Source: Methylobacillus sp. MM3 (GTDB lineage: Bacteria > Pseudomonadota > Gammaproteobacteria > Burkholderiales > Methylophilaceae). Taken from it: a stretch of 64,000 nucleotides of DNA. The notes under the pieces are model-generated. The model did not search any database, was not told the DNA's origin, and saw only the letters and a program-made list of their open reading frames with translations. The stretch covers positions 620,001 through 684,000 of the forward strand of contig NZ_LXTQ01000001.1 of assembly GCF_001645185.1 (NCBI RefSeq). Direction: 5' to 3'. Below, in pieces: positions 1-64,000 of the stretch; position 1 is the first letter of the stretch; every line of letters begins with the position of its first letter. The translations under genes were made by a program, and so were the position numbers.

Positions 1-178
1 TCTCCAGGCGCAGCGCCATTTCCGGCGATACGGCTGCACGGCCATTCAGTACGCGAGAAAGCGCCGCACGGGTTACGCCCAGTTGCGCAGCCGCATCGGT
101 AACCGTCAGCCCCAGGGCGGGCAACACATCTTCCCGCAAAGTCTCGCCGGGGTGCGGCGGATTATGCATTCTGCTCAT
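1..178 (-). CDS. higA: HigA-type antitoxin, C-terminus cut by window edge
   Basis: This is the N-terminal part (59 codons) of a helix-turn-helix antitoxin. It opens with the HPGE motif typical of HigA/VapI proteins, followed by an HTH around residues 25-48 ([20 protein letters not shown]). In this family the antitoxin binds and neutralises the HigB ribosome-dependent mRNase and represses its own operon. It lies 13 bp downstream of higB on the same strand, the usual toxin-first order of higBA. The ATG is chosen because an AAAGGAG ribosome site lies just upstream. The gene runs off the left edge, so its end is not seen. Confidence 0.85.
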
Positions 179-191
179 ATTCAAACTCCTT

Positions 192-470
192 TCAGTGGTA
201 GTCCTGATAATCCACCAGCACGGCATCGACGCCGTCAAAAGTGAAGGTCAATCGCCAATTGCCATTCACCCATACGGCGTAATTCCCGACCAGATCACCG
301 CCCAATGGGTGCAGCTTCCAGCCCGGGATATTCATATCCGACGGATTGGCCGCCTCATCCAGGCGCCTTAATTGCCTGGCGAGCCTTGGAGCATGATGCG
401 GCTGTATTCCCGCTTTGCTGCCGGTCTCGAAAAAGGCTTGCAGCCCCTTATGCTGGAATGTTTTTATCAC
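192..470 (-). CDS. higB: HigB-type RelE-superfamily toxin
   Basis: A 92-residue protein of the HigB/plasmid maintenance killer family, at that family's usual length. It begins [11 protein letters not shown], has the central [25 protein letters not shown] segment and ends DYQDYH; these arginine and histidine-rich strands form the RNase active face in HigB proteins. It would cleave translated mRNA on the ribosome when not bound by HigA. It is co-transcribed with higA downstream. It sits on the left of an integrase at an ssrA site, so it is probably cargo of an integrative element, where such pairs stabilise the element. Family assignment is firm; activity is inferred. Confidence 0.88.
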
Positions 471-1022
471 GGCTCAATTGTATAGCGTTGCGTATCACTA
501 TTCAATAATTTCATTCATCCCCAGCAAGCCGGGAAGGTTGCGGCAGAAATAAAACGCGCGCGGCATTTTGCAAAGCCCATGCACGGCAGAATGCGGCTTG
601 CAGCGGTATCGGATGCCGCAACAACAGCCGTCAATCACCCGCAAAGCCCCGCCAATCCTTGCACTGCGACATGCGATAGTTTTGCAGCGGTTTCCGGTTT
701 TGCAATTGGACGGCATAGGACGGCTTGAAACAAGTTGTCCCGACTGTCCCGAATCGTCCCGAAAAAGTCGGGACGGCTGCAAGCCAATAACGGCGGGCTG
801 TCCCGACTGTCCCGACCTGTCCCGACTGTTTTTTGAATGGACTGAGTGCAAACCGAGCCATTTACATCAGTCTGAAAAAGGCAGTGAACGTGGTGCACCA
901 CCTTAAAAAATAACCGGCGCGGGTCCTTCTGGAGTCTTGCCCTTGCGGGTAATCGCGACCCTGTTTGCTCTCCAGTTTCAAGGCCGCCCTAAGGGGGTTA
1001 AGTTGAAGAGCTATGCTCACTT
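471..1022. other. Gene-poor stretch between higB and integrase
   Basis: About 550 bases with no convincing gene. Open frames exist on both strands but overlap each other, are rich in Cys, Arg and Ser, and match no family I recognise. The stretch contains a block of TGTCCCGAC repeats (separate entry). An inverted pair, AGGCCGCC near 981 and GGCGGCCT at 1024-1031 overlapping the integrase stop, could form a weak stem beyond the integrase gene. No copy of the ssrA 3' end is found here, so the far end of the element is not in this stretch. Confidence 0.6.
736..828. repeat. Direct and inverted 9-bp TGTCCCGAC repeats
   Basis: Two clusters of the nonamer TGTCCCGAC or close variants: 736-763 (three copies, the last two diverged) and 799-826 (three copies, one base inserted between the second and third). 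An inverted copy, TCGGGACGG, lies between them at 768-776. The inverted copy can pair with the flanking direct copies. Period, spacing and unit are read directly. Function is unknown: binding-site arrays of replication or transfer proteins in mobile elements can look like this, but nothing here proves it. Confidence 0.75.
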
Positions 1023-2237
1023 TCAGGCGGCCTGCGTTTTGAGAGTCACCACTTCCGCCCCGGCCTTGAGCTTGTCCAGGTAATCAGCCCATAGCTGCAT
1101 CATTTTCCGGCGTTCATCAAGGTGAGCGGTCCGGTTATAGGCGCGCCCATTTGGATCGCGTACTGCATGGGCCAGTTGGTGCTCGATAAAATCAGGCCTC
1201 ACTCCCAACACCTCATCCAGGATGGTGCGAGCCATTGCTCGGAAGCCATGACCGGACATTTCATCCTTTCCGATATTCATCCTGCGCATGGCAGCCAGAA
1301 TGGCGTTATCGCTCATGGGTCTGCCATTGGTGCGCGCCCCAGGAAACACATACCGGCCCGAACCTGTCAGGGCGTGAAGTTCGCGTAAAATTTCGACAGC
1401 CTGCCGGGATAGGGGTACAAGGTGCGGGGTTTGCGTTTTGGTCACGGTGTAGCGCCATTCGCCGGCATCAAGATCTATATCAGACCACGCCGCCTGCCGT
1501 AGCTCACCTGGTCGAACGAAAACCAATGGGGCAAGTCGCAAGGCGCACTTTGTGACGAATGAGCCGGTATAACTATCAAACGCTCGAAGCATAGGGGCGA
1601 CCTTGGCAGGTTCGGTTACGGCGGCAAGGTGGGTTTCCCTTGCTGGCGGCAAAGCTCCTCGCAGATCGGCTGATATGTCTCTGGATGCTCTACCCGTTGC
1701 CACGGCATAGCGCAACACCTGCCCGCAGTTTTGCAAAGCCCGGTGTGCGGTTTCCAATGCGCCACGCGATTCAATCCGCCGGGCAGTTGCGAGAAGTTCA
1801 GGGGCAGTAAGATCGGCGATGGCTTTACTACCAATCCAAGGGAAAATATCACGCTCCAGGCGCCGAATGATTCTCGCGCCATGAGACTCCGTCCAGCTCG
1901 CCGCATTTTTTGCGTACCACTCGCGGGCGATTACTTCAAAACTATTAGCAGCCTTCTCAGCACCTGCAGCCTTCACTGCTTTCTTCGTTTCACCGGGGTC
2001 AACACCATTAGCCAGTAGTTTGCGGGCATCGTCGCGGCGCTGTCGGGCATCGGCTAGGGAAACGTCTGGATATACCCCCAGCGCAAGCAGCTTCTCTCTA
2101 CCCCCAAAGCGATACTTTAACCGCCAATATTTCGAGCCATTGGAATGGACCAGCAGAAACAAGCCCTTTTCGTCAGCCAGCTTGCGAGGCTTGGTTTCGG
2201 GCTTGGCGTTTCTAACAGCGGTATCGGTCAAAGGCAT
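1023..2237 (-). CDS. P4-type tyrosine recombinase (integrase)
   Basis: A 404-residue site-specific recombinase of the P4/CP4 family. An N-terminal arm-binding DUF4102-type domain (residues about 4-90, with LADEKGLFLLVHSNGSKYW) is followed by a core-binding SAM-like domain (about 100-190) and the catalytic domain. Catalytic residues visible are Arg242 (VRPGELR), His330-x-x-Arg333 (HGFR), His357 (EHQLAH) and the nucleophile Tyr367 (AYNRT). It would integrate and excise the element at the adjacent tmRNA gene. The start is the internal ATG that opens MPLTDTAVRNAKP, a typical family N-terminus; an upstream in-frame start would add 14 unrelated residues. All domains look intact, so it is probably functional. 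Confidence 0.93.
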   Translation of the reverse strand: MPLTDTAVRNAKPETKPRKLADEKGLFLLVHSNGSKYWRLKYRFGGREKLLALGVYPDVSLADARQRRDDARKLLANGVDPGETKKAVKAAGAEKAANSFEVIAREWYAKNAASWTESHGARIIRRLERDIFPWIGSKAIADLTAPELLATARRIESRGALETAHRALQNCGQVLRYAVATGRASRDISADLRGALPPARETHLAAVTEPAKVAPMLRAFDSYTGSFVTKCALRLAPLVFVRPGELRQAAWSDIDLDAGEWRYTVTKTQTPHLVPLSRQAVEILRELHALTGSGRYVFPGARTNGRPMSDNAILAAMRRMNIGKDEMSGHGFRAMARTILDEVLGVRPDFIEHQLAHAVRDPNGRAYNRTAHLDERRKMMQLWADYLDKLKAGAEVVTLKTQAA

Positions 2238-2343
2238 TTGGGGGTATCTCCAAACGTACGCAGGTGATGTACCCCGCATTTATACCCCCACATACCCCCG
2301 GATGCAATAGGTTGCGGTTGGACTCCATGGGACAACAAACCAA

Positions 2344-2371
2344 ACAAAAAGCCCGCATTGCGCGGGCTTTC
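2344..2371 (-). terminator. Terminator downstream of tmRNA
   Basis: A 9-bp perfect stem, AAAGCCCGC (2348-2356) with GCGGGCTTT (2362-2370), and a 5-base loop. On the minus strand it is followed by TTTTTG. It lies about 33 bases past the CCA end of the tmRNA, so it probably ends the tmRNA transcript before the integrase promoter region. Confidence 0.85.
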
Positions 2372-2403
2372 TGGACTTCTTGAGACTTGGTGAAACAAGG
2401 TAT

Positions 2404-2432
2404 TGGTGGAGGTGGGGGGAATTGAACCCCCG
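2404..2432. other. Probable attachment site in tmRNA 3' end
   Basis: The T-arm and acceptor end of ssrA is a classic target of P4-type integrases. The integrase start lies 166 bases from the CCA and the gene reads away from ssrA, the usual layout at one element junction. I searched the left 1 kb for a second copy of this 3' end and saw none, so the partner junction should lie beyond the left edge. The exact crossover bases cannot be read from one junction. Confidence 0.55.
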
Positions 2433-2766
2433 TCCGCAAGCCCTCTACAGACAGTTCTACATACTTAGCCTGGTTGTTTGATTTGACCTTGCAACCGCCA
2501 ACCGGCAGGCTGAGGCAAGGCGAGTTACCTTGGATTTAATGATGTATCAAGTAACCCGATACAGCACGATCCTCTCTTAATGACGCTGCTGCAGGTTGCC
2601 CTGCCCGACCGAGAGGCCCTTCGGTGCAGCGTCCAGCCGGGATTAAGCGGCTAGAGCGTAAGTTTCGTCGTTTGCGACTATACTTTTTCCAGTTGTTTTA
2701 CGAGGTGACTGGTCCTCGGTATGCCCTGCACTGCTTTGTAACCCACGTCGAAACCGGGTCACCCCC
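2404..2766 (-). ncRNA. ssrA: Transfer-messenger RNA (tmRNA)
   Basis: A 363-nt tmRNA that rescues stalled ribosomes with SmpB. The 5' end GGGGGUG pairs with CACCUCC before the terminal ACCA, forming the tRNA-like acceptor stem with one G-U pair. The T-arm GGGUUCAAUUCCC is present near the 3' end. The resume reading frame at 2675-2643 encodes the tag ANDETYALAA followed by a stop, which is the degradation tag added to stalled proteins. The CCA is genome-encoded. The gene is intact even though an integrase abuts it, as expected when an element restores the 3' end on insertion. smpB lies directly upstream on the same strand. Confidence 0.97.
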
Positions 2767-2818
2767 AGATTCGCTGTTAAAGACCGGAAGACGGTCAGAT
2801 AAGTTCCACAGCAATCAC

Positions 2819-2824
2819 AATTAT
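2819..2824 (-). promoter_or_regulatory. Possible tmRNA promoter -10 box
   Basis: A perfect TATAAT reads on the minus strand between smpB and ssrA, about 45-50 bases upstream of the mature tmRNA 5' end. Pre-tmRNA is trimmed at the 5' end by RNase P, so such a leader is plausible. No good -35 is visible inside the smpB 3' end, so this is tentative. Confidence 0.4.
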
Positions 2825-2829
2825 ACGCG

Positions 2830-3279
2830 CTATTTATTGGCCGCCCGCATAATCCTGCCTTTTTCGCGCTCCCAGTCACGCTCCTTTTCGGCCTCGCGCT
2901 TGTCGTATTGCTTCTTGCCCTTGGCCAGGCCGATCTCGACTTTTACCCGGCTACCGGTGTAATGCATATCGAGCGGCACCAGGGTATAACCGGCGCGCTC
3001 GACCTTGCCGATGAGTTTGGCGATTTCCTCGCTATGCAGCAACAGCTTGCGGGTACGTGTCGAATCGGGGCGGATATGCGTGGATGCAGCACCGAGCGGC
3101 GTGATGTGGCAGCCGATGAGATAAATCTCGCCGCGCTGGATAATGACGTAGGCCTCCTTGAGTTGCACGCGGCCGTCGCGGATGGCTTTGACTTCCCAGC
3201 CTTCGAGCACGATGCCGGCTTCATGTTTTTCTTCGATGAAGTAGTCGTGAAAGGCTTTTTTGTTCTGGGCGATGCTCAT
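2830..3279 (-). CDS. smpB: SsrA-binding protein SmpB
   Basis: A 149-residue SmpB, the tmRNA partner that mimics the tRNA anticodon arm in the ribosomal A site. Recognisable features are the early [23 protein letters not shown] segment, the [13 protein letters not shown] strand of the oligonucleotide-binding fold, [20 protein letters not shown], and a basic C-terminal tail ([19 protein letters not shown]) that becomes a helix in the mRNA channel. Length is normal for the family. It lies directly upstream of ssrA on the same strand and is divergent from ratA across 53 bp. Confidence 0.97.
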
Positions 3280-3332
3280 GGAATTTGTAATGGCTTAGAA
3301 TCGCATCATTTTAACCTAATCGTTCCCTGCTC

Positions 3333-3770
3333 ATGGCGCAAGTCGAAAAATCCGTACTGGTTCCACATTCAGCCACCCAGATGTATCAACTGGTCGACGC
3401 ACCCGAACGCTACCCGGAGTTCCTTCCCTGGTGCGGCGGCGTGGATCTCAAACAGCGCGACGAGACCATCACGGTGGCGACCTTGCATATCGATTACCAC
3501 GGCATCAAACAGAATTTCACTACGGAAAACACCAAGACCTTCCCAACCTTGATGGACATCAAGCTGGTGGACGGCCCTTTCCGCCACCTGGAAGGCGTCT
3601 GGCGCTTTATCCCCTTATCCGAGGACGCCTGCAAGATCGAATTCAAGCTACACTATGAATTCTCCAGCCACCTGCTGGAAAAGATCATCGCGCCGGTGTT
3701 CAGCCATATCGCCAATACCTTTGTCGATGCCTTTGTAGAACGTGCAGAAATCATTTACACATCCAAATGA
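3333..3770 (+). CDS. ratA: RatA family START-domain / coenzyme Q-binding protein
   Basis: A 145-residue single-domain protein of the polyketide cyclase/START fold (COQ10/RatA family). The family N-terminus is clear (MAQVEKSVLVPHSATQMYQLV), as are YPEFLPWCGG and the DGPFRHLEGVWRF strand. In bacteria the family is linked to ubiquinone binding; a ribosome-association toxin role was proposed for the E. coli member. It overlaps rnfH by an ATGA junction, the usual ratA-rnfH pair, and is divergent from smpB as in many proteobacteria. The fold assignment is strong; which activity applies here is uncertain. Confidence 0.9.
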   Translation: MAQVEKSVLVPHSATQMYQLVDAPERYPEFLPWCGGVDLKQRDETITVATLHIDYHGIKQNFTTENTKTFPTLMDIKLVDGPFRHLEGVWRFIPLSEDACKIEFKLHYEFSSHLLEKIIAPVFSHIANTFVDAFVERAEIIYTSK

Positions 3771-4090
3771 ATACCGAAATTCTTGTCGAAGTCGCTTACG
3801 CACTGCCAGAGCAGCAACTGATACTGGAGTTGATGGTGCCGGAAGGCACGACGGCGGAACAGGCCGTCCAACATAGCGGGATCACCGTAAAATTCCCCGA
3901 GATCGATCTCACCCAGAACAAACTGGGCATTTTCGGCAAACTGGTCAAGGGAGATACCGTGCTGCGTGAGCGTGATCGCGTCGAGATTTACCGTCCGTTG
4001 ATCGCAGATCCGAAGGAGGTCCGTCGCCAACGTGCGGCGGAAGGCAAGGTCATGAAAAAAGGCGGAGGGGACGCCCCTTCCGCCGAGTAA
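3767..4090 (+). CDS. rnfH: RnfH family ubiquitin-like-fold protein
   Basis: A 107-residue RnfH/UPF0125 protein with a beta-grasp fold. Family signatures are the opening VEVAYALPEQQLILELMVPEGTTAEQAV, the central VGIFGK-like stretch (here LGIFGKLVKGDTVLRERDRVEIYRPL) and a short basic tail after YRPLIADPKEVRRQRA. The start codon overlaps the ratA stop (ATGA), so the two are translationally coupled. No Rnf complex genes are in this window. The biochemical role of RnfH is not established. Confidence 0.9.
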   Translation: MNTEILVEVAYALPEQQLILELMVPEGTTAEQAVQHSGITVKFPEIDLTQNKLGIFGKLVKGDTVLRERDRVEIYRPLIADPKEVRRQRAAEGKVMKKGGGDAPSAE

Positions 4091-4109
4091 TCAACCGGAC
4101 CGCGAGCAT

Positions 4110-4640
4110 CTACTCGCAGTTTGCCGCGACGTCGCTCTTTGCGTTTTCAATCTCCGCGGCAATTTCCTTGTCGCCGTAGTATTCGCGTTCGCCTCGCTCA
4201 TTGACGCGATAAATCCGGCCGCCCTGCTCGAATTGCGCCAATTTTGACCGAGCGGCCTTGCACGCCTGGTCCTTGGCTTTCATTTCGGCCTGCTGTTTTT
4301 CTTCCTGCTGCTTTTTGGCTTCCGCCTCCTTGGCAGCCTTTTCCTTCAGGTCTTCCGAAACCTTGTTCTTGGGGTCATTTGGATTGGCCGCTGCCGCCGG
4401 CTGCTTGCCGCCTTTTGCGGCTTCTTCAACCTTTTTTGGGTCCGTTCCCGCAGCCGGGGCCGGCTGCTCTGGCTGAGCGGATTTTTTGCCCGACAAGGTG
4501 GTATACGGAATATTGCTCAAAGGAGGAGTATCGGAATACTGCGTTTTACCGCTTTTATCTTTCCATTTATAGACTTCCGCAGAAACCGTCGCCGACATCA
4601 GCAAGGAGGTGCAAAAGAAGGCAATAAGCAGTTTTTTCAT
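4110..4640 (-). CDS. Secreted DUF4124-domain protein
   Basis: A 176-residue exported protein. The ATG giving MKKLLIAFFCTSLLMSATVSA is chosen because it starts a clean signal peptide (cleavage after about residue 21); an upstream in-frame start would bury it. A DUF4124 domain follows (EVYKWKDKSGKTQYSDTPP, residues about 22-45). Then come a Pro/Ala/Lys-rich linker, a charged coiled-coil stretch around KEAEAKKQQEEKQQAEMKAKDQA, and a C-terminal segment ending in Cys. DUF4124 proteins are common in betaproteobacteria with no known activity. It is convergent with rnfH and divergent from guaB. Confidence 0.85.
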   Translation of the reverse strand: MKKLLIAFFCTSLLMSATVSAEVYKWKDKSGKTQYSDTPPLSNIPYTTLSGKKSAQPEQPAPAAGTDPKKVEEAAKGGKQPAAAANPNDPKNKVSEDLKEKAAKEAEAKKQQEEKQQAEMKAKDQACKAARSKLAQFEQGGRIYRVNERGEREYYGDKEIAAEIENAKSDVAANCE

Positions 4641-4714
4641 TTTAGTATTCCCCTTGAAGCGTAATGGCGAAACATTAACCTTTCGCTCAAAAGCTGACAA
4701 CCCTGTACGGCAGA

Positions 4715-4743
4715 TTTACCCATAAGCGCTCTACCTGTATAAT
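4715..4743 (+). promoter_or_regulatory. Sigma70-type promoter of guaB
   Basis: TTTACC (4715-4720), a 17-base spacer and a perfect TATAAT (4738-4743) lie 25 bases before the guaB start. An AAGGGA ribosome site precedes the ATG. Read directly; promoter activity is inferred. Confidence 0.7.
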
Positions 4744-4765
4744 CTCTTTTTGCCACAAGGGATAG

Positions 4766-6229
<1,464 letters not shown>

Positions 6230-6238
6230 AGCCAACCT

Positions 6239-6267
6239 CGGCAGGCGCAATCCGATTGTGCCTGCCG
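6239..6267 (+). other. Intercistronic hairpin between guaB and guaA
   Basis: A 13-base stem with a single G-U pair: CGGCAGGCGCAAT pairs with ATTGTGCCTGCCG around a CCG loop. It starts nine bases after the guaB stop. There is no T-run, so it is not a standard terminator. It may protect the guaB 3' end or tune guaA expression. Confidence 0.7.
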
Positions 6268-6296
6268 GCTGCATTCCACCTCTCACGGAACGAACC

Positions 6297-7858
<1,562 letters not shown>

Positions 7859-7859
<1 letters not shown>

Positions 7860-8374
7860 TGTCTGCCGAAGAACTGGGCATCAGCGGGCTCAACCTGATC
7901 GGCGAAGGCAGTGGGTTCAAGGACACGCTGTTCGATATGCTGTCCGCGGCGCAGCTGCTCAACCGCTTCGAGGGACATGAAATCCGGCAACTGGCGGAAT
8001 ATGTTCATGCCTACGCAGTGGATGCCGGAGCGATGATTTTCCCGGAAGGCATGCAGGGCAACTGCATGGGCCTGCTGGTTGATGGGCGCATTGAGGTGCT
8101 GAAGAAAAACAGCGCGGGCGAGGCACAGCGTATCGCGATCATCACTGCCGGCAAGACTTTCGGCGAAATGTCGCTGATTGACGGGTTGCCGTATTCGGCC
8201 ACCATTCGCGCCCTGGAGACCTGCACGGTAATTCTGCTCACACGCAACAATTTCACGCAGTGCATGCAACGTCATCCCGCGCTCGGCGTCAAACTACTGA
8301 TGGAAATTGCTCGCCTGATCAGTCTGCGCCTGCGCCAGACCAGCGGGCAGTTGGTCGACGCATTGGGTGGCTGA
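7859..8374 (+). CDS. Cyclic nucleotide-binding domain protein, no HTH
   Basis: A 171-residue protein that is essentially one Crp-like cNMP-binding beta-roll (residues about 35-155). The phosphate-binding cassette region reads GKTFGEMSLIDGLPYSATIRALE, close to the FGE-x-(A/S)L-x(6)-R(A/S)A pattern of nucleotide binders. There is no DNA-binding domain, so it is not a Crp/Fnr activator; it could be a stand-alone sensor or a regulatory subunit. The ATG overlapping the guaA stop is preferred over a GTG three codons earlier. The next gene, a cyclic nucleotide phosphodiesterase, overlaps its stop, so the pair probably forms one signalling unit. Ligand not determined. Confidence 0.85.
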
Positions 8375-9138
8375 TGAAAATCCGGATACTCGGCTGTTCG
8401 GGCGGTGCATGCGCCGATCTGCGCACGACCGCCTTGCAAATAGATGACGATGTGCTGGTCGATTGCGGCACGGGTGTCGGCGACCTGACGCTGGAGGAAA
8501 TGGCGGGAATTCGCGATGTTTTCCTGACGCACTCGCATCTGGACCATGTGCTTTTTCTGCCGCTGCTGTCCGATGCCGCGCTGGTCCTCAGAAACGGCCC
8601 GCTGACGGTACATGCCTTGCCGGAAACGATTGTCGCGCTGAAAACCCACATGCTCAATAATGTGCTGTGGCCGGATTATGGCAGCCTGCCCACGCCGGAA
8701 GATCCCTACATCCGCTTCCAGCCGATCATGCTGGGCGAGACGGTCGCAACCGGCAACCGGCGTATTACCGCCCTGCCCGCAAGCCATACCGTCCCGGCCG
8801 TGGGCTACCGGATCGACAGCGGCCGCGGAAGCTTTGTGTTCAGCGGCGACACGACTTTTTGCGAGGATTTCTGGGATGCGCTCAATGCCATCGGCAATCT
8901 GGAGTTCGTGATGATGGAAACTACGATGCGTGACATGGACCATGCCATCGCCGAGCGCTCGCGCCATACCACGCCCGCCTTGCTGGCGCAGGGGCTGGCA
9001 TGCCTGCGACGCCCGGCAAAAGTATTGGTCACGCATATCGAGCCGGACAAGATCGATGCCGTGCGCTGTGAAATCCTTGATGTCGCCGGCCATCTGCAGC
9101 CGCATTTTCTCCAGCGCGGCGAGGTGTTCACGCTATGA
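8374..9138 (+). CDS. Metallo-beta-lactamase-fold cyclic nucleotide phosphodiesterase
   Basis: A 254-residue MBL-fold hydrolase of the class II 3',5'-cyclic nucleotide phosphodiesterase type. The metal-binding motif HSHLDH is at residues 53-58. Further likely ligands are His in ASHTVP, Asp in FSGDTTF and His in VTHIEPDK. It would hydrolyse cAMP and/or cGMP in the cytoplasm; no signal peptide is seen. The start is the ATG overlapping the previous stop (TGATG), which gives the family N-terminus MKIRILGCSGG. Its end overlaps the Gre-like gene (ATGA). Coupling to a cNMP-binding protein and to GMP synthase suggests local cyclic-nucleotide control. An RNase Z-like role is less likely. Confidence 0.82.
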   Translation: MKIRILGCSGGACADLRTTALQIDDDVLVDCGTGVGDLTLEEMAGIRDVFLTHSHLDHVLFLPLLSDAALVLRNGPLTVHALPETIVALKTHMLNNVLWPDYGSLPTPEDPYIRFQPIMLGETVATGNRRITALPASHTVPAVGYRIDSGRGSFVFSGDTTFCEDFWDALNAIGNLEFVMMETTMRDMDHAIAERSRHTTPALLAQGLACLRRPAKVLVTHIEPDKIDAVRCEILDVAGHLQPHFLQRGEVFTL

Positions 9139-9635
9139 ACCGCGCCTTCGTCAAGGAAAACGACCTCGAATACGCCGATGTTCCAGAGCGTCCGCAGAGC
9201 GAGCACCCGAATTACGTGACGCCGACCGGCCTTGCCCAATTGCAGGATGAAGCGGCCCAGCTCGAAGAAGAACGCCTGCGCCTAAGCCCGCTGAAGGAAG
9301 ATCCGATTGTCCGGCAGCAGATGGCAGTGATCGAGCGCGATCTGCGCTACGTCCAGGGCCGTCTGGAACGCGTAATACCGGTGAATCCGGCGGAGCAGCA
9401 ACAGGATGTGATTTTGTTCGGCGCCATCGTCGAAGTCGAGGACGAAGAAGGTGCAACGCACGTATTCGAGATTGTCGGCGAAGACGAAGCCGACATTCAC
9501 AACAACAAGGTGAGCTGGGTCTCGCCATTGGCGCGCGCATTGATTGGCCAGAAGGTTGGCGACAGCGTCATATGGAAGCGCCCCGCCGGCGACCTCGCGC
9601 TGGAAGTCACCGACATTCGCTATCACCATTCTTAA
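9135..9635 (+). CDS. GreA/GreB family transcription factor with shortened coil tip
   Basis: A 166-residue GreB-like factor. The N-terminal part is an antiparallel coiled coil (about residues 30-90) and the C-terminal FKBP-like domain is clear (VILFGAIVEVEDEEGATHVFEIVGEDEAD, then VSWVSPLARALIGQKVGDSV). Gre factors enter the RNA polymerase secondary channel and stimulate transcript cleavage through an acidic coil tip. The usual GD(R/L)SENA(D/E)Y tip is missing; the turn reads LSPLKEDPIVRQQ, leaving only an Glu-Asp pair. Cleavage activity may therefore differ from GreB. It overlaps the phosphodiesterase stop and ends a chain of coupled genes that starts with guaA. Confidence 0.82.
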   Translation: MNRAFVKENDLEYADVPERPQSEHPNYVTPTGLAQLQDEAAQLEEERLRLSPLKEDPIVRQQMAVIERDLRYVQGRLERVIPVNPAEQQQDVILFGAIVEVEDEEGATHVFEIVGEDEADIHNNKVSWVSPLARALIGQKVGDSVIWKRPAGDLALEVTDIRYHHS

Positions 9636-9649
9636 AGGGATTTTTACGC

Positions 9650-10252
9650 ATGCAAGTCAAGGAAGCCATCGAGCAGCGGCGTGCCGTCAAGCATTACGAC
9701 GCAACACACCGGATGCATGAGGGCGAAATCGAGCAATTGATGTCGCTCGCGCAGCTCTCACCGACCGCGTTCAATATCCAGAACTGGCGTTTCGTGCTGG
9801 TACGCGACCCACAATTGCGCCAGCAGATTCGCGCCGTGAGCTGGGATCAGGCGCAAGTGACAGACGCCTCACTGCTGGTCGTGCTGACTGCCGACCTCAG
9901 GTCATGGGAAAAGGAACCGGCGCGCTACTGGAAGAATGCGCCGCAACCGGTACAGGACTTTTTGGTACCGGTCATCGGTCAGTATTACGGCGGACGCGAG
10001 CAGGTGCAGCGCGACGAGGCGATGCGCTCCTGCGGCATGGCGGCAATGACGCTGATGCTGGCGGCGCAGGCCATGGGCTATGACTCCTGCCCGATGGACG
10101 GCTTCGATTTCGATGCCGTCGGCAAGCTGATCAATCTGCCGCAGGACCACGTCGTCGCGATGTTCGTCGCCATCGGCAAGGGCACCAAGGAAGCCTGGCC
10201 GCGCGGCGGCCAACTGGCGCCGGACGAAGTCGTCGTACAAGACCGTTTTTAA
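9650..10252 (+). CDS. Nitroreductase family protein
   Basis: A 200-residue FMN-dependent nitroreductase-fold protein. It opens MQVKEAIEQRRAVKHYD with the Arg-Arg-(A/S)-x-(K/R) FMN phosphate site. LSPTAFNIQNWRFVLV holds the Ser-Pro-(S/T)-x-x-N-x-Q-x-W flavin motif, and the C-terminal half has MGYDSCPMDGFD and VAIGKGT. Family members reduce nitroaromatics, quinones or enones using NAD(P)H; the substrate cannot be told from sequence. It follows the Gre-like gene by 14 bp, with the ATG preferred because the longer frame overlaps that gene. Probably part of the same transcript. Confidence 0.88.
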   Translation: MQVKEAIEQRRAVKHYDATHRMHEGEIEQLMSLAQLSPTAFNIQNWRFVLVRDPQLRQQIRAVSWDQAQVTDASLLVVLTADLRSWEKEPARYWKNAPQPVQDFLVPVIGQYYGGREQVQRDEAMRSCGMAAMTLMLAAQAMGYDSCPMDGFDFDAVGKLINLPQDHVVAMFVAIGKGTKEAWPRGGQLAPDEVVVQDRF

Positions 10253-10273
10253 TTACTGTTTAGGAATCTCCCC

Positions 10274-11869
10274 GTGCTCATCAGCAACAACATTACCATG
10301 CAGTTCGGCGCCAAGCCGTTGTTCGAGAACGTCTCGGTCAAGTTCGGCGACGGCAATCGCTACGGCCTCATCGGCGCCAACGGCTGCGGCAAATCCACCT
10401 ACATGAAGATTCTGGCCGGCGTATTGGATCCTTCCGCCGGCAACGTCACACTGGACAACCACGAACGCATGGCCTTCCTGAAGCAGGACCAGTTCGCCTA
10501 CGAAGACCAGCGCGTGCTGGACGTGGTGATGATGGGCCACGAGCAGATGTGGAACGCCAGCGTCGAAAAGAACGCGATCTACATGAATCCGGAGGCGACC
10601 GAGGACGACTACATGAAGGCCGCCGAACTGGAGTCGCTGTTTGCCGAGTACGACGGCTACACCGCCGAAGCACGCGCGGGCGAGTTGCTGTTGGGCGTGG
10701 GCATTCCCATCGAACAGCACAATGGCCCGATGAGCGCGGTGGCGCCGGGCTGGAAGCTGCGCGTGCTGCTGGCGCAGGCGCTGTTCGCCAACCCGGATAT
10801 CCTGCTGCTGGACGAGCCGACCAACAACCTCGACATCAACACCATCCGCTGGCTGGAAGACGTGCTGAACAACCGCAACAGCACCATGATCATCATCTCG
10901 CATGACCGGCACTTTCTGAACCAGGTATGCACGCACACCTGCGACATGGACTACGGCAAGCTCACCGTGTACCCCGGCAATTACGACGACTACATGGAGG
11001 CTGCGCAGCAGGCGCGCGCGCAACAGGCCAAGGACAATGCCAAGGCCAAGCAACAGATCGCCGATTTGCAGGAGTTCGTGCGCCGCTTCTCGGCCAATGC
11101 TTCCAAGGCCAAGCAAGCCACCAGCCGCGCCAAGCAGATCGACAAGATCAAGATAGAGGAATTCAAGCCGTCGAGCCGCCAGTACCCCTTCATCCGCTTC
11201 GAATACGACGAAAAGGAAAAGCTGCACCGCCAGGCCGTGGAGATCGAAAAGCTGTCGCACGGCTATGACAAGCCTCTGTTCAACGACTTCAGCATGATCG
11301 TCGACGCCGGCGAGAAAATCGCCATCATCGGCGAAAACGGCATCGGCAAGACCACGCTGCTGCGCGCGATTGCAGGCGAACTGCAGCCCAATCACGGCAA
11401 GGTCAAATGGGCGGAAAAAGCCAGGATCGGCTATTTCGCGCAGGACCACGAATACGAATTCGAGAACGGCGACAACCTGTTCGAGTGGATGACCCAATAC
11501 ACCCAGGCCGGCGACGACGACCAGGCCGTGCGCAGCATGCTGGGCCGTTTACTGTTTTCGGGCGAGGACACCAGGAAATCGGTCAAGGTGCTCTCGGGCG
11601 GCGAGAAAGGCCGCATGCTCTACGGCAAGCTGATGCTGGGCCGCACCAACGTGCTGCTGATGGATGAGCCGACCAACCACATGGACATGGAATCTATCGA
11701 AGCGCTGAATACTGCGCTGGAAAAGTACAAGGGCACGCTGTTCTTCGTCAGCCATGACCGCGAATTCGTCAGCTCGCTGGCGACGCGCATTATTGAGATC
11801 AAGCCGGACGGCATCGTCGACTACACCGGCAACTACGAGGATTACCTCGCCAGCCAGGACGTGGATTAA
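10274..11869 (+). CDS. ybiT: ABC-F family ATPase, YbiT type
   Basis: A 531-residue ABC-F protein with two ATPase domains and no membrane segments; these proteins bind the ribosomal E site and act on translation. Walker A motifs are GANGCGKST (about 35-43) and GENGIGKTT (about 353-361). Walker B motifs are [12 protein letters not shown] and [12 protein letters not shown]. The second signature is LSGGEKGR, while the first is the degenerate VAPGWKLR typical of YbiT. The inter-domain linker (about 240-315) is the charged helical P-site arm. The start is a GTG opening [11 protein letters not shown]. It stands 21 bp after the nitroreductase. The role in this organism is not known. Confidence 0.93.
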
Positions 11870-11879
11870 CACCCAAGCG

Positions 11880-12443
11880 TCATTGTTCAGGCATGACGGG
11901 CAATAGCAATTGCCCGTCATCTTCTGGCTCCGCTTTTGCCGATGACGAGGGGATATGGACGAACTGCCACTCCGAGTAATGGAGTTTATTCTCGAAGCCA
12001 ATATCGGCCGTATCGAATCCGGTTCTTTTCAAAGGGGCCCGGGACGATAGGCTGTAAACACCCTGAATGCCACCCTCTTCCGACACTACCAACCCCCATT
12101 CGTCACTGCCCGTGACAGGATCGCGATACAGCTTTCGCAAGTGACGCTTGACGCCGGGGAAGCGGTTGTCCTGCAGCAAATCCTGCAGCCGCCGCGGATA
12201 GCGTTTGACCCCGTCGGGCATCTCCGCGTAATAACTTCCGATGGCCTGCCGTAGCTGCTTGCCGATAAACAGGAGTTCGCGTTCCTTTTCTCTCCGGATA
12301 TTGGTTTCCCAGACTTGCGCTGCCAGGGCCATCGCGAGTCCCATGATCGCCACGACGAACAACAGCCCCAGATAAGTGAACCCTGCGCTTTCAGAGCGGC
12401 GGGCCAGGACTCGCTGGCTACCACTCGGCGTAATACGTGCCAT
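11880..12443 (-). CDS. Minor pseudopilin lacking Glu5
   Basis: A 187-residue prepilin-like protein. After a basic leader (RRSESAG) comes the hydrophobic helix FTYLGLLFVVAIMGLAMALAAQVWE with cleavage expected at Gly-Phe. Position +5 of the mature chain is Gly rather than the Glu found in most pilins; in type II secretion the pseudopilin known to lack Glu5 is the tip subunit GspK, although this chain is shorter than GspK. The soluble part contains YPRRLQDLLQD and LYRDPVTGSDEWGLV. It is the last gene of the secretion operon and overlaps the preceding pseudopilin. The internal ATG is preferred over a GTG seven codons upstream. Confidence 0.8.
   Translation of the reverse strand: MARITPSGSQRVLARRSESAGFTYLGLLFVVAIMGLAMALAAQVWETNIRREKERELLFIGKQLRQAIGSYYAEMPDGVKRYPRRLQDLLQDNRFPGVKRHLRKLYRDPVTGSDEWGLVVSEEGGIQGVYSLSSRAPLKRTGFDTADIGFENKLHYSEWQFVHIPSSSAKAEPEDDGQLLLPVMPEQ
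11893..11920. terminator. Perfect 12-bp hairpin at operon end
   Basis: ATGACGGGCAAT (11893-11904) and ATTGCCCGTCAT (11909-11920) form a perfect 12-bp stem with the loop AGCA. It lies within the last codons of the final pseudopilin gene and 24 bases past the ybiT stop, between convergent operons. No T-run follows on either strand, so a bidirectional terminator or an mRNA 3'-end stabiliser are both possible. Confidence 0.55.
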
Positions 12444-12810
12444 CTTGCGCCTGACCTTCGGCACCGCTGTAAATATCGTAGATCATGCCTCGCTCCGGCT
12501 CCGGAGGTGGCGTGGCCATCCAGGTTTCCGGGCTTTCAGAAATCGGGTCTACCGGCACGGCATGCAGATAACGCTGGGTCACCAGGTCTTCCAGCAATTC
12601 GGGGTAGATTCCGCGGTCAGCGTGAAACTGCTCTATCGCATCGCGCATGGTTTTCAAATCCTGCCGCAACGCGGCTTCCTTCGCGCGTTCCAGGCCATCG
12701 AAATAGCGCGGCAGGGCGAAGGTCAGCAACAGCGCGATCATCGCCATGACGATCGCCAGCTCGATGAGGGTAAATCCCCGGCGCTTACCACTGATCGTAG
12801 GCAATGCCAT
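12418..12810 (-). CDS. Pseudopilin (GspG-like)
   Basis: A 130-residue type II secretion/type IV pilus pseudopilin. The short basic leader SGKRRG precedes the conserved FTLIELAIVMAMIALLLTF helix with Glu at mature position +5. The soluble part contains LKTMRDAIEQFHADRGIYPELLEDLV, the family's helix and ordered turn, and ends GTYYAEW. The ATG is set just before ALPTISGKRRG; longer in-frame starts overlap the upstream pseudopilin and add no leader features. It overlaps its neighbours on both sides by 26 bases, so the three pseudopilins are translated as a coupled set. Confidence 0.85.
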   Translation of the reverse strand: MALPTISGKRRGFTLIELAIVMAMIALLLTFALPRYFDGLERAKEAALRQDLKTMRDAIEQFHADRGIYPELLEDLVTQRYLHAVPVDPISESPETWMATPPPEPERGMIYDIYSGAEGQAQDGTYYAEW

Positions 12811-13258
12811 TGAGGCCCTTCCGCTTGCTTGACGAGTACACATCGAATACGTCGCGGCCTTCCTTTGGGGCATCGGCGCTGCTTTCATAACTGCGCTTGC
12901 CCCATGTTTCGGCAGCGACTTCCGCCTGCCCGGCGAACATCGGATCTGGCGGCAAGCGTCGCAGGAAGTAGATCTTGCGCTTGCCGGGATCCCTGATGTC
13001 CTCCACTCCGGCCGACAATTCTTCCAGGCGCCTGGGATAGCCGCTTTCATCCGCCTGGCGAGCTATCCTGCCCTCATCCGCGGCTTTTTTGTAAGCATCG
13101 ATCGCCTCGCGAATCTGGCGCAGCGAAAGGCGCAGCTCCTGCTCTTTTCCTCGCTGCAAAGAGAGCTCGATCATCGGCATCGCCGCCGCCGCGAGAACGC
13201 CGAGTATGGCTACGGTGATGACCAGCTCGATAAAAGTAAATCCGCGTTCCCGCTTCAT
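12785..13258 (-). CDS. Pseudopilin (GspG-like)
   Basis: A 157-residue pseudopilin. The leader MKRERG is followed by FTFIELVITVAILGVLAAAAMPM with Glu5, the prepilin peptidase cleavage site being Gly6-Phe7. The soluble domain has ELRLSLRQIREAIDAYKKAADEG, GYPRRLEELSAG and ends NGIAYDQW, parallel to the next pseudopilin (GTYYAEW), so the two are probably paralogues. It starts four bases after the secretin stop. It is expected to insert in the inner membrane and assemble in the periplasmic pseudopilus. No prepilin peptidase gene is in this window. Confidence 0.87.
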   Translation of the reverse strand: MKRERGFTFIELVITVAILGVLAAAAMPMIELSLQRGKEQELRLSLRQIREAIDAYKKAADEGRIARQADESGYPRRLEELSAGVEDIRDPGKRKIYFLRRLPPDPMFAGQAEVAAETWGKRSYESSADAPKEGRDVFDVYSSSKRKGLNGIAYDQW

Positions 13259-13262
13259 GCGC

Positions 13263-15161
13263 TTATTGTCCGAGCGGATAGGTCAGGCTTTTCGGCAAGC
13301 CCACGCCGCCGTCGCTTTCATTGCTTTCTTTTTCCTGACCTGACGCGGCGGGCGCCGAATTCCCCGTCGGCGCGGCCGGTTGCGCCGGGGCTGCTGCGGG
13401 CGGACGGGTCAGGTAAGGCGCCAATATGGCGGGAATGGCCGCACCGCGTATCGAAGTCGGCACCCGTCCAAGGCTGCTTTCGGTGCCTATCACCACCTCG
13501 GCAGTGGCCGCGCTCTGCACTGGAAGATTGCGGATGACGTGGGGCGTAATCGACAGGATCACGTCGGTCTTGGTGCGATCCTTGGCCTTATTGGAAAACA
13601 GCCGCCCGAGCAATGGAATATCCCCCAGCCCCGGCAATTTGCTGATATCGCTGCGATCCTGGTCGTTGATCAGCCCGGCCAATATCTGGGTTTCGCCGTC
13701 ATGCAGGCGCAATAGCGTACTGGCGTTGCGGGTGCCGATCTGGAAAACGCGCGAGCCGTTAATGGTGGTAAATGAAGGCCCGAGTGTTCCGACATCCAGG
13801 CCGATGCGTATCGCCACGTCGTCCTCGATATTCACGGAGGGCTCGACCTCCAGCTTCAGGCCGACATCCAAGTATTGCACGCTCTCGGAAATGGTGCCGG
13901 TGGAAGAGACGTTGGAGGTGATCACGGGAATGCGGTCGCCGATATGGATGCGCGCCTTCTCGCGGTTACGCACGCGTATGCTGGGATTGGCCAGCAGATT
14001 GGCGGCGCCGTTCGTATCCCTGAAATTAAGCGCGGGATTGGGCGTAACCCCGATCTCGCTGGATGAAAGGTTTTTGAGCGTATTCATCGTGAGCACTGCC
14101 TCATCGCCCGACAGCACCGAAAGCTGGTTCGGATATTTGATGCCCAGCTCCGTCGCCTTGTTGCGATTGATCTCCAGTATTTCCACGTCCAGCACCACTT
14201 CCGGATCGGCAATATCCTGCGCCAGCACCAGCTGCTCCGCCATGCGGATGACGTCCGGCGTATCGCGGATGACGACGAGATTGATTTTCTCGTCGGTGAA
14301 GATGTCCTTTACCTGCAGCATGGTCTTGAGCAGTACGGCGGTCTGCTTCACATCCGCATTCGCAAGGTAGAACGTGCGCATGACCAGCTCCTGATACTCC
14401 CGGGCCTTGAGCGGAGTATTGGGGTAGATCACCACCGTATCCTCGTTGATGACCTTCTTTTGCAGCTGGTTCGCCGACAGCAGCGAATCCAGGACATCCT
14501 GCAAAGGCGCGCTCTTGATGAAGACCGTGGTTTTCTGGTCGTTGCGAATGTCCTTGTCGAGGATAAAGTTGATGCCGGTGGTGCGCGAGAGCGCTTCGAA
14601 TACCATCTTGAGATTGGCTTCGCGGAACTCCAGCGATATCGGCTTACTGCTCATGGTTTTCAGCACAGGCACCAGCGCCTTCTTGTCTTCGCGCTTTTTC
14701 AGGATGGCCGTGTAGATTTGCAGCGCATCGCGGTTTTTCGGGTTTTCCATCAGTACCTGACGCACGCGCTTCTCGGCGGCGAATTCGTCTCCCTTTTCGA
14801 GCAGCATGCGCGCCTCTTCCACCATCGCGGGATGCCGGCGAAAATTGGCGATACGATCAAGCTCGGTCAGCGCGCGCTTGTTCTGCGCATCCATACTCAG
14901 CACTTCATTCAGCAAGCGCTCGGCCTCGTCGAGATCGCCGGCAAGCGAAGCGCGCTCGGCGCTTTCCTGCAGTTCCTGCACCCTGGAAGCACGCTCCTTG
15001 AGATAAGCCATGCGGTCGGGTGTTTCCGGAGCTGCCTGCGGAATCGTGGAACCGGGCGGGACGCCTGCTTTGGGCGGCGGATTCTCCCAAGGCAAAGTGG
15101 TGCAACTTGCCAATCCCGCCAGCACCATAGCCATGGCCACCCTTTTATTCGTTATTCGCAT
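13263..15161 (-). CDS. Lipoprotein secretin with TPR N-terminus (GspD/PilQ-like)
   Basis: A 632-residue outer-membrane channel protein. The signal peptide ends in a lipobox (LAGLASC, Cys20). Residues about 60-170 form a TPR-like helical region (LAGDLDEAERLLNEVLSMD). A secretin N0/STN-type domain (about 175-245) and an N1 domain (about 255-330) follow, then the secretin core with VLDVEILEINRN, VPTSIRGA and the beta-barrel motif GETQILAGLINDQDRSDISKLPGLGDIPLLGRLF. Its own lipobox and TPR suggest self-piloting. The Mature N-terminal domain set is shorter than canonical GspD and closer to PilQ/MshL types. It overlaps the upstream PilP-like gene by 17 bases. Confidence 0.9.
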   Translation of the reverse strand: MRITNKRVAMAMVLAGLASCTTLPWENPPPKAGVPPGSTIPQAAPETPDRMAYLKERASRVQELQESAERASLAGDLDEAERLLNEVLSMDAQNKRALTELDRIANFRRHPAMVEEARMLLEKGDEFAAEKRVRQVLMENPKNRDALQIYTAILKKREDKKALVPVLKTMSSKPISLEFREANLKMVFEALSRTTGINFILDKDIRNDQKTTVFIKSAPLQDVLDSLLSANQLQKKVINEDTVVIYPNTPLKAREYQELVMRTFYLANADVKQTAVLLKTMLQVKDIFTDEKINLVVIRDTPDVIRMAEQLVLAQDIADPEVVLDVEILEINRNKATELGIKYPNQLSVLSGDEAVLTMNTLKNLSSSEIGVTPNPALNFRDTNGAANLLANPSIRVRNREKARIHIGDRIPVITSNVSSTGTISESVQYLDVGLKLEVEPSVNIEDDVAIRIGLDVGTLGPSFTTINGSRVFQIGTRNASTLLRLHDGETQILAGLINDQDRSDISKLPGLGDIPLLGRLFSNKAKDRTKTDVILSITPHVIRNLPVQSAATAEVVIGTESSLGRVPTSIRGAAIPAILAPYLTRPPAAAPAQPAAPTGNSAPAASGQEKESNESDGGVGLPKSLTYPLGQ

Positions 15162-15798
15162 TTTCGCCTTTCTCTTTCACCCTGAGCGTCGATTGCCTCA
15201 CCATCTCTTGTATTGCCTGTACATTGATGGGCCCCGTTGCGGCTTTTGCCGTCTTGTTTTCCGCTGCCGCCTCGTCATCCCCATCAGAGTCAGCCACAGC
15301 GAGTTCCGGTGCGCTTTCGCCCAGCGGGACAATCTGCCGCGTATCCAGAGGCAAATAGATGATGCTCACGTTCTCGGGCGCGATATTCTCGACCCGGTAT
15401 TGGCTTGCCAGCACATCCCCCACCTTGACCACGACAACTTTGTCGCCCTGATACAAAAAGGCATGCGGCACATCGCCCTCCATCATCTTGCCGAAATATT
15501 TATACGGCACGGGAGGCGCCTGCGGACGAGAAGGCCTGGCAGCTTGCGGCCTGGGCGGGACATACCAGGTCATCGTCTGGAAGGGATCGTTGGCAGCCTC
15601 CTCGTTCCAATGGCGCAAAGGCAGCGCGGATGGGGCCTGCGACTCCTCAACCGCTGCCACACTAGCCAGGGGAGCAGTCCGTACGGGGGCGCTTATCGCG
15701 AGATCATCCCCGGATTGACCCGAGCTTTCGAAAGTCAGGTATAGCGTCGCGAGCAGCGCTGCCCAGATCGCAATACGGCTGATCTGCGCGTTGTTCAT
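15145..15798 (-). CDS. PilP/GspC-like inner-membrane clamp protein
   Basis: A 217-residue bitopic protein with one N-terminal membrane helix (residues about 8-24), a Pro/Ala-rich periplasmic linker and a small beta domain (PYKYFGKMMEGDVPHAFLYQGDKVVVVKVGDVL, then YRVENIAPENVSIIYLPLDTRQIVPLG) resembling the homology region of GspC and PilP. Such proteins link the inner-membrane assembly platform to the secretin. A low-complexity acidic tail follows. Its start overlaps the end of the PilO-like gene and its end overlaps the secretin, exactly the place PilP/GspC occupies. The family call rests on topology, the beta-domain pattern and position. Confidence 0.75.
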   Translation of the reverse strand: MNNAQISRIAIWAALLATLYLTFESSGQSGDDLAISAPVRTAPLASVAAVEESQAPSALPLRHWNEEAANDPFQTMTWYVPPRPQAARPSRPQAPPVPYKYFGKMMEGDVPHAFLYQGDKVVVVKVGDVLASQYRVENIAPENVSIIYLPLDTRQIVPLGESAPELAVADSDGDDEAAAENKTAKAATGPINVQAIQEMVRQSTLRVKEKGENANNE

Positions 15799-16328
15799 CA
15801 GCGCTCCGAAAGAAAAAGCGTGAGCCGCAAATGCGCTTCGACGATATCGCTATCGACGTCGTCGCGTGTCAAACGGATATCCTCAAGCACGGCGAACGGC
15901 ATGTCGTTCATCAGCCGCGCGGTAAATCGACGTACCGTGGCATAGTCGGCATACACGGGCAATTCGATCCGATACCGCCCATAAGGCTCATCGCGATTTC
16001 GGATATAGCGGTAATCCCCAACATCCAGAACCACATCGAGCTCCCTGGCCGTGGTGAACATCGCCGCGAGCCATTGAGGCAAGGTGCGATGCGAAGGAAG
16101 CGATGCGAATACGATGCCGTCGGCAGCGGGTTTTTTCGCTATCGCTGCCGGCTTGCGGGCGGCATGCGCCAGCATGGCATGCCGATTGAGCGCCATCGAG
16201 CGCTGCTCAAGCGCGGGAGAAATCGCAAGCGCATAATAAGCCGCGACAAACAGCAGCGCGGCTATTGGCGCAAGCCACCAGCCCGAAGCTTCCAGCAAGC
16301 GTGTCGCGTCCCACGCAATCCGTTTCAT
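15798..16328 (-). CDS. PilO/GspM-like inner-membrane protein
   Basis: A 176-residue protein with one membrane helix near the N-terminus (WWLAPIAALLFVAAYYALAI), a short coil (ALEQRSMALNRHAML) and a periplasmic ferredoxin-like domain (residues about 85-175, with YRIELPVYADYATVRRFTARLMNDMPFAVLEDIRL). This is the architecture of PilO and GspM in the assembly platform. The ATG overlapping the upstream stop (ATGA) is preferred over a start five codons earlier. Sequence similarity to the named families is weak, so the call is mostly from fold pattern and gene order. Confidence 0.72.
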   Translation of the reverse strand: MKRIAWDATRLLEASGWWLAPIAALLFVAAYYALAISPALEQRSMALNRHAMLAHAARKPAAIAKKPAADGIVFASLPSHRTLPQWLAAMFTTARELDVVLDVGDYRYIRNRDEPYGRYRIELPVYADYATVRRFTARLMNDMPFAVLEDIRLTRDDVDSDIVEAHLRLTLFLSER

Positions 16329-16843
16329 GGAGCCGCCTCCCACTGCAAGGTAATCGCAAACCTGACCGGCTTGCCCGGCGTATCCTCGGCAATCGTGTGA
16401 TTGGTGAGATAGGCCTGCATGAATCCAGGCTGTGCCTTGAGCCGCTCGATATAATCCAGCACATCGGCATAACGTGCCGCCTCGCCCAGCAATAACGCCT
16501 CGCCGCGCGCCAGATTGGGCTGCATGGAAAGCAAAGCAACCTTGTCATCTGTAGCGATTTCCAGGCCATTCAGCAGCGTCTCCCACGGCGCGTTGAGCTG
16601 CTCCAGCATTTTGTTGCTGCCATCGCCCTTCATGGCGCTCAACACGACGGGGCTCACGCTTGAGATTGCGAGTACCGCCGAGTCCTGCTCCAGCCGTGCG
16701 GTATCGCGCACGATTTGCCGGTGATACATGATCGGCACGACGATGAGTATCACGGCCAAGACCAGCCAAGCACCATTCAGCCTGCGCCTTCCGGCCTGAC
16801 TTTTATGGAAGTTCAATCGCAACGGGGATAAGGTGCGCGTCAT
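16325..16843 (-). CDS. PilN-like inner-membrane protein
   Basis: A 172-residue bitopic protein. The short cytoplasmic N-terminus contains LSPLRLNFHKSQ, recalling the PilN cytoplasmic motif (INLLP/WR) that binds PilM. Then come one membrane helix (LNGAWLVLAVILIVVPIMY) and a periplasmic ferredoxin-like domain (WETLLNGLEIATDDKVALLSMQPN, ending FAITLQWEA). PilN pairs with PilO to form the platform rod. It overlaps both neighbours by four bases (ATGA). The domain plan is clear; exact family membership is inferred. Confidence 0.75.
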   Translation of the reverse strand: MTRTLSPLRLNFHKSQAGRRRLNGAWLVLAVILIVVPIMYHRQIVRDTARLEQDSAVLAISSVSPVVLSAMKGDGSNKMLEQLNAPWETLLNGLEIATDDKVALLSMQPNLARGEALLLGEAARYADVLDYIERLKAQPGFMQAYLTNHTIAEDTPGKPVRFAITLQWEAAP

Positions 16844-17589
16844 GGCGAGACCTTCGAGGCAGCGTCTGTCAGTAGGCGAATCGTGAGTCCCGGCAATTCC
16901 TCATCACTGAAATGCACAAGTTCGGATGCGTGAAGGAAAACAGGCGCCGGGTTGGGATCGCCTTTTTTCGCCAGCTCGCGCGCAATAAAAGCGGCCAGGC
17001 TGCGTCGCCAGTCAGCCTCCAGCGGATGCGCAAGTATGCTGCGTATCACGCCATCCTGCGTATACCAGCAGGTACAGGTGCCTGCCTCTGCGACAAACAA
17101 CCAGAAATCCCGGCCCAACATGCGTCCATGACGGTCGAACACATCCGCGCTGAAAGGCTCCACCGATAATAGCCGTCGCCCCTGCTTTTGCATCGCAGTT
17201 TCGATTCCGGCATACAGGCTCTCCTCCACCGCGGCGGCGATCATCGGCTGGCCGTAGCCTTGCCGGGAAAGCCTGATACGCCAGCCGCCTTGTTTTTCCC
17301 CAAAGATGGAAACACAGGTATGACGCGCATAAGCCTCCCATTCGGCAACGGTTTCGAGGGTCGCCTGGAAAGGAAGCAACAACACATGGGCGCATTGGCC
17401 CGACAGAGTCAGCCTTACGGGCGAGCGGGATGGGCCGAGGGTGCGGGCAAGCGTTTCCAGTCTTGCCTCTTCCGGAAGCTCAATCTCGGATGTTTCCTGC
17501 CCGCTGTTCCAGCCGCGACGGATGCGCGTATATCGCGCCAAATTCGGCGCGAGGTAAACATGGCAGGCTTCAAACGATGGCAGTAACAC
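16840..17589 (-). CDS. PilM/GspL-like cytoplasmic platform protein
   Basis: A protein of about 249 residues with no membrane segment. It contains an actin-like-fold-style segment (VRLTLSGQCAHVLLLPFQATLETVAEWEAYARHTCVSIFG) and a second half with AAVEESLYAGIETAMQKQGRRLLSVEPFSADVF. That pattern, and its place just before a PilN-like gene, suggest a PilM or GspL cytoplasmic-domain equivalent. The GTG at 17589 is chosen because a longer frame reaches deep into the gspE 3' end; it still overlaps gspE by 20 bases. Similarity is weak, so this could be a lineage-specific partner of the ATPase. Confidence 0.62.
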   Translation of the reverse strand: MLLPSFEACHVYLAPNLARYTRIRRGWNSGQETSEIELPEEARLETLARTLGPSRSPVRLTLSGQCAHVLLLPFQATLETVAEWEAYARHTCVSIFGEKQGGWRIRLSRQGYGQPMIAAAVEESLYAGIETAMQKQGRRLLSVEPFSADVFDRHGRMLGRDFWLFVAEAGTCTCWYTQDGVIRSILAHPLEADWRRSLAAFIARELAKKGDPNPAPVFLHASELVHFSDEELPGLTIRLLTDAASKVSP

Positions 17590-19240
17590 GATTGATTTCC
17601 TGCAATGTGGTTTCGCCGCGCCGTACCAGTTCCAGCGCGGATTCGCGCAGATAACGCGTACCCGCACGGCGTGCGGCTTCCTTGACGTGACGAATAGGCG
17701 CGCGCGACACGATCAATTCACGGATCTCGTCATCCAGCGTCAGTATTTCGCTCACTGCCTTGCGCCCCTTGTAGCCGGTGCCGCGGCAGGCGCCGCAACC
17801 GCGTCCCTGGGCAAATTGCATTCCAGCCACGTCTTCGAGAGAAAGATGCGATTCGGCCAGCAACTCCGCGGATGGCTCGTACGGCGCGGTGCACTGCGGG
17901 CAATTGAGGCGCACCAGCCGTTGCGCCAGCACCACGTTGAGCGCCGAGACGAAACTGTAGGGGTCGACCTCCATATTGAGAAAGCGGCCGATCACGTCGA
18001 ACACGTTGTTGGCGTGCACCGTGGTGAATACCAGGTGCCCCGTCAGCGCCGATTGCACCGCAATCTGCGCGGTTTCAGGATCGCGGATTTCGCCCACCAT
18101 GATCTTGTCCGGGTCGTGGCGCAGAATGGAACGCAGACCGCGCGCGAAGGTCAGGCCCTTCTTTTCATTAACGGGAATCTGCAGCACGCCGGATAACTGG
18201 TACTCGACCGGGTCTTCGATGGTGATGATCTTGTCCTGGCCGTTATTGACCTCGGAAATCGCGGCATACAGCGTCGTGGTCTTGCCGCTGCCAGTGGGGC
18301 CGGTGACCAGTATCATGCCGTAGGGCGCGTGAAATGCCTGCCGCATCTCGGCGATGGATTGCGCGTCAAAGCCAAGATAATCCAGCCGCAAGCCGCGCAG
18401 ATGGTCGGTCAGTGCCTGCTTGTCCAATATGCGGATAACGGCATCCTCGCCGTGGATGCTTGGCATGATGGAAACGCGAAAATCAATGTCGCGCCCGCGC
18501 AGCCCAACCCGGAACCGGCCGTCCTGCGGCACGCGCCGCTCCGAGATATCCAGCTCCGACATGACCTTGATCCTGGAAATCATCTGGCTGGCCATGGCGG
18601 TTTCGCCGACACTGCCTATCTGCACCAGCACGCCGTCCAGACGGTACTTGATGGTCAGCCCTGCGGCAGTGGTTTCGAGATGAATATCGCTGGCTTCGGC
18701 CTTGAGGGCGTCATAAAGCGTCGAATGCACCAGTTTGACCACCGGGCTGGTGCTCTCGGTGATCGACACCAGCGAAAGCTCTTCGCCGCGCGCACCGCCG
18801 CCAATGGCTGCCCCCGACGGCAGCGCCGCATCGAGCGCCTTCAATCCTTCTTCGTAACGCGAGAGATAAACGGCAATATCGGCATGATGCGCAAGACACC
18901 ATCGTGCAGCGCCCGGCGCCCGCCCCTGTGCCCAAATGGGCAGATTTTCCGAGAATGCATCCGCGAAAACGATGACGCAAGTCCCTTGCGCGTCGCGAAA
19001 GGCAAGGCATTCGCGCTGCGAGGCCTCGGAAAAACCGATGGTTTCGAAGTCGGGCACCAACTGGTAAAGCTCTTCCATCGTCAGCACGGGATAGCGCAGC
19101 GCGGCACCCAAAGCCGCCACGAACTCGTTTGCCGCCAGGCCGCTGACTTCTTCCAGCGCCTCAACCAGGCGATGGCCGTTCTGGCGCGAAAGATCGCGCG
19201 CTTGCGGCATCCTGGCCAGTACATCGATGACGCTGCTCAT
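17570..19240 (-). CDS. gspE: Type II secretion/pilus assembly ATPase GspE
   Basis: A 556-residue hexameric ATPase. The N-terminal MshEN-like domain (about 1-150) is followed by the N2 region (ASDIHLETTAAGLTIKYRLDGVL). Walker A is GPTGSGKTTT (about 315-324), the Asp box is IITIEDPVEYQLSGVLQ, Walker B sits in DKIMVGEIRDPETA and the His box in GHLVFTTVHAN. A four-Cys zinc site follows (CPQC and CGAC), the GspE/PilB hallmark. It powers pseudopilus assembly rather than retraction. It overlaps gspF by ATGA. No second, PilT-like ATPase is present in the cluster. Confidence 0.94.
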   Translation of the reverse strand: MSSVIDVLARMPQARDLSRQNGHRLVEALEEVSGLAANEFVAALGAALRYPVLTMEELYQLVPDFETIGFSEASQRECLAFRDAQGTCVIVFADAFSENLPIWAQGRAPGAARWCLAHHADIAVYLSRYEEGLKALDAALPSGAAIGGGARGEELSLVSITESTSPVVKLVHSTLYDALKAEASDIHLETTAAGLTIKYRLDGVLVQIGSVGETAMASQMISRIKVMSELDISERRVPQDGRFRVGLRGRDIDFRVSIMPSIHGEDAVIRILDKQALTDHLRGLRLDYLGFDAQSIAEMRQAFHAPYGMILVTGPTGSGKTTTLYAAISEVNNGQDKIITIEDPVEYQLSGVLQIPVNEKKGLTFARGLRSILRHDPDKIMVGEIRDPETAQIAVQSALTGHLVFTTVHANNVFDVIGRFLNMEVDPYSFVSALNVVLAQRLVRLNCPQCTAPYEPSAELLAESHLSLEDVAGMQFAQGRGCGACRGTGYKGRKAVSEILTLDDEIRELIVSRAPIRHVKEAARRAGTRYLRESALELVRRGETTLQEINRVTAIV

Positions 19241-20427
19241 CCGACCGCTCCCGCCAGTTCGAAGATCGGCATATACATCAGCACCACCACCGCGCCGACC
19301 AACAAGCCGATCACCATCATCAGCGCCGGTTCGAACAGACGTGTAAACAAATCCACCGCACGCGCCAGTTCCTCTTCGTGAAAGGCCGCGGCGCTCTCCA
19401 GCATTTCGCTCATGCTGCCGGTTTGCTCCGCCACGCGCAGCAGTCGCATCGCCACCGGCGTCGTCAATCCATGTCGATGAAAAGCCTCGGAAAGCGGCAG
19501 GCCCTCCCGTATGGCATCCCGCGCGGCTTCCAGGCGGGAGCGCAAACCGGGTTCAAGCACGCCGGATGCCATCTCGAGCGCATGGACGGCGGGAATGCCC
19601 CCTCGCAACAACATGCCCAGCGTCCGGTACAGCCGCGCCAGAAAGAAAATCTGCAAAACCCGGCCGATCGCCGGAATCCTGCGCAAGCCAGCCAGCAGCC
19701 AGGCGCGGACACTCGCCTGACGCAGCCAGAACACCGCCGCGACCAAGCCGGCTCCGGCGTATGCGGCCATCTCGTAGCCATGCGTAGAAACGAAACGCCC
19801 CCATTGCAGCAGCATGCGGGAAGCAAACGACACCGCATCGCCGCGATCGGCGTAGATGGCGCTGAAGCGCGGCACAACGTAACCCAGCATGAAAAGCAGT
19901 ACCAGGCCGCCAAATAGAATGATCATCGCCGGATAAACCGAAGCGCTGACGACCTTCTTGCGGATGGCATCGACTTGCCCCTGATACGCCAGATAACGTC
20001 CAAGCGCTTCGACGATTTCACCCGAGGTTTCGCTGGCGCGTACGGAAGCGGAAAACAGCGGGGGAAACGCTTCGGGAATGCGCTCCATGGCATCCGCCAA
20101 AGTACGGCCCTCGCGCAGAAGACCGGCCAGACGCTCCAGCACGACACCCATGCGGGATTTCTGCTCGCGCTCGGCCAGCGTATCCAGCGCATCGACCAGG
20201 GTAATACCCGCGGCCAGCAGCACCTTCAGTTCCTGACAGAACAACGAGAGCGGAAAGCTGGAACGGCCTTCGAATATTCTTGCGAAAAAATTGCGCTCGG
20301 TTTGAGCACTCAGCACCGAAAGCCCCTGCCCCGACGCGATCTGCCAGGCATCCTGAGCACTTGCCGCATCCAGCGTCAGCGCCAGCACGGCGCCATCCTT
20401 GTTCAGGGCTTTGACGTGATAGCGCAT
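19237..20427 (-). CDS. gspF: Type II secretion/pilus inner-membrane protein GspF
   Basis: A 396-residue polytopic platform protein with the two GspF domains. Features are FCQELKVLLAAGITLVDALDTL (first domain), a membrane hairpin with VYPAMIILFGGLVLLFMLGYVVPRF, a second repeat with RLYRTLGMLLRGGIPAVHALEMASG, and a final helix LFEPALMMVIGLLVGAVVVLMYMPIFEL. It recruits the ATPase and feeds pseudopilins into the growing fibre. It lies three bases after gspG and overlaps gspE, so these three are one translational block. Confidence 0.94.
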   Translation of the reverse strand: MRYHVKALNKDGAVLALTLDAASAQDAWQIASGQGLSVLSAQTERNFFARIFEGRSSFPLSLFCQELKVLLAAGITLVDALDTLAEREQKSRMGVVLERLAGLLREGRTLADAMERIPEAFPPLFSASVRASETSGEIVEALGRYLAYQGQVDAIRKKVVSASVYPAMIILFGGLVLLFMLGYVVPRFSAIYADRGDAVSFASRMLLQWGRFVSTHGYEMAAYAGAGLVAAVFWLRQASVRAWLLAGLRRIPAIGRVLQIFFLARLYRTLGMLLRGGIPAVHALEMASGVLEPGLRSRLEAARDAIREGLPLSEAFHRHGLTTPVAMRLLRVAEQTGSMSEMLESAAAFHEEELARAVDLFTRLFEPALMMVIGLLVGAVVVLMYMPIFELAGAVG

Positions 20428-20430
20428 GGC

Positions 20431-20865
20431 TTATCCATTGCCGGCAGGCGCGGAATCGCGGGAGGAAATATCGGCGGCTTCGCCGGAACCTCCGGCCTTG
20501 CCGTCATTGCCGAAGGAGTAAAGATCGTACTCGGCGCCATTTGCGCCCGGGATACGATAAATATAGGCATTTCCCCAGGGATCTGGCGGAATGCCCTTGC
20601 TGAGATATGGTCCCGCCCAGCGCGTTTCGTTGGCGGGCTGCTCGTTCAAGGCCTTGAGGCCGAGTTCACTTGAAGGATAATGCCCGGTATCCAGCCGGTA
20701 CATATCCAGCGCCTTTTCGAGCGCATTGATCTGCGCTCGCGCGGCCTTGATTTCGGATTTTCCTACCTGGGAAAAATAACGCGGCCCCACATAGCCCACC
20801 AGCAGGCCGATGATGACCATCACGACAAGCAACTCAAGAAGCGTAAACCCGGACTGACGATGCAT
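20431..20865 (-). CDS. gspG: Major pseudopilin GspG
   Basis: A 144-residue major pseudopilin, first gene of the operon. The leader MHRQSG is cleaved before FTLLELLVVMVIIGLLVGYVGPRYF (Glu5 present). The soluble part has the GspG pattern ARAQINALEKALDMYRLDTGHYPSSELGLKAL, GPYLSKGIPPDPWGNAYIYRIPG and YDLYSFGNDGKAGGSGEAADI, the last being the calcium-binding loop of true GspG proteins. This clear GspG identity supports a type II secretion rather than a pilus role. A GGAG ribosome site lies eight bases before the ATG. Confidence 0.95.
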   Translation of the reverse strand: MHRQSGFTLLELLVVMVIIGLLVGYVGPRYFSQVGKSEIKAARAQINALEKALDMYRLDTGHYPSSELGLKALNEQPANETRWAGPYLSKGIPPDPWGNAYIYRIPGANGAEYDLYSFGNDGKAGGSGEAADISSRDSAPAGNG

Positions 20866-20916
20866 ATCGCAAACTCCAGACTTCGTTAGGGATGCCCTGA
20901 CCGGTTCATTGTGGCA

Positions 20917-20946
20917 GAAAAAAGCCCCCGTGTTTAGCGGGGGCTT
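20917..20946 (-). terminator. Terminator after the HbpS-like gene
   Basis: AAGCCCCCG (20922-20930) and CGGGGGCTT (20938-20946) form a perfect 9-bp stem with a 7-base loop, followed on the minus strand by a T6 tract. It separates the HbpS-like gene from gspG, so the secretion operon needs its own promoter in the 50 bases beyond. Confidence 0.88.
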
Positions 20947-20963
20947 ATATATTTTCTATAGCG

Positions 20964-21710
20964 TTAGCGAGCGCCAAAATCGGTCGGCCCGGAGTTATAG
21001 GCGCTGACCGTGGGGTCATTGACTCCGCATGCCGGCTGCTGAAACAAGGCCGCAGGGACGGCAACAAAGGCCAGGCCATCGTCATTCGGCTGATTGTTCA
21101 GTCCCAGCGCAATGCGCATGCGATAGGCGAATGCATGGTCACGGCAGGAAGTATCGCCGGAAGCACCGAGACCGCCGACCTTCACTCCGCTCGAACCATA
21201 CAGAGGCACGCCGCCGCCGAACACGTTAACGCCGCCCAGCCGTTTGTTCCTCAAGAAATCGTCCGTCGTGCCATAGTTGGTCGGGCTACCGTCATAAGCC
21301 CTGGATGCATCGACTGGATTGCTGTGCTGCAGCCCATACAAGCTGCCGCCGGGATACACCGCCACCGAAATGGCCCCCGTGGAGATCGCCAGGCCATCGA
21401 GACTGAAGGCATTGGCCGTATTCGCCTTTTGCGCCGAAATCACGCGGCTTCCCAGCCACGCCTTGTTGCCGGAGGCCGCCCCGGTGTTGGCCGCGCCGCT
21501 ATCGGTGGAATACACATGGCAGACCTTGCCCGTCTCATCCACCATCGTGGCCCACATCGGCAGTCCGAAACCGAAGCTATCGGTTTCAATCGCAGCGGTA
21601 TTGGCCGCCGCCTCGAATTGTGCACGCGAAACATCACCGCAACCAGCCACCGCACCCTGTGAAAGCAGGGCAAGAACAGCAGCGCCTAAACCAATTGTCA
21701 TTCTGTTCAT
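20964..21710 (-). CDS. Secreted GlcG/HbpS-like protein
   Basis: A 248-residue protein with an N-terminal signal peptide (MTIGLGAAVLALLSQGAVAG) and a GlcG/HbpS-type domain. Family features are the helix DVSRAQFEAAANTAAIE, the segment SAQKANTANAFSLDGLAIST, and GGVPLYGSSGVKVGGLGASGDTSCRDHAFAYRMR. Homologues bind heme or degradation products outside the cytoplasm, but several have no known ligand. It is monocistronic, with an AAGGGGAAG ribosome site and its own terminator. It lies directly upstream of a type II secretion-like operon on the same strand, so it is a candidate exported substrate; that is inference from position. Confidence 0.78.
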   Translation of the reverse strand: MNRMTIGLGAAVLALLSQGAVAGCGDVSRAQFEAAANTAAIETDSFGFGLPMWATMVDETGKVCHVYSTDSGAANTGAASGNKAWLGSRVISAQKANTANAFSLDGLAISTGAISVAVYPGGSLYGLQHSNPVDASRAYDGSPTNYGTTDDFLRNKRLGGVNVFGGGVPLYGSSGVKVGGLGASGDTSCRDHAFAYRMRIALGLNNQPNDDGLAFVAVPAALFQQPACGVNDPTVSAYNSGPTDFGAR

Positions 21711-21879
21711 GATCTTCCCCTTACTGAAAATTCGTTAGAATTCATCGACTACCCGCACCGCACGACACGCTGTGAAGCGAGTGGAAAATCTTAGAATATT
21801 CAATAAGGTAGCGCCATAACACAAAAAGACTAGTCTGATTGAGGTATATCGCCACTCCAAGAAAGGCTCATTTTTCTCA

Positions 21880-22530
21880 TCAAGGTTGATTGGACTGCCG
21901 ATAAAGCGCATCCCTGTCAAACAGCACCCCGCTTTTCGCCAGAACGATTGCCTCGGTTCTGGATGCCACATCGAGAATACGAAAAATGTCGGCCAGATGA
22001 ATCCGTACGGTGTTTTCGCTAAGGGAAAGCGCCCTGCCGATTTCCTTGTTGGACTTGCCCAGGCAAAGTTGCGCCAATACTTCACGCTGACGGTGAGTCA
22101 GGTGTTTGGCCGACCTTTCCGGCTGCAAATCTTCCGGGTAAATAAAGCATTCGAGCCCGGCCAGGGCATTATTCAACCCCGCAAGCATTGCTTCGACAGC
22201 AGCCGATTTATGTATGAACCCACGCGCCCCTGAAAGGACGGCCTCACGTATCAACCCCAGGTCGTGCGAAGCGGAAATCAAAACAATTGCGGAGGAAGGA
22301 AAGGCCTGGCGTAACTTCAGCAAGCCTTGCAGGCCATCGGCATCGGAAATATAAAAATCCATCAGGAGCAGATGAATTCCATCCGGGTGGGTAACATAAG
22401 CAAGCGCGTCGCGAATGGTACGCGCCTGAAGAGTGACGAGAGGAAAGCCCAAGCGCTCAAGAAGAAGCGATAATCCCTCACGAAACAGGGCATGATCATC
22501 GATTAACAGGATGTTCACGGCTTCTACCAA
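21880..22530 (-). CDS. NarL/LuxR-type response regulator
   Basis: A 216-residue two-component regulator. The receiver domain (1-125) has the acidic pair in LLIDDHALFREGL, the phospho-acceptor Asp in LLLMDFYISDADG, Ser/Thr in LISAS and Lys in IHKSAA. A LuxR/GerE HTH follows (LTHRQREVLAQLCLGKSNKEIGRALSLSENTVRIHLADIFRIL, about 147-190). No sensor kinase gene is adjacent, so it is an orphan here. It stands between tRNA-Ser and the HbpS-like gene, with 169 bp separating it from the latter. Targets unknown. Confidence 0.9.
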   Translation of the reverse strand: MVEAVNILLIDDHALFREGLSLLLERLGFPLVTLQARTIRDALAYVTHPDGIHLLLMDFYISDADGLQGLLKLRQAFPSSAIVLISASHDLGLIREAVLSGARGFIHKSAAVEAMLAGLNNALAGLECFIYPEDLQPERSAKHLTHRQREVLAQLCLGKSNKEIGRALSLSENTVRIHLADIFRILDVASRTEAIVLAKSGVLFDRDALYRQSNQP

Positions 22531-22588
22531 GCATTGCGTTCACCTCTCCAATTCCGATTGTAATTATCGGATGGTAGAACTACAACGT

Positions 22589-22679
22589 TGGCGGAGAGGG
22601 AGGGATTCGAACCCTCGATAACGGAGACCGCTATACTGGATTTCGAGTCCAGCGCATTCGACCACTCTGCCACCTCTCC
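22589..22679 (-). tRNA. tRNA-Ser (anticodon CGA)
   Basis: A 91-nt class II tRNA. The acceptor GGAGAGG pairs with CCTCTCC before the encoded GCCA. The anticodon stem-loop CTGGACTCGAAATCCAG gives anticodon CGA, reading UCG serine codons. A long variable arm (TATAGCGGTCTCCGTTA region) and the T-loop GGGTTCGAATCCC are present. No integrase is next to it. Confidence 0.96.
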
Positions 22680-22757
22680 GCGGCGAGGGCGAATTCTAGC
22701 ATAAGCCATCGCAATACGTCTCTGGACAAAGCCACCCAACTTCGGGAAACTTCGGCT

Positions 22758-24185
22758 ATGCGTTCCTTGGCGATCTTATTCATTCTGTTTCTCCTGGGCG
22801 GCTGCCAGAAACCGCCAAAACCTCTGCCTTCGGTCAAGGAAAGTCGGGAACTGGTGGTAGTCACCCATAACGGCCCGGCGACTTATTACGTCAACGGCCA
22901 GAAGGAGTTCGCCGGTTTCGAATACGATCTGGCCAAACTGTTTGCACAGGATCTGAGCGCAGAACTAGGAGAGGAAGTCCGGCTGAAGATCGTGCTTGTC
23001 GAAAACGTGTCGCAGGTTATCCCCGCCCTGATCCAGGGCAAGGCGCATATCGCCGCGGCCAATCTCAGCATTACCCGTCCGCGCCAGCACCTAGTGCGAT
23101 TCGGCCCGCCATATCAGATTGTGCAGCAGCAGGTGGTATACAACCGGGAGAAAGGCAGGACACCCCGCAAGATAAGTGATCTGTCCGGGGCCAATATTGC
23201 CATTCCTACCGGCACCAGCTATTCCGAGCGCCTGAATGAAGTGGCGGCCAATACACCGGCCCTGCATTGGGCCGAGGAGCAGCACGTGAATAGCGAGGAA
23301 CTGCTTGAACGGGTCGCTGACGGCACGCTGGATTACACCATCGCCGATTCGCATCTGGTAGCGATGGTGCAGAATTATTATCCCAACCTGGGCGCCGGAC
23401 TCAATTTCGGAAAAAAGGACGACCTGGCCTGGGCCTTCCGCAAAAGCGGGGACGAATGGCTTTATCAGCAAGCGCAAAAATTCTTTGCGCGCATCAAGAA
23501 GGACGGCACGCTGCGTATTCTTCTCGACCGTTATTACGGCCATTCCGAACGCGTCAACCCGATGGACGTGACCGGCTTTCTGATCAAGCTGCGCACGGTG
23601 CTGCCGAAGTATATCGATCTCTTCAAACAGGCCGAAGAGTTGACCGGGATCGACTGGCGATTGCTGGCGGCCATCAGCTATCAGGAGTCGCACTGGGACC
23701 CGTTTGCGACATCGCCGACCAATGTGCGCGGGATGATGATGCTTACCGAGGAAACGGCCGACCGCATGGGTGTTTCCAATCGGCTGGACCCAACGCAGAG
23801 CATCATGGCCGGCGCGCGCTACATGATCGTACTGAAGGAAACGATACCGGACCGTATCCCCGAACCTGATCGCACCTGGCTGGCGCTGGCCGCCTATAAC
23901 ATCGGCTATGCCCACCTTGAAGACGCGCGCGTTCTGGCGCAGCGCCTGAAATTAAACACCGACGCCTGGGCGGACGTGAAGAAAACCCTGCCGCTGCTCA
24001 CCCGCGAAGAGTATTTCTCTACCGTGCAATACGGTTACGCACGCGGCGGAGCGCCGGTACATTTCGTCGAATCCATACGTACTTACTATCGCATCCTGGA
24101 AAAATACGCCCAGAAGCATGTCCCGATACTGCCCGGATTCGAGCTCATCAGCGCCACATCCTGGGGCGCCTCTCCCGTACACTAG
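22758..24185 (+). CDS. mltF: Membrane-bound lytic murein transglycosylase F
   Basis: A 475-residue lipoprotein (lipobox LLGGC, Cys16) with two domains. Residues about 30-265 are a periplasmic solute-binding-type domain (ELVVVTHNGPATYYVNGQKEFAGFEYDLAKLF) that regulates activity in MltF. Residues about 285-450 are the SLT lysozyme-like domain with the catalytic Glu in LLAAISYQESHWDP and motifs GMMMLTEETA and LALAAYNIGYAH. It cleaves the MurNAc-GlcNAc bond to 1,6-anhydro products at the outer-membrane inner face. The domain order and length match MltF. Confidence 0.95.
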   Translation: MRSLAILFILFLLGGCQKPPKPLPSVKESRELVVVTHNGPATYYVNGQKEFAGFEYDLAKLFAQDLSAELGEEVRLKIVLVENVSQVIPALIQGKAHIAAANLSITRPRQHLVRFGPPYQIVQQQVVYNREKGRTPRKISDLSGANIAIPTGTSYSERLNEVAANTPALHWAEEQHVNSEELLERVADGTLDYTIADSHLVAMVQNYYPNLGAGLNFGKKDDLAWAFRKSGDEWLYQQAQKFFARIKKDGTLRILLDRYYGHSERVNPMDVTGFLIKLRTVLPKYIDLFKQAEELTGIDWRLLAAISYQESHWDPFATSPTNVRGMMMLTEETADRMGVSNRLDPTQSIMAGARYMIVLKETIPDRIPEPDRTWLALAAYNIGYAHLEDARVLAQRLKLNTDAWADVKKTLPLLTREEYFSTVQYGYARGGAPVHFVESIRTYYRILEKYAQKHVPILPGFELISATSWGASPVH

Positions 24186-24216
24186 AACTTGCAACCTATT
24201 TGATTGAGATTTTTTC

Positions 24217-25929
24217 ATGCCACATGAAGTCAGCCTGATCACCACTATTGCCGCCGCCTTCGGCTTGGCCATGGCCATGGGATTCATCGCATCCAAACTC
24301 CGCATGCCCCCGCTGGTCGGCTATCTCGTGGCCGGCATCCTTATCGGCCCCGCCACGCCCGGTTTTGACGCAGACATGGAGCTTGCCAGCCAGTTGGCAG
24401 AAATCGGCGTGATGCTGCTGATGTTCGGCGTCGGTTTGCATTTTTCGCTGGACGACCTGCTTGCCGTCAAGCGCATCGCAGTTCCCGGCGCCATCGTACA
24501 AATCGCGGTGGCAACCGCACTGGGCATGGTGACGGCAACCTACTGGGGTTGGGATATCGGCGCGGCCCTGGTGTTCGGGTTATCGCTATCGGTTGCCAGC
24601 ACGGTCGTCCTGCTGCGCGCATTGGAGGCGCGCGGCGTGCTGGATTCGATCAACGGCCGCATCGCCGTCGGGTGGTTGATCGTGGAAGACCTGGTCATGG
24701 TGCTGGTGCTGGTACTGCTGCCGGTGTTTGCGGGCTTTCTTGGAAGCTCTACGGAAGAACACGCATGGGATAACGAAGTCTGGGTAACCATCGGCATTAC
24801 CCTGGTCAAGGTCACGACGTTTATCGCCCTGATGCTGATCGTCGGTCGCCGCCTTTTCCCGAAACTGTTGTGGCAAGTCGCGCGAACCGGATCGCGTGAG
24901 CTGTTTACGCTGTGCGTGATCGCCGCGGCGGTTGTCGTCGCTTACGGCTCGGCCTCGCTGTTCGGCGTTTCGTTTGCCCTCGGCGCTTTCTTTGCCGGCA
25001 TGATGATGCGGGAGTCAGAGTTCAGCCACCGCGCCGCCGATGAGTCGCTGCCGCTGCGCGATGCATTCTCGGTATTGTTTTTCGTGTCGGTCGGCATGCT
25101 GTTCAACCCGCAGGTATTGCTCGACGACCCGATGAAGGTTCTGGTCGTGACTGCCATCATCATCTTCGGCAAAACGCTGGCGGCCATCGTGCTGGTGCTG
25201 GCGTTTCGATATCCGCTCAATACCGCGCTGACCGTCGGCGCCAGCCTCGCCCAGATCGGCGAATTCTCGTTCATCCTCGCCGGCATGGGCGTCAGTCTCG
25301 GATTGCTGGGAACCGAAGGTCAGACCCTGATCCTCGCCGGAGCATTGCTTTCGATCGCGCTCAACTCCCTTGCATTTGCTGCCATCGAACCGGCCCAGGT
25401 CTGGATACGCTCGCGCTCCGCGCTGGCGCGCCGCCTCGAACTAAGCGACGACCCGTTGGCGCAATTGCCGATGTCCACCGACCAGGCGCTGCTGACCGGA
25501 CAGGTCGTACTCGTCGGTTATGGGCGCGTCGGAAAACGCATTGCGGAAAGCCTCAACGAGTGCGGCATACCGTATGTCGTCGCCGAGCAGAACCGGGGAA
25601 TTGTCGAGGCTCTGCGCGCGCATGAAATCCCGGCCGTCTCGGGCGATGCGTCCGATCCCGCAGTGCTGATCCAGGCGCATATCGCGCGTGCTGGCATGCT
25701 AGTGATCGCCACGCCGGACACCTTTGCCGCTCGCAAAATGGTAGAAACCGCGAAGCTGCTGAACCCGAATGTCGAGGTAGTGGTTCGCACCCACAGCGAC
25801 GAAGAGGCAGATCTTCTGACCAAAGAAAACATCGGCAAGGTATTCATGGGCGAACACGAACTGGCGCGCGGCATGACTGCCCATGTTCTCGGCCGCATGG
25901 GAATCGGAGAACCCCGAAAGAAACATTGA
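24217..25929 (+). CDS. CPA2-family cation:proton antiporter (YbaL/Kef type)
   Basis: A 570-residue membrane protein. Residues about 5-390 form the 12-13-helix monovalent cation:proton antiporter domain, with SVASTVVLLRALEARGV and GQIGEFSF-like LAQIGEFSFILAG. Residues about 425-550 form a cytoplasmic RCK/TrkA-N nucleotide-binding domain (VVLVGYGRVGKRIAESL). A final Met/His tail follows. This is the YbaL/KefB/KefC layout; absence of an adjacent KefF/G-type flavoprotein and the LIVEDLVMVLVLVLLPVF segment favour YbaL. Ion (probably K+) and control ligand are inferred. Confidence 0.9.
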   Translation: MPHEVSLITTIAAAFGLAMAMGFIASKLRMPPLVGYLVAGILIGPATPGFDADMELASQLAEIGVMLLMFGVGLHFSLDDLLAVKRIAVPGAIVQIAVATALGMVTATYWGWDIGAALVFGLSLSVASTVVLLRALEARGVLDSINGRIAVGWLIVEDLVMVLVLVLLPVFAGFLGSSTEEHAWDNEVWVTIGITLVKVTTFIALMLIVGRRLFPKLLWQVARTGSRELFTLCVIAAAVVVAYGSASLFGVSFALGAFFAGMMMRESEFSHRAADESLPLRDAFSVLFFVSVGMLFNPQVLLDDPMKVLVVTAIIIFGKTLAAIVLVLAFRYPLNTALTVGASLAQIGEFSFILAGMGVSLGLLGTEGQTLILAGALLSIALNSLAFAAIEPAQVWIRSRSALARRLELSDDPLAQLPMSTDQALLTGQVVLVGYGRVGKRIAESLNECGIPYVVAEQNRGIVEALRAHEIPAVSGDASDPAVLIQAHIARAGMLVIATPDTFAARKMVETAKLLNPNVEVVVRTHSDEEADLLTKENIGKVFMGEHELARGMTAHVLGRMGIGEPRKKH

Positions 25930-26100
25930 TGCCCATCATGGAAGCGACCGGGGATGCAGCAACATAGAAGATCACACTAGCAACTGGCGGCATGGCAACA
26001 GGCCAAGTCCTATCGCGGCTCGGAGCATTTCGTGCGATGCGCTCCCGGAAAGCTCGATCAGATGAGTGAGCCTGATTCCCGGGAGGCACACGTCAGTGCA

Positions 26101-28707
<2,607 letters not shown>

Positions 28708-28708
<1 letters not shown>

Positions 28709-29313
28709 TACTCGCTCAGCACGTCTGCGCCTTGAGGCGGCACGAAACGGAAGCTTTTCTCGTTCAGCCGGGGATTGAGTTCCTGTTTGCTGAATTCGAT
28801 CACGGTGATCTGACCGAAGCTGTCGCGCATTTCCATCTCTTGCAGCATATTGCCCTTGAAGCCCAGCATGACCTTGTCAAAGCCGCTTTCCTTTTCTTTC
28901 GGAATCGCCTCCACCCAGTTCAATTCGCCCTGCTTCCCGACACTTTTCAGTTCGAAAGTCTTGTCGATGTCCTTGCTGCCGGCGAGCAGTGCCGCCGGGC
29001 TGGAACCCAGCACCTTGTCCAGCGGGCGCACTGTCACCTGGTTGAGATCGGGGTCGAACAGCCACACTTTCTTGCCATCGCCGACGATCAGCTGCACATA
29101 AGGTTTGTCGTAATCCCAGCGGAACTTGCCCGGGCGCTGCAACTGCATGCTGCCAGTGACTTCCTGTACCTTGCGGCCGAGGTTATCGACTACGGTCTGC
29201 TGGAACCTGGCGCGCATGGAAGTGGCGTTCTGAAAGAAATTCTTCAGGGTTTGCACGTCGTCGGCATGCGCCAGCGCAGGGATAAGCAGGCAGAAAAACA
29301 AAACATTTTTCAC
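28708..29313 (-). CDS. lolA: Outer-membrane lipoprotein carrier LolA
   Basis: A 201-residue periplasmic chaperone that takes lipoproteins from LolCDE to LolB. The GTG start gives a short signal peptide, KNVLFFCLLIPALAHA after the initiator, cleaved before DDVQTL. The mature part has the LolA features FQNATSMRARFQQTV, GSMQLQRPGKFRWDYDKPYVQLIVGDGKKVWLFDPDLNQVT and FKGNMLQEMEMRDSFGQITVIEF. Longer in-frame starts run through a 9-bp tandem repeat and add low-complexity SVISVFSVV residues, so they are rejected. The GTG sits at the edge of that repeat. Coupled to rarA. Confidence 0.88.
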
Positions 29314-29424
29314 CACGGAGAACACAGAGATCACGGAGAATTTCCTTAATACATAAAAGTAAACATGAGACAGCCACGGCGAACATTCGGCACGGAAACC
29401 CTCTCCGTGTTTTCCGTGGTAAAA
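29307..29424. repeat. MITE-like inverted repeat with 9-bp tandem units between lolA and ftsK
   Basis: The whole lolA-ftsK gap is an imperfect palindrome. The left arm has ACCACGGAGAACAC (29312-29325) and the right arm its complement with one mismatch (29407-29420), both flanked by a T4/A4 run. Each arm is built of 9-bp units: CACGGAGAA, CACAGAGAT and CACGGAGAA on the left, and two units on the right. A second inner pair is CACGGAGAATTTCC with its near complement at 29394-29409. This looks like a small non-autonomous repeat; no transposase is present. Confidence 0.72.
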
Positions 29425-29428
29425 GCCT

Positions 29429-31720
29429 TTAATCACCGGCAGGAGCAAGCACTTCGCGGTTACCGTTGGACTGCATCGCCGACACGATCCCGGCGCGTTC
29501 CATTTCCTCGATCAGCCGGGCGGCGCGGTTGTAGCCGATGCGCAGGTGGCGCTGCACCGCAGAAATTGATGCACGGCGCGACTTGAGCACGATGGCGACT
29601 GCCTGATCGTATAGAGGATCGGCCTCACCGCCTCCCTCGCCCGGCATGCCGCCTTCCATGCCTTCGCCCGTTTCGGATTCGCCGGTAAGGATGCCGTCGA
29701 TGTAATCCGGTTCGCCCAGCGATTTGAGATATTCCACCACGCGATGCACTTCCTGGTCGCTGACGAAGGCGCCATGCACGCGCTGCGGATAGCCGGTGCC
29801 CGGCGGCTGGTACAGCATATCGCCCTGCCCCAGCAGCGCCTCGGCGCCCATCGCATCCAGAATCGTGCGCGAGTCGATCTTGCTGGAAACCTGGAACGCG
29901 ACGCGCGTCGGGATATTGGCCTTGATCAGGCCGGTGATCACGTCTACCGACGGCCGCTGGGTCGCCAGTACCAGGTGGATACCGGAGGCGCGCGCTTTCT
30001 GTGCGAGACGCGCGATCAGCTCTTCGACTTTCTTGCCGACCACCATCATCATGTCGGCCAGTTCGTCGATCACTACCACGATCAGCGGCATTTCTTCCAG
30101 CGGTTCTGGATTGTCCGGGGTAATCGTAAACGGGTTGGTCAGCTTGTTGCCGGATTTCTCGGCATCGAGCACCTTCTGGTTGTAACCCGCGAGGTTGCGC
30201 ACGCCGAGCGTGGACATCAGGCGGTAACGTTTTTCCATTTCAGCCACACACCAGTTAAGCGCGCTGGCGGCTTGACGCATATCGGTCACGACAGGCGCCA
30301 GCAGGTGTGGAATGCCTTCGTAAACTGACAATTCCAGCATCTTGGGGTCAACCAAAATTAGTCGCACCTTGCTCGCATCGGCCTTGTAGACCAGGCTCAG
30401 GATCATCGCATTGATCGCGACCGACTTGCCCGAGCCGGTGGTACCCGCGACCAGCACGTGCGGCATCTTGGCAAGATCGGCGACCACCGGCTTGCCGGAA
30501 ATATCCTTGCCCATGGCGATGGCGAGCGGCGAAGCCATGTCCGCATATACCTGCGACCCGAGAATTTCCGTCAGGCACACCACCTGCCGCTTGGGGTTGG
30601 GGATTTCAATGGCCATGCAGCTCTTGCCGGGAATGGTTTCCACGACGCGGATGCTGACAACGGACAAAGCGCGCGCCAGGTCCTTGGCGAGGTTGGTGAT
30701 CTGGCTGCCCTTTACGCCGGCGGCCGGTTCGAATTCATAGCGCGTGATCACCGGGCCGGGCAACGCGGAAGTCACCTTGACCTCGATATTGAAATCCATC
30801 AGCTTGCGCTCGATCAGGCGTGAGGTGAATTCAAGCGTCTCGGCGCTTTGCACTTCCACGGTACCTTTAGGCTCGTCCAGCAGATGGAGCGGCGGCAGCG
30901 GCGAATCAGGCATGGTCTGGAACAACGGCGTCTGGCGTTCCTTTTCCACGCGATCGCTCTTGGGGATTTCCAGTTGCGGAACTTCGATCTGCACCGGCGG
31001 GCGATCCTCAACGCGCTTGCGCTCGCTTTCGACATATTCTTCGCGCAATTGCTCGGCCACCTTGCCGGCTTTTTTATCCTGCCAATCCTGCCAGCTCTGG
31101 CGCAGGAAGTGATAGGTTCTTTCAAGCAGCCAACCGAATTTCTCGGTGATCTTGAGCCACGACCAGCCGGTAAAAAGACTGAAACCGGTTGCAAACGCGA
31201 GCAGCAGCACCATCGTCGAGCCCGCAAAACCAAGCACATGGCGCAGCAATCCGTCGAGCACGCTACCCAACATGCCACCTTGCGCCAGCGGCAGCATCAG
31301 GTGCATTTCAAGAAAGTGACCGGCCTCGAGCGCACTGGAAGCCAGCAGCATCAATACAAAACCGATGACATTGAACAGCAGGTAAGGCCGCTCGGCTTCA
31401 GCAATTTCGAGGCGTTTGTAGACCCACCACATCGCATAAAACGCCAGCACCGCCAGCCACCATGCGGAAAAACCGAACAGGTAGAGCAGGATATCGGCGA
31501 GCCATGCCCCCAACGAACCGCCTGCATTATGAATCGCGGCATCCTCGCTGGCGCTGTGCGACCAGCCCGGATCGTCGCGATGATAGGTAAACAGTATAGT
31601 GGCGAGGTAACTGCCCGCCACGACCAGCACCAGCCACCAGGCCTCGCGGATCAGGCCGGCGGTTTTCTCTGGAACCTCGCGCCGGGAAATGGCAGATGAC
31701 GGTTTTTTTTGGAAAAACAT
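29429..31720 (-). CDS. ftsK: DNA translocase FtsK
   Basis: A 763-residue division-linked DNA pump. Four N-terminal membrane helices (about 25-180) anchor it at the septum. The linker is short (about 200-270), as in betaproteobacterial FtsK. The alpha and beta motor domains carry Walker A GTTGSGKS (about 418-425) and Walker [13 protein letters not shown], with [12 protein letters not shown]. The C-terminal gamma winged helix ([29 protein letters not shown], about 715-745) binds KOPS and XerD. It is divergent from oxyR across 71 bp. Confidence 0.97.
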
Positions 31721-31745
31721 GCTGTCTGGTGAACTCGATATCCGC

Positions 31746-31762
31746 GTAAAATTGGATTTTAC
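31746..31762. promoter_or_regulatory. Palindrome between divergent ftsK and oxyR
   Basis: A perfect inverted repeat, GTAAAAT-TGG-ATTTTAC, lies in the 71-bp gap between the two divergent starts. It could be an operator for one or both genes. It does not match the OxyR consensus, so the regulator is unknown. Confidence 0.4.
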
Positions 31763-31791
31763 CGGACTTTAACCTCAACGAAACCACCCAG

Positions 31792-32721
31792 ATGACATTA
31801 ACGGAATTACGCTACATCGTCGCCGTGGCAAGGGAACGGCACTTCGGCCGCGCCGCTCAGGCCTGCTTCGTCAGCCAACCCACATTGAGCGTCGGTATCA
31901 AGAAAATCGAAGAGGAGCTGGGTGTGATGATTTTCGAGCGCGGCTCGAACGAAATCACCCTGACGCACGTAGGCGAGGAAATCGTCGCACAAGCCGCGCG
32001 CACACTGGAAAACGCCGCCGCGATCAAGACCATCGCCCAGCAAAGCGGCGACCCGCTTTCGCATCCGTTGCGGCTGGGCGCAATCTATACCATCGGCCCC
32101 TATCTATTGCCGTCGATTTTGCCGATGCTACGCGAACGCGCGCCCAACATGCAACTGCTGATCCAGGAAAGCTACACCGCCAGCCTGCGCGAACAGCTCA
32201 AGCAAGGGAAGCTCGACGTGGCGATTCTGTCGCTGCCGTTCGAAGAGCCCGGCATGGTCATTCGCCCGCTATACGACGAGCCGTTTCAAGTCGCAGTTCC
32301 CTTGGATCATCACTGGCGCGACCGCGCGGCCATTCCGCCGGAAGAACTGGGTAACGAATCGGTACTGCTGCTCGGAGCCGGTAACTGCTTCCGCGACCAG
32401 GTGCTGCAGGTGTGCCCGGCACTGGCGCGCGGAACCTCGGCCAGCGGCATGCAACAAACGCTGGAAGGAAGTTCGCTGGAAACGATACGCTACATGGTCG
32501 CCTCTGGCGTGGGCATGACCATCCTGCCATGCACCGCGGCCAGCGTCAGCCGGGAAGACAACTCGATGTTGCGCTTTATTCCTTTTACGCAGCCCACCCC
32601 CAAGCGTCGCGTTGCGCTAGTATGGCGCAAAAGCTTCACCCGCCCGCAAGCGGTGGAAGTGCTGATCGAAGCCATCCGGCAAGCGAAAAACCCATGCTCG
32701 GAATGGATAGACAATTCATAG
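31792..32721 (+). CDS. oxyR: Peroxide-sensing LysR-type regulator OxyR
   Basis: A 309-residue LysR-family regulator. The N-terminal winged HTH is typical (LTELRYIVAVARERHFGRAAQACFVSQPTLSVGIKKIEEELG). The sensing pair sits at Cys199 and Cys208 (GNCFRDQVLQVCP), the same numbering as E. coli OxyR, which form a disulfide on peroxide exposure. The RD-domain ligand pocket residues are preserved around GTSASGMQQTLEGSSLETIRYMV. The next gene is dps, and a good OxyR operator overlaps the oxyR stop codon, so regulator and target are linked. Confidence 0.95.
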   Translation: MTLTELRYIVAVARERHFGRAAQACFVSQPTLSVGIKKIEEELGVMIFERGSNEITLTHVGEEIVAQAARTLENAAAIKTIAQQSGDPLSHPLRLGAIYTIGPYLLPSILPMLRERAPNMQLLIQESYTASLREQLKQGKLDVAILSLPFEEPGMVIRPLYDEPFQVAVPLDHHWRDRAAIPPEELGNESVLLLGAGNCFRDQVLQVCPALARGTSASGMQQTLEGSSLETIRYMVASGVGMTILPCTAASVSREDNSMLRFIPFTQPTPKRRVALVWRKSFTRPQAVEVLIEAIRQAKNPCSEWIDNS

Positions 32722-32754
32722 CATTTGACTATCAAAATAATTTAAACAATCAAT
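32718..32754 (+). promoter_or_regulatory. OxyR operator upstream of dps
   Basis: Four half-sites at the OxyR spacing: ATAG, seven bases, CTAT, seven bases, ATTT, seven bases, CAAT, against the consensus ATAG-N7-CTAT-N7-ATAG-N7-CTAT. The first two are perfect and the last two are degenerate. The box ends directly before the dps -35, as in OxyR-activated promoters. Confidence 0.78.
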
Positions 32755-32783
32755 TTGCACTATAAGATAGTGCGAGCTAAATT
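32755..32783 (+). promoter_or_regulatory. Promoter of dps
   Basis: TTGCAC (32755-32760), a 17-base spacer and TAAATT (32778-32783). The spacer holds most of a perfect palindrome, GCACTAT-AAG-ATAGTGC (32757-32773), which overlaps the -35 and could bind a second regulator. Confidence 0.7.
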
Positions 32784-32821
32784 ATTACCCAACGTCATCA
32801 ATATTAAAAAGTGAGGTCACC

Positions 32822-33298
32822 ATGAATCAGGAAATCGATATCGGTATTTCTCCCGAAGACCGCAAGGATATTGCCGACGGGCTTTCGCGCCTGCTGGCCG
32901 ACACTTACACCGTCTATCTGCGCACGCACAATTTCCACTGGAACGTCACCGGGCCGATGTTCCAGACCTTGCACTTGATGTTCATGACCCAATATAACGA
33001 ATTGTGGACGGCGACCGACCTGATTGCGGAACGCATACGCGCGCTCGGATTTCCGGCACCCGGCACGTATTCCGCATTCGGCAAGCTGACATCGATCAAG
33101 GAGGTCGATGGCGTGCCCAAGGCGCATGACATGATCCGCCTGCTGGTCGAAGGCAACGAAGCCGTTGCCCGCACCGCCCGCGCGATTTTCCCCATCGTGG
33201 AAAAAGCCAACGACCAGCCGACCGCCGACCTGCTGACGCAGCGCATGCAGGTGCATGAAAAGACTGCCTGGATGCTGCGCAGCCTGCTCGAAACTTAA
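32822..33298 (+). CDS. dps: Dps-type DNA-protecting ferritin
   Basis: A 158-residue ferritin-like dodecamer subunit that oxidises Fe2+ with hydrogen peroxide and shields DNA. The dinuclear site residues lie in [26 protein letters not shown] and [20 protein letters not shown] (His, Asp and Glu). It is preceded by a GTGAGG ribosome site, a clear promoter and an OxyR box, and followed by a GC-rich terminator, so it is a single-gene transcript under peroxide control. The short N-terminus lacks the Lys-rich DNA-binding tail of E. coli Dps. Confidence 0.94.
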
Positions 33299-33321
33299 GC
33301 TGGTAAAATTCGGTTATTCAC

Positions 33322-33360
33322 CGCCGCAGCGTGAATATATCCGCTGCGGCGTCACTATTT
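33322..33360 (+). terminator. Terminator of dps
   Basis: CGCCGCAGCG (33322-33331) and CGCTGCGGCG (33342-33351) form a perfect 10-bp stem with a 10-base loop, followed shortly by ATTTTTG. Confidence 0.85.
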
Positions 33361-33366
33361 TTGTAG

Positions 33367-34344
<978 letters not shown>

Positions 34345-34365
34345 GTCTTTCATCGCGCTACACAG

Positions 34366-34414
34366 AGCGCACCGGGAAATGCGAAAATAGCCGCATCTCC
34401 CTGTGCGCTTTTTT
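34366..34414 (+). terminator. Terminator of trxB
   Basis: AGCGCACCGGGA (34366-34377) pairs with TCCCTGTGCGCT (34398-34409) with one mismatch and is followed by T6. It covers the most upstream possible GTG start of the next gene, which argues for the later start there. Confidence 0.85.
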
Positions 34415-34423
34415 ATCCCTACC

Positions 34424-34969
34424 GTGGCGAACGAACCTGAAGACGAAGATGATATCGAGCTTTTCCGCGAGGCGATCAAGGATGCACGCCCGCTGAAACA
34501 GCCGCCGCGCGTCCAGCATCCGACCAAAAAACCGCGCCCCGTTCCCCAGCAATTCATCCGCGACGAATACCAGGCACTTGCCGACTCGCTCTCCGATCAC
34601 TACATCCCCGCCCACGAACTCGAAAGCGGCGAAGAACTGCTCTACCTGCGCGAGGGCCACTCCCCCGACCTCCTGCGCAAACTGCGCCGCGGTCATTGGG
34701 TGATCCAGGAACAACTCGACCTGCACGGCATGCGCGCCGATGAAGCGCGGCTTTATGTCGTGCAGTTTCTCGCAGAATGCCGGAAACGCGGGGCGCGCTG
34801 CGTGCGTATCATTCACGGCAAAGGGCTGGGTTCGAAGAACCGTGAACCGGTGCTGAAAAACAAATTGCGTAGCTGGTTGATGCAGCGGGATGAAGTGCTG
34901 GCCTATTGTCAGGCGCGAGACGTGGATGGGGGCGCAGGAGCGTTGGTGGTTTTGTTGAAGTCTGGCTAA
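34424..34969 (+). CDS. Smr-domain protein
   Basis: A 181-residue protein with a C-terminal Smr (small MutS-related) domain from about residue 95. Its key motifs are LDLHGMRADEARLYVVQFL and VRIIHGKGLGSKNREPVLKNKLRSWL. Smr domains are nicking endonucleases or, in newer work, RNA endonucleases acting on collided ribosomes. The N-terminal half is charged and Pro-rich (EDEDDIELFREAIKDARPLKQPPRVQHP). The GTG at this position is chosen because the earlier GTG lies inside the trxB terminator stem. Length and layout match the YdaL/SmrA-type family of proteobacteria. Confidence 0.85.
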   Translation: MANEPEDEDDIELFREAIKDARPLKQPPRVQHPTKKPRPVPQQFIRDEYQALADSLSDHYIPAHELESGEELLYLREGHSPDLLRKLRRGHWVIQEQLDLHGMRADEARLYVVQFLAECRKRGARCVRIIHGKGLGSKNREPVLKNKLRSWLMQRDEVLAYCQARDVDGGAGALVVLLKSG

Positions 34970-35072
34970 ACCCTTCCGGACATGAATAATCGCTCAGCGC
35001 GTCAAGTCTTCTCAAGCGGCTTCAATCGTCACCTGTAGCCTTCAGAGCAATCAATTACAAAGAAATCCATCG

Positions 35073-35726
35073 ATGAATAACCTGGAAACATGGCGGCCCC
35101 GCTTGATGCAGCTTGCTGCCGCCAGCAACGCCGATGACGGCGCACACGATCTCAATCACCTCAATCGTGTCTGGCAGAACGCGCAGACCCTGCTTGAGGA
35201 TCACCCGGAAGCCGATGCGCTGGTGGTAATGGCTGCCTGCTATCTGCATGACCTGGTGAACTTGCCCAAGAACGACCCGGAACGTCACCTCGCCTCGCGC
35301 CAGGCTGCCCAACTGGCTTGGCGCGAATTGGAAAAACTGGACTTTCCAGTGGAAAAACTGCCATCCCTTGCTCATGCCATCGAAGCACACAGCTTTTCGG
35401 CGGGGATCGCCCCTGAAACGATAGAAGCCCGGATAGTGCAGGATGCCGACCGGCTGGACGCCTTGGGCGCTGTGGGGCTCGCCCGGCTGTATTACACGGC
35501 AGGCCGCATGGGAAGTGCGCTGGCGCATCCGACCGACCCTTTGGCGGGCCATCGGACGATGGATGACAAGAAGTTCGCGCTCGACCATATTGAAGTAAAA
35601 CTGGCAACGCTGCCCGCCACCATGACCACAAAAGCTGGCCAGAAAATGGGAGAAATTCGATTGGAATGGTTGCGATCATTCCGCGATACGTTTATTGCAG
35701 AATGGGGCAGTCCTGATGGATGCTAA
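35073..35726 (+). CDS. HD-domain phosphohydrolase (YedJ-like)
   Basis: A 217-residue metal-dependent HD-superfamily hydrolase. The metal-binding positions are visible: His in DGAHDLNHLNRV, His-Asp in AACYLHDLVN, and Asp in RIVQDADRLDALGAVGLAR. The SHASRQAAQ-type stretch (HLASRQAAQLAWRELEKLDFP) and AIEAHSFSAGIAPETIEARIVQDADRLD match the YedJ/YpgQ group. The substrate is unknown; related proteins act on nucleotides. It appears monocistronic. Confidence 0.85.
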   Translation: MNNLETWRPRLMQLAAASNADDGAHDLNHLNRVWQNAQTLLEDHPEADALVVMAACYLHDLVNLPKNDPERHLASRQAAQLAWRELEKLDFPVEKLPSLAHAIEAHSFSAGIAPETIEARIVQDADRLDALGAVGLARLYYTAGRMGSALAHPTDPLAGHRTMDDKKFALDHIEVKLATLPATMTTKAGQKMGEIRLEWLRSFRDTFIAEWGSPDGC

Positions 35727-35915
35727 GCTCCCAGTGCTACACCAAAAATAGTCGCAAAAGCGCTGCTCTCATAATTCCGAGGCCACCCGAACCGACATTT
35801 CTTTGAGAACACTACGTGGTTGCCCTGATTGAGCCAAGGGTAGGAATTTTCCTATAGTGAAAATCCGAGCCCGATAAAACAAAAACTCACGCTTCCAAAT
35901 TTCAAAGAATAAATA

Positions 35916-37238
35916 ATGATGGATGCCAATATCACTTTAATGCTTCGTGAGGCCACCACGGCAGAAGGGCAACTGCATTCTCCTCATTACCTCAAGACCG
36001 TCACGGAGCTCGGCGATGGCTCCAAGGTATATGCAATTCGCGACATCTGTTCCACCAAGGGGGTCAAACTCCTGCCTTCGGGCGCACAGGTCAACAGTTC
36101 CATCTATCAACGCCTCCTACATCACAAATTAGCACCCAAGCTGGATGACTGCCTGGAAACGGAAGAGGGTGTGAACAACCATACCCTGGTGGAAGAGGCA
36201 AACTCGCTTATTGATTCCGATGACAGCCTGTTACGCATGCGCAACGAAATGGCGGATGAAAACATGCTCTTCGACATTTTGACCAAGATTCCGCTCAAAC
36301 CCGGCCTGGCCTTCAAACTGACCGTCATGCGCGCGAAGCGCGAGGAGCTGTTCAAGCGCAGTCTTTACGTCACGCTGGTTGCCATTTATATCGGCGTTCA
36401 GTCGCGCCTGAACGAACAGCAACTGGTAAAGCTGGCAACAGCGGCATTGCTGCATGACATCGGGCTGCTCCACGTCGAGCCCAAAATGCTGGAGCTTTCA
36501 TACCGCATGACGAAGGAGGAGCGGCAGCATTTATACGCCCACCCCATTACTGCCTGGATGATATTGCAAGAAGAGCCTGAATACGCCAACGAAGTCGCCG
36601 AAGCAGTGCTGCACCATCACGAGCGACTCGATGGCAGCGGTTACCCTCAGGGCCTGGCGGGAGAGGTCATTAGTCAGTACGGACAGATCATTGCAATGGC
36701 CGAAGTTGTCGCCAGCCATTTCGGAAAAGATGACACGCATCATCAGCTGATGCGGCTGGAAACCATACTCAAACTTAATTCCAGACGATATGGGCGCAAT
36801 CTTATCGGGCATCTCAAGGTGTTTTATGCCGGCAATGTCACGCATCCGCAGATCACCGAAGAAGATAAGCAACTGGTCAGGCAGAGCCTGAATGTGTTTG
36901 CCGACGTGCTGAAATCCTGGGAGTCCATGCGCGAGCGCTTTGCAGCAAACAATCTTGGCACCTTCATCAACGAGCGCATGCAGGCATTGAAAATCGAAGC
37001 TCTTGACGCCGGCTTGAACCCTTACGCACTCGAGAACAATTTGCAGAATGCGACAGATTCAGAGGCCTCCGCCGAGTTGAATATTCTTCTGGATGAAATC
37101 ATCTGGCAAATCAAGGGTATTTTTCAGGAGAGCCGCCGCAGATGGCCCAAAATCGACCAAGGAACTTCATCTCTTGCTGCCGAAGATGTTCCGGCCTGGA
37201 TATCCACCGTTGAAAATCGCATGAGCCAGGCTTACTAA
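35916..37238 (+). CDS. HD-GYP domain protein (probable c-di-GMP phosphodiesterase)
   Basis: A 440-residue soluble protein. The N-terminal 140 residues are unassigned. The HD-GYP domain spans about 145-320 with the metal site HD in AALLHDIGLLHVEPK, His in LYAHPITAWMIL, and the signature HHHERLDGSGYPQGLAG. This signature marks enzymes that cut c-di-GMP to pGpG or GMP. The C-terminal 110 residues are helical with no known domain. No receiver or PAS domain is attached. A PAS-GGDEF protein seven kilobases away could be a counterpart, but a link is not shown. Confidence 0.87.
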   Translation: MMDANITLMLREATTAEGQLHSPHYLKTVTELGDGSKVYAIRDICSTKGVKLLPSGAQVNSSIYQRLLHHKLAPKLDDCLETEEGVNNHTLVEEANSLIDSDDSLLRMRNEMADENMLFDILTKIPLKPGLAFKLTVMRAKREELFKRSLYVTLVAIYIGVQSRLNEQQLVKLATAALLHDIGLLHVEPKMLELSYRMTKEERQHLYAHPITAWMILQEEPEYANEVAEAVLHHHERLDGSGYPQGLAGEVISQYGQIIAMAEVVASHFGKDDTHHQLMRLETILKLNSRRYGRNLIGHLKVFYAGNVTHPQITEEDKQLVRQSLNVFADVLKSWESMRERFAANNLGTFINERMQALKIEALDAGLNPYALENNLQNATDSEASAELNILLDEIIWQIKGIFQESRRRWPKIDQGTSSLAAEDVPAWISTVENRMSQAY

Positions 37239-37495
37239 CGAAGCGCTCTCCCCCGAAATCTCTGTCACACTGCAAAAATTGAAGAGTAACGTTGCAGGGC
37301 ACGCAATTTTTGCGCAATTGCCGCAGCCGTCGATTTTATGAAATCTTCGGCTAAGAGCCGGCTATCCACTTAAATCAATTAAGAAAATCTCCCCCGATTA
37401 CCGCGCAAGGGCTCCTTTTATCCTCCTGGCGTGCGAATTGCTGTGCTTATGTTCCAGGCGATTAATAAGCGCCCCCATAAGAGCTTCAATAATTC
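37239..37495. other. Intergenic region upstream of eptA-like gene with inverted repeat
   Basis: The 257-bp gap carries a perfect 10-bp inverted repeat, GCAAAAATTG (37272-37281) and CAATTTTTGC (37304-37313), with a 22-base loop. It could be a weak terminator for the HD-GYP gene or an operator. Beyond it I see no clear promoter boxes or small gene. Confidence 0.45.
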
Positions 37496-39112
37496 ATGAC
37501 AAGATTTTTCTCCGCACAAAATCGCAGCATTGTTCTGACGGCGTTGTTCATTATGCTGACTGGCAACCTGTCGCTATTTCAGAGACTGCTCGAGCTTTAT
37601 CCTCTCAGCCTGGGAAATGTACCCTTTCTCCTCTCGCTGACCGCCTTCTTCACGATCACAACCGTGATCTTTTTCCTGTTTATATGCCATGGCAGAGCGA
37701 CGCGCTGGATTCTTGCCTTTTATCTGCTGGCCGCATCTCAAGCCGCTTATTACATGGATCAGTACGGAGTCATTATCGATACCGTAATGATCGACAATAT
37801 CCTTCAGACCAACCTCCAGGAATTTGCGGGGTTGATAAGCGCCAGCCTTGTGCTCAGAACACTATTACTTGGGGTATTGCCCGCATGGCTCGTACTCAAA
37901 TACAAGCCTGCGCTCCAGGATATTCGAACTGAATTGAAGTCCAAGGCCGCCTTGTTATTGCTATTGCTGGTTTCCCTCGTTGTCGTGATCGCTCCTTTTA
38001 CTGCCGGCTACGCATCTTTCATCCGCGAACACAAAATGACGCGGTCATACGCCAATCCGGTTTATTTCACCTATTCCATTATTCAGTATGTGAATCAGAT
38101 TCTTAAGCCCGAAGAAGCCATGACCTTGAAGAAAGTTGCCACGGATGCCGTCGAGGTCGGCTCAAGGAAAAAAAAGGAACTCATTATTCTGGTCGTCGGA
38201 GAAACAGCGAGAGCCGACCGCTTTTCGCTGAACGGATATGCCAGGGAAACCAACCCCGCACTCGAAAAACAGGGGGTCGTGAGCCTCACCCATGTATCTT
38301 CCTGCGGCACATCCACCGGAGAGTCTGTGCCCTGCATGTTTTCCATGATGAAACGGCATAACTTCGACCGGGAAAAAGCGCTCCATATCGAAAACGCGCT
38401 GGACGTGCTTTTTGAGCATGGCGTACAGGTGCTCTGGCGCGACAACAACTCCGACTCAAAGGGCGTTGCGGTGCGGATGCAATATGAAAACTTCAAGAAT
38501 CCGACGCTGAATCCCATCTGCGACGAAGAATGCAGGGATATCGGGATGCTGAGTGGCCTGGATCAATACATCGCGTCCAGAAAGAACCGGGACATGCTGA
38601 TCGTCCTGCACCAGATGGGCAACCACGGCCCGGAATATTACCGGCGATATCCCAAGGAGTTCGAACGGTTCAAGCCGGTGTGCATGACGGGTGAACTGAA
38701 GGATTGCACCAAGGAGGAAATCGATAATGCCTATGATAATGCCATCCTGTATACGGATTACTTTCTGTCCCAGGTGATCGATTTCCTCAAGAAATACGAC
38801 GGGCAATACGAAACGGCAATGTTATACATGAGCGACCATGGTGAATCACTGGGCGAGCATGGAATCTATCTGCATGCCGCCCCCTACCTGCTGGCCCCCA
38901 AAGAGCAAACCCATATTCCTGCCATCGTGTGGATGGGCAAGCATTTCGATTTCAATCTAGATCAACTCAAACCCTATCGTGACTACTCGTTCAGTCACGA
39001 CGATCTGTTCTGCACGCTACTTGTCGGATTCGAGATCGAATCGAAAATATGCGAGGGCAGGAAAAATGTCCTGTTTGAGAATCGCGATTTGAAAGCGGCA
39101 AGAAACGGTTGA
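37496..39112 (+). CDS. EptA-type phosphoethanolamine transferase
   Basis: A 538-residue inner-membrane alkaline-phosphatase-fold enzyme of the EptA/MCR family, which adds phosphoethanolamine from phosphatidylethanolamine to lipid A or other glycans. Five membrane helices occupy residues about 10-175. The periplasmic domain shows Glu236 (VVGETARADRF), the nucleophile Thr274 in SCGTSTGESVPCMFS flanked by a disulfide pair (Cys270/Cys280), and the zinc residues in MSDHGESLGEHG. Residue pattern matches MCR-1's Glu246, Thr285, Asp465 and His466. It is convergent with ispF. Acceptor and any effect on cationic peptide resistance are inferred from family. Confidence 0.9.
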   Translation: MTRFFSAQNRSIVLTALFIMLTGNLSLFQRLLELYPLSLGNVPFLLSLTAFFTITTVIFFLFICHGRATRWILAFYLLAASQAAYYMDQYGVIIDTVMIDNILQTNLQEFAGLISASLVLRTLLLGVLPAWLVLKYKPALQDIRTELKSKAALLLLLLVSLVVVIAPFTAGYASFIREHKMTRSYANPVYFTYSIIQYVNQILKPEEAMTLKKVATDAVEVGSRKKKELIILVVGETARADRFSLNGYARETNPALEKQGVVSLTHVSSCGTSTGESVPCMFSMMKRHNFDREKALHIENALDVLFEHGVQVLWRDNNSDSKGVAVRMQYENFKNPTLNPICDEECRDIGMLSGLDQYIASRKNRDMLIVLHQMGNHGPEYYRRYPKEFERFKPVCMTGELKDCTKEEIDNAYDNAILYTDYFLSQVIDFLKKYDGQYETAMLYMSDHGESLGEHGIYLHAAPYLLAPKEQTHIPAIVWMGKHFDFNLDQLKPYRDYSFSHDDLFCTLLVGFEIESKICEGRKNVLFENRDLKAARNG

Positions 39113-39155
39113 AGATCAGTGGGCGATTTTGTGCTTCGGGTATTGCCCGATCACT

Positions 39156-39632
39156 TCATATCCGTTCGATCAAACAAACCGCTTCGGCAGCGATCCCCTC
39201 GCCGCGTCCGGTAAAACCCAGGCGTTCGGAGGTCGTTGCCTTGACGTTGACGCAATCGGCGTCAATAGCCAGATCTAACGCGATATTCGCGCACATGGCC
39301 GCGATATGCTTTGCCAGCCTGGGCGCTTCCGCGATCACGGTCGCATCGACATTGACCACGCGGTAGCCCTTCTCCTTGATCAAGGCCGCGACATGCCGCA
39401 ATAACTCGCGCGAGTCGATGCCCTTGAAACGCGTGTCGGTATCGGGAAAATGCTTGCCGATGTCGCCCAGTGCCGCCGCGCCCAGCAGCGCGTCGCAGAC
39501 GGCATGCAGCAATACGTCGGCATCTGAGTGACCTTTCAGGCCTTTTTCATGCGGGATATCGACCCCGCCGATAATGCATTTGCGCCCTTCCACCAGTTGG
39601 TGAACATCGAAGCCGTGGCCGATTCTGATCAT
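39156..39632 (-). CDS. ispF: 2-C-methyl-D-erythritol 2,4-cyclodiphosphate synthase
   Basis: A 158-residue MEP-pathway enzyme that cyclises CDP-methylerythritol phosphate with release of CMP. The metal-binding residues are Asp9/His11 ([10 protein letters not shown]) and His43-equivalent in [33 protein letters not shown] and [20 protein letters not shown] are family hallmarks. The ATG overlaps the ispD stop, the usual ispDF coupling, and earlier in-frame starts overlap ispD deeply and are rejected. Confidence 0.97.
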
Positions 39633-40336
39633 GTGCTTGTTTCCGTGTTGTTCAGGAGGAGTTCGGCGATCACCAGATCCTCGGGGTAAGTGACCTTGAG
39701 ATTGTGTCCGTCGCCCATCACCAGCCGAGGGGCGTGACCCAAAAATTCCACCGCCTGCGCTTCGTCGGTCGGTGTGTCGGTACCGATGGCTTGCAGTGCG
39801 TCGCGCAGCAAGCCGTAGCGGAACATCTGCGGCGTCTGCGCCCGCCACAACCCGGCACGAGGCTCGGTGTGATCGACACGGCCGTTCTTGCCTTCTCGCT
39901 TGAGCGTGTCCGCCACGGGAACAGCGAGCAAGCCGCCCACCGGATCGTCCAACAATTCGGCAAAAAGATTGTCCAACATTTCCTGCGAAAGGCAGGGGCG
40001 AGCCGCATCATGCACCAGCACCCAGTCTGCGGATTGCGACTGTCCGGCGATTGCGTTCAATCCATTCAGCACGGTTTCAGCACGGGTTGCGCCACCGCAG
40101 CGCAGGACTTCGACTTTATCGCCCAGGGCAGAGTAATCGTACTGAGCCCAACCGGTGTCGTCCGGACTCAGCACGACGAACACTCGAGTGACCGCAGGAT
40201 GTACGCAGAATACGGAAAGTGTATGATGAATCATGGGCTTGCCGAGCAGTGGCAAATACTGTTTTGGCAGTTCCGCTCCCATGCGGCTGCCGCTGCCGGC
40301 TGCGGGAATCAGGGCATAGTTCTTGTGATTGGACAT
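39629..40336 (-). CDS. ispD: MEP cytidylyltransferase
   Basis: A 235-residue nucleotidyltransferase that activates methylerythritol phosphate with CTP. The CTP-binding loop [21 protein letters not shown] is at residues 10-30; VHDAARPCL and [10 protein letters not shown] are further family motifs. It is the first gene of ispDF and is divergent from the AmmeMemoRadiSam operon across 80 bp. Confidence 0.97.
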
Positions 40337-40416
40337 CGCAAAATCATAGCATGCCGGGTCTTGATTTCTGCCGGGTCACCACCATTTATTAGCCAGTTCT
40401 AATAAAGGAGCCATGC

Positions 40417-41220
40417 ATGTCAGCTGTCCGTCCTGCCGCCGTGGCAGGCATGTTCTATCCCGACAACGCCAAAACGCTGGCGCAAGATCTTGACGGCCTG
40501 TTGGCCGATGCCAGGCCGCGCGTGTTCGGGCTGGTGCCCAAGGCGCTGATCGTGCCGCATGCCGGCTATATCTATTCCGGCCCGATTGCCGCTTCCGCTT
40601 ATGCGCTGCTCGAGCCGCTGGCCGCGACCGTACGCCGGGTGATACTGCTCGGGCCTACACACCGCGTGGCCGTGCGCGGCTTGGCCTTGCCCGGCACCGA
40701 TGCCTTTGCTTCGCCGCTGGGAATCGTGAACATCGATCAGGATGCGGTTCGCCAGATTGCACAATTGCCGCAGGTGACCATCAGCCCGCAAGCCCATGCG
40801 CTGGAGCACTCGCTCGAAGTGCATTTGCCGTTTCTGCAAACGGTGCTGTCCGATTTCACGCTGCTGCCGCTGGCAGTGGGGATGGCCAGCGCCGAAGAGG
40901 TCGCGGAAGTGCTGGAAGCCGTGTGGGGCGGACCGGAAACATTGATCGTGATCAGTTCCGACCTTTCGCATTACCTGCCTTACGATGCTGCTACGGTGAC
41001 GGACAGCGCAACCGCGCAAACCATCCTGCGCCTGGAAGAAACCGTTACGCACCAGCAAGCCTGCGGCGGCACGCCGGTCAACGGCCTGATCGTGGCGGCG
41101 CGCCGCCATGGCATGACGCCGCACCTGCTCGATTTGCGCAATTCGGGCGATACCGCGGGGGATAAAAGCCGCGTGGTGGGCTACGGCGCGTTTGCATTTA
41201 CCGAGGCCGGCCATGACTGA
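40417..41220 (+). CDS. amrB: AmmeMemoRadiSam system protein B (MEMO1 family)
   Basis: A 267-residue MEMO-like protein with the class III extradiol dioxygenase fold. Family stretches include RPAAVAGMFYPDNAKTLAQDL, ALIVPHAGYIYSGPIAASAYALL, LLGPTHRVAVRGLALPG, the HSLEVHLPFLQ histidines and VISSDLSHYLPYDAA. Human MEMO1 binds metal, reported as copper or iron, and has no settled enzymatic role. It is the first gene of a three-gene operon found in bacteria and archaea, with an eight-base overlap into the AMMECR1-like gene. Confidence 0.93.
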   Translation: MSAVRPAAVAGMFYPDNAKTLAQDLDGLLADARPRVFGLVPKALIVPHAGYIYSGPIAASAYALLEPLAATVRRVILLGPTHRVAVRGLALPGTDAFASPLGIVNIDQDAVRQIAQLPQVTISPQAHALEHSLEVHLPFLQTVLSDFTLLPLAVGMASAEEVAEVLEAVWGGPETLIVISSDLSHYLPYDAATVTDSATAQTILRLEETVTHQQACGGTPVNGLIVAARRHGMTPHLLDLRNSGDTAGDKSRVVGYGAFAFTEAGHD

Positions 41221-41785
41221 AACCGAACGCGGCTCCACCCTGCTCATGCTGGCGCGCGAGGCGATTGCCGGGCGTCTCGGGCTGACATCTGCGCCCCCAA
41301 TGGAACATGAGCGCTGGCTACAGGAGGTAGGCGCGACATTCGTCACCCTGACCCAACGGCAACAATTGCGCGGCTGCATCGGCAGTTTGCTGGCGCATCG
41401 CCCGCTGCATGAGGATGTACGGGCCAATGCCGTGGCTGCCGGCTTCCGTGATCCGCGCTTTACGCCGCTGACCATCGCGGAATTCGAATCGACGCAGGTA
41501 GAAGTTTCCCTGCTTTCCCCGCAGGAGCCGATGGTATTTTCCGATGAGTTGGATGCGCTTTTGCAACTGCGCCCCGGCATAGACGGCATCGTGCTGGAAT
41601 ACGGCGCGTTGCGCGGCACCTTTCTGCCGCAGGTGTGGGAACAATTGCCGCTGGCGGAAGAGTTCATGGCCCACCTCAAGGTCAAGGCCGGGCTGCCGTC
41701 CACTTTCTGGGAAGAAGGCATCCGGCTGTCGCGTTACACCGTCACAAAATGGAAGGAATCCGATTTTACGGACATCGCTCAATGA
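41213..41785 (+). CDS. amrA: AmmeMemoRadiSam system protein A (AMMECR1 family)
   Basis: A 190-residue AMMECR1-domain protein. The conserved hexapeptide LRGCIG is present in QQLRGCIGSLLAHRPLHEDVRANAVAAGFRDPRFTPL. PLTIAEFESTQVEVSLLSP and GIDGIVLEYGALRGTFLPQVWEQLP are further family motifs. The biochemical activity of AMMECR1 is unknown. The ATG inside the end of the MEMO gene gives the usual N-terminus, and the stop overlaps the radical SAM start (ATGA), so all three proteins are translationally coupled. Confidence 0.92.
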   Translation: MTETERGSTLLMLAREAIAGRLGLTSAPPMEHERWLQEVGATFVTLTQRQQLRGCIGSLLAHRPLHEDVRANAVAAGFRDPRFTPLTIAEFESTQVEVSLLSPQEPMVFSDELDALLQLRPGIDGIVLEYGALRGTFLPQVWEQLPLAEEFMAHLKVKAGLPSTFWEEGIRLSRYTVTKWKESDFTDIAQ

Positions 41786-42876
41786 ACGACGCCATCGACA
41801 TTCTCGAACGCACTCCCGCCCGCTACTGGCACTTGCTGGACGACGGCCGCATCCAGTGCGACCTGTGTCCGCGCGACTGCAAGCTGCATGAAGGCCAGCG
41901 CGGCGCATGCTTTGTGCGGGCACGCAGCGGCGATGAGATGGTGCTGACCACTTACGGCCGCTCCTCGGGCTTCTGTGTCGACCCGGTCGAAAAGAAACCG
42001 CTGAATCATTTCTATCCCGGCTCCAGCATCCTGTCGTTCGGCACCGCCGGCTGCAACCTCGCATGCAAGTTCTGCCAGAACTGGGATATCTCCAAATCGC
42101 GCGACTTCGACCGCCTGGCCGACCAGGCCACACCGGAAGCCATCGCCCGCGCGGCGCGAGAAAAAGGCTGCAAGAGCGTAGCTTTCACCTATAACGACCC
42201 GGTGATTTTCGCCGAATACGCGATGGACGTTGCCGATGCCTGCCATGATGCCGGCATACAGGCAGTAGCCGTCACGGCTGGTTATATGCACGATCAGCCG
42301 CGGCGCGATTTCTACGCCAAAATGGATGCGGCCAATGTGGATCTGAAAGCTTTCACCGAAGCGTTCTACTACAAGCTCACCGGCGCGCACTTGCAGCCGG
42401 TGCTGGACACATTGCGTTATCTCAAGCACGAAACCAGCGTGTGGTTCGAGATCACGACATTGCTGATTCCCGGCTGCAACGATTCCGACGCCGAGATCGG
42501 CGCGATGTGCGACTGGATTGCGAAAGAGCTCGGCACCGATGTGCCGCTGCACTTCACCGCCTTCCACCCGGATTACAAAATGACCGACCTGCCGCCGACA
42601 CCGCCGGCAACCTTGACTCGTGCCCGCAACATCGGTCTGTCCGCAGGCTTGCAGTACGTCTACACCGGCAACGTACATGACACCGAGGGCGGCACGACCT
42701 TCTGCCCACATTGCCAAAGCCCGCTGATCGTGCGCGACTGGCATGATATCCGGCATTACGACCTGACCGAAGCCGGCGCTTGCTCGCACTGTGGCACGCC
42801 TGTCGCCGGGCGTTTCGCAAAATTCGAAAATCAGTTCGGCCGCCGCCGCATTCCGCTGAAAATCGCAAATTTCTGA
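41782..42876 (+). CDS. amrS: AmmeMemoRadiSam system radical SAM enzyme
   Basis: A 364-residue radical SAM enzyme. An N-terminal Cys-rich segment (CDLCPRDCKLHEGQRGACFVR) precedes the core with the cluster motif CNLACKFC (CxxxCxxC) followed by QNWDISKS. A C-terminal zinc-type pair of CxxC motifs (FCPHCQS and CSHCGTP) closes the protein. The family resembles pyruvate formate-lyase activating enzymes and its substrate is not established; modification of a partner encoded in the operon is possible. The long upstream frame is rejected because the ATGA junction gives the family start. Confidence 0.93.
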   Translation: MNDAIDILERTPARYWHLLDDGRIQCDLCPRDCKLHEGQRGACFVRARSGDEMVLTTYGRSSGFCVDPVEKKPLNHFYPGSSILSFGTAGCNLACKFCQNWDISKSRDFDRLADQATPEAIARAAREKGCKSVAFTYNDPVIFAEYAMDVADACHDAGIQAVAVTAGYMHDQPRRDFYAKMDAANVDLKAFTEAFYYKLTGAHLQPVLDTLRYLKHETSVWFEITTLLIPGCNDSDAEIGAMCDWIAKELGTDVPLHFTAFHPDYKMTDLPPTPPATLTRARNIGLSAGLQYVYTGNVHDTEGGTTFCPHCQSPLIVRDWHDIRHYDLTEAGACSHCGTPVAGRFAKFENQFGRRRIPLKIANF

Positions 42877-42956
42877 ATCATTGTGATATCAATTTAGAGC
42901 ATACCCAATATGCTCCATGGGTAGGATATAGAAATTCAGAAGACCAATTAAGAAAA

Positions 42957-43907
42957 ATGAGGATGGACTCGCAGACCGACATTACCGAGCGTCGCACGAA
43001 AGACGAAATGCTTAATTTGTCGCGCGTCGTCTTCGAGTCAGCGGAGGAAGGCATCATGGTGACCGACGCCGAACGCCGGATCGTCATGGTGAACCCGGCA
43101 TTCACGTCGATTACCGGATACCTGCCCGACGAAGTCATCGGACGCGATTCGAACATGATGTCGTCCGGTCATCACGACCAGCTCTTTTATCAATCGCTTT
43201 GGGATGAAGTACGCCAACACGGAAGCTGGCACGGCGAAATCGCGAATCGCCACAAAAGCGGCCGGCATTATCTGGAATGGCTGTCGATACGCGCGGTTAT
43301 CGACCCGCAAGGCCGAACGACCCATTATGTCGGCATTTTCAGCGATATTACCGAGCGCAAGGAGGGCGAGGAACGCATGCGCTACCTCGCCCATTACGAC
43401 GCGCTCACCGGCCTGCCCAACCGCACCCTGCTGATGGATCGCCTGCAACAAGGCATGGCGCAAACGCGGCGCGACAATGGCCGGATGGCGGTGATGTTCC
43501 TCGATCTTGATCGCTTCAAGCCCGTGAATGACCAGCTCGGGCACGAAACCGGCGACCGCCTGCTGTGCGAAGTCGCCATGCGCCTGCAGAACTGCATGCG
43601 CGAAAGCGACACCGTGGGACGTATTGGTGGGGACGAATTCGTCATTCTGCTGCACGGCATCGAGCATTCCGATGCTGCCATCCTGGTTGCCCGCAAGATC
43701 ATCAAGGCACTGGAACAGCCATTCGATCTCGGCAATCAAGCCATTAGCATCTCGGCCAGTATCGGCATTGCGCTATACCCCGACCACGACGGCGACGAAT
43801 CCATGCTGATCAAGATGGCCGACATCGCGATGTATGAGGCCAAGAGCGAAAAGAGCGGGCACTTCCGGGTTTTCGACCTTGCCATGCTCGTCAGTCAGGC
43901 GCTTTAA
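42957..43907 (+). CDS. PAS-GGDEF diguanylate cyclase
   Basis: A 316-residue cytoplasmic signalling enzyme. A PAS domain with PAC motif covers residues about 20-140 (VVFESAEEGIMVTDAERRIVMVNPAFTSITGY, ending YVGIFSDITERKEGEER). The GGDEF domain covers about 145-310 with LDLDRFKPVND and the intact signature GRIGGDEFVILL. An RESD sequence five residues before GGDEF is the RxxD inhibitory site, so product feedback is likely. It would make c-di-GMP. The ATG is used because an upstream TTG frame extends into the radical SAM gene. A 7-bp inverted repeat (42897-42915) lies just before it. Confidence 0.88.
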   Translation: MRMDSQTDITERRTKDEMLNLSRVVFESAEEGIMVTDAERRIVMVNPAFTSITGYLPDEVIGRDSNMMSSGHHDQLFYQSLWDEVRQHGSWHGEIANRHKSGRHYLEWLSIRAVIDPQGRTTHYVGIFSDITERKEGEERMRYLAHYDALTGLPNRTLLMDRLQQGMAQTRRDNGRMAVMFLDLDRFKPVNDQLGHETGDRLLCEVAMRLQNCMRESDTVGRIGGDEFVILLHGIEHSDAAILVARKIIKALEQPFDLGNQAISISASIGIALYPDHDGDESMLIKMADIAMYEAKSEKSGHFRVFDLAMLVSQAL

Positions 43908-43942
43908 ATCCACAGACAGCCGGCTCTGTTTTTACATCGGGC

Positions 43943-44638
43943 TCAGTGCCTGCCGGTCAGCGGTACGAACCTGACCGGCAATACTTCCTGGCGTTGCACC
44001 TCACCGGCAGCATCCTTCTTGATCAGCAACAGCTCCTGCGCAGCGTAGCTCTCGCCTAACGGAATCACCATGCGTCCGCCCGGTTTCAGCTGGTCCAGCA
44101 GCGGCTGCGGCACATGGCTGGCCCCGGCGGCGACGATGATGCCGTCATATGGCGCATGTTCCGGCCAGCCGTGATATCCATCCCCCGGACGTACGTGCAC
44201 CCGGTCATAACCTAAATTATGCAAGGTCTGTTCAGCCTGGATGGCGAGCGGCTCAACGATTTCGATGGAATATATTTCCGCGCCCATTTCGGCAAGCACT
44301 GCCGTCTGGTAGCCGCAACCGGCGCCAATTTCGAGCACGCGACTACCCGGTTTAAGTTTAAGCAACTCGGTCATGAAAGCGACGACATACGGCTGGGAGA
44401 TCGTCTGGCCGTAGCCGATAGGCAAAGGGCGATTCTGGTAGGCAAAATCGCGCTCGATGTCGGGCACAAAGAGATGGCGCGGAACCCGCCCCAGCGCGTC
44501 GAGCACAGGCTGCGACAATCCCGGCATATCGGGGACCGGGTTGAGTTCTTCGGACATGGCCGCCACCGCGGCAACCATGTCGCGGCGAAGCCCGGAATAG
44601 TCGGACTCCGGAGTGTCGTCAGAACTCGTCCGCATCAT
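43943..44638 (-). CDS. pcm: Protein-L-isoaspartate O-methyltransferase
   Basis: A 231-residue SAM-dependent methyltransferase that starts repair of isoaspartyl residues. Family motifs are PRHLFVP, AYQNRPLPIGYGQTISQPYVVAFMTELL (substrate loop), the SAM motif VLEIGAGCGYQTAVLA, and LKPGGRMVIPLG. It is longer at the N-terminus than the E. coli enzyme by about 20 residues. It is convergent with the GGDEF gene and follows the host-attachment-type gene by five bases, so the two are probably one transcript. Confidence 0.93.
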   Translation of the reverse strand: MMRTSSDDTPESDYSGLRRDMVAAVAAMSEELNPVPDMPGLSQPVLDALGRVPRHLFVPDIERDFAYQNRPLPIGYGQTISQPYVVAFMTELLKLKPGSRVLEIGAGCGYQTAVLAEMGAEIYSIEIVEPLAIQAEQTLHNLGYDRVHVRPGDGYHGWPEHAPYDGIIVAAGASHVPQPLLDQLKPGGRMVIPLGESYAAQELLLIKKDAAGEVQRQEVLPVRFVPLTGRH

Positions 44639-44643
44639 GCAGG

Positions 44644-45138
44644 CTATTGAAAACCGGGCCTGCGGCGTGCCGGGATCAACGCCAGCGCAGCCAGTTGTTC
44701 ATGCAGTTCGTGCATGGAGAACTTACTGTAATCCTTGGCGACCTCCTTGATCTCGAATCCGTTATTGCGGTGTAATTCGTCACGCAACATACCGAGCATG
44801 CGATTGTCGGCGGTCACCACTACTCGGGCAGCACCTTCGTTGCGTGCCAGTGCTGCGGTTTCGCCAGCCACGGACTGCACGAATCGTCGCTCGTACTCGG
44901 CCCGATGCTGATTGCGGTGATCGTCATAACGGTGCACGCCCCCTCCGGCCGCACCGCGATTGCTGCCGCTCCTGCTGTCGGACCACAGTTCCTTGCTGCT
45001 GGCCGTCTGCTCGGGATTCGTCAATGTTCCATGCTCCACCATGCGCGGGCTGGATTCGAATTCGGGTGTCTCGGCAGGACGCAAACTGAAGAAGCGTGCA
45101 AGAGAGCCATTGGCGACGACGATGATGATATTCAACAT
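44644..45138 (-). CDS. Host attachment family protein
   Basis: A 164-residue protein of the family named for Agrobacterium attachment proteins. It opens with LNIIIVVANGSLARFFSL, followed by a variable charged middle and a C-terminal half with FVQSVAGETAALARNEGAARVVVTADNRMLGMLRDEL, resembling the eRF1/pelota domain 3 fold. No signal peptide or membrane segment is seen, so a direct surface role is doubtful; a ribosome-rescue-like role has only fold-level support. It is upstream of pcm in the same orientation. Confidence 0.8.
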   Translation of the reverse strand: MLNIIIVVANGSLARFFSLRPAETPEFESSPRMVEHGTLTNPEQTASSKELWSDSRSGSNRGAAGGGVHRYDDHRNQHRAEYERRFVQSVAGETAALARNEGAARVVVTADNRMLGMLRDELHRNNGFEIKEVAKDYSKFSMHELHEQLAALALIPARRRPGFQ

Positions 45139-45345
45139 GGAAGTTCCTCCGCGAGGGGTTAGTGGATGAGTTGTTGGATGTCTGGATAGCTACTTTCCGT
45201 GGGGGTATTTGTATGGAGATATACGGGTAAAAAACGTTCCCGCATGTTTTAATGATAGGCCTCTTGCGTAATAATTCAAGATCAAAACGACCTTGGCCTG
45301 AACAATAAAATCCCTTTTTCAATCAAACATTAAAGAGGAGAAGCC

Positions 45346-45696
45346 ATGATCTACACAGGAAGTTGCCACTGCGGAAAAATCGCCATTGAAGCCGAGGGGG
45401 ATCTTGAGCAGGCGGTGCAATGCAATTGCTCCATCTGCAGCAAGAAAGGCTATCTCCTGTGGTTCGTGCCGCGCGCCAACTTGCGCCTGCTGACGCCGGA
45501 AAGCGACATCGCCACGTATACCTTCAACAAGCACAATATCCAGCATCATTTCTGCCCGACCTGCGGCTGCGCGCCTTTCAGCGAAGGCACCGGGCCGACG
45601 GGCGAGCCCATGGCCGCCATCAACGTGCGCTGCCTGGACGACCATGTCGATCTGTCCACGCTGAAAATCATTCCTTATGACGGACGGAGCAAATGA
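45346..45696 (+). CDS. GFA family zinc protein
   Basis: A 116-residue member of the GFA (glutathione-dependent formaldehyde-activating) family. Zinc ligands are visible: CHCGK near residue 6, CNCSICSKKG at about 27-32, and FCPTCGCAPF at about 70. The founding member binds glutathione and speeds its reaction with formaldehyde, but most family members are untested and the activity is disputed. A strong AAAGAGGAG ribosome site precedes it. Its stop is two bases before the glutathione peroxidase start, so a shared glutathione-linked role is plausible. Confidence 0.85.
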   Translation: MIYTGSCHCGKIAIEAEGDLEQAVQCNCSICSKKGYLLWFVPRANLRLLTPESDIATYTFNKHNIQHHFCPTCGCAPFSEGTGPTGEPMAAINVRCLDDHVDLSTLKIIPYDGRSK

Positions 45697-45697
45697 A

Positions 45698-46180
45698 ATG
45701 AACGCTCACTCGCTGCTGCAACACACTTTTCTCCGCCTGCCGGATGGCGCGGCCCAGGATCTGAGCCAGTATGCCGACAAGGTCGTGCTGGTGGTCAACA
45801 CCGCCAGCTATTGCGGACTGACGCCGCAATATGCCGGTTTGCAGAAGCTATACAGCGAACACAAGGATCGCGGGTTCGTCGTGCTCGGGTTTCCGTCCAA
45901 CGAATTCGGCGCGCAGGAACCGGGCAGCGAGCAGCAGATCGCCGAATTCTGCAGCAGTTTTTATCATGTCGATTTTCCGATGTTCGGCAAGACGACCGTC
46001 ACCGAAGGCCAGGCCAATCCTTTTCACAAAATGCTGGGAGAAGCGACCGGCGACTGGCCGAAATGGAATTTTCACAAATACCTGATAAACCGCAGCGGCA
46101 ACGAGGTTGTGAGCTTTTCAAGCATGGTGGCGCCGGACGATCCGGCGTTGCTGGCAGCCATCGACCGCATGCTGGGATAG
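45698..46180 (+). CDS. Glutathione peroxidase family protein
   Basis: A 160-residue Cys-type glutathione peroxidase (BtuE/Gpx). The peroxidatic Cys is in VVNTASYCGLTPQY, the Gln is in LGFPSNEFGAQEPGS, and the Trp/Asn pair is in WPKWNFHKYLI. Selenocysteine is not used; the codon is TGC. Such enzymes often prefer thioredoxin over glutathione as reductant. It directly follows the GFA gene and adds to the peroxide-defence set in this window, though it is in a different operon from oxyR-dps. Confidence 0.92.
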   Translation: MNAHSLLQHTFLRLPDGAAQDLSQYADKVVLVVNTASYCGLTPQYAGLQKLYSEHKDRGFVVLGFPSNEFGAQEPGSEQQIAEFCSSFYHVDFPMFGKTTVTEGQANPFHKMLGEATGDWPKWNFHKYLINRSGNEVVSFSSMVAPDDPALLAAIDRMLG

Positions 46181-46182
46181 GC

Positions 46183-47403
46183 TTATCCCGGATTCCCGTC
46201 GAGGCGCGGCCTCACGTAGATGGGAAGATTGCGATAAGCCCAGATGCCGAAGCAGGCCAGCCAGACGACGGCAGCACAGAGATACAAATGACTGCGCGCG
46301 ACGAATGCCATGTCCGGAACATCGGCAATCACGCGCAACACCAGCACCGACTGGAATGCCAGGAAAATCCCCCACGTCAGCCGGTCGGCCACCAGCGGAC
46401 GACCCGAATGCCCCAGCGTCACCCGGCTGATCATCCCCAATACCATGGACGAGAAATAGCCGATGACCAGCGCGTGCAACGGCGCCTTGGCGAAAATGAC
46501 ATGGCCTGCCAGCAACGCCAGGCTTTGCACGCCGTAAAACAGCAGCGCCACGCCCAGCCAGGCGAAACCGATATGCAGCATCGCGAGCAAAGGCTGTGCA
46601 AAACTGGCACGCAAGCGCCATGCCCAGCTCATGTAAAGCGCGGCTACCGCTATGGCCAAGTCGGGCAGCCATAGCCAGGCGGCCAGCCCGGCAACTTCGA
46701 ATATCATGTGCAGCAACGCGGCCGCGGGCATCAGCGTCAATGCCCAGCCGGGGCGCACAATGCGGTAATCCGGAATTACATTCGCGGAAAAAAATGGAAT
46801 CATGCGATGGCTGATCGCAAAGAAGATCGGGAGCAGAAATAGCCACACGCCGCCGCTTTTCGTCAGCGCGACCGGCAAGGCAAACCCGCCGAGCTGGCCG
46901 GCAAACCAGCCCGCCGCCAGCAGCCAGCCGATTGCCAGCATGGTGCTGGTGATGCGCGGGTGGCGCTTGTCGGGGTGCTGCGCACGGAAATAGACGCGCA
47001 GCAAGCCCGCCAGCGAGACGCCCCATCCGGCCAGGAACAGCAACGCGGAGAATGCCAGCAGCCCTCCCCACACCAGTCCGGCATAAAACGCCAGCACGCC
47101 GGCAAACATCAGCAGGAATCCGGGAACGTAATAGCGCCGCCCCACCTCCTCGCCATTCAACCAGCGCGGATAGGTGGTCATCAGGAATCCGAAAATCAGG
47201 AAAGGGAAGAAACCATACAGCATCAGGAAAGCATGCGCGTCCGGTGGGGCCACGCTCCAGGCAATGGGAGGATAGAACCCGCCGTAACGTCCGGCGAGGT
47301 CGGCCAACCACCATGCCATTACCAGCACCGATTGCAGCACGCCCCCGAAAAAGAACATGCGGTGCGGCGCAGCGCTGAATGTCACCCAAGTTTTCTGCTT
47401 CAT
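46183..47403 (-). CDS. nnrS: NnrS family heme-copper membrane protein
   Basis: A 406-residue integral membrane protein with about 12 helices. Early motifs are FSAAPHRMFFFGGVLQSVLVMAWW and PPDAHAFLMLYGFFPFLIFGFLMTTYPRWL, and later GMISRVTLGHSGRPLV, all typical of NnrS. NnrS from Rhodobacter binds heme and copper and lowers NO toxicity; the mechanism is not settled. It overlaps the hpp gene by four bases, so they share a transcript, and it is divergent from the dnr regulator in a nitrogen-oxide island. Longer in-frame extension into hpp is rejected. Confidence 0.92.
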   Translation of the reverse strand: MKQKTWVTFSAAPHRMFFFGGVLQSVLVMAWWLADLAGRYGGFYPPIAWSVAPPDAHAFLMLYGFFPFLIFGFLMTTYPRWLNGEEVGRRYYVPGFLLMFAGVLAFYAGLVWGGLLAFSALLFLAGWGVSLAGLLRVYFRAQHPDKRHPRITSTMLAIGWLLAAGWFAGQLGGFALPVALTKSGGVWLFLLPIFFAISHRMIPFFSANVIPDYRIVRPGWALTLMPAAALLHMIFEVAGLAAWLWLPDLAIAVAALYMSWAWRLRASFAQPLLAMLHIGFAWLGVALLFYGVQSLALLAGHVIFAKAPLHALVIGYFSSMVLGMISRVTLGHSGRPLVADRLTWGIFLAFQSVLVLRVIADVPDMAFVARSHLYLCAAVVWLACFGIWAYRNLPIYVRPRLDGNPG

Positions 47404-48137
47404 TGCGGCTTTCCTCCCGTAGGTACGGCTGCCTGCCGTTGCTGCGCATGCTCGACGGCGAATTCGTAAATATCGACCAGATCCTCGCGGCTGACATCGA
47501 TCACGCCGTCCATCTTGCCGAGCGCCCAGCCGAAGTCGTCTTCCTTCAACTCCGGGTAAGGCCCGTGCGTGGTCTGAATGAACTGCTGGTGATGAGGGTG
47601 ATGCGTGTGGCGCAAGGGATAACGCCGTCCAGGGATCAGGTTGTTGATCAGCAACGCCAGCATCAGGATGGTACCTGCATTGATTGCGACCACATAGCAG
47701 AACTGCCAGCCCAGTGCGTGGACGGCCGGCCCGCCGAGCGTGGCGAGCATCGCGGTACCGGCACTGGGCGGATGCACGCAGCGCAGCACATACATGCCGC
47801 TGATCGCCAGTGCGACGGCAAACGCCACGGCTACCGACGGCTCGGATATCCACTGCGCGCAAGCCACGCCGACAAGCGCCGCGAGCATGTGCCCGCCGAA
47901 CATCGGCCAGGGCTGTGCCATCGGACTATGCGGCACGACAAAAACGAGACAGGTGGTGGCCCCCATCGATGCCACCACCAGGATGGTCAGCGAGGTGCTT
48001 GCCGAGACGAAATGTATTTCCGTTGTCAGCATGAACACGGCGACGAAGGCGCCCAGTACCGAAAATATTTTTTCGCGCGTCAGGGTCGATACGCCCCGCT
48101 CTCTTTGGAGCAAAAGGAGGATTTCTTTGAATTTCAT
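47400..48137 (-). CDS. HPP-family membrane protein
   Basis: A 245-residue protein with about four to five membrane helices (residues about 20-165). It carries the HPP signature GMYVLRCVHPPSAGTAML and an earlier MGATTCLVFVVPHSPMAQPW. The C-terminal cytoplasmic tail is histidine-rich (HTHHPHHQQF). HPP proteins are implicated in nitrite transport in cyanobacteria and chloroplasts. Its place as first gene of an hpp-nnrS operon, next to dnr and an NsrR-like box, supports a role in nitrite or NO metabolism. Transport direction unknown. Confidence 0.85.
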   Translation of the reverse strand: MKFKEILLLLQRERGVSTLTREKIFSVLGAFVAVFMLTTEIHFVSASTSLTILVVASMGATTCLVFVVPHSPMAQPWPMFGGHMLAALVGVACAQWISEPSVAVAFAVALAISGMYVLRCVHPPSAGTAMLATLGGPAVHALGWQFCYVVAINAGTILMLALLINNLIPGRRYPLRHTHHPHHQQFIQTTHGPYPELKEDDFGWALGKMDGVIDVSREDLVDIYEFAVEHAQQRQAAVPTGGKPQ

Positions 48138-48197
48138 GGGGGAAGGAGTTTTGCAGGGCAGCCATAAATTCCTTTTGGATTTTCATGGTCACCAATT

Positions 48198-48220
48198 AAG
48201 ATGTAAAATTTATACATCTA
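48198..48220. promoter_or_regulatory. NsrR-like palindrome between hpp-nnrS and dnr
   Basis: A 23-bp inverted repeat with half-sites AAGATGTA and TACATCT separated by eight bases, close to the published NsrR pattern AAGATG(C/T)A...T(A/G)CATCTT. It lies 61 bases from the hpp start and 70 from the dnr start and may control both. No nsrR gene is in the window. Confidence 0.65.
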
Positions 48221-48290
48221 AGATAACATAGTGACCCGGCCGGATCAAATCGAGCCATTATAATAAAGTTCATTCGACGAGGAAGCGCGC

Positions 48291-48977
48291 GTGGGCCAGC
48301 TCAACATCATCCAGTTATTGCCTAGATTCCATCTTTTCAGCGCGCTCGATAGCGAGCAGTTGACCTATGTAGCAAACGAGACCCAGCATCTCACCGTGCC
48401 TCGCGGCGGCATCGTCTTCAATCGCGGGGACACAGCACACAGCCTGTTCATGCTGATCTCGGGCCAGGTCAAGCTGGCCGTCAACTCGCCACAAGGCACC
48501 GAGAAAGTCATCGGCATCATCGGCCCCGGCGAAAGCTTCGGCGAAGCGATCATTTTTCTCGATCAGGCGTCTTTTCCGATCTACGCCCAGGCGACCACGG
48601 ATTCGCAGTTGCTGCTGATCCCCAAGCAGGTCATTTTCAATTTGCTGGAACGCGACATGACGGTCTCGCGCAAAATGCTGGCCGGGCTTTCGGTACGCAA
48701 CCGGCAGCTGGTGCAGGATATCGAATCGGTCGCGCTGCTGACCTCGACCCAGCGGCTGATCGGCTACCTGTTGCAGATCAGCGCGGGCTCCAACGTCACC
48801 AGTCGCGTTACCCTGCCCGCCAGCAAAACGATGATCGCATCGCTGCTGAACCTCACGCCGGAAACGCTTTCGCGCACCATGCTGAAACTGCAGCAGCAAG
48901 GGATGATCGAAGTGAACGGCAAGGAAATCACCATCATCGACCTTCCCGCACTGCGGGAATACGGCACCCTGGGTTGA
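48291..48977 (+). CDS. dnr: Dnr-type Crp/Fnr regulator
   Basis: A 228-residue regulator with an N-terminal cNMP-like beta-roll (about 15-130), a dimer helix and a winged HTH (about 150-220). The recognition helix TPETLSRTMLKLQQQG has the Glu-x-x-Ser-Arg pattern of proteins that bind TTGAT-N4-ATCAA. The protein has no cysteine at all, so it cannot hold the FNR iron-sulfur cluster; heme-based NO sensing as in Dnr/NnrR is the best fit. The start is GTG after a GAGGAAG site. Matching boxes lie before norC and the hemerythrin gene. Confidence 0.85.
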   Translation: MGQLNIIQLLPRFHLFSALDSEQLTYVANETQHLTVPRGGIVFNRGDTAHSLFMLISGQVKLAVNSPQGTEKVIGIIGPGESFGEAIIFLDQASFPIYAQATTDSQLLLIPKQVIFNLLERDMTVSRKMLAGLSVRNRQLVQDIESVALLTSTQRLIGYLLQISAGSNVTSRVTLPASKTMIASLLNLTPETLSRTMLKLQQQGMIEVNGKEITIIDLPALREYGTLG

Positions 48978-49011
48978 GCACAAAGGGTTGATCGCAAAAA
49001 ATCGGCGCGTC

Positions 49012-49025
49012 TTGACCTGCATCAA
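49012..49025 (+). promoter_or_regulatory. FNR/Dnr box upstream of the hemerythrin gene
   Basis: TTGAC-CTGC-ATCAA matches the FNR/Dnr consensus TTGAT-N4-ATCAA at nine of ten defined positions. A TAACTT about 23 bases downstream could be the -10, giving the usual class II spacing. The ATG of the hemerythrin gene is 78 bases further on. Confidence 0.75.
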
Positions 49026-49103
49026 AGAAATAATCCTCGCCCGGCGGTAACTTTCGTCCTTACATTGCCGAAAGAGGCCGGAGGCCGCTCCGGGCAGGAT
49101 GCC

Positions 49104-49640
49104 ATGAAAATCGCACATAAAATCACCCCGCAGACCAACCTGGGGGAACTGATCGACCTTATCGAAGAAACGCATCACACGTTCACCCGTTCCGAACTCA
49201 CTCGCATCAGCGGGCTGATGGAAGATCCGGAACTGGCGTCGTTGTCTCAACTCGATGCCCTGCGGCAATGCTTCCACGCACTGAAGGCCGACCTCGAATC
49301 GCATCTTCGCAAAGAAGAAGAAATCCTTTTCCCCTATATCGCATCACTGGATTCCGGGCTTGCCAACCTGCCGGCCTCCTGTTTCGGCAGTGTTGCCAAC
49401 CCGATCCGCATGATGCGGATTGAACATATCACCATGATCAGCCTGCTGGAAACCCTGCGCGAGTTGACAAGTCAATACACACCGCTGGCGGACAGCGTCC
49501 CGCCAACCTTTCTGCTCTATGCCTCGCTCGCAGGAATCGACGCCGACCTCGTGGAACATATGTACTGGGAGGACCACGTGCTGTTTCCGCGGGCGTTGCA
49601 AGTGGAGAGCCGGATCACCCGTGAAAAGGATGCCGGCTAG
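49104..49640 (+). CDS. Hemerythrin-domain protein, RIC/YtfE-like
   Basis: A 178-residue HHE-domain protein. Diiron ligands are visible in IEETHHTFTR, ADLESHLRKEEEILFPYI, MRIEHITMISLL and VEHMYWEDHVLFP. RIC proteins (YtfE, DnrN, ScdA) repair nitrosylated iron-sulfur clusters after NO stress; this one lacks the short N-terminal ScdA_N domain. A Dnr box and its place between dnr and the nor operon support NO-stress expression. The ATG is preferred over a TTG 13 codons upstream. Convergent with norD, only six bases apart. Confidence 0.83.
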   Translation: MKIAHKITPQTNLGELIDLIEETHHTFTRSELTRISGLMEDPELASLSQLDALRQCFHALKADLESHLRKEEEILFPYIASLDSGLANLPASCFGSVANPIRMMRIEHITMISLLETLRELTSQYTPLADSVPPTFLLYASLAGIDADLVEHMYWEDHVLFPRALQVESRITREKDAG

Positions 49641-49646
49641 CTCGCG

Positions 49647-51485
49647 CTAGCGCGTCATCTGCGCATACAGCAACGGCAATTCCCTGGGTAACTCCTCGGG
49701 CTCGCGGATCACCGCATAGCCGCCGACGCCGAACAGGTGCGGCAGATAGTCGTTGGCTTCGCGGTCTATGGTCACGCAGAACGGGCGCAGCCCCTGCTTG
49801 CGCGCTTCCACCAGCGCCATGCGCGTATCCTCGATGCCATGGCGCCCTTCGTAATGATCCAGATCGTTCGGCTTGCCGTCGGTCAATAACAACAACAGGC
49901 GCTGCTGGTTCTTCTGCCTGGCCATCAGGCTGCTTGCGTGACGGATCGCCGCGCCCATGCGGGTGTAATAGCCCGGCTTGATCGCCGCGATGCGGCCGCG
50001 CACCTCGCCGTTGTAGCGTTCGTCAAAACCCTTGAGATGATGGAAACGGATATGCCCGCGCCGCAGCGAAGAGAAGCCGTGCAATGCGAAACGGTCACCG
50101 GTCGCGGACAGCGCCTCTGAAAACAGGAAGAGGCTGTCGCGTATCACATCGATCACACGGGCCTGATCCGAGGCATAGGCATCGGTGGAAAGCGACAGGT
50201 CGGCCAACAGCAGGCAGGCCAGATCGCGCTGGCGGTTGACTTGGGCACGGTACAGGCCGCGCTGCACGACAGCACCGCCGGTGACGCGATCCGCCTCCTG
50301 CTGCACCCATTGGTCGAGGTCGATCTCGTCGCCGTCCTGTTGTGCACGCAGCCAGCTGCGTACCGGCATCAGCGCCTGGAACTGGCTGCGCAGACGGCGC
50401 GCGGTGCTGCGAAGGTGTTCGGGCAGTTCAACCGGCTCGGCCTGCCGTGCAACCATTTCCTGCAGACGGCAGTAGTCCGGCAGCAGTATCTGCTTCCTGT
50501 AATCCCATTCCGGCAGCGGGATACCCTCTCCCAGCATAATGTCGTCCTCGCCCGCCGAAGGCAAATCCAGATCGAAGCGCAGTTTCGCAGCGCTGGTCTT
50601 GCCGTCGCGCGCGACGGTCAGTTTGTCCATGTCCTCGGCGGCAAGCTTGGCGCTCTCGCTATCCTCATCGTCGTCCTGCGGGCGATTGACCTTGACGAAT
50701 TCGCTCCACGAAAACAGGCTTTCGGCGCGGAACATCATCATGAATCCGTCCTTGCCGTCGGGCATGTCGGTGCGCTCGGCGAGGTGCTTGCGACGGCTGT
50801 TCGCGTCTTCCGTTTTTTCGGCAGACTCGTGCTCGGGCGCGCCGTCGCCGGCATCATTTTTAGCGGGCGCGCTGATTGGCGGTGCGGGGTGCGGCCACAG
50901 CGGCACCGGCTGGAACGGGCGGCGCGCCGTCGGCAGGGCTGCGACACTGCCGGGGTGCTGCAACGCCTGGCGAATGGCATGCTCCTGCGCAGCCTCGTCC
51001 GCCGGCAATTGCCCAGGCGCGAAACGGAGTGGCAGCAAGGCATCAACCAGCCGCTGATACCGTGCTTGCAGGCCGGGAAAGCGCTCCAGCGTTTCCAGCG
51101 TCGCCTGCTGATTGCGCACGATCCACGGCAGATCGTCATCGTTGCCCGCAGCGGACAAGGCCACCAGCCATAAATACAAATCGCGGTTGAGGCTGCGCTC
51201 GGGGAAAAGATCGATTTGCTCCGGCAGGCGCAGGGTTTCCCGGTCACGCCAGGCCAGTTCGATGCGTTCGCCGCTGCCGGCGATGCGCTCCATCCAGCGT
51301 CGGCGCGCGCCATGCCGTACTGCGGGCGCGGCAGACAGATTAAGTCCGGGATCGCCGCCCAATGCGCGGAACAGGATGCCGGCGCTCTTGCGGATTTCGT
51401 CCAACCGCACCGCCGCTTCCGCGTGCCGCTGGCTGGCGGCGCGGGTGACCAGTTTGTGCCATAGTCCACCGACGACTTCTTCCAT
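49647..51485 (-). CDS. norD: NO reductase activation protein NorD
   Basis: A 612-residue soluble protein with a C-terminal von Willebrand A domain (about 415-612). The metal ion site is DLSLSTDAYASD (MIDAS DxSxS), with LLLLTDGKPNDLDHYEGRHGIEDTRMAL further on. The middle region is acidic and low-complexity. NorD works with the MoxR ATPase NorQ to insert the non-heme iron of NorB. It is the last gene of the nor operon, two bases after a polyferredoxin gene that usually is not found between norQ and norD. Confidence 0.93.
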   Translation of the reverse strand: MEEVVGGLWHKLVTRAASQRHAEAAVRLDEIRKSAGILFRALGGDPGLNLSAAPAVRHGARRRWMERIAGSGERIELAWRDRETLRLPEQIDLFPERSLNRDLYLWLVALSAAGNDDDLPWIVRNQQATLETLERFPGLQARYQRLVDALLPLRFAPGQLPADEAAQEHAIRQALQHPGSVAALPTARRPFQPVPLWPHPAPPISAPAKNDAGDGAPEHESAEKTEDANSRRKHLAERTDMPDGKDGFMMMFRAESLFSWSEFVKVNRPQDDDEDSESAKLAAEDMDKLTVARDGKTSAAKLRFDLDLPSAGEDDIMLGEGIPLPEWDYRKQILLPDYCRLQEMVARQAEPVELPEHLRSTARRLRSQFQALMPVRSWLRAQQDGDEIDLDQWVQQEADRVTGGAVVQRGLYRAQVNRQRDLACLLLADLSLSTDAYASDQARVIDVIRDSLFLFSEALSATGDRFALHGFSSLRRGHIRFHHLKGFDERYNGEVRGRIAAIKPGYYTRMGAAIRHASSLMARQKNQQRLLLLLTDGKPNDLDHYEGRHGIEDTRMALVEARKQGLRPFCVTIDREANDYLPHLFGVGGYAVIREPEELPRELPLLYAQMTR

Positions 51486-51486
51486 C

Positions 51487-52482
51487 TCAGGCCTCCATCA
51501 GGGGAATGATGCGACGAGCCGGCGCATTTCGGCGCACCTGCTCGCGATCCGATTTATCGAGTGCCGGAATGCCGCTTTGCCATTGCAGCGGCACGCCGTG
51601 CGGTCCGTCCGCCTGCGCATCGCGGCAAGCGCTGATGCAGCTCGCGCACTGCGTGCAGGAAAACATGTGGCGCTTGATCGTGCGCGGCTTGAGGCGCATC
51701 GGGCAGGCGTTGTCGCAGGCACTGGTGCAATCCTGACAGGCGCTGGAAAGATTGCGGTCGAAACTCACGACCAGCGCCTTGCGGTTGGCCATCCAGGCCA
51801 GGCTCTGGAACAACCCTGCCGCACAGCCGAAGCGACAGAAGAGATGCCGCGCCAGGGTGAATTCGATGAGGAACAGGCCTGTGCCGACGCCAATGAAAAG
51901 CGCCTGGTTGCGCGTCAGCGTGCCGTGCCACAGATTATTGTAGATTTCCATGGGCGGCAGCAGGTAGGTCAGCAGCACGGTCGCCCAGATAAACGCAAAC
52001 GCCAATGCCAGCGGAAGCAGCACGACCCACCAGCCCGGATGGCGCGGGATAGCCTCGGCGCCCTTGTCCTGCATGGGCAGGACGTCCTTGTCCCACACGC
52101 TGTGTTTGCCGATGGCGCGACGCGTCAGCCGGTTCAGGGTTTCCACCACGGAAAAATGCGGGCATAGCCAGCCGCAGTACAGACGTCCGTATTTGAATGA
52201 AACCCAAATGACGCCGCCGACAATGCCGGCAATCGGCAAAAAGCCGCGCAGCACGATATTGCCACCCGCCTCCAGCGGCATGATCTCGCCGGCAATCAGC
52301 GCGTCGAGCCCCAGCGTCCAGTCCATGCCGAAGAAGATGAAATGGCCGAGGTCAAGATCGAGCCGGAACAGATCGAATACCGGCGCCAGCACGAACAACA
52401 CGAAGAAGCCGCCCTGCACGAGGCGACGCCGCACTTGCAGCGTGCCGCCTGCCAGGACAAACTCATCTGCCGAAGGTGGCAT
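51487..52482 (-). CDS. Membrane polyferredoxin (NapH/NosR/CcoG-like)
   Basis: A 331-residue membrane iron-sulfur protein. It has four to five helices (about 22-40, 80-100, 150-172 and 195-215). Two membrane-edge Cys pairs are CGWLCPHFSVVE and CRFGCAAGLF, the pattern of NapH/NosR/CcoG. Two 4Fe-4S motifs follow: CQDCTSACDNACPMRL and CTQCASCISACRDA. It could carry electrons from the quinol pool or act in metal-centre assembly, as CcoG does with copper. It overlaps norQ by 20 bases and precedes norD, so it is co-expressed with the NorB maturation pair. Role in NOR is inferred. Confidence 0.85.
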   Translation of the reverse strand: MPPSADEFVLAGGTLQVRRRLVQGGFFVLFVLAPVFDLFRLDLDLGHFIFFGMDWTLGLDALIAGEIMPLEAGGNIVLRGFLPIAGIVGGVIWVSFKYGRLYCGWLCPHFSVVETLNRLTRRAIGKHSVWDKDVLPMQDKGAEAIPRHPGWWVVLLPLALAFAFIWATVLLTYLLPPMEIYNNLWHGTLTRNQALFIGVGTGLFLIEFTLARHLFCRFGCAAGLFQSLAWMANRKALVVSFDRNLSSACQDCTSACDNACPMRLKPRTIKRHMFSCTQCASCISACRDAQADGPHGVPLQWQSGIPALDKSDREQVRRNAPARRIIPLMEA

Positions 52483-53284
52483 CGATCACTTCCTGCAACG
52501 CGATGGCGGTGTCTGCGTCGTCGGTCAGCGTTTCCACCAATGCGGCGCGGCAGGCCACCAGCGGGTCGCAACCGTCGCGTATCAGCGTGGCGGCATAGAC
52601 CAGCAGGCGCGTGCTGGCGACTTCTTCCAGATCGTGGTCGCGCAGCGCGCGGAAAGCGTTGGCAATGGAAACCAGCCGTTTCGCCACCATCATATCCACG
52701 CCGCTTTCGCCGACCAGAATGGCTTCTTCCTGGGCCGCATCGGGAAAACCGAACGTCAGCGACACAAAACGCTGCCGCGTCGAGGGCTTCATGCCCTTGA
52801 GAAAATTCTGGTAGCCCGGGTTATACGACACCACCAGCATGAAGCCGGGGGCCGCCTGTATCGTTTCGCCGGTGCGGTCGATGGGCAGGATGCGCCGGTC
52901 GTCCGCCAGCGGGTGCAGCACCACGGTGGTGTCCTTGCGCGCCTCGACCACTTCATCCAGATAGCAGATGCCGCCCTCGCGCACCGCGCGGGTCAACGGG
53001 CCATCGGTCCAGAGGGTCCGTCCGTCGCCGATCAGATGGCGTCCGACAAGGTCGGCCGCAGTGAGATCGTCATGGCAGGCCACGGTATAGAGCGGCAAGC
53101 CGAGCCGGGCGGCCATGTGCGTGACGAAACGCGTCTTGCCGCAACCGGTCGGGCCCTTGATCAGAAGCGGCAGGCGATTGCGCCAGGCACGCTCGAACAG
53201 GTCGACCTCACTGCCCTGCTGCTTGTAGAACGGGATCGCGTCCGCCAGCTGCTTGACCTCTTTCAGTGCACTCAATGCGTTCAT
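52463..53284 (-). CDS. norQ: MoxR-family ATPase NorQ
   Basis: A 273-residue AAA+ protein of the MoxR/NirQ/NorQ group. Walker A is GPTGCGKTRF (about 44-53), Walker B is ICYLDEVVEARKDT, and sensor 1 sits in FMLVVSYNPGYQN. It forms a ring that with NorD inserts FeB into NorB. The ATG giving MNALSALKEV is chosen as the family N-terminus; an upstream frame overlaps norF. Part of the norE-norF-norQ-polyferredoxin-norD block. Confidence 0.94.
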   Translation of the reverse strand: MNALSALKEVKQLADAIPFYKQQGSEVDLFERAWRNRLPLLIKGPTGCGKTRFVTHMAARLGLPLYTVACHDDLTAADLVGRHLIGDGRTLWTDGPLTRAVREGGICYLDEVVEARKDTTVVLHPLADDRRILPIDRTGETIQAAPGFMLVVSYNPGYQNFLKGMKPSTRQRFVSLTFGFPDAAQEEAILVGESGVDMMVAKRLVSIANAFRALRDHDLEEVASTRLLVYAATLIRDGCDPLVACRAALVETLTDDADTAIALQEVIDATFGR

Positions 53285-53298
53285 TGTTTTCTCCCGAA

Positions 53299-53568
53299 TC
53301 ACGCCCAACGGTAGGCCAACGCGATCAGGCCGCCGACGAGCAGAAAATAAGCCAGTATCACGGCGCGCCAACCGAAGGCGACGTGCCGCAGGCCCATGAA
53401 ATAGTTGGCCACGATCTGGCCCTTGACCAGCGCGATCAGCAGCAGTCCCAGCATCGCGCCGCTGCCTGCCATGCCGGCCTCGCCAATGGCGAAAGTAGTC
53501 AGCGTCAACACCATCAGGAGCAGCCAGATGACGGAGGAAAACCGGTTGGAAGATGCGTAAGTATTCAT
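53299..53568 (-). CDS. norF: NorF-like subunit IV family protein
   Basis: An 89-residue protein with three membrane helices. Motifs are SSVIWLLLMVLTLTTFAIGE, LLLIALVKGQIVANYFMGLRHVAFGWRAV and a final LAYFLLVGGLIALAYRWA. The KGQIV-x-x-YFMGLRH stretch is that of bacterial cytochrome oxidase subunit IV/NorF proteins. It accompanies norE and is thought to aid full NO reductase activity. It lies 7 bp after norE. Confidence 0.85.
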   Translation of the reverse strand: MNTYASSNRFSSVIWLLLMVLTLTTFAIGEAGMAGSGAMLGLLLIALVKGQIVANYFMGLRHVAFGWRAVILAYFLLVGGLIALAYRWA

Positions 53569-53575
53569 ATGAGCC

Positions 53576-54196
53576 TCAGCGAATCACGTAAACCAGCGGA
53601 AAAAGGATGATCCAGAGCAGATCGACCATGTGCCAGAACGATGCGCCGGTTTCGACGCCGACATGGTCCTGGCGGCTATAGCCGCCGCGCCAGGCCTTGG
53701 CGATCACGAAAGCCAGGATGATCATGCCCATCAGCACATGCATGAAATGAAAAAACGTCAGCGCCAGGTAGAACATGTAAAAACTGTTGGTGCTGAGCGT
53801 GATGCCGGCGGCAAACTTGTCGTGGAACTCCATGGCCTTGATGCCGACGAACACACCTCCAAGCATGAGAGCGGCACCCAGCCACCAGGCGCAGTCCTTC
53901 GAAAGGCCATGCTTGATCGCGGTAACTGCGCGCATGACGAAATAGCTGCTGGTGATCAGCACCAGCGTGTTGATGGCTCCGGCCGTGCGATTCAGCGTCT
54001 CCTGCGACGCGTTGAAAAGCTCGACATCGCCGGCGCGCGTAAAGGCGTAAGCGACGAACAGCACGCCGAACGCCAGCATTTCAGCCAGGATGAAGATCCA
54101 GATCGCGAAGTCGCCGGGCAACCCTTCTTCGCGCGGAGCGCGGGCCTCTCGGGCCAGGCCTGCGGCAGGATCGATAACGAGTACTTGCGTGTTCAT
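53576..54196 (-). CDS. norE: NorE, cytochrome oxidase subunit III family
   Basis: A 206-residue membrane protein with five to six helices of the heme-copper oxidase subunit III family. Motifs include GDFAIWIFILAEMLAFGVLFVAYAF, NTLVLITSSYFVMRAV and the closing ETGASFWHMVDLLWIILFPLVYVIR. In nor clusters this is NorE, an accessory protein with no redox centre. The ATG is chosen because a GGAGG site lies nine bases before it; a GTG three codons upstream is weaker. It starts the second half of the operon, just after a strong terminator behind norB. Confidence 0.88.
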   Translation of the reverse strand: MNTQVLVIDPAAGLAREARAPREEGLPGDFAIWIFILAEMLAFGVLFVAYAFTRAGDVELFNASQETLNRTAGAINTLVLITSSYFVMRAVTAIKHGLSKDCAWWLGAALMLGGVFVGIKAMEFHDKFAAGITLSTNSFYMFYLALTFFHFMHVLMGMIILAFVIAKAWRGGYSRQDHVGVETGASFWHMVDLLWIILFPLVYVIR

Positions 54197-54274
54197 GTGG
54201 ATCACCCTCCAGCCGATGAAAAATTCGGTATTGCCTTATTGCCATCTGGACAGCGAATGCCGCCCTGATCTGTG

Positions 54275-54308
54275 AAAAAAAAGGGAGAGGTATGGCTGTG
54301 CCTCTCCC
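54275..54308 (-). terminator. Strong terminator between norB and norE
   Basis: On the minus strand GGGAGAGG and CCTCTCC(C) form a perfect 8-bp stem with a 10-base loop, followed directly by a T8 tract. It lies 15 bases after the norB stop and 79 before the norE start, so it should stop most norCB transcripts. Confidence 0.88.
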
Positions 54309-54322
54309 CCAGGGGACTACTG

Positions 54323-55729
<1,407 letters not shown>

Positions 55730-56155
55730 TCAGCCTTCGATATTGGGCGGCCACTTGGCGGTATTGATTTCCGAGGTGTACTTCAGGAAATTGACCAGGT
55801 CGTCCAATTCTTCGTCTGTCAGGTGAAAGTTCGGCATCTGGCGGCGTCCCGGCGCTCCGGTCGGCTGCGATTTGATCCAGATCTTGATGAACTCGGGTCC
55901 GCGACGCTTGTACACATTGCCGAGTTCGGGAGCGAAATACGCGCCCTCGCCCAGCAGCGTATGGCAGCCGATGCAGTTATTGGTCTCCCAGAGCTTCTTG
56001 CCGCGTTCGACCGACGGCGTGATGTTCTGGCTGTTGTCCCGCTTCGGCAGCGTGTGGGTGGTATCCACCGTCAGCGCGACGAACAACAGAAAGAAAAAAA
56101 CCGACCCTCCATAAAAGATATTGCGCGCCATCGATTTGGTGAATGTCGTACTCAT
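55730..56155 (-). CDS. norC: Nitric oxide reductase cytochrome c subunit NorC
   Basis: A 141-residue membrane-anchored cytochrome c. One N-terminal helix (IFYGGSVFFFLLFVALTVDT) is followed by a periplasmic domain with the heme motif CIGCH (NNCIGCHTLLGEGAYFAPELGNVYKRRG) and a Met ligand in RRQMPNFHLTDEEL. It passes electrons from soluble cytochromes to NorB. It is the first gene of the nor operon and has a Dnr/FNR box 66 bases before its start. The upstream 280-bp gap separates it from nirN. Confidence 0.97.
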   Translation of the reverse strand: MSTTFTKSMARNIFYGGSVFFFLLFVALTVDTTHTLPKRDNSQNITPSVERGKKLWETNNCIGCHTLLGEGAYFAPELGNVYKRRGPEFIKIWIKSQPTGAPGRRQMPNFHLTDEELDDLVNFLKYTSEINTAKWPPNIEG

Positions 56156-56192
56156 TACTTCCTCCCAGTTGTGTTGTTGACTTCTGTGGCGA

Positions 56193-56234
56193 AGTCTAGG
56201 GTTTAGCGGTCCGGCTAACCTTGACGCACATCAA
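56193..56234 (-). promoter_or_regulatory. FNR/Dnr-dependent promoter of norC
   Basis: TTGAC-GCAC-ATCAA reads directly on the plus strand at 56221-56234 and matches nine of ten defined positions of the FNR/Dnr consensus. On the minus strand TAGACT at 56198-56193 can serve as -10, placing the box centre near -41.5, the class II activator position. Confidence 0.8.
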
Positions 56235-56295
56235 CCCGGGGTCGGTTTTCTGCTGTCGGGGTGCCCAAAAAGCACCGGGGCCTGCCGTGCATTTA

Positions 56296-56318
56296 AAGGT
56301 ACATATTAAATGCACCTT
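56296..56318. promoter_or_regulatory. NsrR-like palindrome upstream of norC
   Basis: AAGGTACAT and ATGCACCTT with five bases between give a 23-bp palindrome matching the NsrR pattern at about 19 positions. A single further half-site, AAATACATCTT, lies at 56355-56365. The site is about 110 bases upstream of the predicted norC start of transcription, far for simple repression. An overlapping stem, GTGCATTTA with TAAATGCAC, is also present. Confidence 0.5.
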
Positions 56319-56435
56319 TAATTTATCACAGCGTTTGCGGATAATCAATATAAAAAATACATCTTTTAAAAGACCGCTGGAAAAAGGCGAGCAGGAAGGG
56401 GGTGGGATGAGGATGAGGTAGAGCTGGAAGGTCGG

Positions 56436-57974
56436 CTAGTGGCTGGTGCCGGACGAACGGTTGATCTTGTTGTAGACGTTGTATTTGCCGGAAGGCTTGT
56501 TCATGGGCAGGCGCTTGACCTCGCGCAGCGTGGCAGCGTCGTACACCACCAGCGCGCCGTCGTTTTCCCACACGCTCACCAGCGCATGGCGGCCATCGCG
56601 GGTAAATTCGACGTGCGCCGCGGTCTTGCCCGGCGCAGGCGTCAGCGTCGCGGCAATTTCCAGCGTGTTTTTATCGATCAATTGCAGCGTATCGTTGGCC
56701 GCGCCATTAAATACGTCGGTCCAGGCGTAAGGCGTGTTTTCGTGGCTGCGCATGAAAAAACCGGGGCCGGGGGTGCGGATTTCCTTCACCACGCGCCAAT
56801 CCTGCATGTCGATCACCGTCACCAGCCCATCCTTGAGGTTGGGCGTCGCGAGCACATCCCTGCCCTGCCATTGCCAGGTGATGCCGGAGCCTAAGTGCGG
56901 CATGCCCGGCAGCGGCAAATCGGCCGTCTTGCGGCGCGCGTCAAGATTGATCACCTGCCCCTTGCCTTCGCGCGAGGCGCCGATCAGGTAGGTGTAGCCC
57001 TGGTCGAAGAAGAAATCGTCGAGCACCGTGTCCAGCGGCGTGCGGCGCGGATTGAGCTTGCCGGGGATGGCGATGGCTTCACCCATCCTGAAGTCGTGGA
57101 CCAGCCCGGGATGGATGGGCGGCGCGGCATCGTTGTAGCTCACCTCCCATAACTCCGGCACGTCCTTCAACGCCACAATGAAGCTCTTGCGCGGCGCGGC
57201 ATCGTACACCGCCGATACCCGGGAGCCGCGGCCGGCCATATCGGTGACCGGAATGGTCTTGACCAGAGTCAGATCGGCCGCATTCAGCACCACCACGGTA
57301 TTGGGCAGGTAATTCGCCGCCATCACGTAGCGTCCGTCGCTGGAGACCGCGATATTGCGGGTATTGATGCCGACGCGCACCTCGGCGGTGTATTCCAGGT
57401 TCCAGATATCGAAACGCGATACCCAGCCGTCGCGCGAAGCAAAATAGACATAGCGCCCATCCGGCGAAAACTTCGGCCCGCCGTGCAATGCAAAGCGCGT
57501 CGCAAAACGCTTGATCGGCTCGAAAGTGTCGCCGTTGAGCAAGGTGGCGTGGTGGTCGCCGGTCTCGACGACAATGAAAAGATTGAGCAGATCCGCGTCA
57601 AATGCGGGCTTGTCCGGCAGTGTTCCCGGTGCATGGTATTCGTTGCGCGAAGCGCGAATGTCCGTGTCGTTCCAGCTCGGCGACTGCGCCAGCGGCGTAT
57701 AGAGATAATCCACCAACGCCTTCAGCTCGTCCGGGGCGATCAACTCGCCAAACGCCGGCATGCGTGTCGCGATACGGCCCTGGGCAACGGTTGCGATGGC
57801 GTCGGTTTTTTTCAGCCGCGCGAGACTCTCCGGCAACAGGGCTGGCCCGCTGCCGCCCAATCGGTCGGCACCGTGACAGGACGCGCAGTGTTGCTGAAAA
57901 AGCTGCGGCGCATCGGCCGCCGCGACCGTGGCCCATGACAGCAATACCAGAACAAAAAACAGAAGTCGCATCAT
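56436..57974 (-). CDS. nirN: Heme d1 maturation cytochrome NirN
   Basis: A 512-residue periplasmic protein. After the signal peptide (RLLFFVLVLLSWATVAAA) comes a cytochrome c domain with CASCH (about residue 34), then an eight-bladed beta-propeller like NirS/NirF (LHGGPKFSPDGRYVYFASRDGWVSRFDIW onward). NirN oxidises dihydro-heme d1 to heme d1 in the last step of cofactor synthesis. The first of two consecutive ATGs overlaps the nirJ stop (ATGA); a far longer upstream frame runs through nirJ in another frame and is rejected. Last gene of the nir operon. Confidence 0.92.
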   Translation of the reverse strand: MMRLLFFVLVLLSWATVAAADAPQLFQQHCASCHGADRLGGSGPALLPESLARLKKTDAIATVAQGRIATRMPAFGELIAPDELKALVDYLYTPLAQSPSWNDTDIRASRNEYHAPGTLPDKPAFDADLLNLFIVVETGDHHATLLNGDTFEPIKRFATRFALHGGPKFSPDGRYVYFASRDGWVSRFDIWNLEYTAEVRVGINTRNIAVSSDGRYVMAANYLPNTVVVLNAADLTLVKTIPVTDMAGRGSRVSAVYDAAPRKSFIVALKDVPELWEVSYNDAAPPIHPGLVHDFRMGEAIAIPGKLNPRRTPLDTVLDDFFFDQGYTYLIGASREGKGQVINLDARRKTADLPLPGMPHLGSGITWQWQGRDVLATPNLKDGLVTVIDMQDWRVVKEIRTPGPGFFMRSHENTPYAWTDVFNGAANDTLQLIDKNTLEIAATLTPAPGKTAAHVEFTRDGRHALVSVWENDGALVVYDAATLREVKRLPMNKPSGKYNVYNKINRSSGTSH

Positions 57975-59164
57975 GCCGAGTGCAGCTTGACGTAAGGGGT
58001 GAGCTTGACGCGCTCGGCAGGTGATTCGAAGCCGATCTCGGTGTCGCTCAGATAGCATGCAGGGTCTTCCTGCCACGGGTCGCCGGTGAGTTGCAATGCA
58101 CGTACACGGGTGTTGCCGCCGCAGATGTCGAAGTAGGCGCAGCCACCGCAGCGGCCCTTGATCCGGCGCGGCTGTGCCTTGAGCCCGGCCATCAGCGGGT
58201 CGGAGGTATCCTGCCAGATTTCGGAAAACGGCCGATTGCGCACATTGCCGAGCGGGTAATGCCACCAGAAAGTGTCCGGATGCACTTCGCCGAGGTTGTC
58301 GATGTTTGCGACGTTGACGCCGCTGCTGTTGCCGCCCCAGTTGGCGAGCTTCGCGTGGATGTGGTCTTCGAGATGCGGGAAATGCCGGCGCACCCAGAAC
58401 AGCAGGTAAACGCCGTCCGCATCGTTGTTGCCGGTGACGAATTCCCGGCCTTGCCCATCCATGACGGATTGCCAAGCGGCGGCGAACAGCAGGTCCATCG
58501 CGCGGCGCGTGGTTTCCTGCATGGCGTCATGGGCGCGGTTTTTGTTGCCGCGCCCGGCGTAATTCAGGTGCGACAGGTAAAACTTGTCTATGCCTTCATC
58601 GGCAGTCAGTTGCAGCAGTTCCGGCAGATCGTGCGCGTTGTCCTGCGTCAGCGTGAAACGCACGCCGGCCTTGATGCCTGCTTCGCGGCACAGGCGTATG
58701 CCATGCAGCGATTCGCGGAACGCGCCGGCCTTGCGTCGGAAAGTGTCGTGCGTGGCCTCGATGCCGTCCAGGCTGACGCCGACGTAGTCGAAGCCGACGT
58801 CTGCAAGCTGGCCGATATTGTCCTCGGTGATCAGCGTGCCGTTGGACGACAGCCCGACATAGAAGCCCATCTGCTTGGCGCGGCGGCCGATGTCGAAGAT
58901 ATCCGGCCGCATCAGCGGCTCGCCGCCGGAGAGGATCAGCACCGGCACGCGAAAGGCCTTGAGATCGTCCATGACCTTGAACACTTCCGACGTGGAGAGC
59001 TCCCCGGCGAAATCCTTGTCCGCCGAGATCGAGTAGCAGTGCTTGCAGGTGAGATTGCAGCGCCGCACCAGGTTCCAGATCACCACCGGTCCGGGTGGAC
59101 TGCGCCTCGGGCCCGGCGGCGTCGGGCGGGCGATTTCCTGCATGAACTGGGAGATACGGAACAT
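57971..59164 (-). CDS. nirJ: Heme d1 biosynthesis radical SAM protein NirJ
   Basis: A 397-residue radical SAM enzyme that removes the propionate side chains to form the keto groups of heme d1. The SAM cluster motif CNLTCKHC (CxxxCxxC) is in NLVRRCNLTCKHCYSISADKDF at about residue 36. A SPASM-type C-terminal cluster region contains CGGCAYFDICGGNTRVRA and a late Cys in DPACYLSD. GGEPLMRPDIF is the usual second motif. It starts 29 bp after nirH and overlaps nirN by four bases. Confidence 0.96.
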   Translation of the reverse strand: MFRISQFMQEIARPTPPGPRRSPPGPVVIWNLVRRCNLTCKHCYSISADKDFAGELSTSEVFKVMDDLKAFRVPVLILSGGEPLMRPDIFDIGRRAKQMGFYVGLSSNGTLITEDNIGQLADVGFDYVGVSLDGIEATHDTFRRKAGAFRESLHGIRLCREAGIKAGVRFTLTQDNAHDLPELLQLTADEGIDKFYLSHLNYAGRGNKNRAHDAMQETTRRAMDLLFAAAWQSVMDGQGREFVTGNNDADGVYLLFWVRRHFPHLEDHIHAKLANWGGNSSGVNVANIDNLGEVHPDTFWWHYPLGNVRNRPFSEIWQDTSDPLMAGLKAQPRRIKGRCGGCAYFDICGGNTRVRALQLTGDPWQEDPACYLSDTEIGFESPAERVKLTPYVKLHSA

Positions 59165-59193
59165 GACGGCCTGCTTTCTTTTTCTCTATCGGG

Positions 59194-59676
59194 CTAGATT
59201 CTCAATCCGGTCTTTTTCAGGATGCGCGTGCTGTAAAGAATGGTGTGCGCGCGGCAGTAGGGATGCAGCATCTCGGCTATTCGCGCAGCCTTGGCCTCCA
59301 CTTCGGTGCGGTCGTGACCGTGCACCATCGCGAACAGGTTGTAGCGCCAGTCCGGCAGACGGCGCGGGCGGCGATAGCAGTGCGTGACGAAATCCAGCGT
59401 GCCTATCATCGCGCCCAGTTCGTCGGCGCGGTCGTTAAGCACGTCCCACACCGTCATGCCGTTGGCCTGATAGCCCAGCGCGTAATGGTTGGGTACCGCG
59501 CCGATGCGGCGGATGATGCCGCGTTTCTGCATCGCCTGGAGCCGATGGATGACGACCTCCGGCGGCACGCCGATGCGCTCGGCGACCGCGTGATAAGGCT
59601 GCGGCACCAGCGGCAGGCCACCCTGGGTAGCTTCGACGATGGCGCGGTCTATCACGTCGATATTGAAGACGCTCAT
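59194..59676 (-). CDS. nirH: Siroheme decarboxylase subunit NirH
   Basis: A 160-residue AsnC/Lrp-like protein of the siroheme decarboxylase complex, which converts siroheme to 12,18-didecarboxysiroheme. The N-terminal HTH-like part (VIDRAIVEATQGGLPLVPQPYHAVAERIG) is followed by a RAM-like domain with CYRRPRRLPDWRYNLFAMVHGHDRTEV. This latter motif is shared with the NirL half of NirDL. The ATG overlaps the nirG stop (ATGA). Confidence 0.93.
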   Translation of the reverse strand: MSVFNIDVIDRAIVEATQGGLPLVPQPYHAVAERIGVPPEVVIHRLQAMQKRGIIRRIGAVPNHYALGYQANGMTVWDVLNDRADELGAMIGTLDFVTHCYRRPRRLPDWRYNLFAMVHGHDRTEVEAKAARIAEMLHPYCRAHTILYSTRILKKTGLRI

Positions 59677-60116
59677 GCCACAAACCTCGCGCCCACGAAA
59701 TACTCGCGTTCTTTCGGCACATTGATGACGCGATTGCCGGTTGCCGCCTCGATTTTTGCAATGGCCGAGGCAATCCCGTCCGGCGTCTCGGTTGCCAGCA
59801 CGAACCACATGTTGAGCGAATGCTGGCGCTGGTAGTTGTGGGCGACCTCCGGCATCGCATTGACGATAGCCGCAACGCGCTCGAAATCGGCCTCCGGCAC
59901 GCGCATCGCCGCCAGGCTGAAGGCTCCGCCCATGCGCTCGATCTGGTACATCGGGCCGAAGCGGGTCAGGATCTTGTCGTCCAGCAGATGCTTCAGCCGA
60001 GCGAGCAGTTCATCCTCGCCGATGCCGAGCTGCTCCGCCGCCGCCTGATAGGGGCGTTCGCAGATCGGGAATCCGCCCTGCAGGCTGTTGATGATGGCAC
60101 GATCAGTGGCGTCCAT
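59673..60116 (-). CDS. nirG: Siroheme decarboxylase subunit NirG
   Basis: A 147-residue AsnC/Lrp-like subunit of siroheme decarboxylase. Its N-terminal part is MDATDRAIINSLQGGFPICERPYQAAAEQLG and its second domain carries AHNYQRQHSLNMWFVLATE, the HNYQR-x-H motif shared with the NirD half of NirDL. The start ATG overlaps the end of nirDL by 14 bases, and the stop overlaps nirH (ATGA). Longer in-frame starts inside nirDL are rejected. Confidence 0.93.
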   Translation of the reverse strand: MDATDRAIINSLQGGFPICERPYQAAAEQLGIGEDELLARLKHLLDDKILTRFGPMYQIERMGGAFSLAAMRVPEADFERVAAIVNAMPEVAHNYQRQHSLNMWFVLATETPDGIASAIAKIEAATGNRVINVPKEREYFVGARFVA

Positions 60117-61095
60117 GGCTTTCCCGGGTGACGTAATGCGCGCCGTACTGCTTGAAGCGGCGGCCGTTGAACAGGATGCGCGAGGGGAAATCCTCCAACC
60201 CGCTGTTGCGGGCAAGCGTTGCCACCTGGGCTTCCACCACGTCGCGCCGCGTGCCGTGCACCATACAATAAAAGTTGTACGGCCATTCCGGCAGCTGGCG
60301 CGCGCGGCGATAACACAGCGTCACGCCGGGCTGCTGCGCGGCGATTTTGCCGATCGCGCTCGCCGCGTCGTCCGGCACGTCCCACACCGCCATCGCATTC
60401 TCGCGATAGCCCAGTTCGTGATGCCGCACCACCACGCCGAATCGTTTGATGACTCCCTGCTCGCGCCAGCGGGCAAGTTGCTCGAGCACCATGTCCTCCT
60501 TCATGCGAACGCGCGCGCCCACTTCGGCAAACGGCTCCGGCCGCAAGGGGATGCCGGACTGCAGCGCGGCGACGATGGCTGTCTGCGCCCCGGTCAAATG
60601 CACGCGGGTGCTGCTGCCTTGCGTGCAATACCGCCGTTTCTCGCCTGTCAGGTCGAACCCGAGATCGATATGAAAACGTTCAAGCAAGGGCAGCGTCAGC
60701 ATCGGACAGGCGGCGCGCCCGGCAATGTCGGACAGAACGGCGTCTAGCCGCCCGGCATCGGGCGCCGTCACGACGAACCACAAGTTGTATTGATGCTCTC
60801 GCTGGTAATTGTGATTGATCTCCGGCAGCAGGCTGATCCATTGCGCCAGCGTTTCCAGGCGCGCCTCCGGTACAGCCAGGGCCGCCAACGTGCTGACGCC
60901 GATGCAGCCGGGGCTGAACACCGGCCCGACACGGCTCACCGCGCCTTCAGCGCTGAGGTGTGCAAGACGCGCGATGACCTCGTCCTCGGTAATGCGCAAA
61001 TGTTCACCGATCTTGCGAAACGGCCGATGCACCAGCGGGAAGCGGTGCTGGAAATCATTCAGCAGCCGCATTTCGATGTCGCTATAACTGTTCAT
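60103..61095 (-). CDS. nirDL: Fused siroheme decarboxylase NirDL
   Basis: A 330-residue fusion of two AsnC/Lrp-like units. The NirD half (1 to about 165) has NHNYQREHQYNLWFVVTAPD; the NirL half (about 170-330) has CYRRARQLPEWPYNFYCMVHGTRRDV. In other denitrifiers nirD and nirL can be separate genes. With NirG and NirH it decarboxylates siroheme on the route to heme d1. The start is the ATG overlapping the nirF stop (TGATG); a longer frame into nirF is rejected. Confidence 0.93.
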   Translation of the reverse strand: MNSYSDIEMRLLNDFQHRFPLVHRPFRKIGEHLRITEDEVIARLAHLSAEGAVSRVGPVFSPGCIGVSTLAALAVPEARLETLAQWISLLPEINHNYQREHQYNLWFVVTAPDAGRLDAVLSDIAGRAACPMLTLPLLERFHIDLGFDLTGEKRRYCTQGSSTRVHLTGAQTAIVAALQSGIPLRPEPFAEVGARVRMKEDMVLEQLARWREQGVIKRFGVVVRHHELGYRENAMAVWDVPDDAASAIGKIAAQQPGVTLCYRRARQLPEWPYNFYCMVHGTRRDVVEAQVATLARNSGLEDFPSRILFNGRRFKQYGAHYVTRESHGRH

Positions 61096-62261
61096 CAGAA
61101 TCCTGTCCTGCCGGCGCGATGGGTAAAGAAAATGCCGCTCGGCGCCGCCGCAGGCAATTCGGCCAGTTTTTCCAGGCGCGCGGTGTCGTACACCGTGACC
61201 TTGCCGTCGTCGCGCGACGATACCCAGACGGCTTCGCCACGCGGCGTGAATTCGAGATGCAGCACTGCCTGCCCCGGCTCCAGCGTGCGCACGAGCCGGC
61301 CGGATTCGGTATCGATCACCTGCACGTGCTGGTTGTCGGGAAAGGCAAAACTGACCCACACCTGTCGCCCATCGGGGCGGGCGATGGCGAATACCGGCTG
61401 GCCTGCGACGGGAATGCGGGCCGTTTCCTGCCAGCTTTGCGTATCAACCACCAATATCTCGTGACGGCCGATGGCCGGCAGATAGGCCCGAGTACCTGCC
61501 ACCGCCCAGCCGCGCAAGTGCGGCATCTTGTACAGCGGCAGTTTCTGTTCGCCGCGGCCGTAACCATCGAGTATGCGCCGCACGCCTTTTTCCGGGTGCC
61601 ACAGGTCTAGCAGCGCCAAGCCGTCTTCGCCGAACAGCCCGGCGATATAGTGGCGGCCATCCGGCGTAATCAGGCCGTCATAGGGTTGCTTGCCGGCAGG
61701 GAATTTTGTGATGGCCAGGTGTGCGGGATCTGCCAGATCGGCTACCCAGATTTCGCCGGCATCAAACAGGCTGAACACAAAACGGTTGCCCGGCGCATCC
61801 GCCAGGCCGACCACCTTGGATAACCGGCCATCGCCGTAAACTGCCGGGATATCGGCGACCGGTGCCAGCGTGACGGCATCGAACACCTTGACGCCGCCCG
61901 GCGCGTAATTCTGTGCCGCGACGAAGCGCCCGTCCTGCGAGATCGCGCCGCCTATGCTGTTACCGGCCTGCATCACGCGCCGGTCGATGCGGCGCAGCAG
62001 CAGATCGACCTTGGTCAGTCCACCGTCGCGCCCGAACACATAGGCATAGCGGCCGTCGCGCGCAAACACTACCGAGGCATGCGAGAGGTCACCCAGCCCA
62101 TTCACGCGGCCCAGGCTGGCGCGTGCCGTGGTATCCACCACCTGCACCCGGCCGGCATCGCGCTCGATCACGACGCCGAGATCGCCGGTACCGCGCGGCG
62201 GCACTGTGCTACAGCCTGCAATCAACAGGCTCGCCAGTAACAGCAGTCCGCTAGCGCGCAT
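61095..62261 (-). CDS. nirF: Heme d1 biosynthesis lipoprotein NirF
   Basis: A 388-residue periplasmic beta-propeller anchored by a lipobox (LLIAGCS, Cys17). It resembles the NirS d1 propeller (VVFARDGRYAYVFGRDGGLTKVDLL, LITPDGRHYIAGLFGEDGLALLDLW, VLHLEFTPRGEAVWVSSRDDGKVTVYD). It lacks the cytochrome c domain of NirN. NirF binds a late heme d1 intermediate and is needed for cofactor completion. Its start overlaps nirC by 11 bases. Confidence 0.95.
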   Translation of the reverse strand: MRASGLLLLASLLIAGCSTVPPRGTGDLGVVIERDAGRVQVVDTTARASLGRVNGLGDLSHASVVFARDGRYAYVFGRDGGLTKVDLLLRRIDRRVMQAGNSIGGAISQDGRFVAAQNYAPGGVKVFDAVTLAPVADIPAVYGDGRLSKVVGLADAPGNRFVFSLFDAGEIWVADLADPAHLAITKFPAGKQPYDGLITPDGRHYIAGLFGEDGLALLDLWHPEKGVRRILDGYGRGEQKLPLYKMPHLRGWAVAGTRAYLPAIGRHEILVVDTQSWQETARIPVAGQPVFAIARPDGRQVWVSFAFPDNQHVQVIDTESGRLVRTLEPGQAVLHLEFTPRGEAVWVSSRDDGKVTVYDTARLEKLAELPAAAPSGIFFTHRAGRTGF

Positions 62262-62625
62262 TCGGGAATCCCTTCACCAATTGTTCGACGATCCAGTCCG
62301 CCTCTTCCGCGCTAAGAAAATCCGACCACGGCGGCATGGCACCCCCTGCCCGGCCATGCAATATGGTTTCGCGTAGGCCTTCCGGCGCCTTGTCGCGCAG
62401 GCTATCGGGACTGAGCGCAGGGCCGAGGCCGCCTTTCAGCCTGCCGCCGTGGCAGGAACCGCAATCGTTGCGTACCAGCCGTACCAGTTCCATCCTGCGT
62501 TCCGGAGACATGCCTTCTCCCGCCCAGCCGACCGCGCTGCTCACGAGCGCGCCCAGGCCGAGCAGCAAGGCGGGGGCTTTGCCCCGCACCATGCCTTTTG
62601 CATTCGTCGTGTCTGCAATATTCAT
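62251..62625 (-). CDS. nirC: c-type cytochrome NirC
   Basis: A 124-residue periplasmic cytochrome c. A signal peptide (LLLGLGALVSSAVGWAG) is followed by one heme motif, CGSCH, in VRNDCGSCHGGRLKGGLGPALSP, and a Met ligand in GGAMPPWSDFLSAEEADWIV. NirC accepts electrons in heme d1 maturation and can donate to NirS. The start sits only eight bases past the T-run of a terminator behind nirM, and no clear ribosome site is visible, so low expression is likely. Confidence 0.9.
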   Translation of the reverse strand: MNIADTTNAKGMVRGKAPALLLGLGALVSSAVGWAGEGMSPERRMELVRLVRNDCGSCHGGRLKGGLGPALSPDSLRDKAPEGLRETILHGRAGGAMPPWSDFLSAEEADWIVEQLVKGFPNAR

Positions 62626-62632
62626 CGGATAA

Positions 62633-62701
62633 GAAAAAAAGGGCCGCCGCCCAGCTTCGCGACGATGTGGACTCCGTCGCAAAGAGGGTGCGGGCGGCGA
62701 C
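62633..62701 (-). terminator. Terminator between nirM and nirC
   Basis: On the minus strand a long GC-rich hairpin (outer stem GTCGCCGCCC with GGGCGGCGGC, inner stem TTGCGACG with CGTCGCGAA) is followed by CC and a T7 tract. It begins directly after the nirM stop, so most nirSM transcripts should end here. Confidence 0.85.
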
Positions 62702-63016
62702 CTACAGGGAGAGGATCCACTTCACGACCGTCTTGAACTCGTCGTCGGAGAGCTTGCCCGCATTGGGCGGCATCGGCATCGCTCCCCAGGCGCCGCTGCC
62801 GCCGTCCTTGACTTTCTTGACCAGCGCGGCTTCCATGTCCTTGCCCTTGTACTTGGCGGAAACGTCCTTGAACGACGGGCCGAGGATCTTCTTGTCCGTG
62901 CTGTGGCAGGCGACACATCCGGCCTTTTGCAGCAGCGGGGCGGCATCCGCCGCATGCACTGCGGGTGCGGCCAGGAAGAAAGTGCCGGACAGTAGCGTGG
63001 CGAGTAGTGTTTTCAT
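62702..63016 (-). CDS. nirM: Cytochrome c-551 NirM
   Basis: A 104-residue class I cytochrome c of the c551 type. The signal peptide MKTLLATLLSGTFFLAAPAVHA is followed by the heme motif CVACH (LLQKAGCVACHSTDKKILGPSFKDVSAKYKG) and the Met ligand in GAMPMPPNAGKLSDDEFKTVVKWI. It carries electrons to the cd1 nitrite reductase. It lies 13 bp after nirS. The ATG is set to start the signal peptide; eight upstream codons are discarded. Confidence 0.94.
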   Translation of the reverse strand: MKTLLATLLSGTFFLAAPAVHAADAAPLLQKAGCVACHSTDKKILGPSFKDVSAKYKGKDMEAALVKKVKDGGSGAWGAMPMPPNAGKLSDDEFKTVVKWILSL

Positions 63017-63029
63017 GCGGGTATCTCCT

Positions 63030-64000
<971 letters not shown>

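Follow-up and report, generated by a model that had tools for sequence, protein, structure and literature searches.

An intact AmmeMemoRadiSam operon in Methylobacillus sp. MM3 and a sister branch of its radical SAM enzyme with export-type signals

Introduction

The AmmeMemoRadiSam system consists of a MEMO protein (system protein B), an AMMECR1-domain protein (system protein A) and a radical SAM enzyme (rSAM). For two of these proteins there are human homologues, of unsettled function. Known members of the glycyl-radical activase group act on proteins, and the anaerobic sulfatase-maturating radical SAM enzymes, which form another family, are cytosolic enzymes with an exported protein as target. 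As far as we know, it is not established that radical SAM enzymes work outside the cytoplasm, and a phrase search of the literature library used (e.g., "periplasmic radical SAM") gave no paper. A passage from a paper that contains both "radical SAM" and "Tat signal" proved unrelated.

Burroughs et al. 2019 (JBC, doi 10.1074/jbc.RA119.007595) reportedly described the MEMO clade with its AMMECR1 and radical SAM contexts, and the clade is said to have been tied there to the modification of nucleotide bases and isoprenoids. This earlier comparative work, which the note on the DNA studied here does not mention, is cited in PMC7159879. Human MEMO1 binds Fe or Cu at a His-His-Cys site, and dioxygenase activity was not found on the substrates tried (PMC11081632). 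An earlier note on the DNA studied here held that the reaction of the trio is not established, and our literature searches, which found no study of it, agree. The trio itself is of a known kind; the new content concerns its relatives and is computational.

An intact trio in the window

The window is a stretch of 64,000 nucleotides from Methylobacillus sp. MM3 (contig NZ_LXTQ01000001.1, positions 620,001 to 684,000). Positions 40417-42876 of the window are exactly filled by three genes on the same strand, with no internal stops:

40417..41220, + strand, MEMO protein (AmmeMemoRadiSam system protein B), 267 aa, without a signal peptide
41213..41785, + strand, AMMECR1-domain protein (system protein A), 190 aa, ATG start, LRGCIG at residues 52-57
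41782..42876, + strand, AmmeMemoRadiSam radical SAM enzyme (rSAM), 364 aa, ATG start, without a signal peptide

All three score over the cut-offs of their NCBIfam families, with 264.5 bits for MEMO (TIGR04336, cut-off 26), 188.3 bits for AMMECR1 (TIGR04335, cut-off 99) and 650.8 bits for rSAM (TIGR04337, cut-off 220), and the matches span the whole or nearly the whole profile. The earlier note had named the trio an AmmeMemoRadiSam operon with all genes looking complete; the identity is confirmed, and the three genes do look complete. Pfam Memo (170 bits), AMMECR1 and Radical_SAM (PF04055, 62.8 bits) are likewise all above gathering. Human MEMO1 is found with the window's MEMO by phmmer (E 2.3e-22), and AMMECR1 has PDB matches in 1wsc, 1vaj and 1zq7. 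Over all three cut-offs, adjacent and co-inherited, the genes are members of the AmmeMemoRadiSam system. A chance origin is excluded by the scores and by the gene order MEMO-AMMECR1-rSAM on one strand, which recurs in 30 of 30 same-order loci, counting that of the window (the MEMO of L016 is cut by the contig end).

The overlaps that the note had described measure 8 bases (MEMO/AMMECR1) and 4 bases (AMMECR1/rSAM, ATGA), and from them it follows that the trio is predicted to be translationally coupled. The CxxxCxxC, LRGCIG and MEMO histidines are present, as the note had said. In rSAM, the cluster motif CxxxCxxC is C91/C95/C98, which is the motif of the radical SAM superfamily; other cysteines lie towards the N-terminus (C26/C29/C33/C43) and the C-terminus (C308/C311 and C334/C337). 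Among aligned relatives, C91, C95, C98, C26, C29, C33, C43, C334 and C337 are invariant or nearly so. In MEMO, H48, H82, D182 and H185 are invariant and H131 and C216 nearly so, with Cys at column 216 in 99 of the 100 relatives holding that column, and in the AMMECR1 motif L52-R-G-C-I-G57, C55 is invariant among relatives. The window's trio is an intact, ordinary, non-exported member of the known system.

Folds and a proposed mechanism

The structure model of the window's rSAM (pLDDT 93.5, pTM 0.92) has the PFL-activating enzyme as its best PDB match (3cb8, E 6.3e-14, 18% identity), with an E-value some five orders of magnitude better than those of the other fold matches. The nearest other HMM families of this rSAM include glycyl-radical activases, and it does not reach an activase cut-off (at best 57.7 bits for TIGR02493 against 231.75 bits). 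It has the fold and CxxxCxxC in common with the PFL-activating enzyme (3cb8, 3c8f), whose GGE region aligns with TYNDP, and differs from it in having extra invariant N- and C-terminal cysteines.

A natural MEMO-AMMECR1 fusion of betaproteobacterial origin (L186) was modelled, and its halves were well predicted. The MEMO half is a close fold match of human MEMO1 (7kq8, 7l5c), with Z 34.7, rmsd 1.8 and 256 residues aligned for iron-bound 7kq8, and matches extradiol dioxygenases at Z about 14 to 17. The His-His-Glu/Asp site of the extradiol (LigB/PCAD) dioxygenases was not found in MEMO, whose conserved residue is Cys216, probably the counterpart of C244 of human MEMO1. The AMMECR1 half matches the archaeal proteins 1vaj (Z 22.5), 1zq7 and 1wsc at Z 19.0 to 22.5, with 180-183 residues aligned and rmsd 2.4-3.9; these share LRGCIG, and their chains of about 200 aa are too short for a MEMO domain. 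A fixed orientation or interface of MEMO and AMMECR1 was not obtained from the fusion model (pTM 0.66).

Our leading explanation, held tentatively, is that the operon is one functional unit in which rSAM acts directly on a metal-dependent, redox-type MEMO-AMMECR1 enzyme. MEMO and AMMECR1, in contact even when unfused, would form a single such enzyme, to which MEMO, with its extradiol-dioxygenase fold, would contribute the His-His-Cys metal pocket and AMMECR1 the conserved partner domain bearing LRGCIG. The PFL-activase-like rSAM would cleave SAM and mature or activate MEMO-AMMECR1, its putative substrate, rather than make a freely diffusing product, and the final chemistry would be a metal-dependent redox step at the MEMO site. 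In the window's organism, the whole process would take place in the cytosol.

Co-inheritance, linkage and fusion

Among 100 genomes of the window's order, one and the same set of 30 contains all three families over cut-off, and none is over cut-off in the other 70; sub-threshold matches occur (e.g., G063 for rSAM and G071 for MEMO). The distribution is patchy, since G001, the sole other genome of the same genus that was searched, has no trio member over cut-off. Genome contigs were scanned with a diverse rSAM alignment, and of 527 confirmed matches the best 80 make up the named loci, in which many bacterial phyla and two archaea are represented. One reading frame encodes both MEMO and AMMECR1 in 6 of the 28 same-order loci that were re-fetched (the same-order positive G065, on a short contig, was left out of this fusion and neighbour count) and, within the best 80 of 527, in 29 of the 36 loci that have both. 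No reading frame in these best 80 loci fuses rSAM to MEMO or AMMECR1.

Among the named loci (best 80 of 527), 36 have both partners near rSAM, 3 have one and 41 have neither, some of the contigs being short; of those with at least 5 kb on both sides, 13 of 36 have neither partner nearby. Linkage of the trio is weaker across phyla than in the window's order. The genomes of the 41 partner-less loci (again from the best 80 of 527) have MEMO in 40 and AMMECR1 in 37 cases; neither partner was found in G409, and AMMECR1 was not found in G397, G425 and G455, these exceptions being mostly MAGs. Within the wider phylum, rSAM is over cut-off in 95 of 299 genomes, and 14 of the rSAM genomes, chosen mostly for odd arrangements, contain AMMECR1 in 10 and MEMO in 11 cases. 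In G126, G196, G254, G258 and G386, MEMO and AMMECR1 are both on contigs other than that of rSAM, and in G201 AMMECR1 lies about 330 kb from rSAM. G270 has MEMO and rSAM with no AMMECR1 found, and G296 has rSAM with neither partner; both genomes are 100% complete by estimate. In G228 and G121, only a divergent third type of rSAM is present. Because unlinked partners were mostly recovered elsewhere in rSAM-holding genomes, co-occurrence is broad and the operon form is not universal.

In Magnetococcia paralogues, the profile runs on past an in-frame TGA near the end of the gene. Selenocysteine at this position was considered and rejected; the TGA is read as a natural stop because it directly follows the conserved C-terminal GVWx, no conservation was seen behind it, and the close relatives L083 and L084 vary freely there.

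Direct action of rSAM on MEMO-AMMECR1 is supported by the co-inheritance of the trio in 30 of 100 same-order genomes and by the retention of unlinked copies. It is disfavoured by the absence of both partners near rSAM in 41 of the best 80 of 527 named loci, by the missing partners in G270, G296, G409, G397, G425 and G455, and by a fusion model without fixed orientation together with an rSAM that no reading frame in those loci fuses to its partners. The human proteins keep LRGCIG and the MEMO pocket and are without rSAM (human MEMO1 has no rSAM partner that we know of), and Haloferax, in the control panels, has a match to AMMECR1 and none to MEMO or rSAM; both facts also weigh against direct action. 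The same arrangements suit a sequential small-molecule pathway, in which rSAM would convert a metabolite and the metal-dependent MEMO-AMMECR1 would act on its product, the three enzymes sharing a substrate and not modifying each other: rSAM occurs without AMMECR1 in G270 and alone in G296, roughly half of the named loci (best 80 of 527) have the genes unlinked, and Haloferax holds AMMECR1 by itself. Such a pathway is a possible, somewhat doubtful alternative; against it, no metabolic neighbour stood out across phyla in the best 80 of 527 loci besides a spermidine-synthase-like membrane protein (see below).

The ispD/ispF neighbourhood

Two genes of isoprenoid synthesis lie upstream of the trio on the other strand:

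39629..40336, - strand, ispD (TIGR00453, 237 bits vs 181), divergent from MEMO
39156..39632, - strand, ispF (TIGR00151, 233 bits vs 116), overlapping ispD, start set by homology

The starts of ispD and MEMO are 80 bases apart. An ispD on the opposite strand was found near the trio in 16 of 47 loci examined, in 3 of them with 1.3 to 3.8 kb between; the 16 include 11 of the 28 same-order relatives and 3 of the 6 named loci from betaproteobacteria. This proximity, together with the proposal reportedly made by Burroughs et al. 2019, speaks for isoprenoid-linked chemistry, in which the trio would modify an isoprenoid or its precursor. So does the place of archaeal MEMO genes in the mevalonate operon; against it, the archaeal MEMO failed a decarboxylase assay, according to the accessible part of the source (PMC3857490). 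Since ispD occurs in only 3 of the 80 named loci (the best 80 of 527 matches), all betaproteobacterial, and the bacterial link may be inherited synteny, an isoprenoid link was rejected as a conclusion from the neighbourhood and is kept as a rival that we regard as improbable.

Export-type signals in relatives

Export was called by simple rules (hydropathy and regular expressions). A Tat-like signal or an N-terminal anchor is carried by 49 of the best 80 of 527 named rSAMs, 45 called by script and 4 added by eye (L110, L133, L147 and L152); the script calls divide into 28 with a Tat-like motif and 17 with another hydrophobic signal or anchor. By script, an export-type N-terminus was called in none of 29 same-order and none of 49 same-phylum loci. 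The Tat motif in 28 of the 49 exported-type N-termini (best 80 of 527) compares with a mean of 0.4 and a maximum of 3 in 500 shuffles, and library Tat models were the commonest match to 51 N-terminal fragments (TIGR01409 in 12, PF10518 in 11, E up to 0.1). A looser hydropathy rule flags 1 of 79 window-class rSAMs and misses 13 of the 49 exported-type ones from the best 80 of 527.

In a tree of 114 rSAMs, a quick tree with support computed without bootstrap, the exported label needs 4 changes, against a mean of 37 for shuffled labels, none of 500 being as low, and the window's rSAM falls within a purely non-exported set of 35 rows (SH-aLRT 98). The invariance of the catalytic residues is about the same in the exported set and in the window's class, which in the residue, neighbour and MEMO-signal counts includes same-order and same-phylum relatives, some of them off the tree (L085-L087 were left out of these class counts, and L088-L093 of the neighbour counts). 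TatC is present in 34 of 36 genomes with a Tat-type rSAM and in 4 of 13 with the anchor type when the split is made by eye (p 1.6e-5), and in 27 of 28 versus 7 of 17 when it is made by script (p 5.5e-5), all within the best 80 of 527; in L111 and L118, the rSAM signal is of Tat type and TatC was not found in the genome. The type of rSAM signal fits the TatC content of the host. The export signals look real and the exported-type enzymes look intact, which suggests that a large sister branch, rSAM included, works outside the cytoplasm.

If rSAM acts directly on MEMO-AMMECR1, joint signals are expected because the partners must meet. Of the 22 testable MEMOs beside exported-type rSAMs (best 80 of 527), 21 have a hydrophobic N-terminus, compared with 1 of 47 in the window's class, where 17 MEMOs cut by contig edges were set aside. 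A third group consists of 27 rSAMs outside the window's class that are without a signal and whose MEMO has a hydrophobic N-terminus in 13 of 16 testable cases. Any contact of rSAM and MEMO in this group would precede export because only MEMO carries a signal; the sulfatase-maturating enzymes may serve as a model for it. The third group disfavours direct action and is in keeping with the small-molecule pathway, for which, conversely, the export-type N-terminus of rSAM in 49 of the best 80 of 527 loci is unneeded, as a product could diffuse.

Modification of a nucleotide or RNA base by the trio would be in line with the nucleotide-base link reportedly proposed by Burroughs et al. 2019 and with the MEMO fold, which we take to be phosphorylase/hydrolase-like. 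A branch with signals on both rSAM and MEMO-AMMECR1 would have no access to cytosolic RNA, and we consider this reading very improbable.

Membrane and redox neighbours

Compared with the AmmeMemoRadiSam system as known, no departure was seen in the window's trio, and the sister branch adds export-type signals and membrane partners. In L141, the neighbour is a polytopic membrane protein whose central domain is spermidine-synthase-like (NF037959, 74.7 bits vs 40) and is surrounded by about 12 to 13 hydrophobic segments. Neighbours were counted with HMMs whose seeds came from the tested loci themselves. A spermidine-synthase-like protein is encoded in 26 of 49 exported-type loci (best 80 of 527), in 6 of the 27 loci of the third group and in 1 of the 55 of the window's class, and DUF362 proteins are in 9 of 49 exported-type loci (best 80 of 527) and in none of the 27 and 55 others. 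Any module (spermidine-synthase-like, redox or DUF362) occurs in 35 of 49 exported-type loci (best 80 of 527) versus 1 of 55 in the window's class, with unequal flanks of up to 10 kb in the exported-type loci and, in most window-class loci, about 6 kb; when only loci flanked by 3.5 kb or more on each side are counted, it is 21 of 30 (best 80 of 527) versus 0 of 12.

A NosR/NapH-like neighbour was tried as a marker of the exported branch and rejected. In a first test it occurred in 6 of 45 versus 2 of 35 loci (p 0.46; best 80 of 527). With purpose-built HMMs, FMN_bind/Fer4_5 proteins (NosR-, RnfG- and NapH-like) occur in 6 of 49 exported-type loci (best 80 of 527) versus 0 of 55 in the window's class (p 0.009), and the third group, whose rSAM has no signal, is at least as rich (6 of 27). 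L076 and L078 each combine spermidine-synthase-like, FMN_bind and Fer4_5 domains in a single chain; in L096, Pfam identifies FMN_bind and Fer4_5, and the aminopropyltransferase match is below the NCBIfam cut-off; and in L101 and L104 DsbD_2, FMN_bind and Fer4_5 are joined. Because L076, L078 and L096 are in the third group, the redox module may serve MEMO-AMMECR1 and not rSAM. Electron transfer across the membrane is a common role of FMN_bind and DsbD-type proteins, and as neighbours they would fit an exported rSAM because an enzyme outside would need trans-membrane electrons.

The FMN_bind/Fer4_5 membrane modules near rSAM, seen in 12 of the 76 loci that fall outside the window's class, would also be at home in a module for metal handling or redox protection that has no dedicated organic substrate, as would the binding of Fe and Cu by human MEMO1 at its His-His-Cys site, described in the accessible part of PMC11081632. 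Such a module is unlikely, as an rSAM with invariant catalytic cysteines would be costly for mere metal storage.

Returning to the sister branch, which spans phyla, we consider it somewhat more probable than its contrary that this branch is extracytoplasmic. An intact rSAM would be exported by Tat, or anchored in the membrane where Tat is missing, and would meet a secreted or lipoprotein MEMO-AMMECR1 fusion; electrons would come from NosR/RnfG/NapH- or DsbD-like trans-membrane proteins, and SAM perhaps through the transporter-like spermidine-synthase-like protein, the last being a guess.

Discussion

Three observations, none of them made in the earlier note, help in choosing among the explanations: the co-inheritance of the trio, the frequent fusion of MEMO with AMMECR1 and the exported-looking sister branch. 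Direct action of rSAM on MEMO-AMMECR1 is favoured because rSAM and MEMO-AMMECR1 carry signals jointly, MEMO and AMMECR1 are fused and the rSAM fold resembles an activase.

The sister-branch result narrows what the trio can be doing. Provided that the signals are real, any function put forward has to operate in the cytosol, as in the window, and outside the cytoplasm as well, which would disfavour ideas built on tRNA, nucleotides or cytosolic precursors and favour action of the trio on itself or on an envelope target. An extracytoplasmic rSAM, if true, would have to be supplied with SAM and low-potential electrons in some way, for which the co-located membrane genes are candidates.

Surroundings of the operon

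The MEMO gene of the trio and ispD are transcribed divergently from an intergenic region of 80 bases (window 40336-40417), an arrangement common to several families of the same order. Four further genes lie around the operon in the window:

35916-37238 (+), HD-domain protein, c-di-GMP phosphodiesterase-like, on one flank of the operon region
37496-39112 (+), EptA-type phosphoethanolamine-lipid A transferase (NF028537, 602 bits), near the ispF-ispD pair
42780-43907 (+), PAS-GGDEF protein on the other flank, after the operon and on the same strand
44644-45138 (-), Host_attach / baeRF family 12 protein (Pfam, 98.5 bits)

Variants of the radical SAM enzyme and its partners

Tat-like or membrane-anchor N-termini are carried by the radical SAM enzyme (rSAM) at 49 of the 80 named loci (the best 80 of 527 matches), all within L099-L166, and where MEMO-AMMECR1 is present in the same locus of this set, it usually bears a signal peptide or lipobox as well. 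The TIGR04337 rSAM of three other loci (L085, L086 and L087) is of a third, divergent type: it is extended at the C-terminus by about 150 aa, and neither MEMO nor AMMECR1 lies in the same locus; this is possibly the type tied to FtsH ternary systems in PMC7159879. At L076 and L078, the rSAM gene adjoins a gene for a single polypeptide that combines a transporter-like membrane region with a spermidine-synthase-like domain and with FMN_bind and Fer4_5 domains.

L117:3725-4963, example rSAM with a Tat-like or anchor N-terminus
L085:1693-3183, third-type rSAM
L086:7166-8650, third-type rSAM
L076:4893-8888, joined polypeptide adjoining rSAM
L078:8289-12122, joined polypeptide adjoining rSAM
L096:14551-18432, similar polypeptide, synthase-like part under the cut-off

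Apparent decay of the trio; additional MEMO paralogues

The trio seems to be decaying in one genus group (g141), represented by sister genomes G296 and G313: MEMO was not found in the G296 genome, though rSAM is present, and the rSAM match of G313 is in two pieces with a stop inside. Named genomes such as G412, G413, G417 and G420 have three or four MEMO matches each, so paralogues of MEMO that do not belong to the trio seem to be common there.
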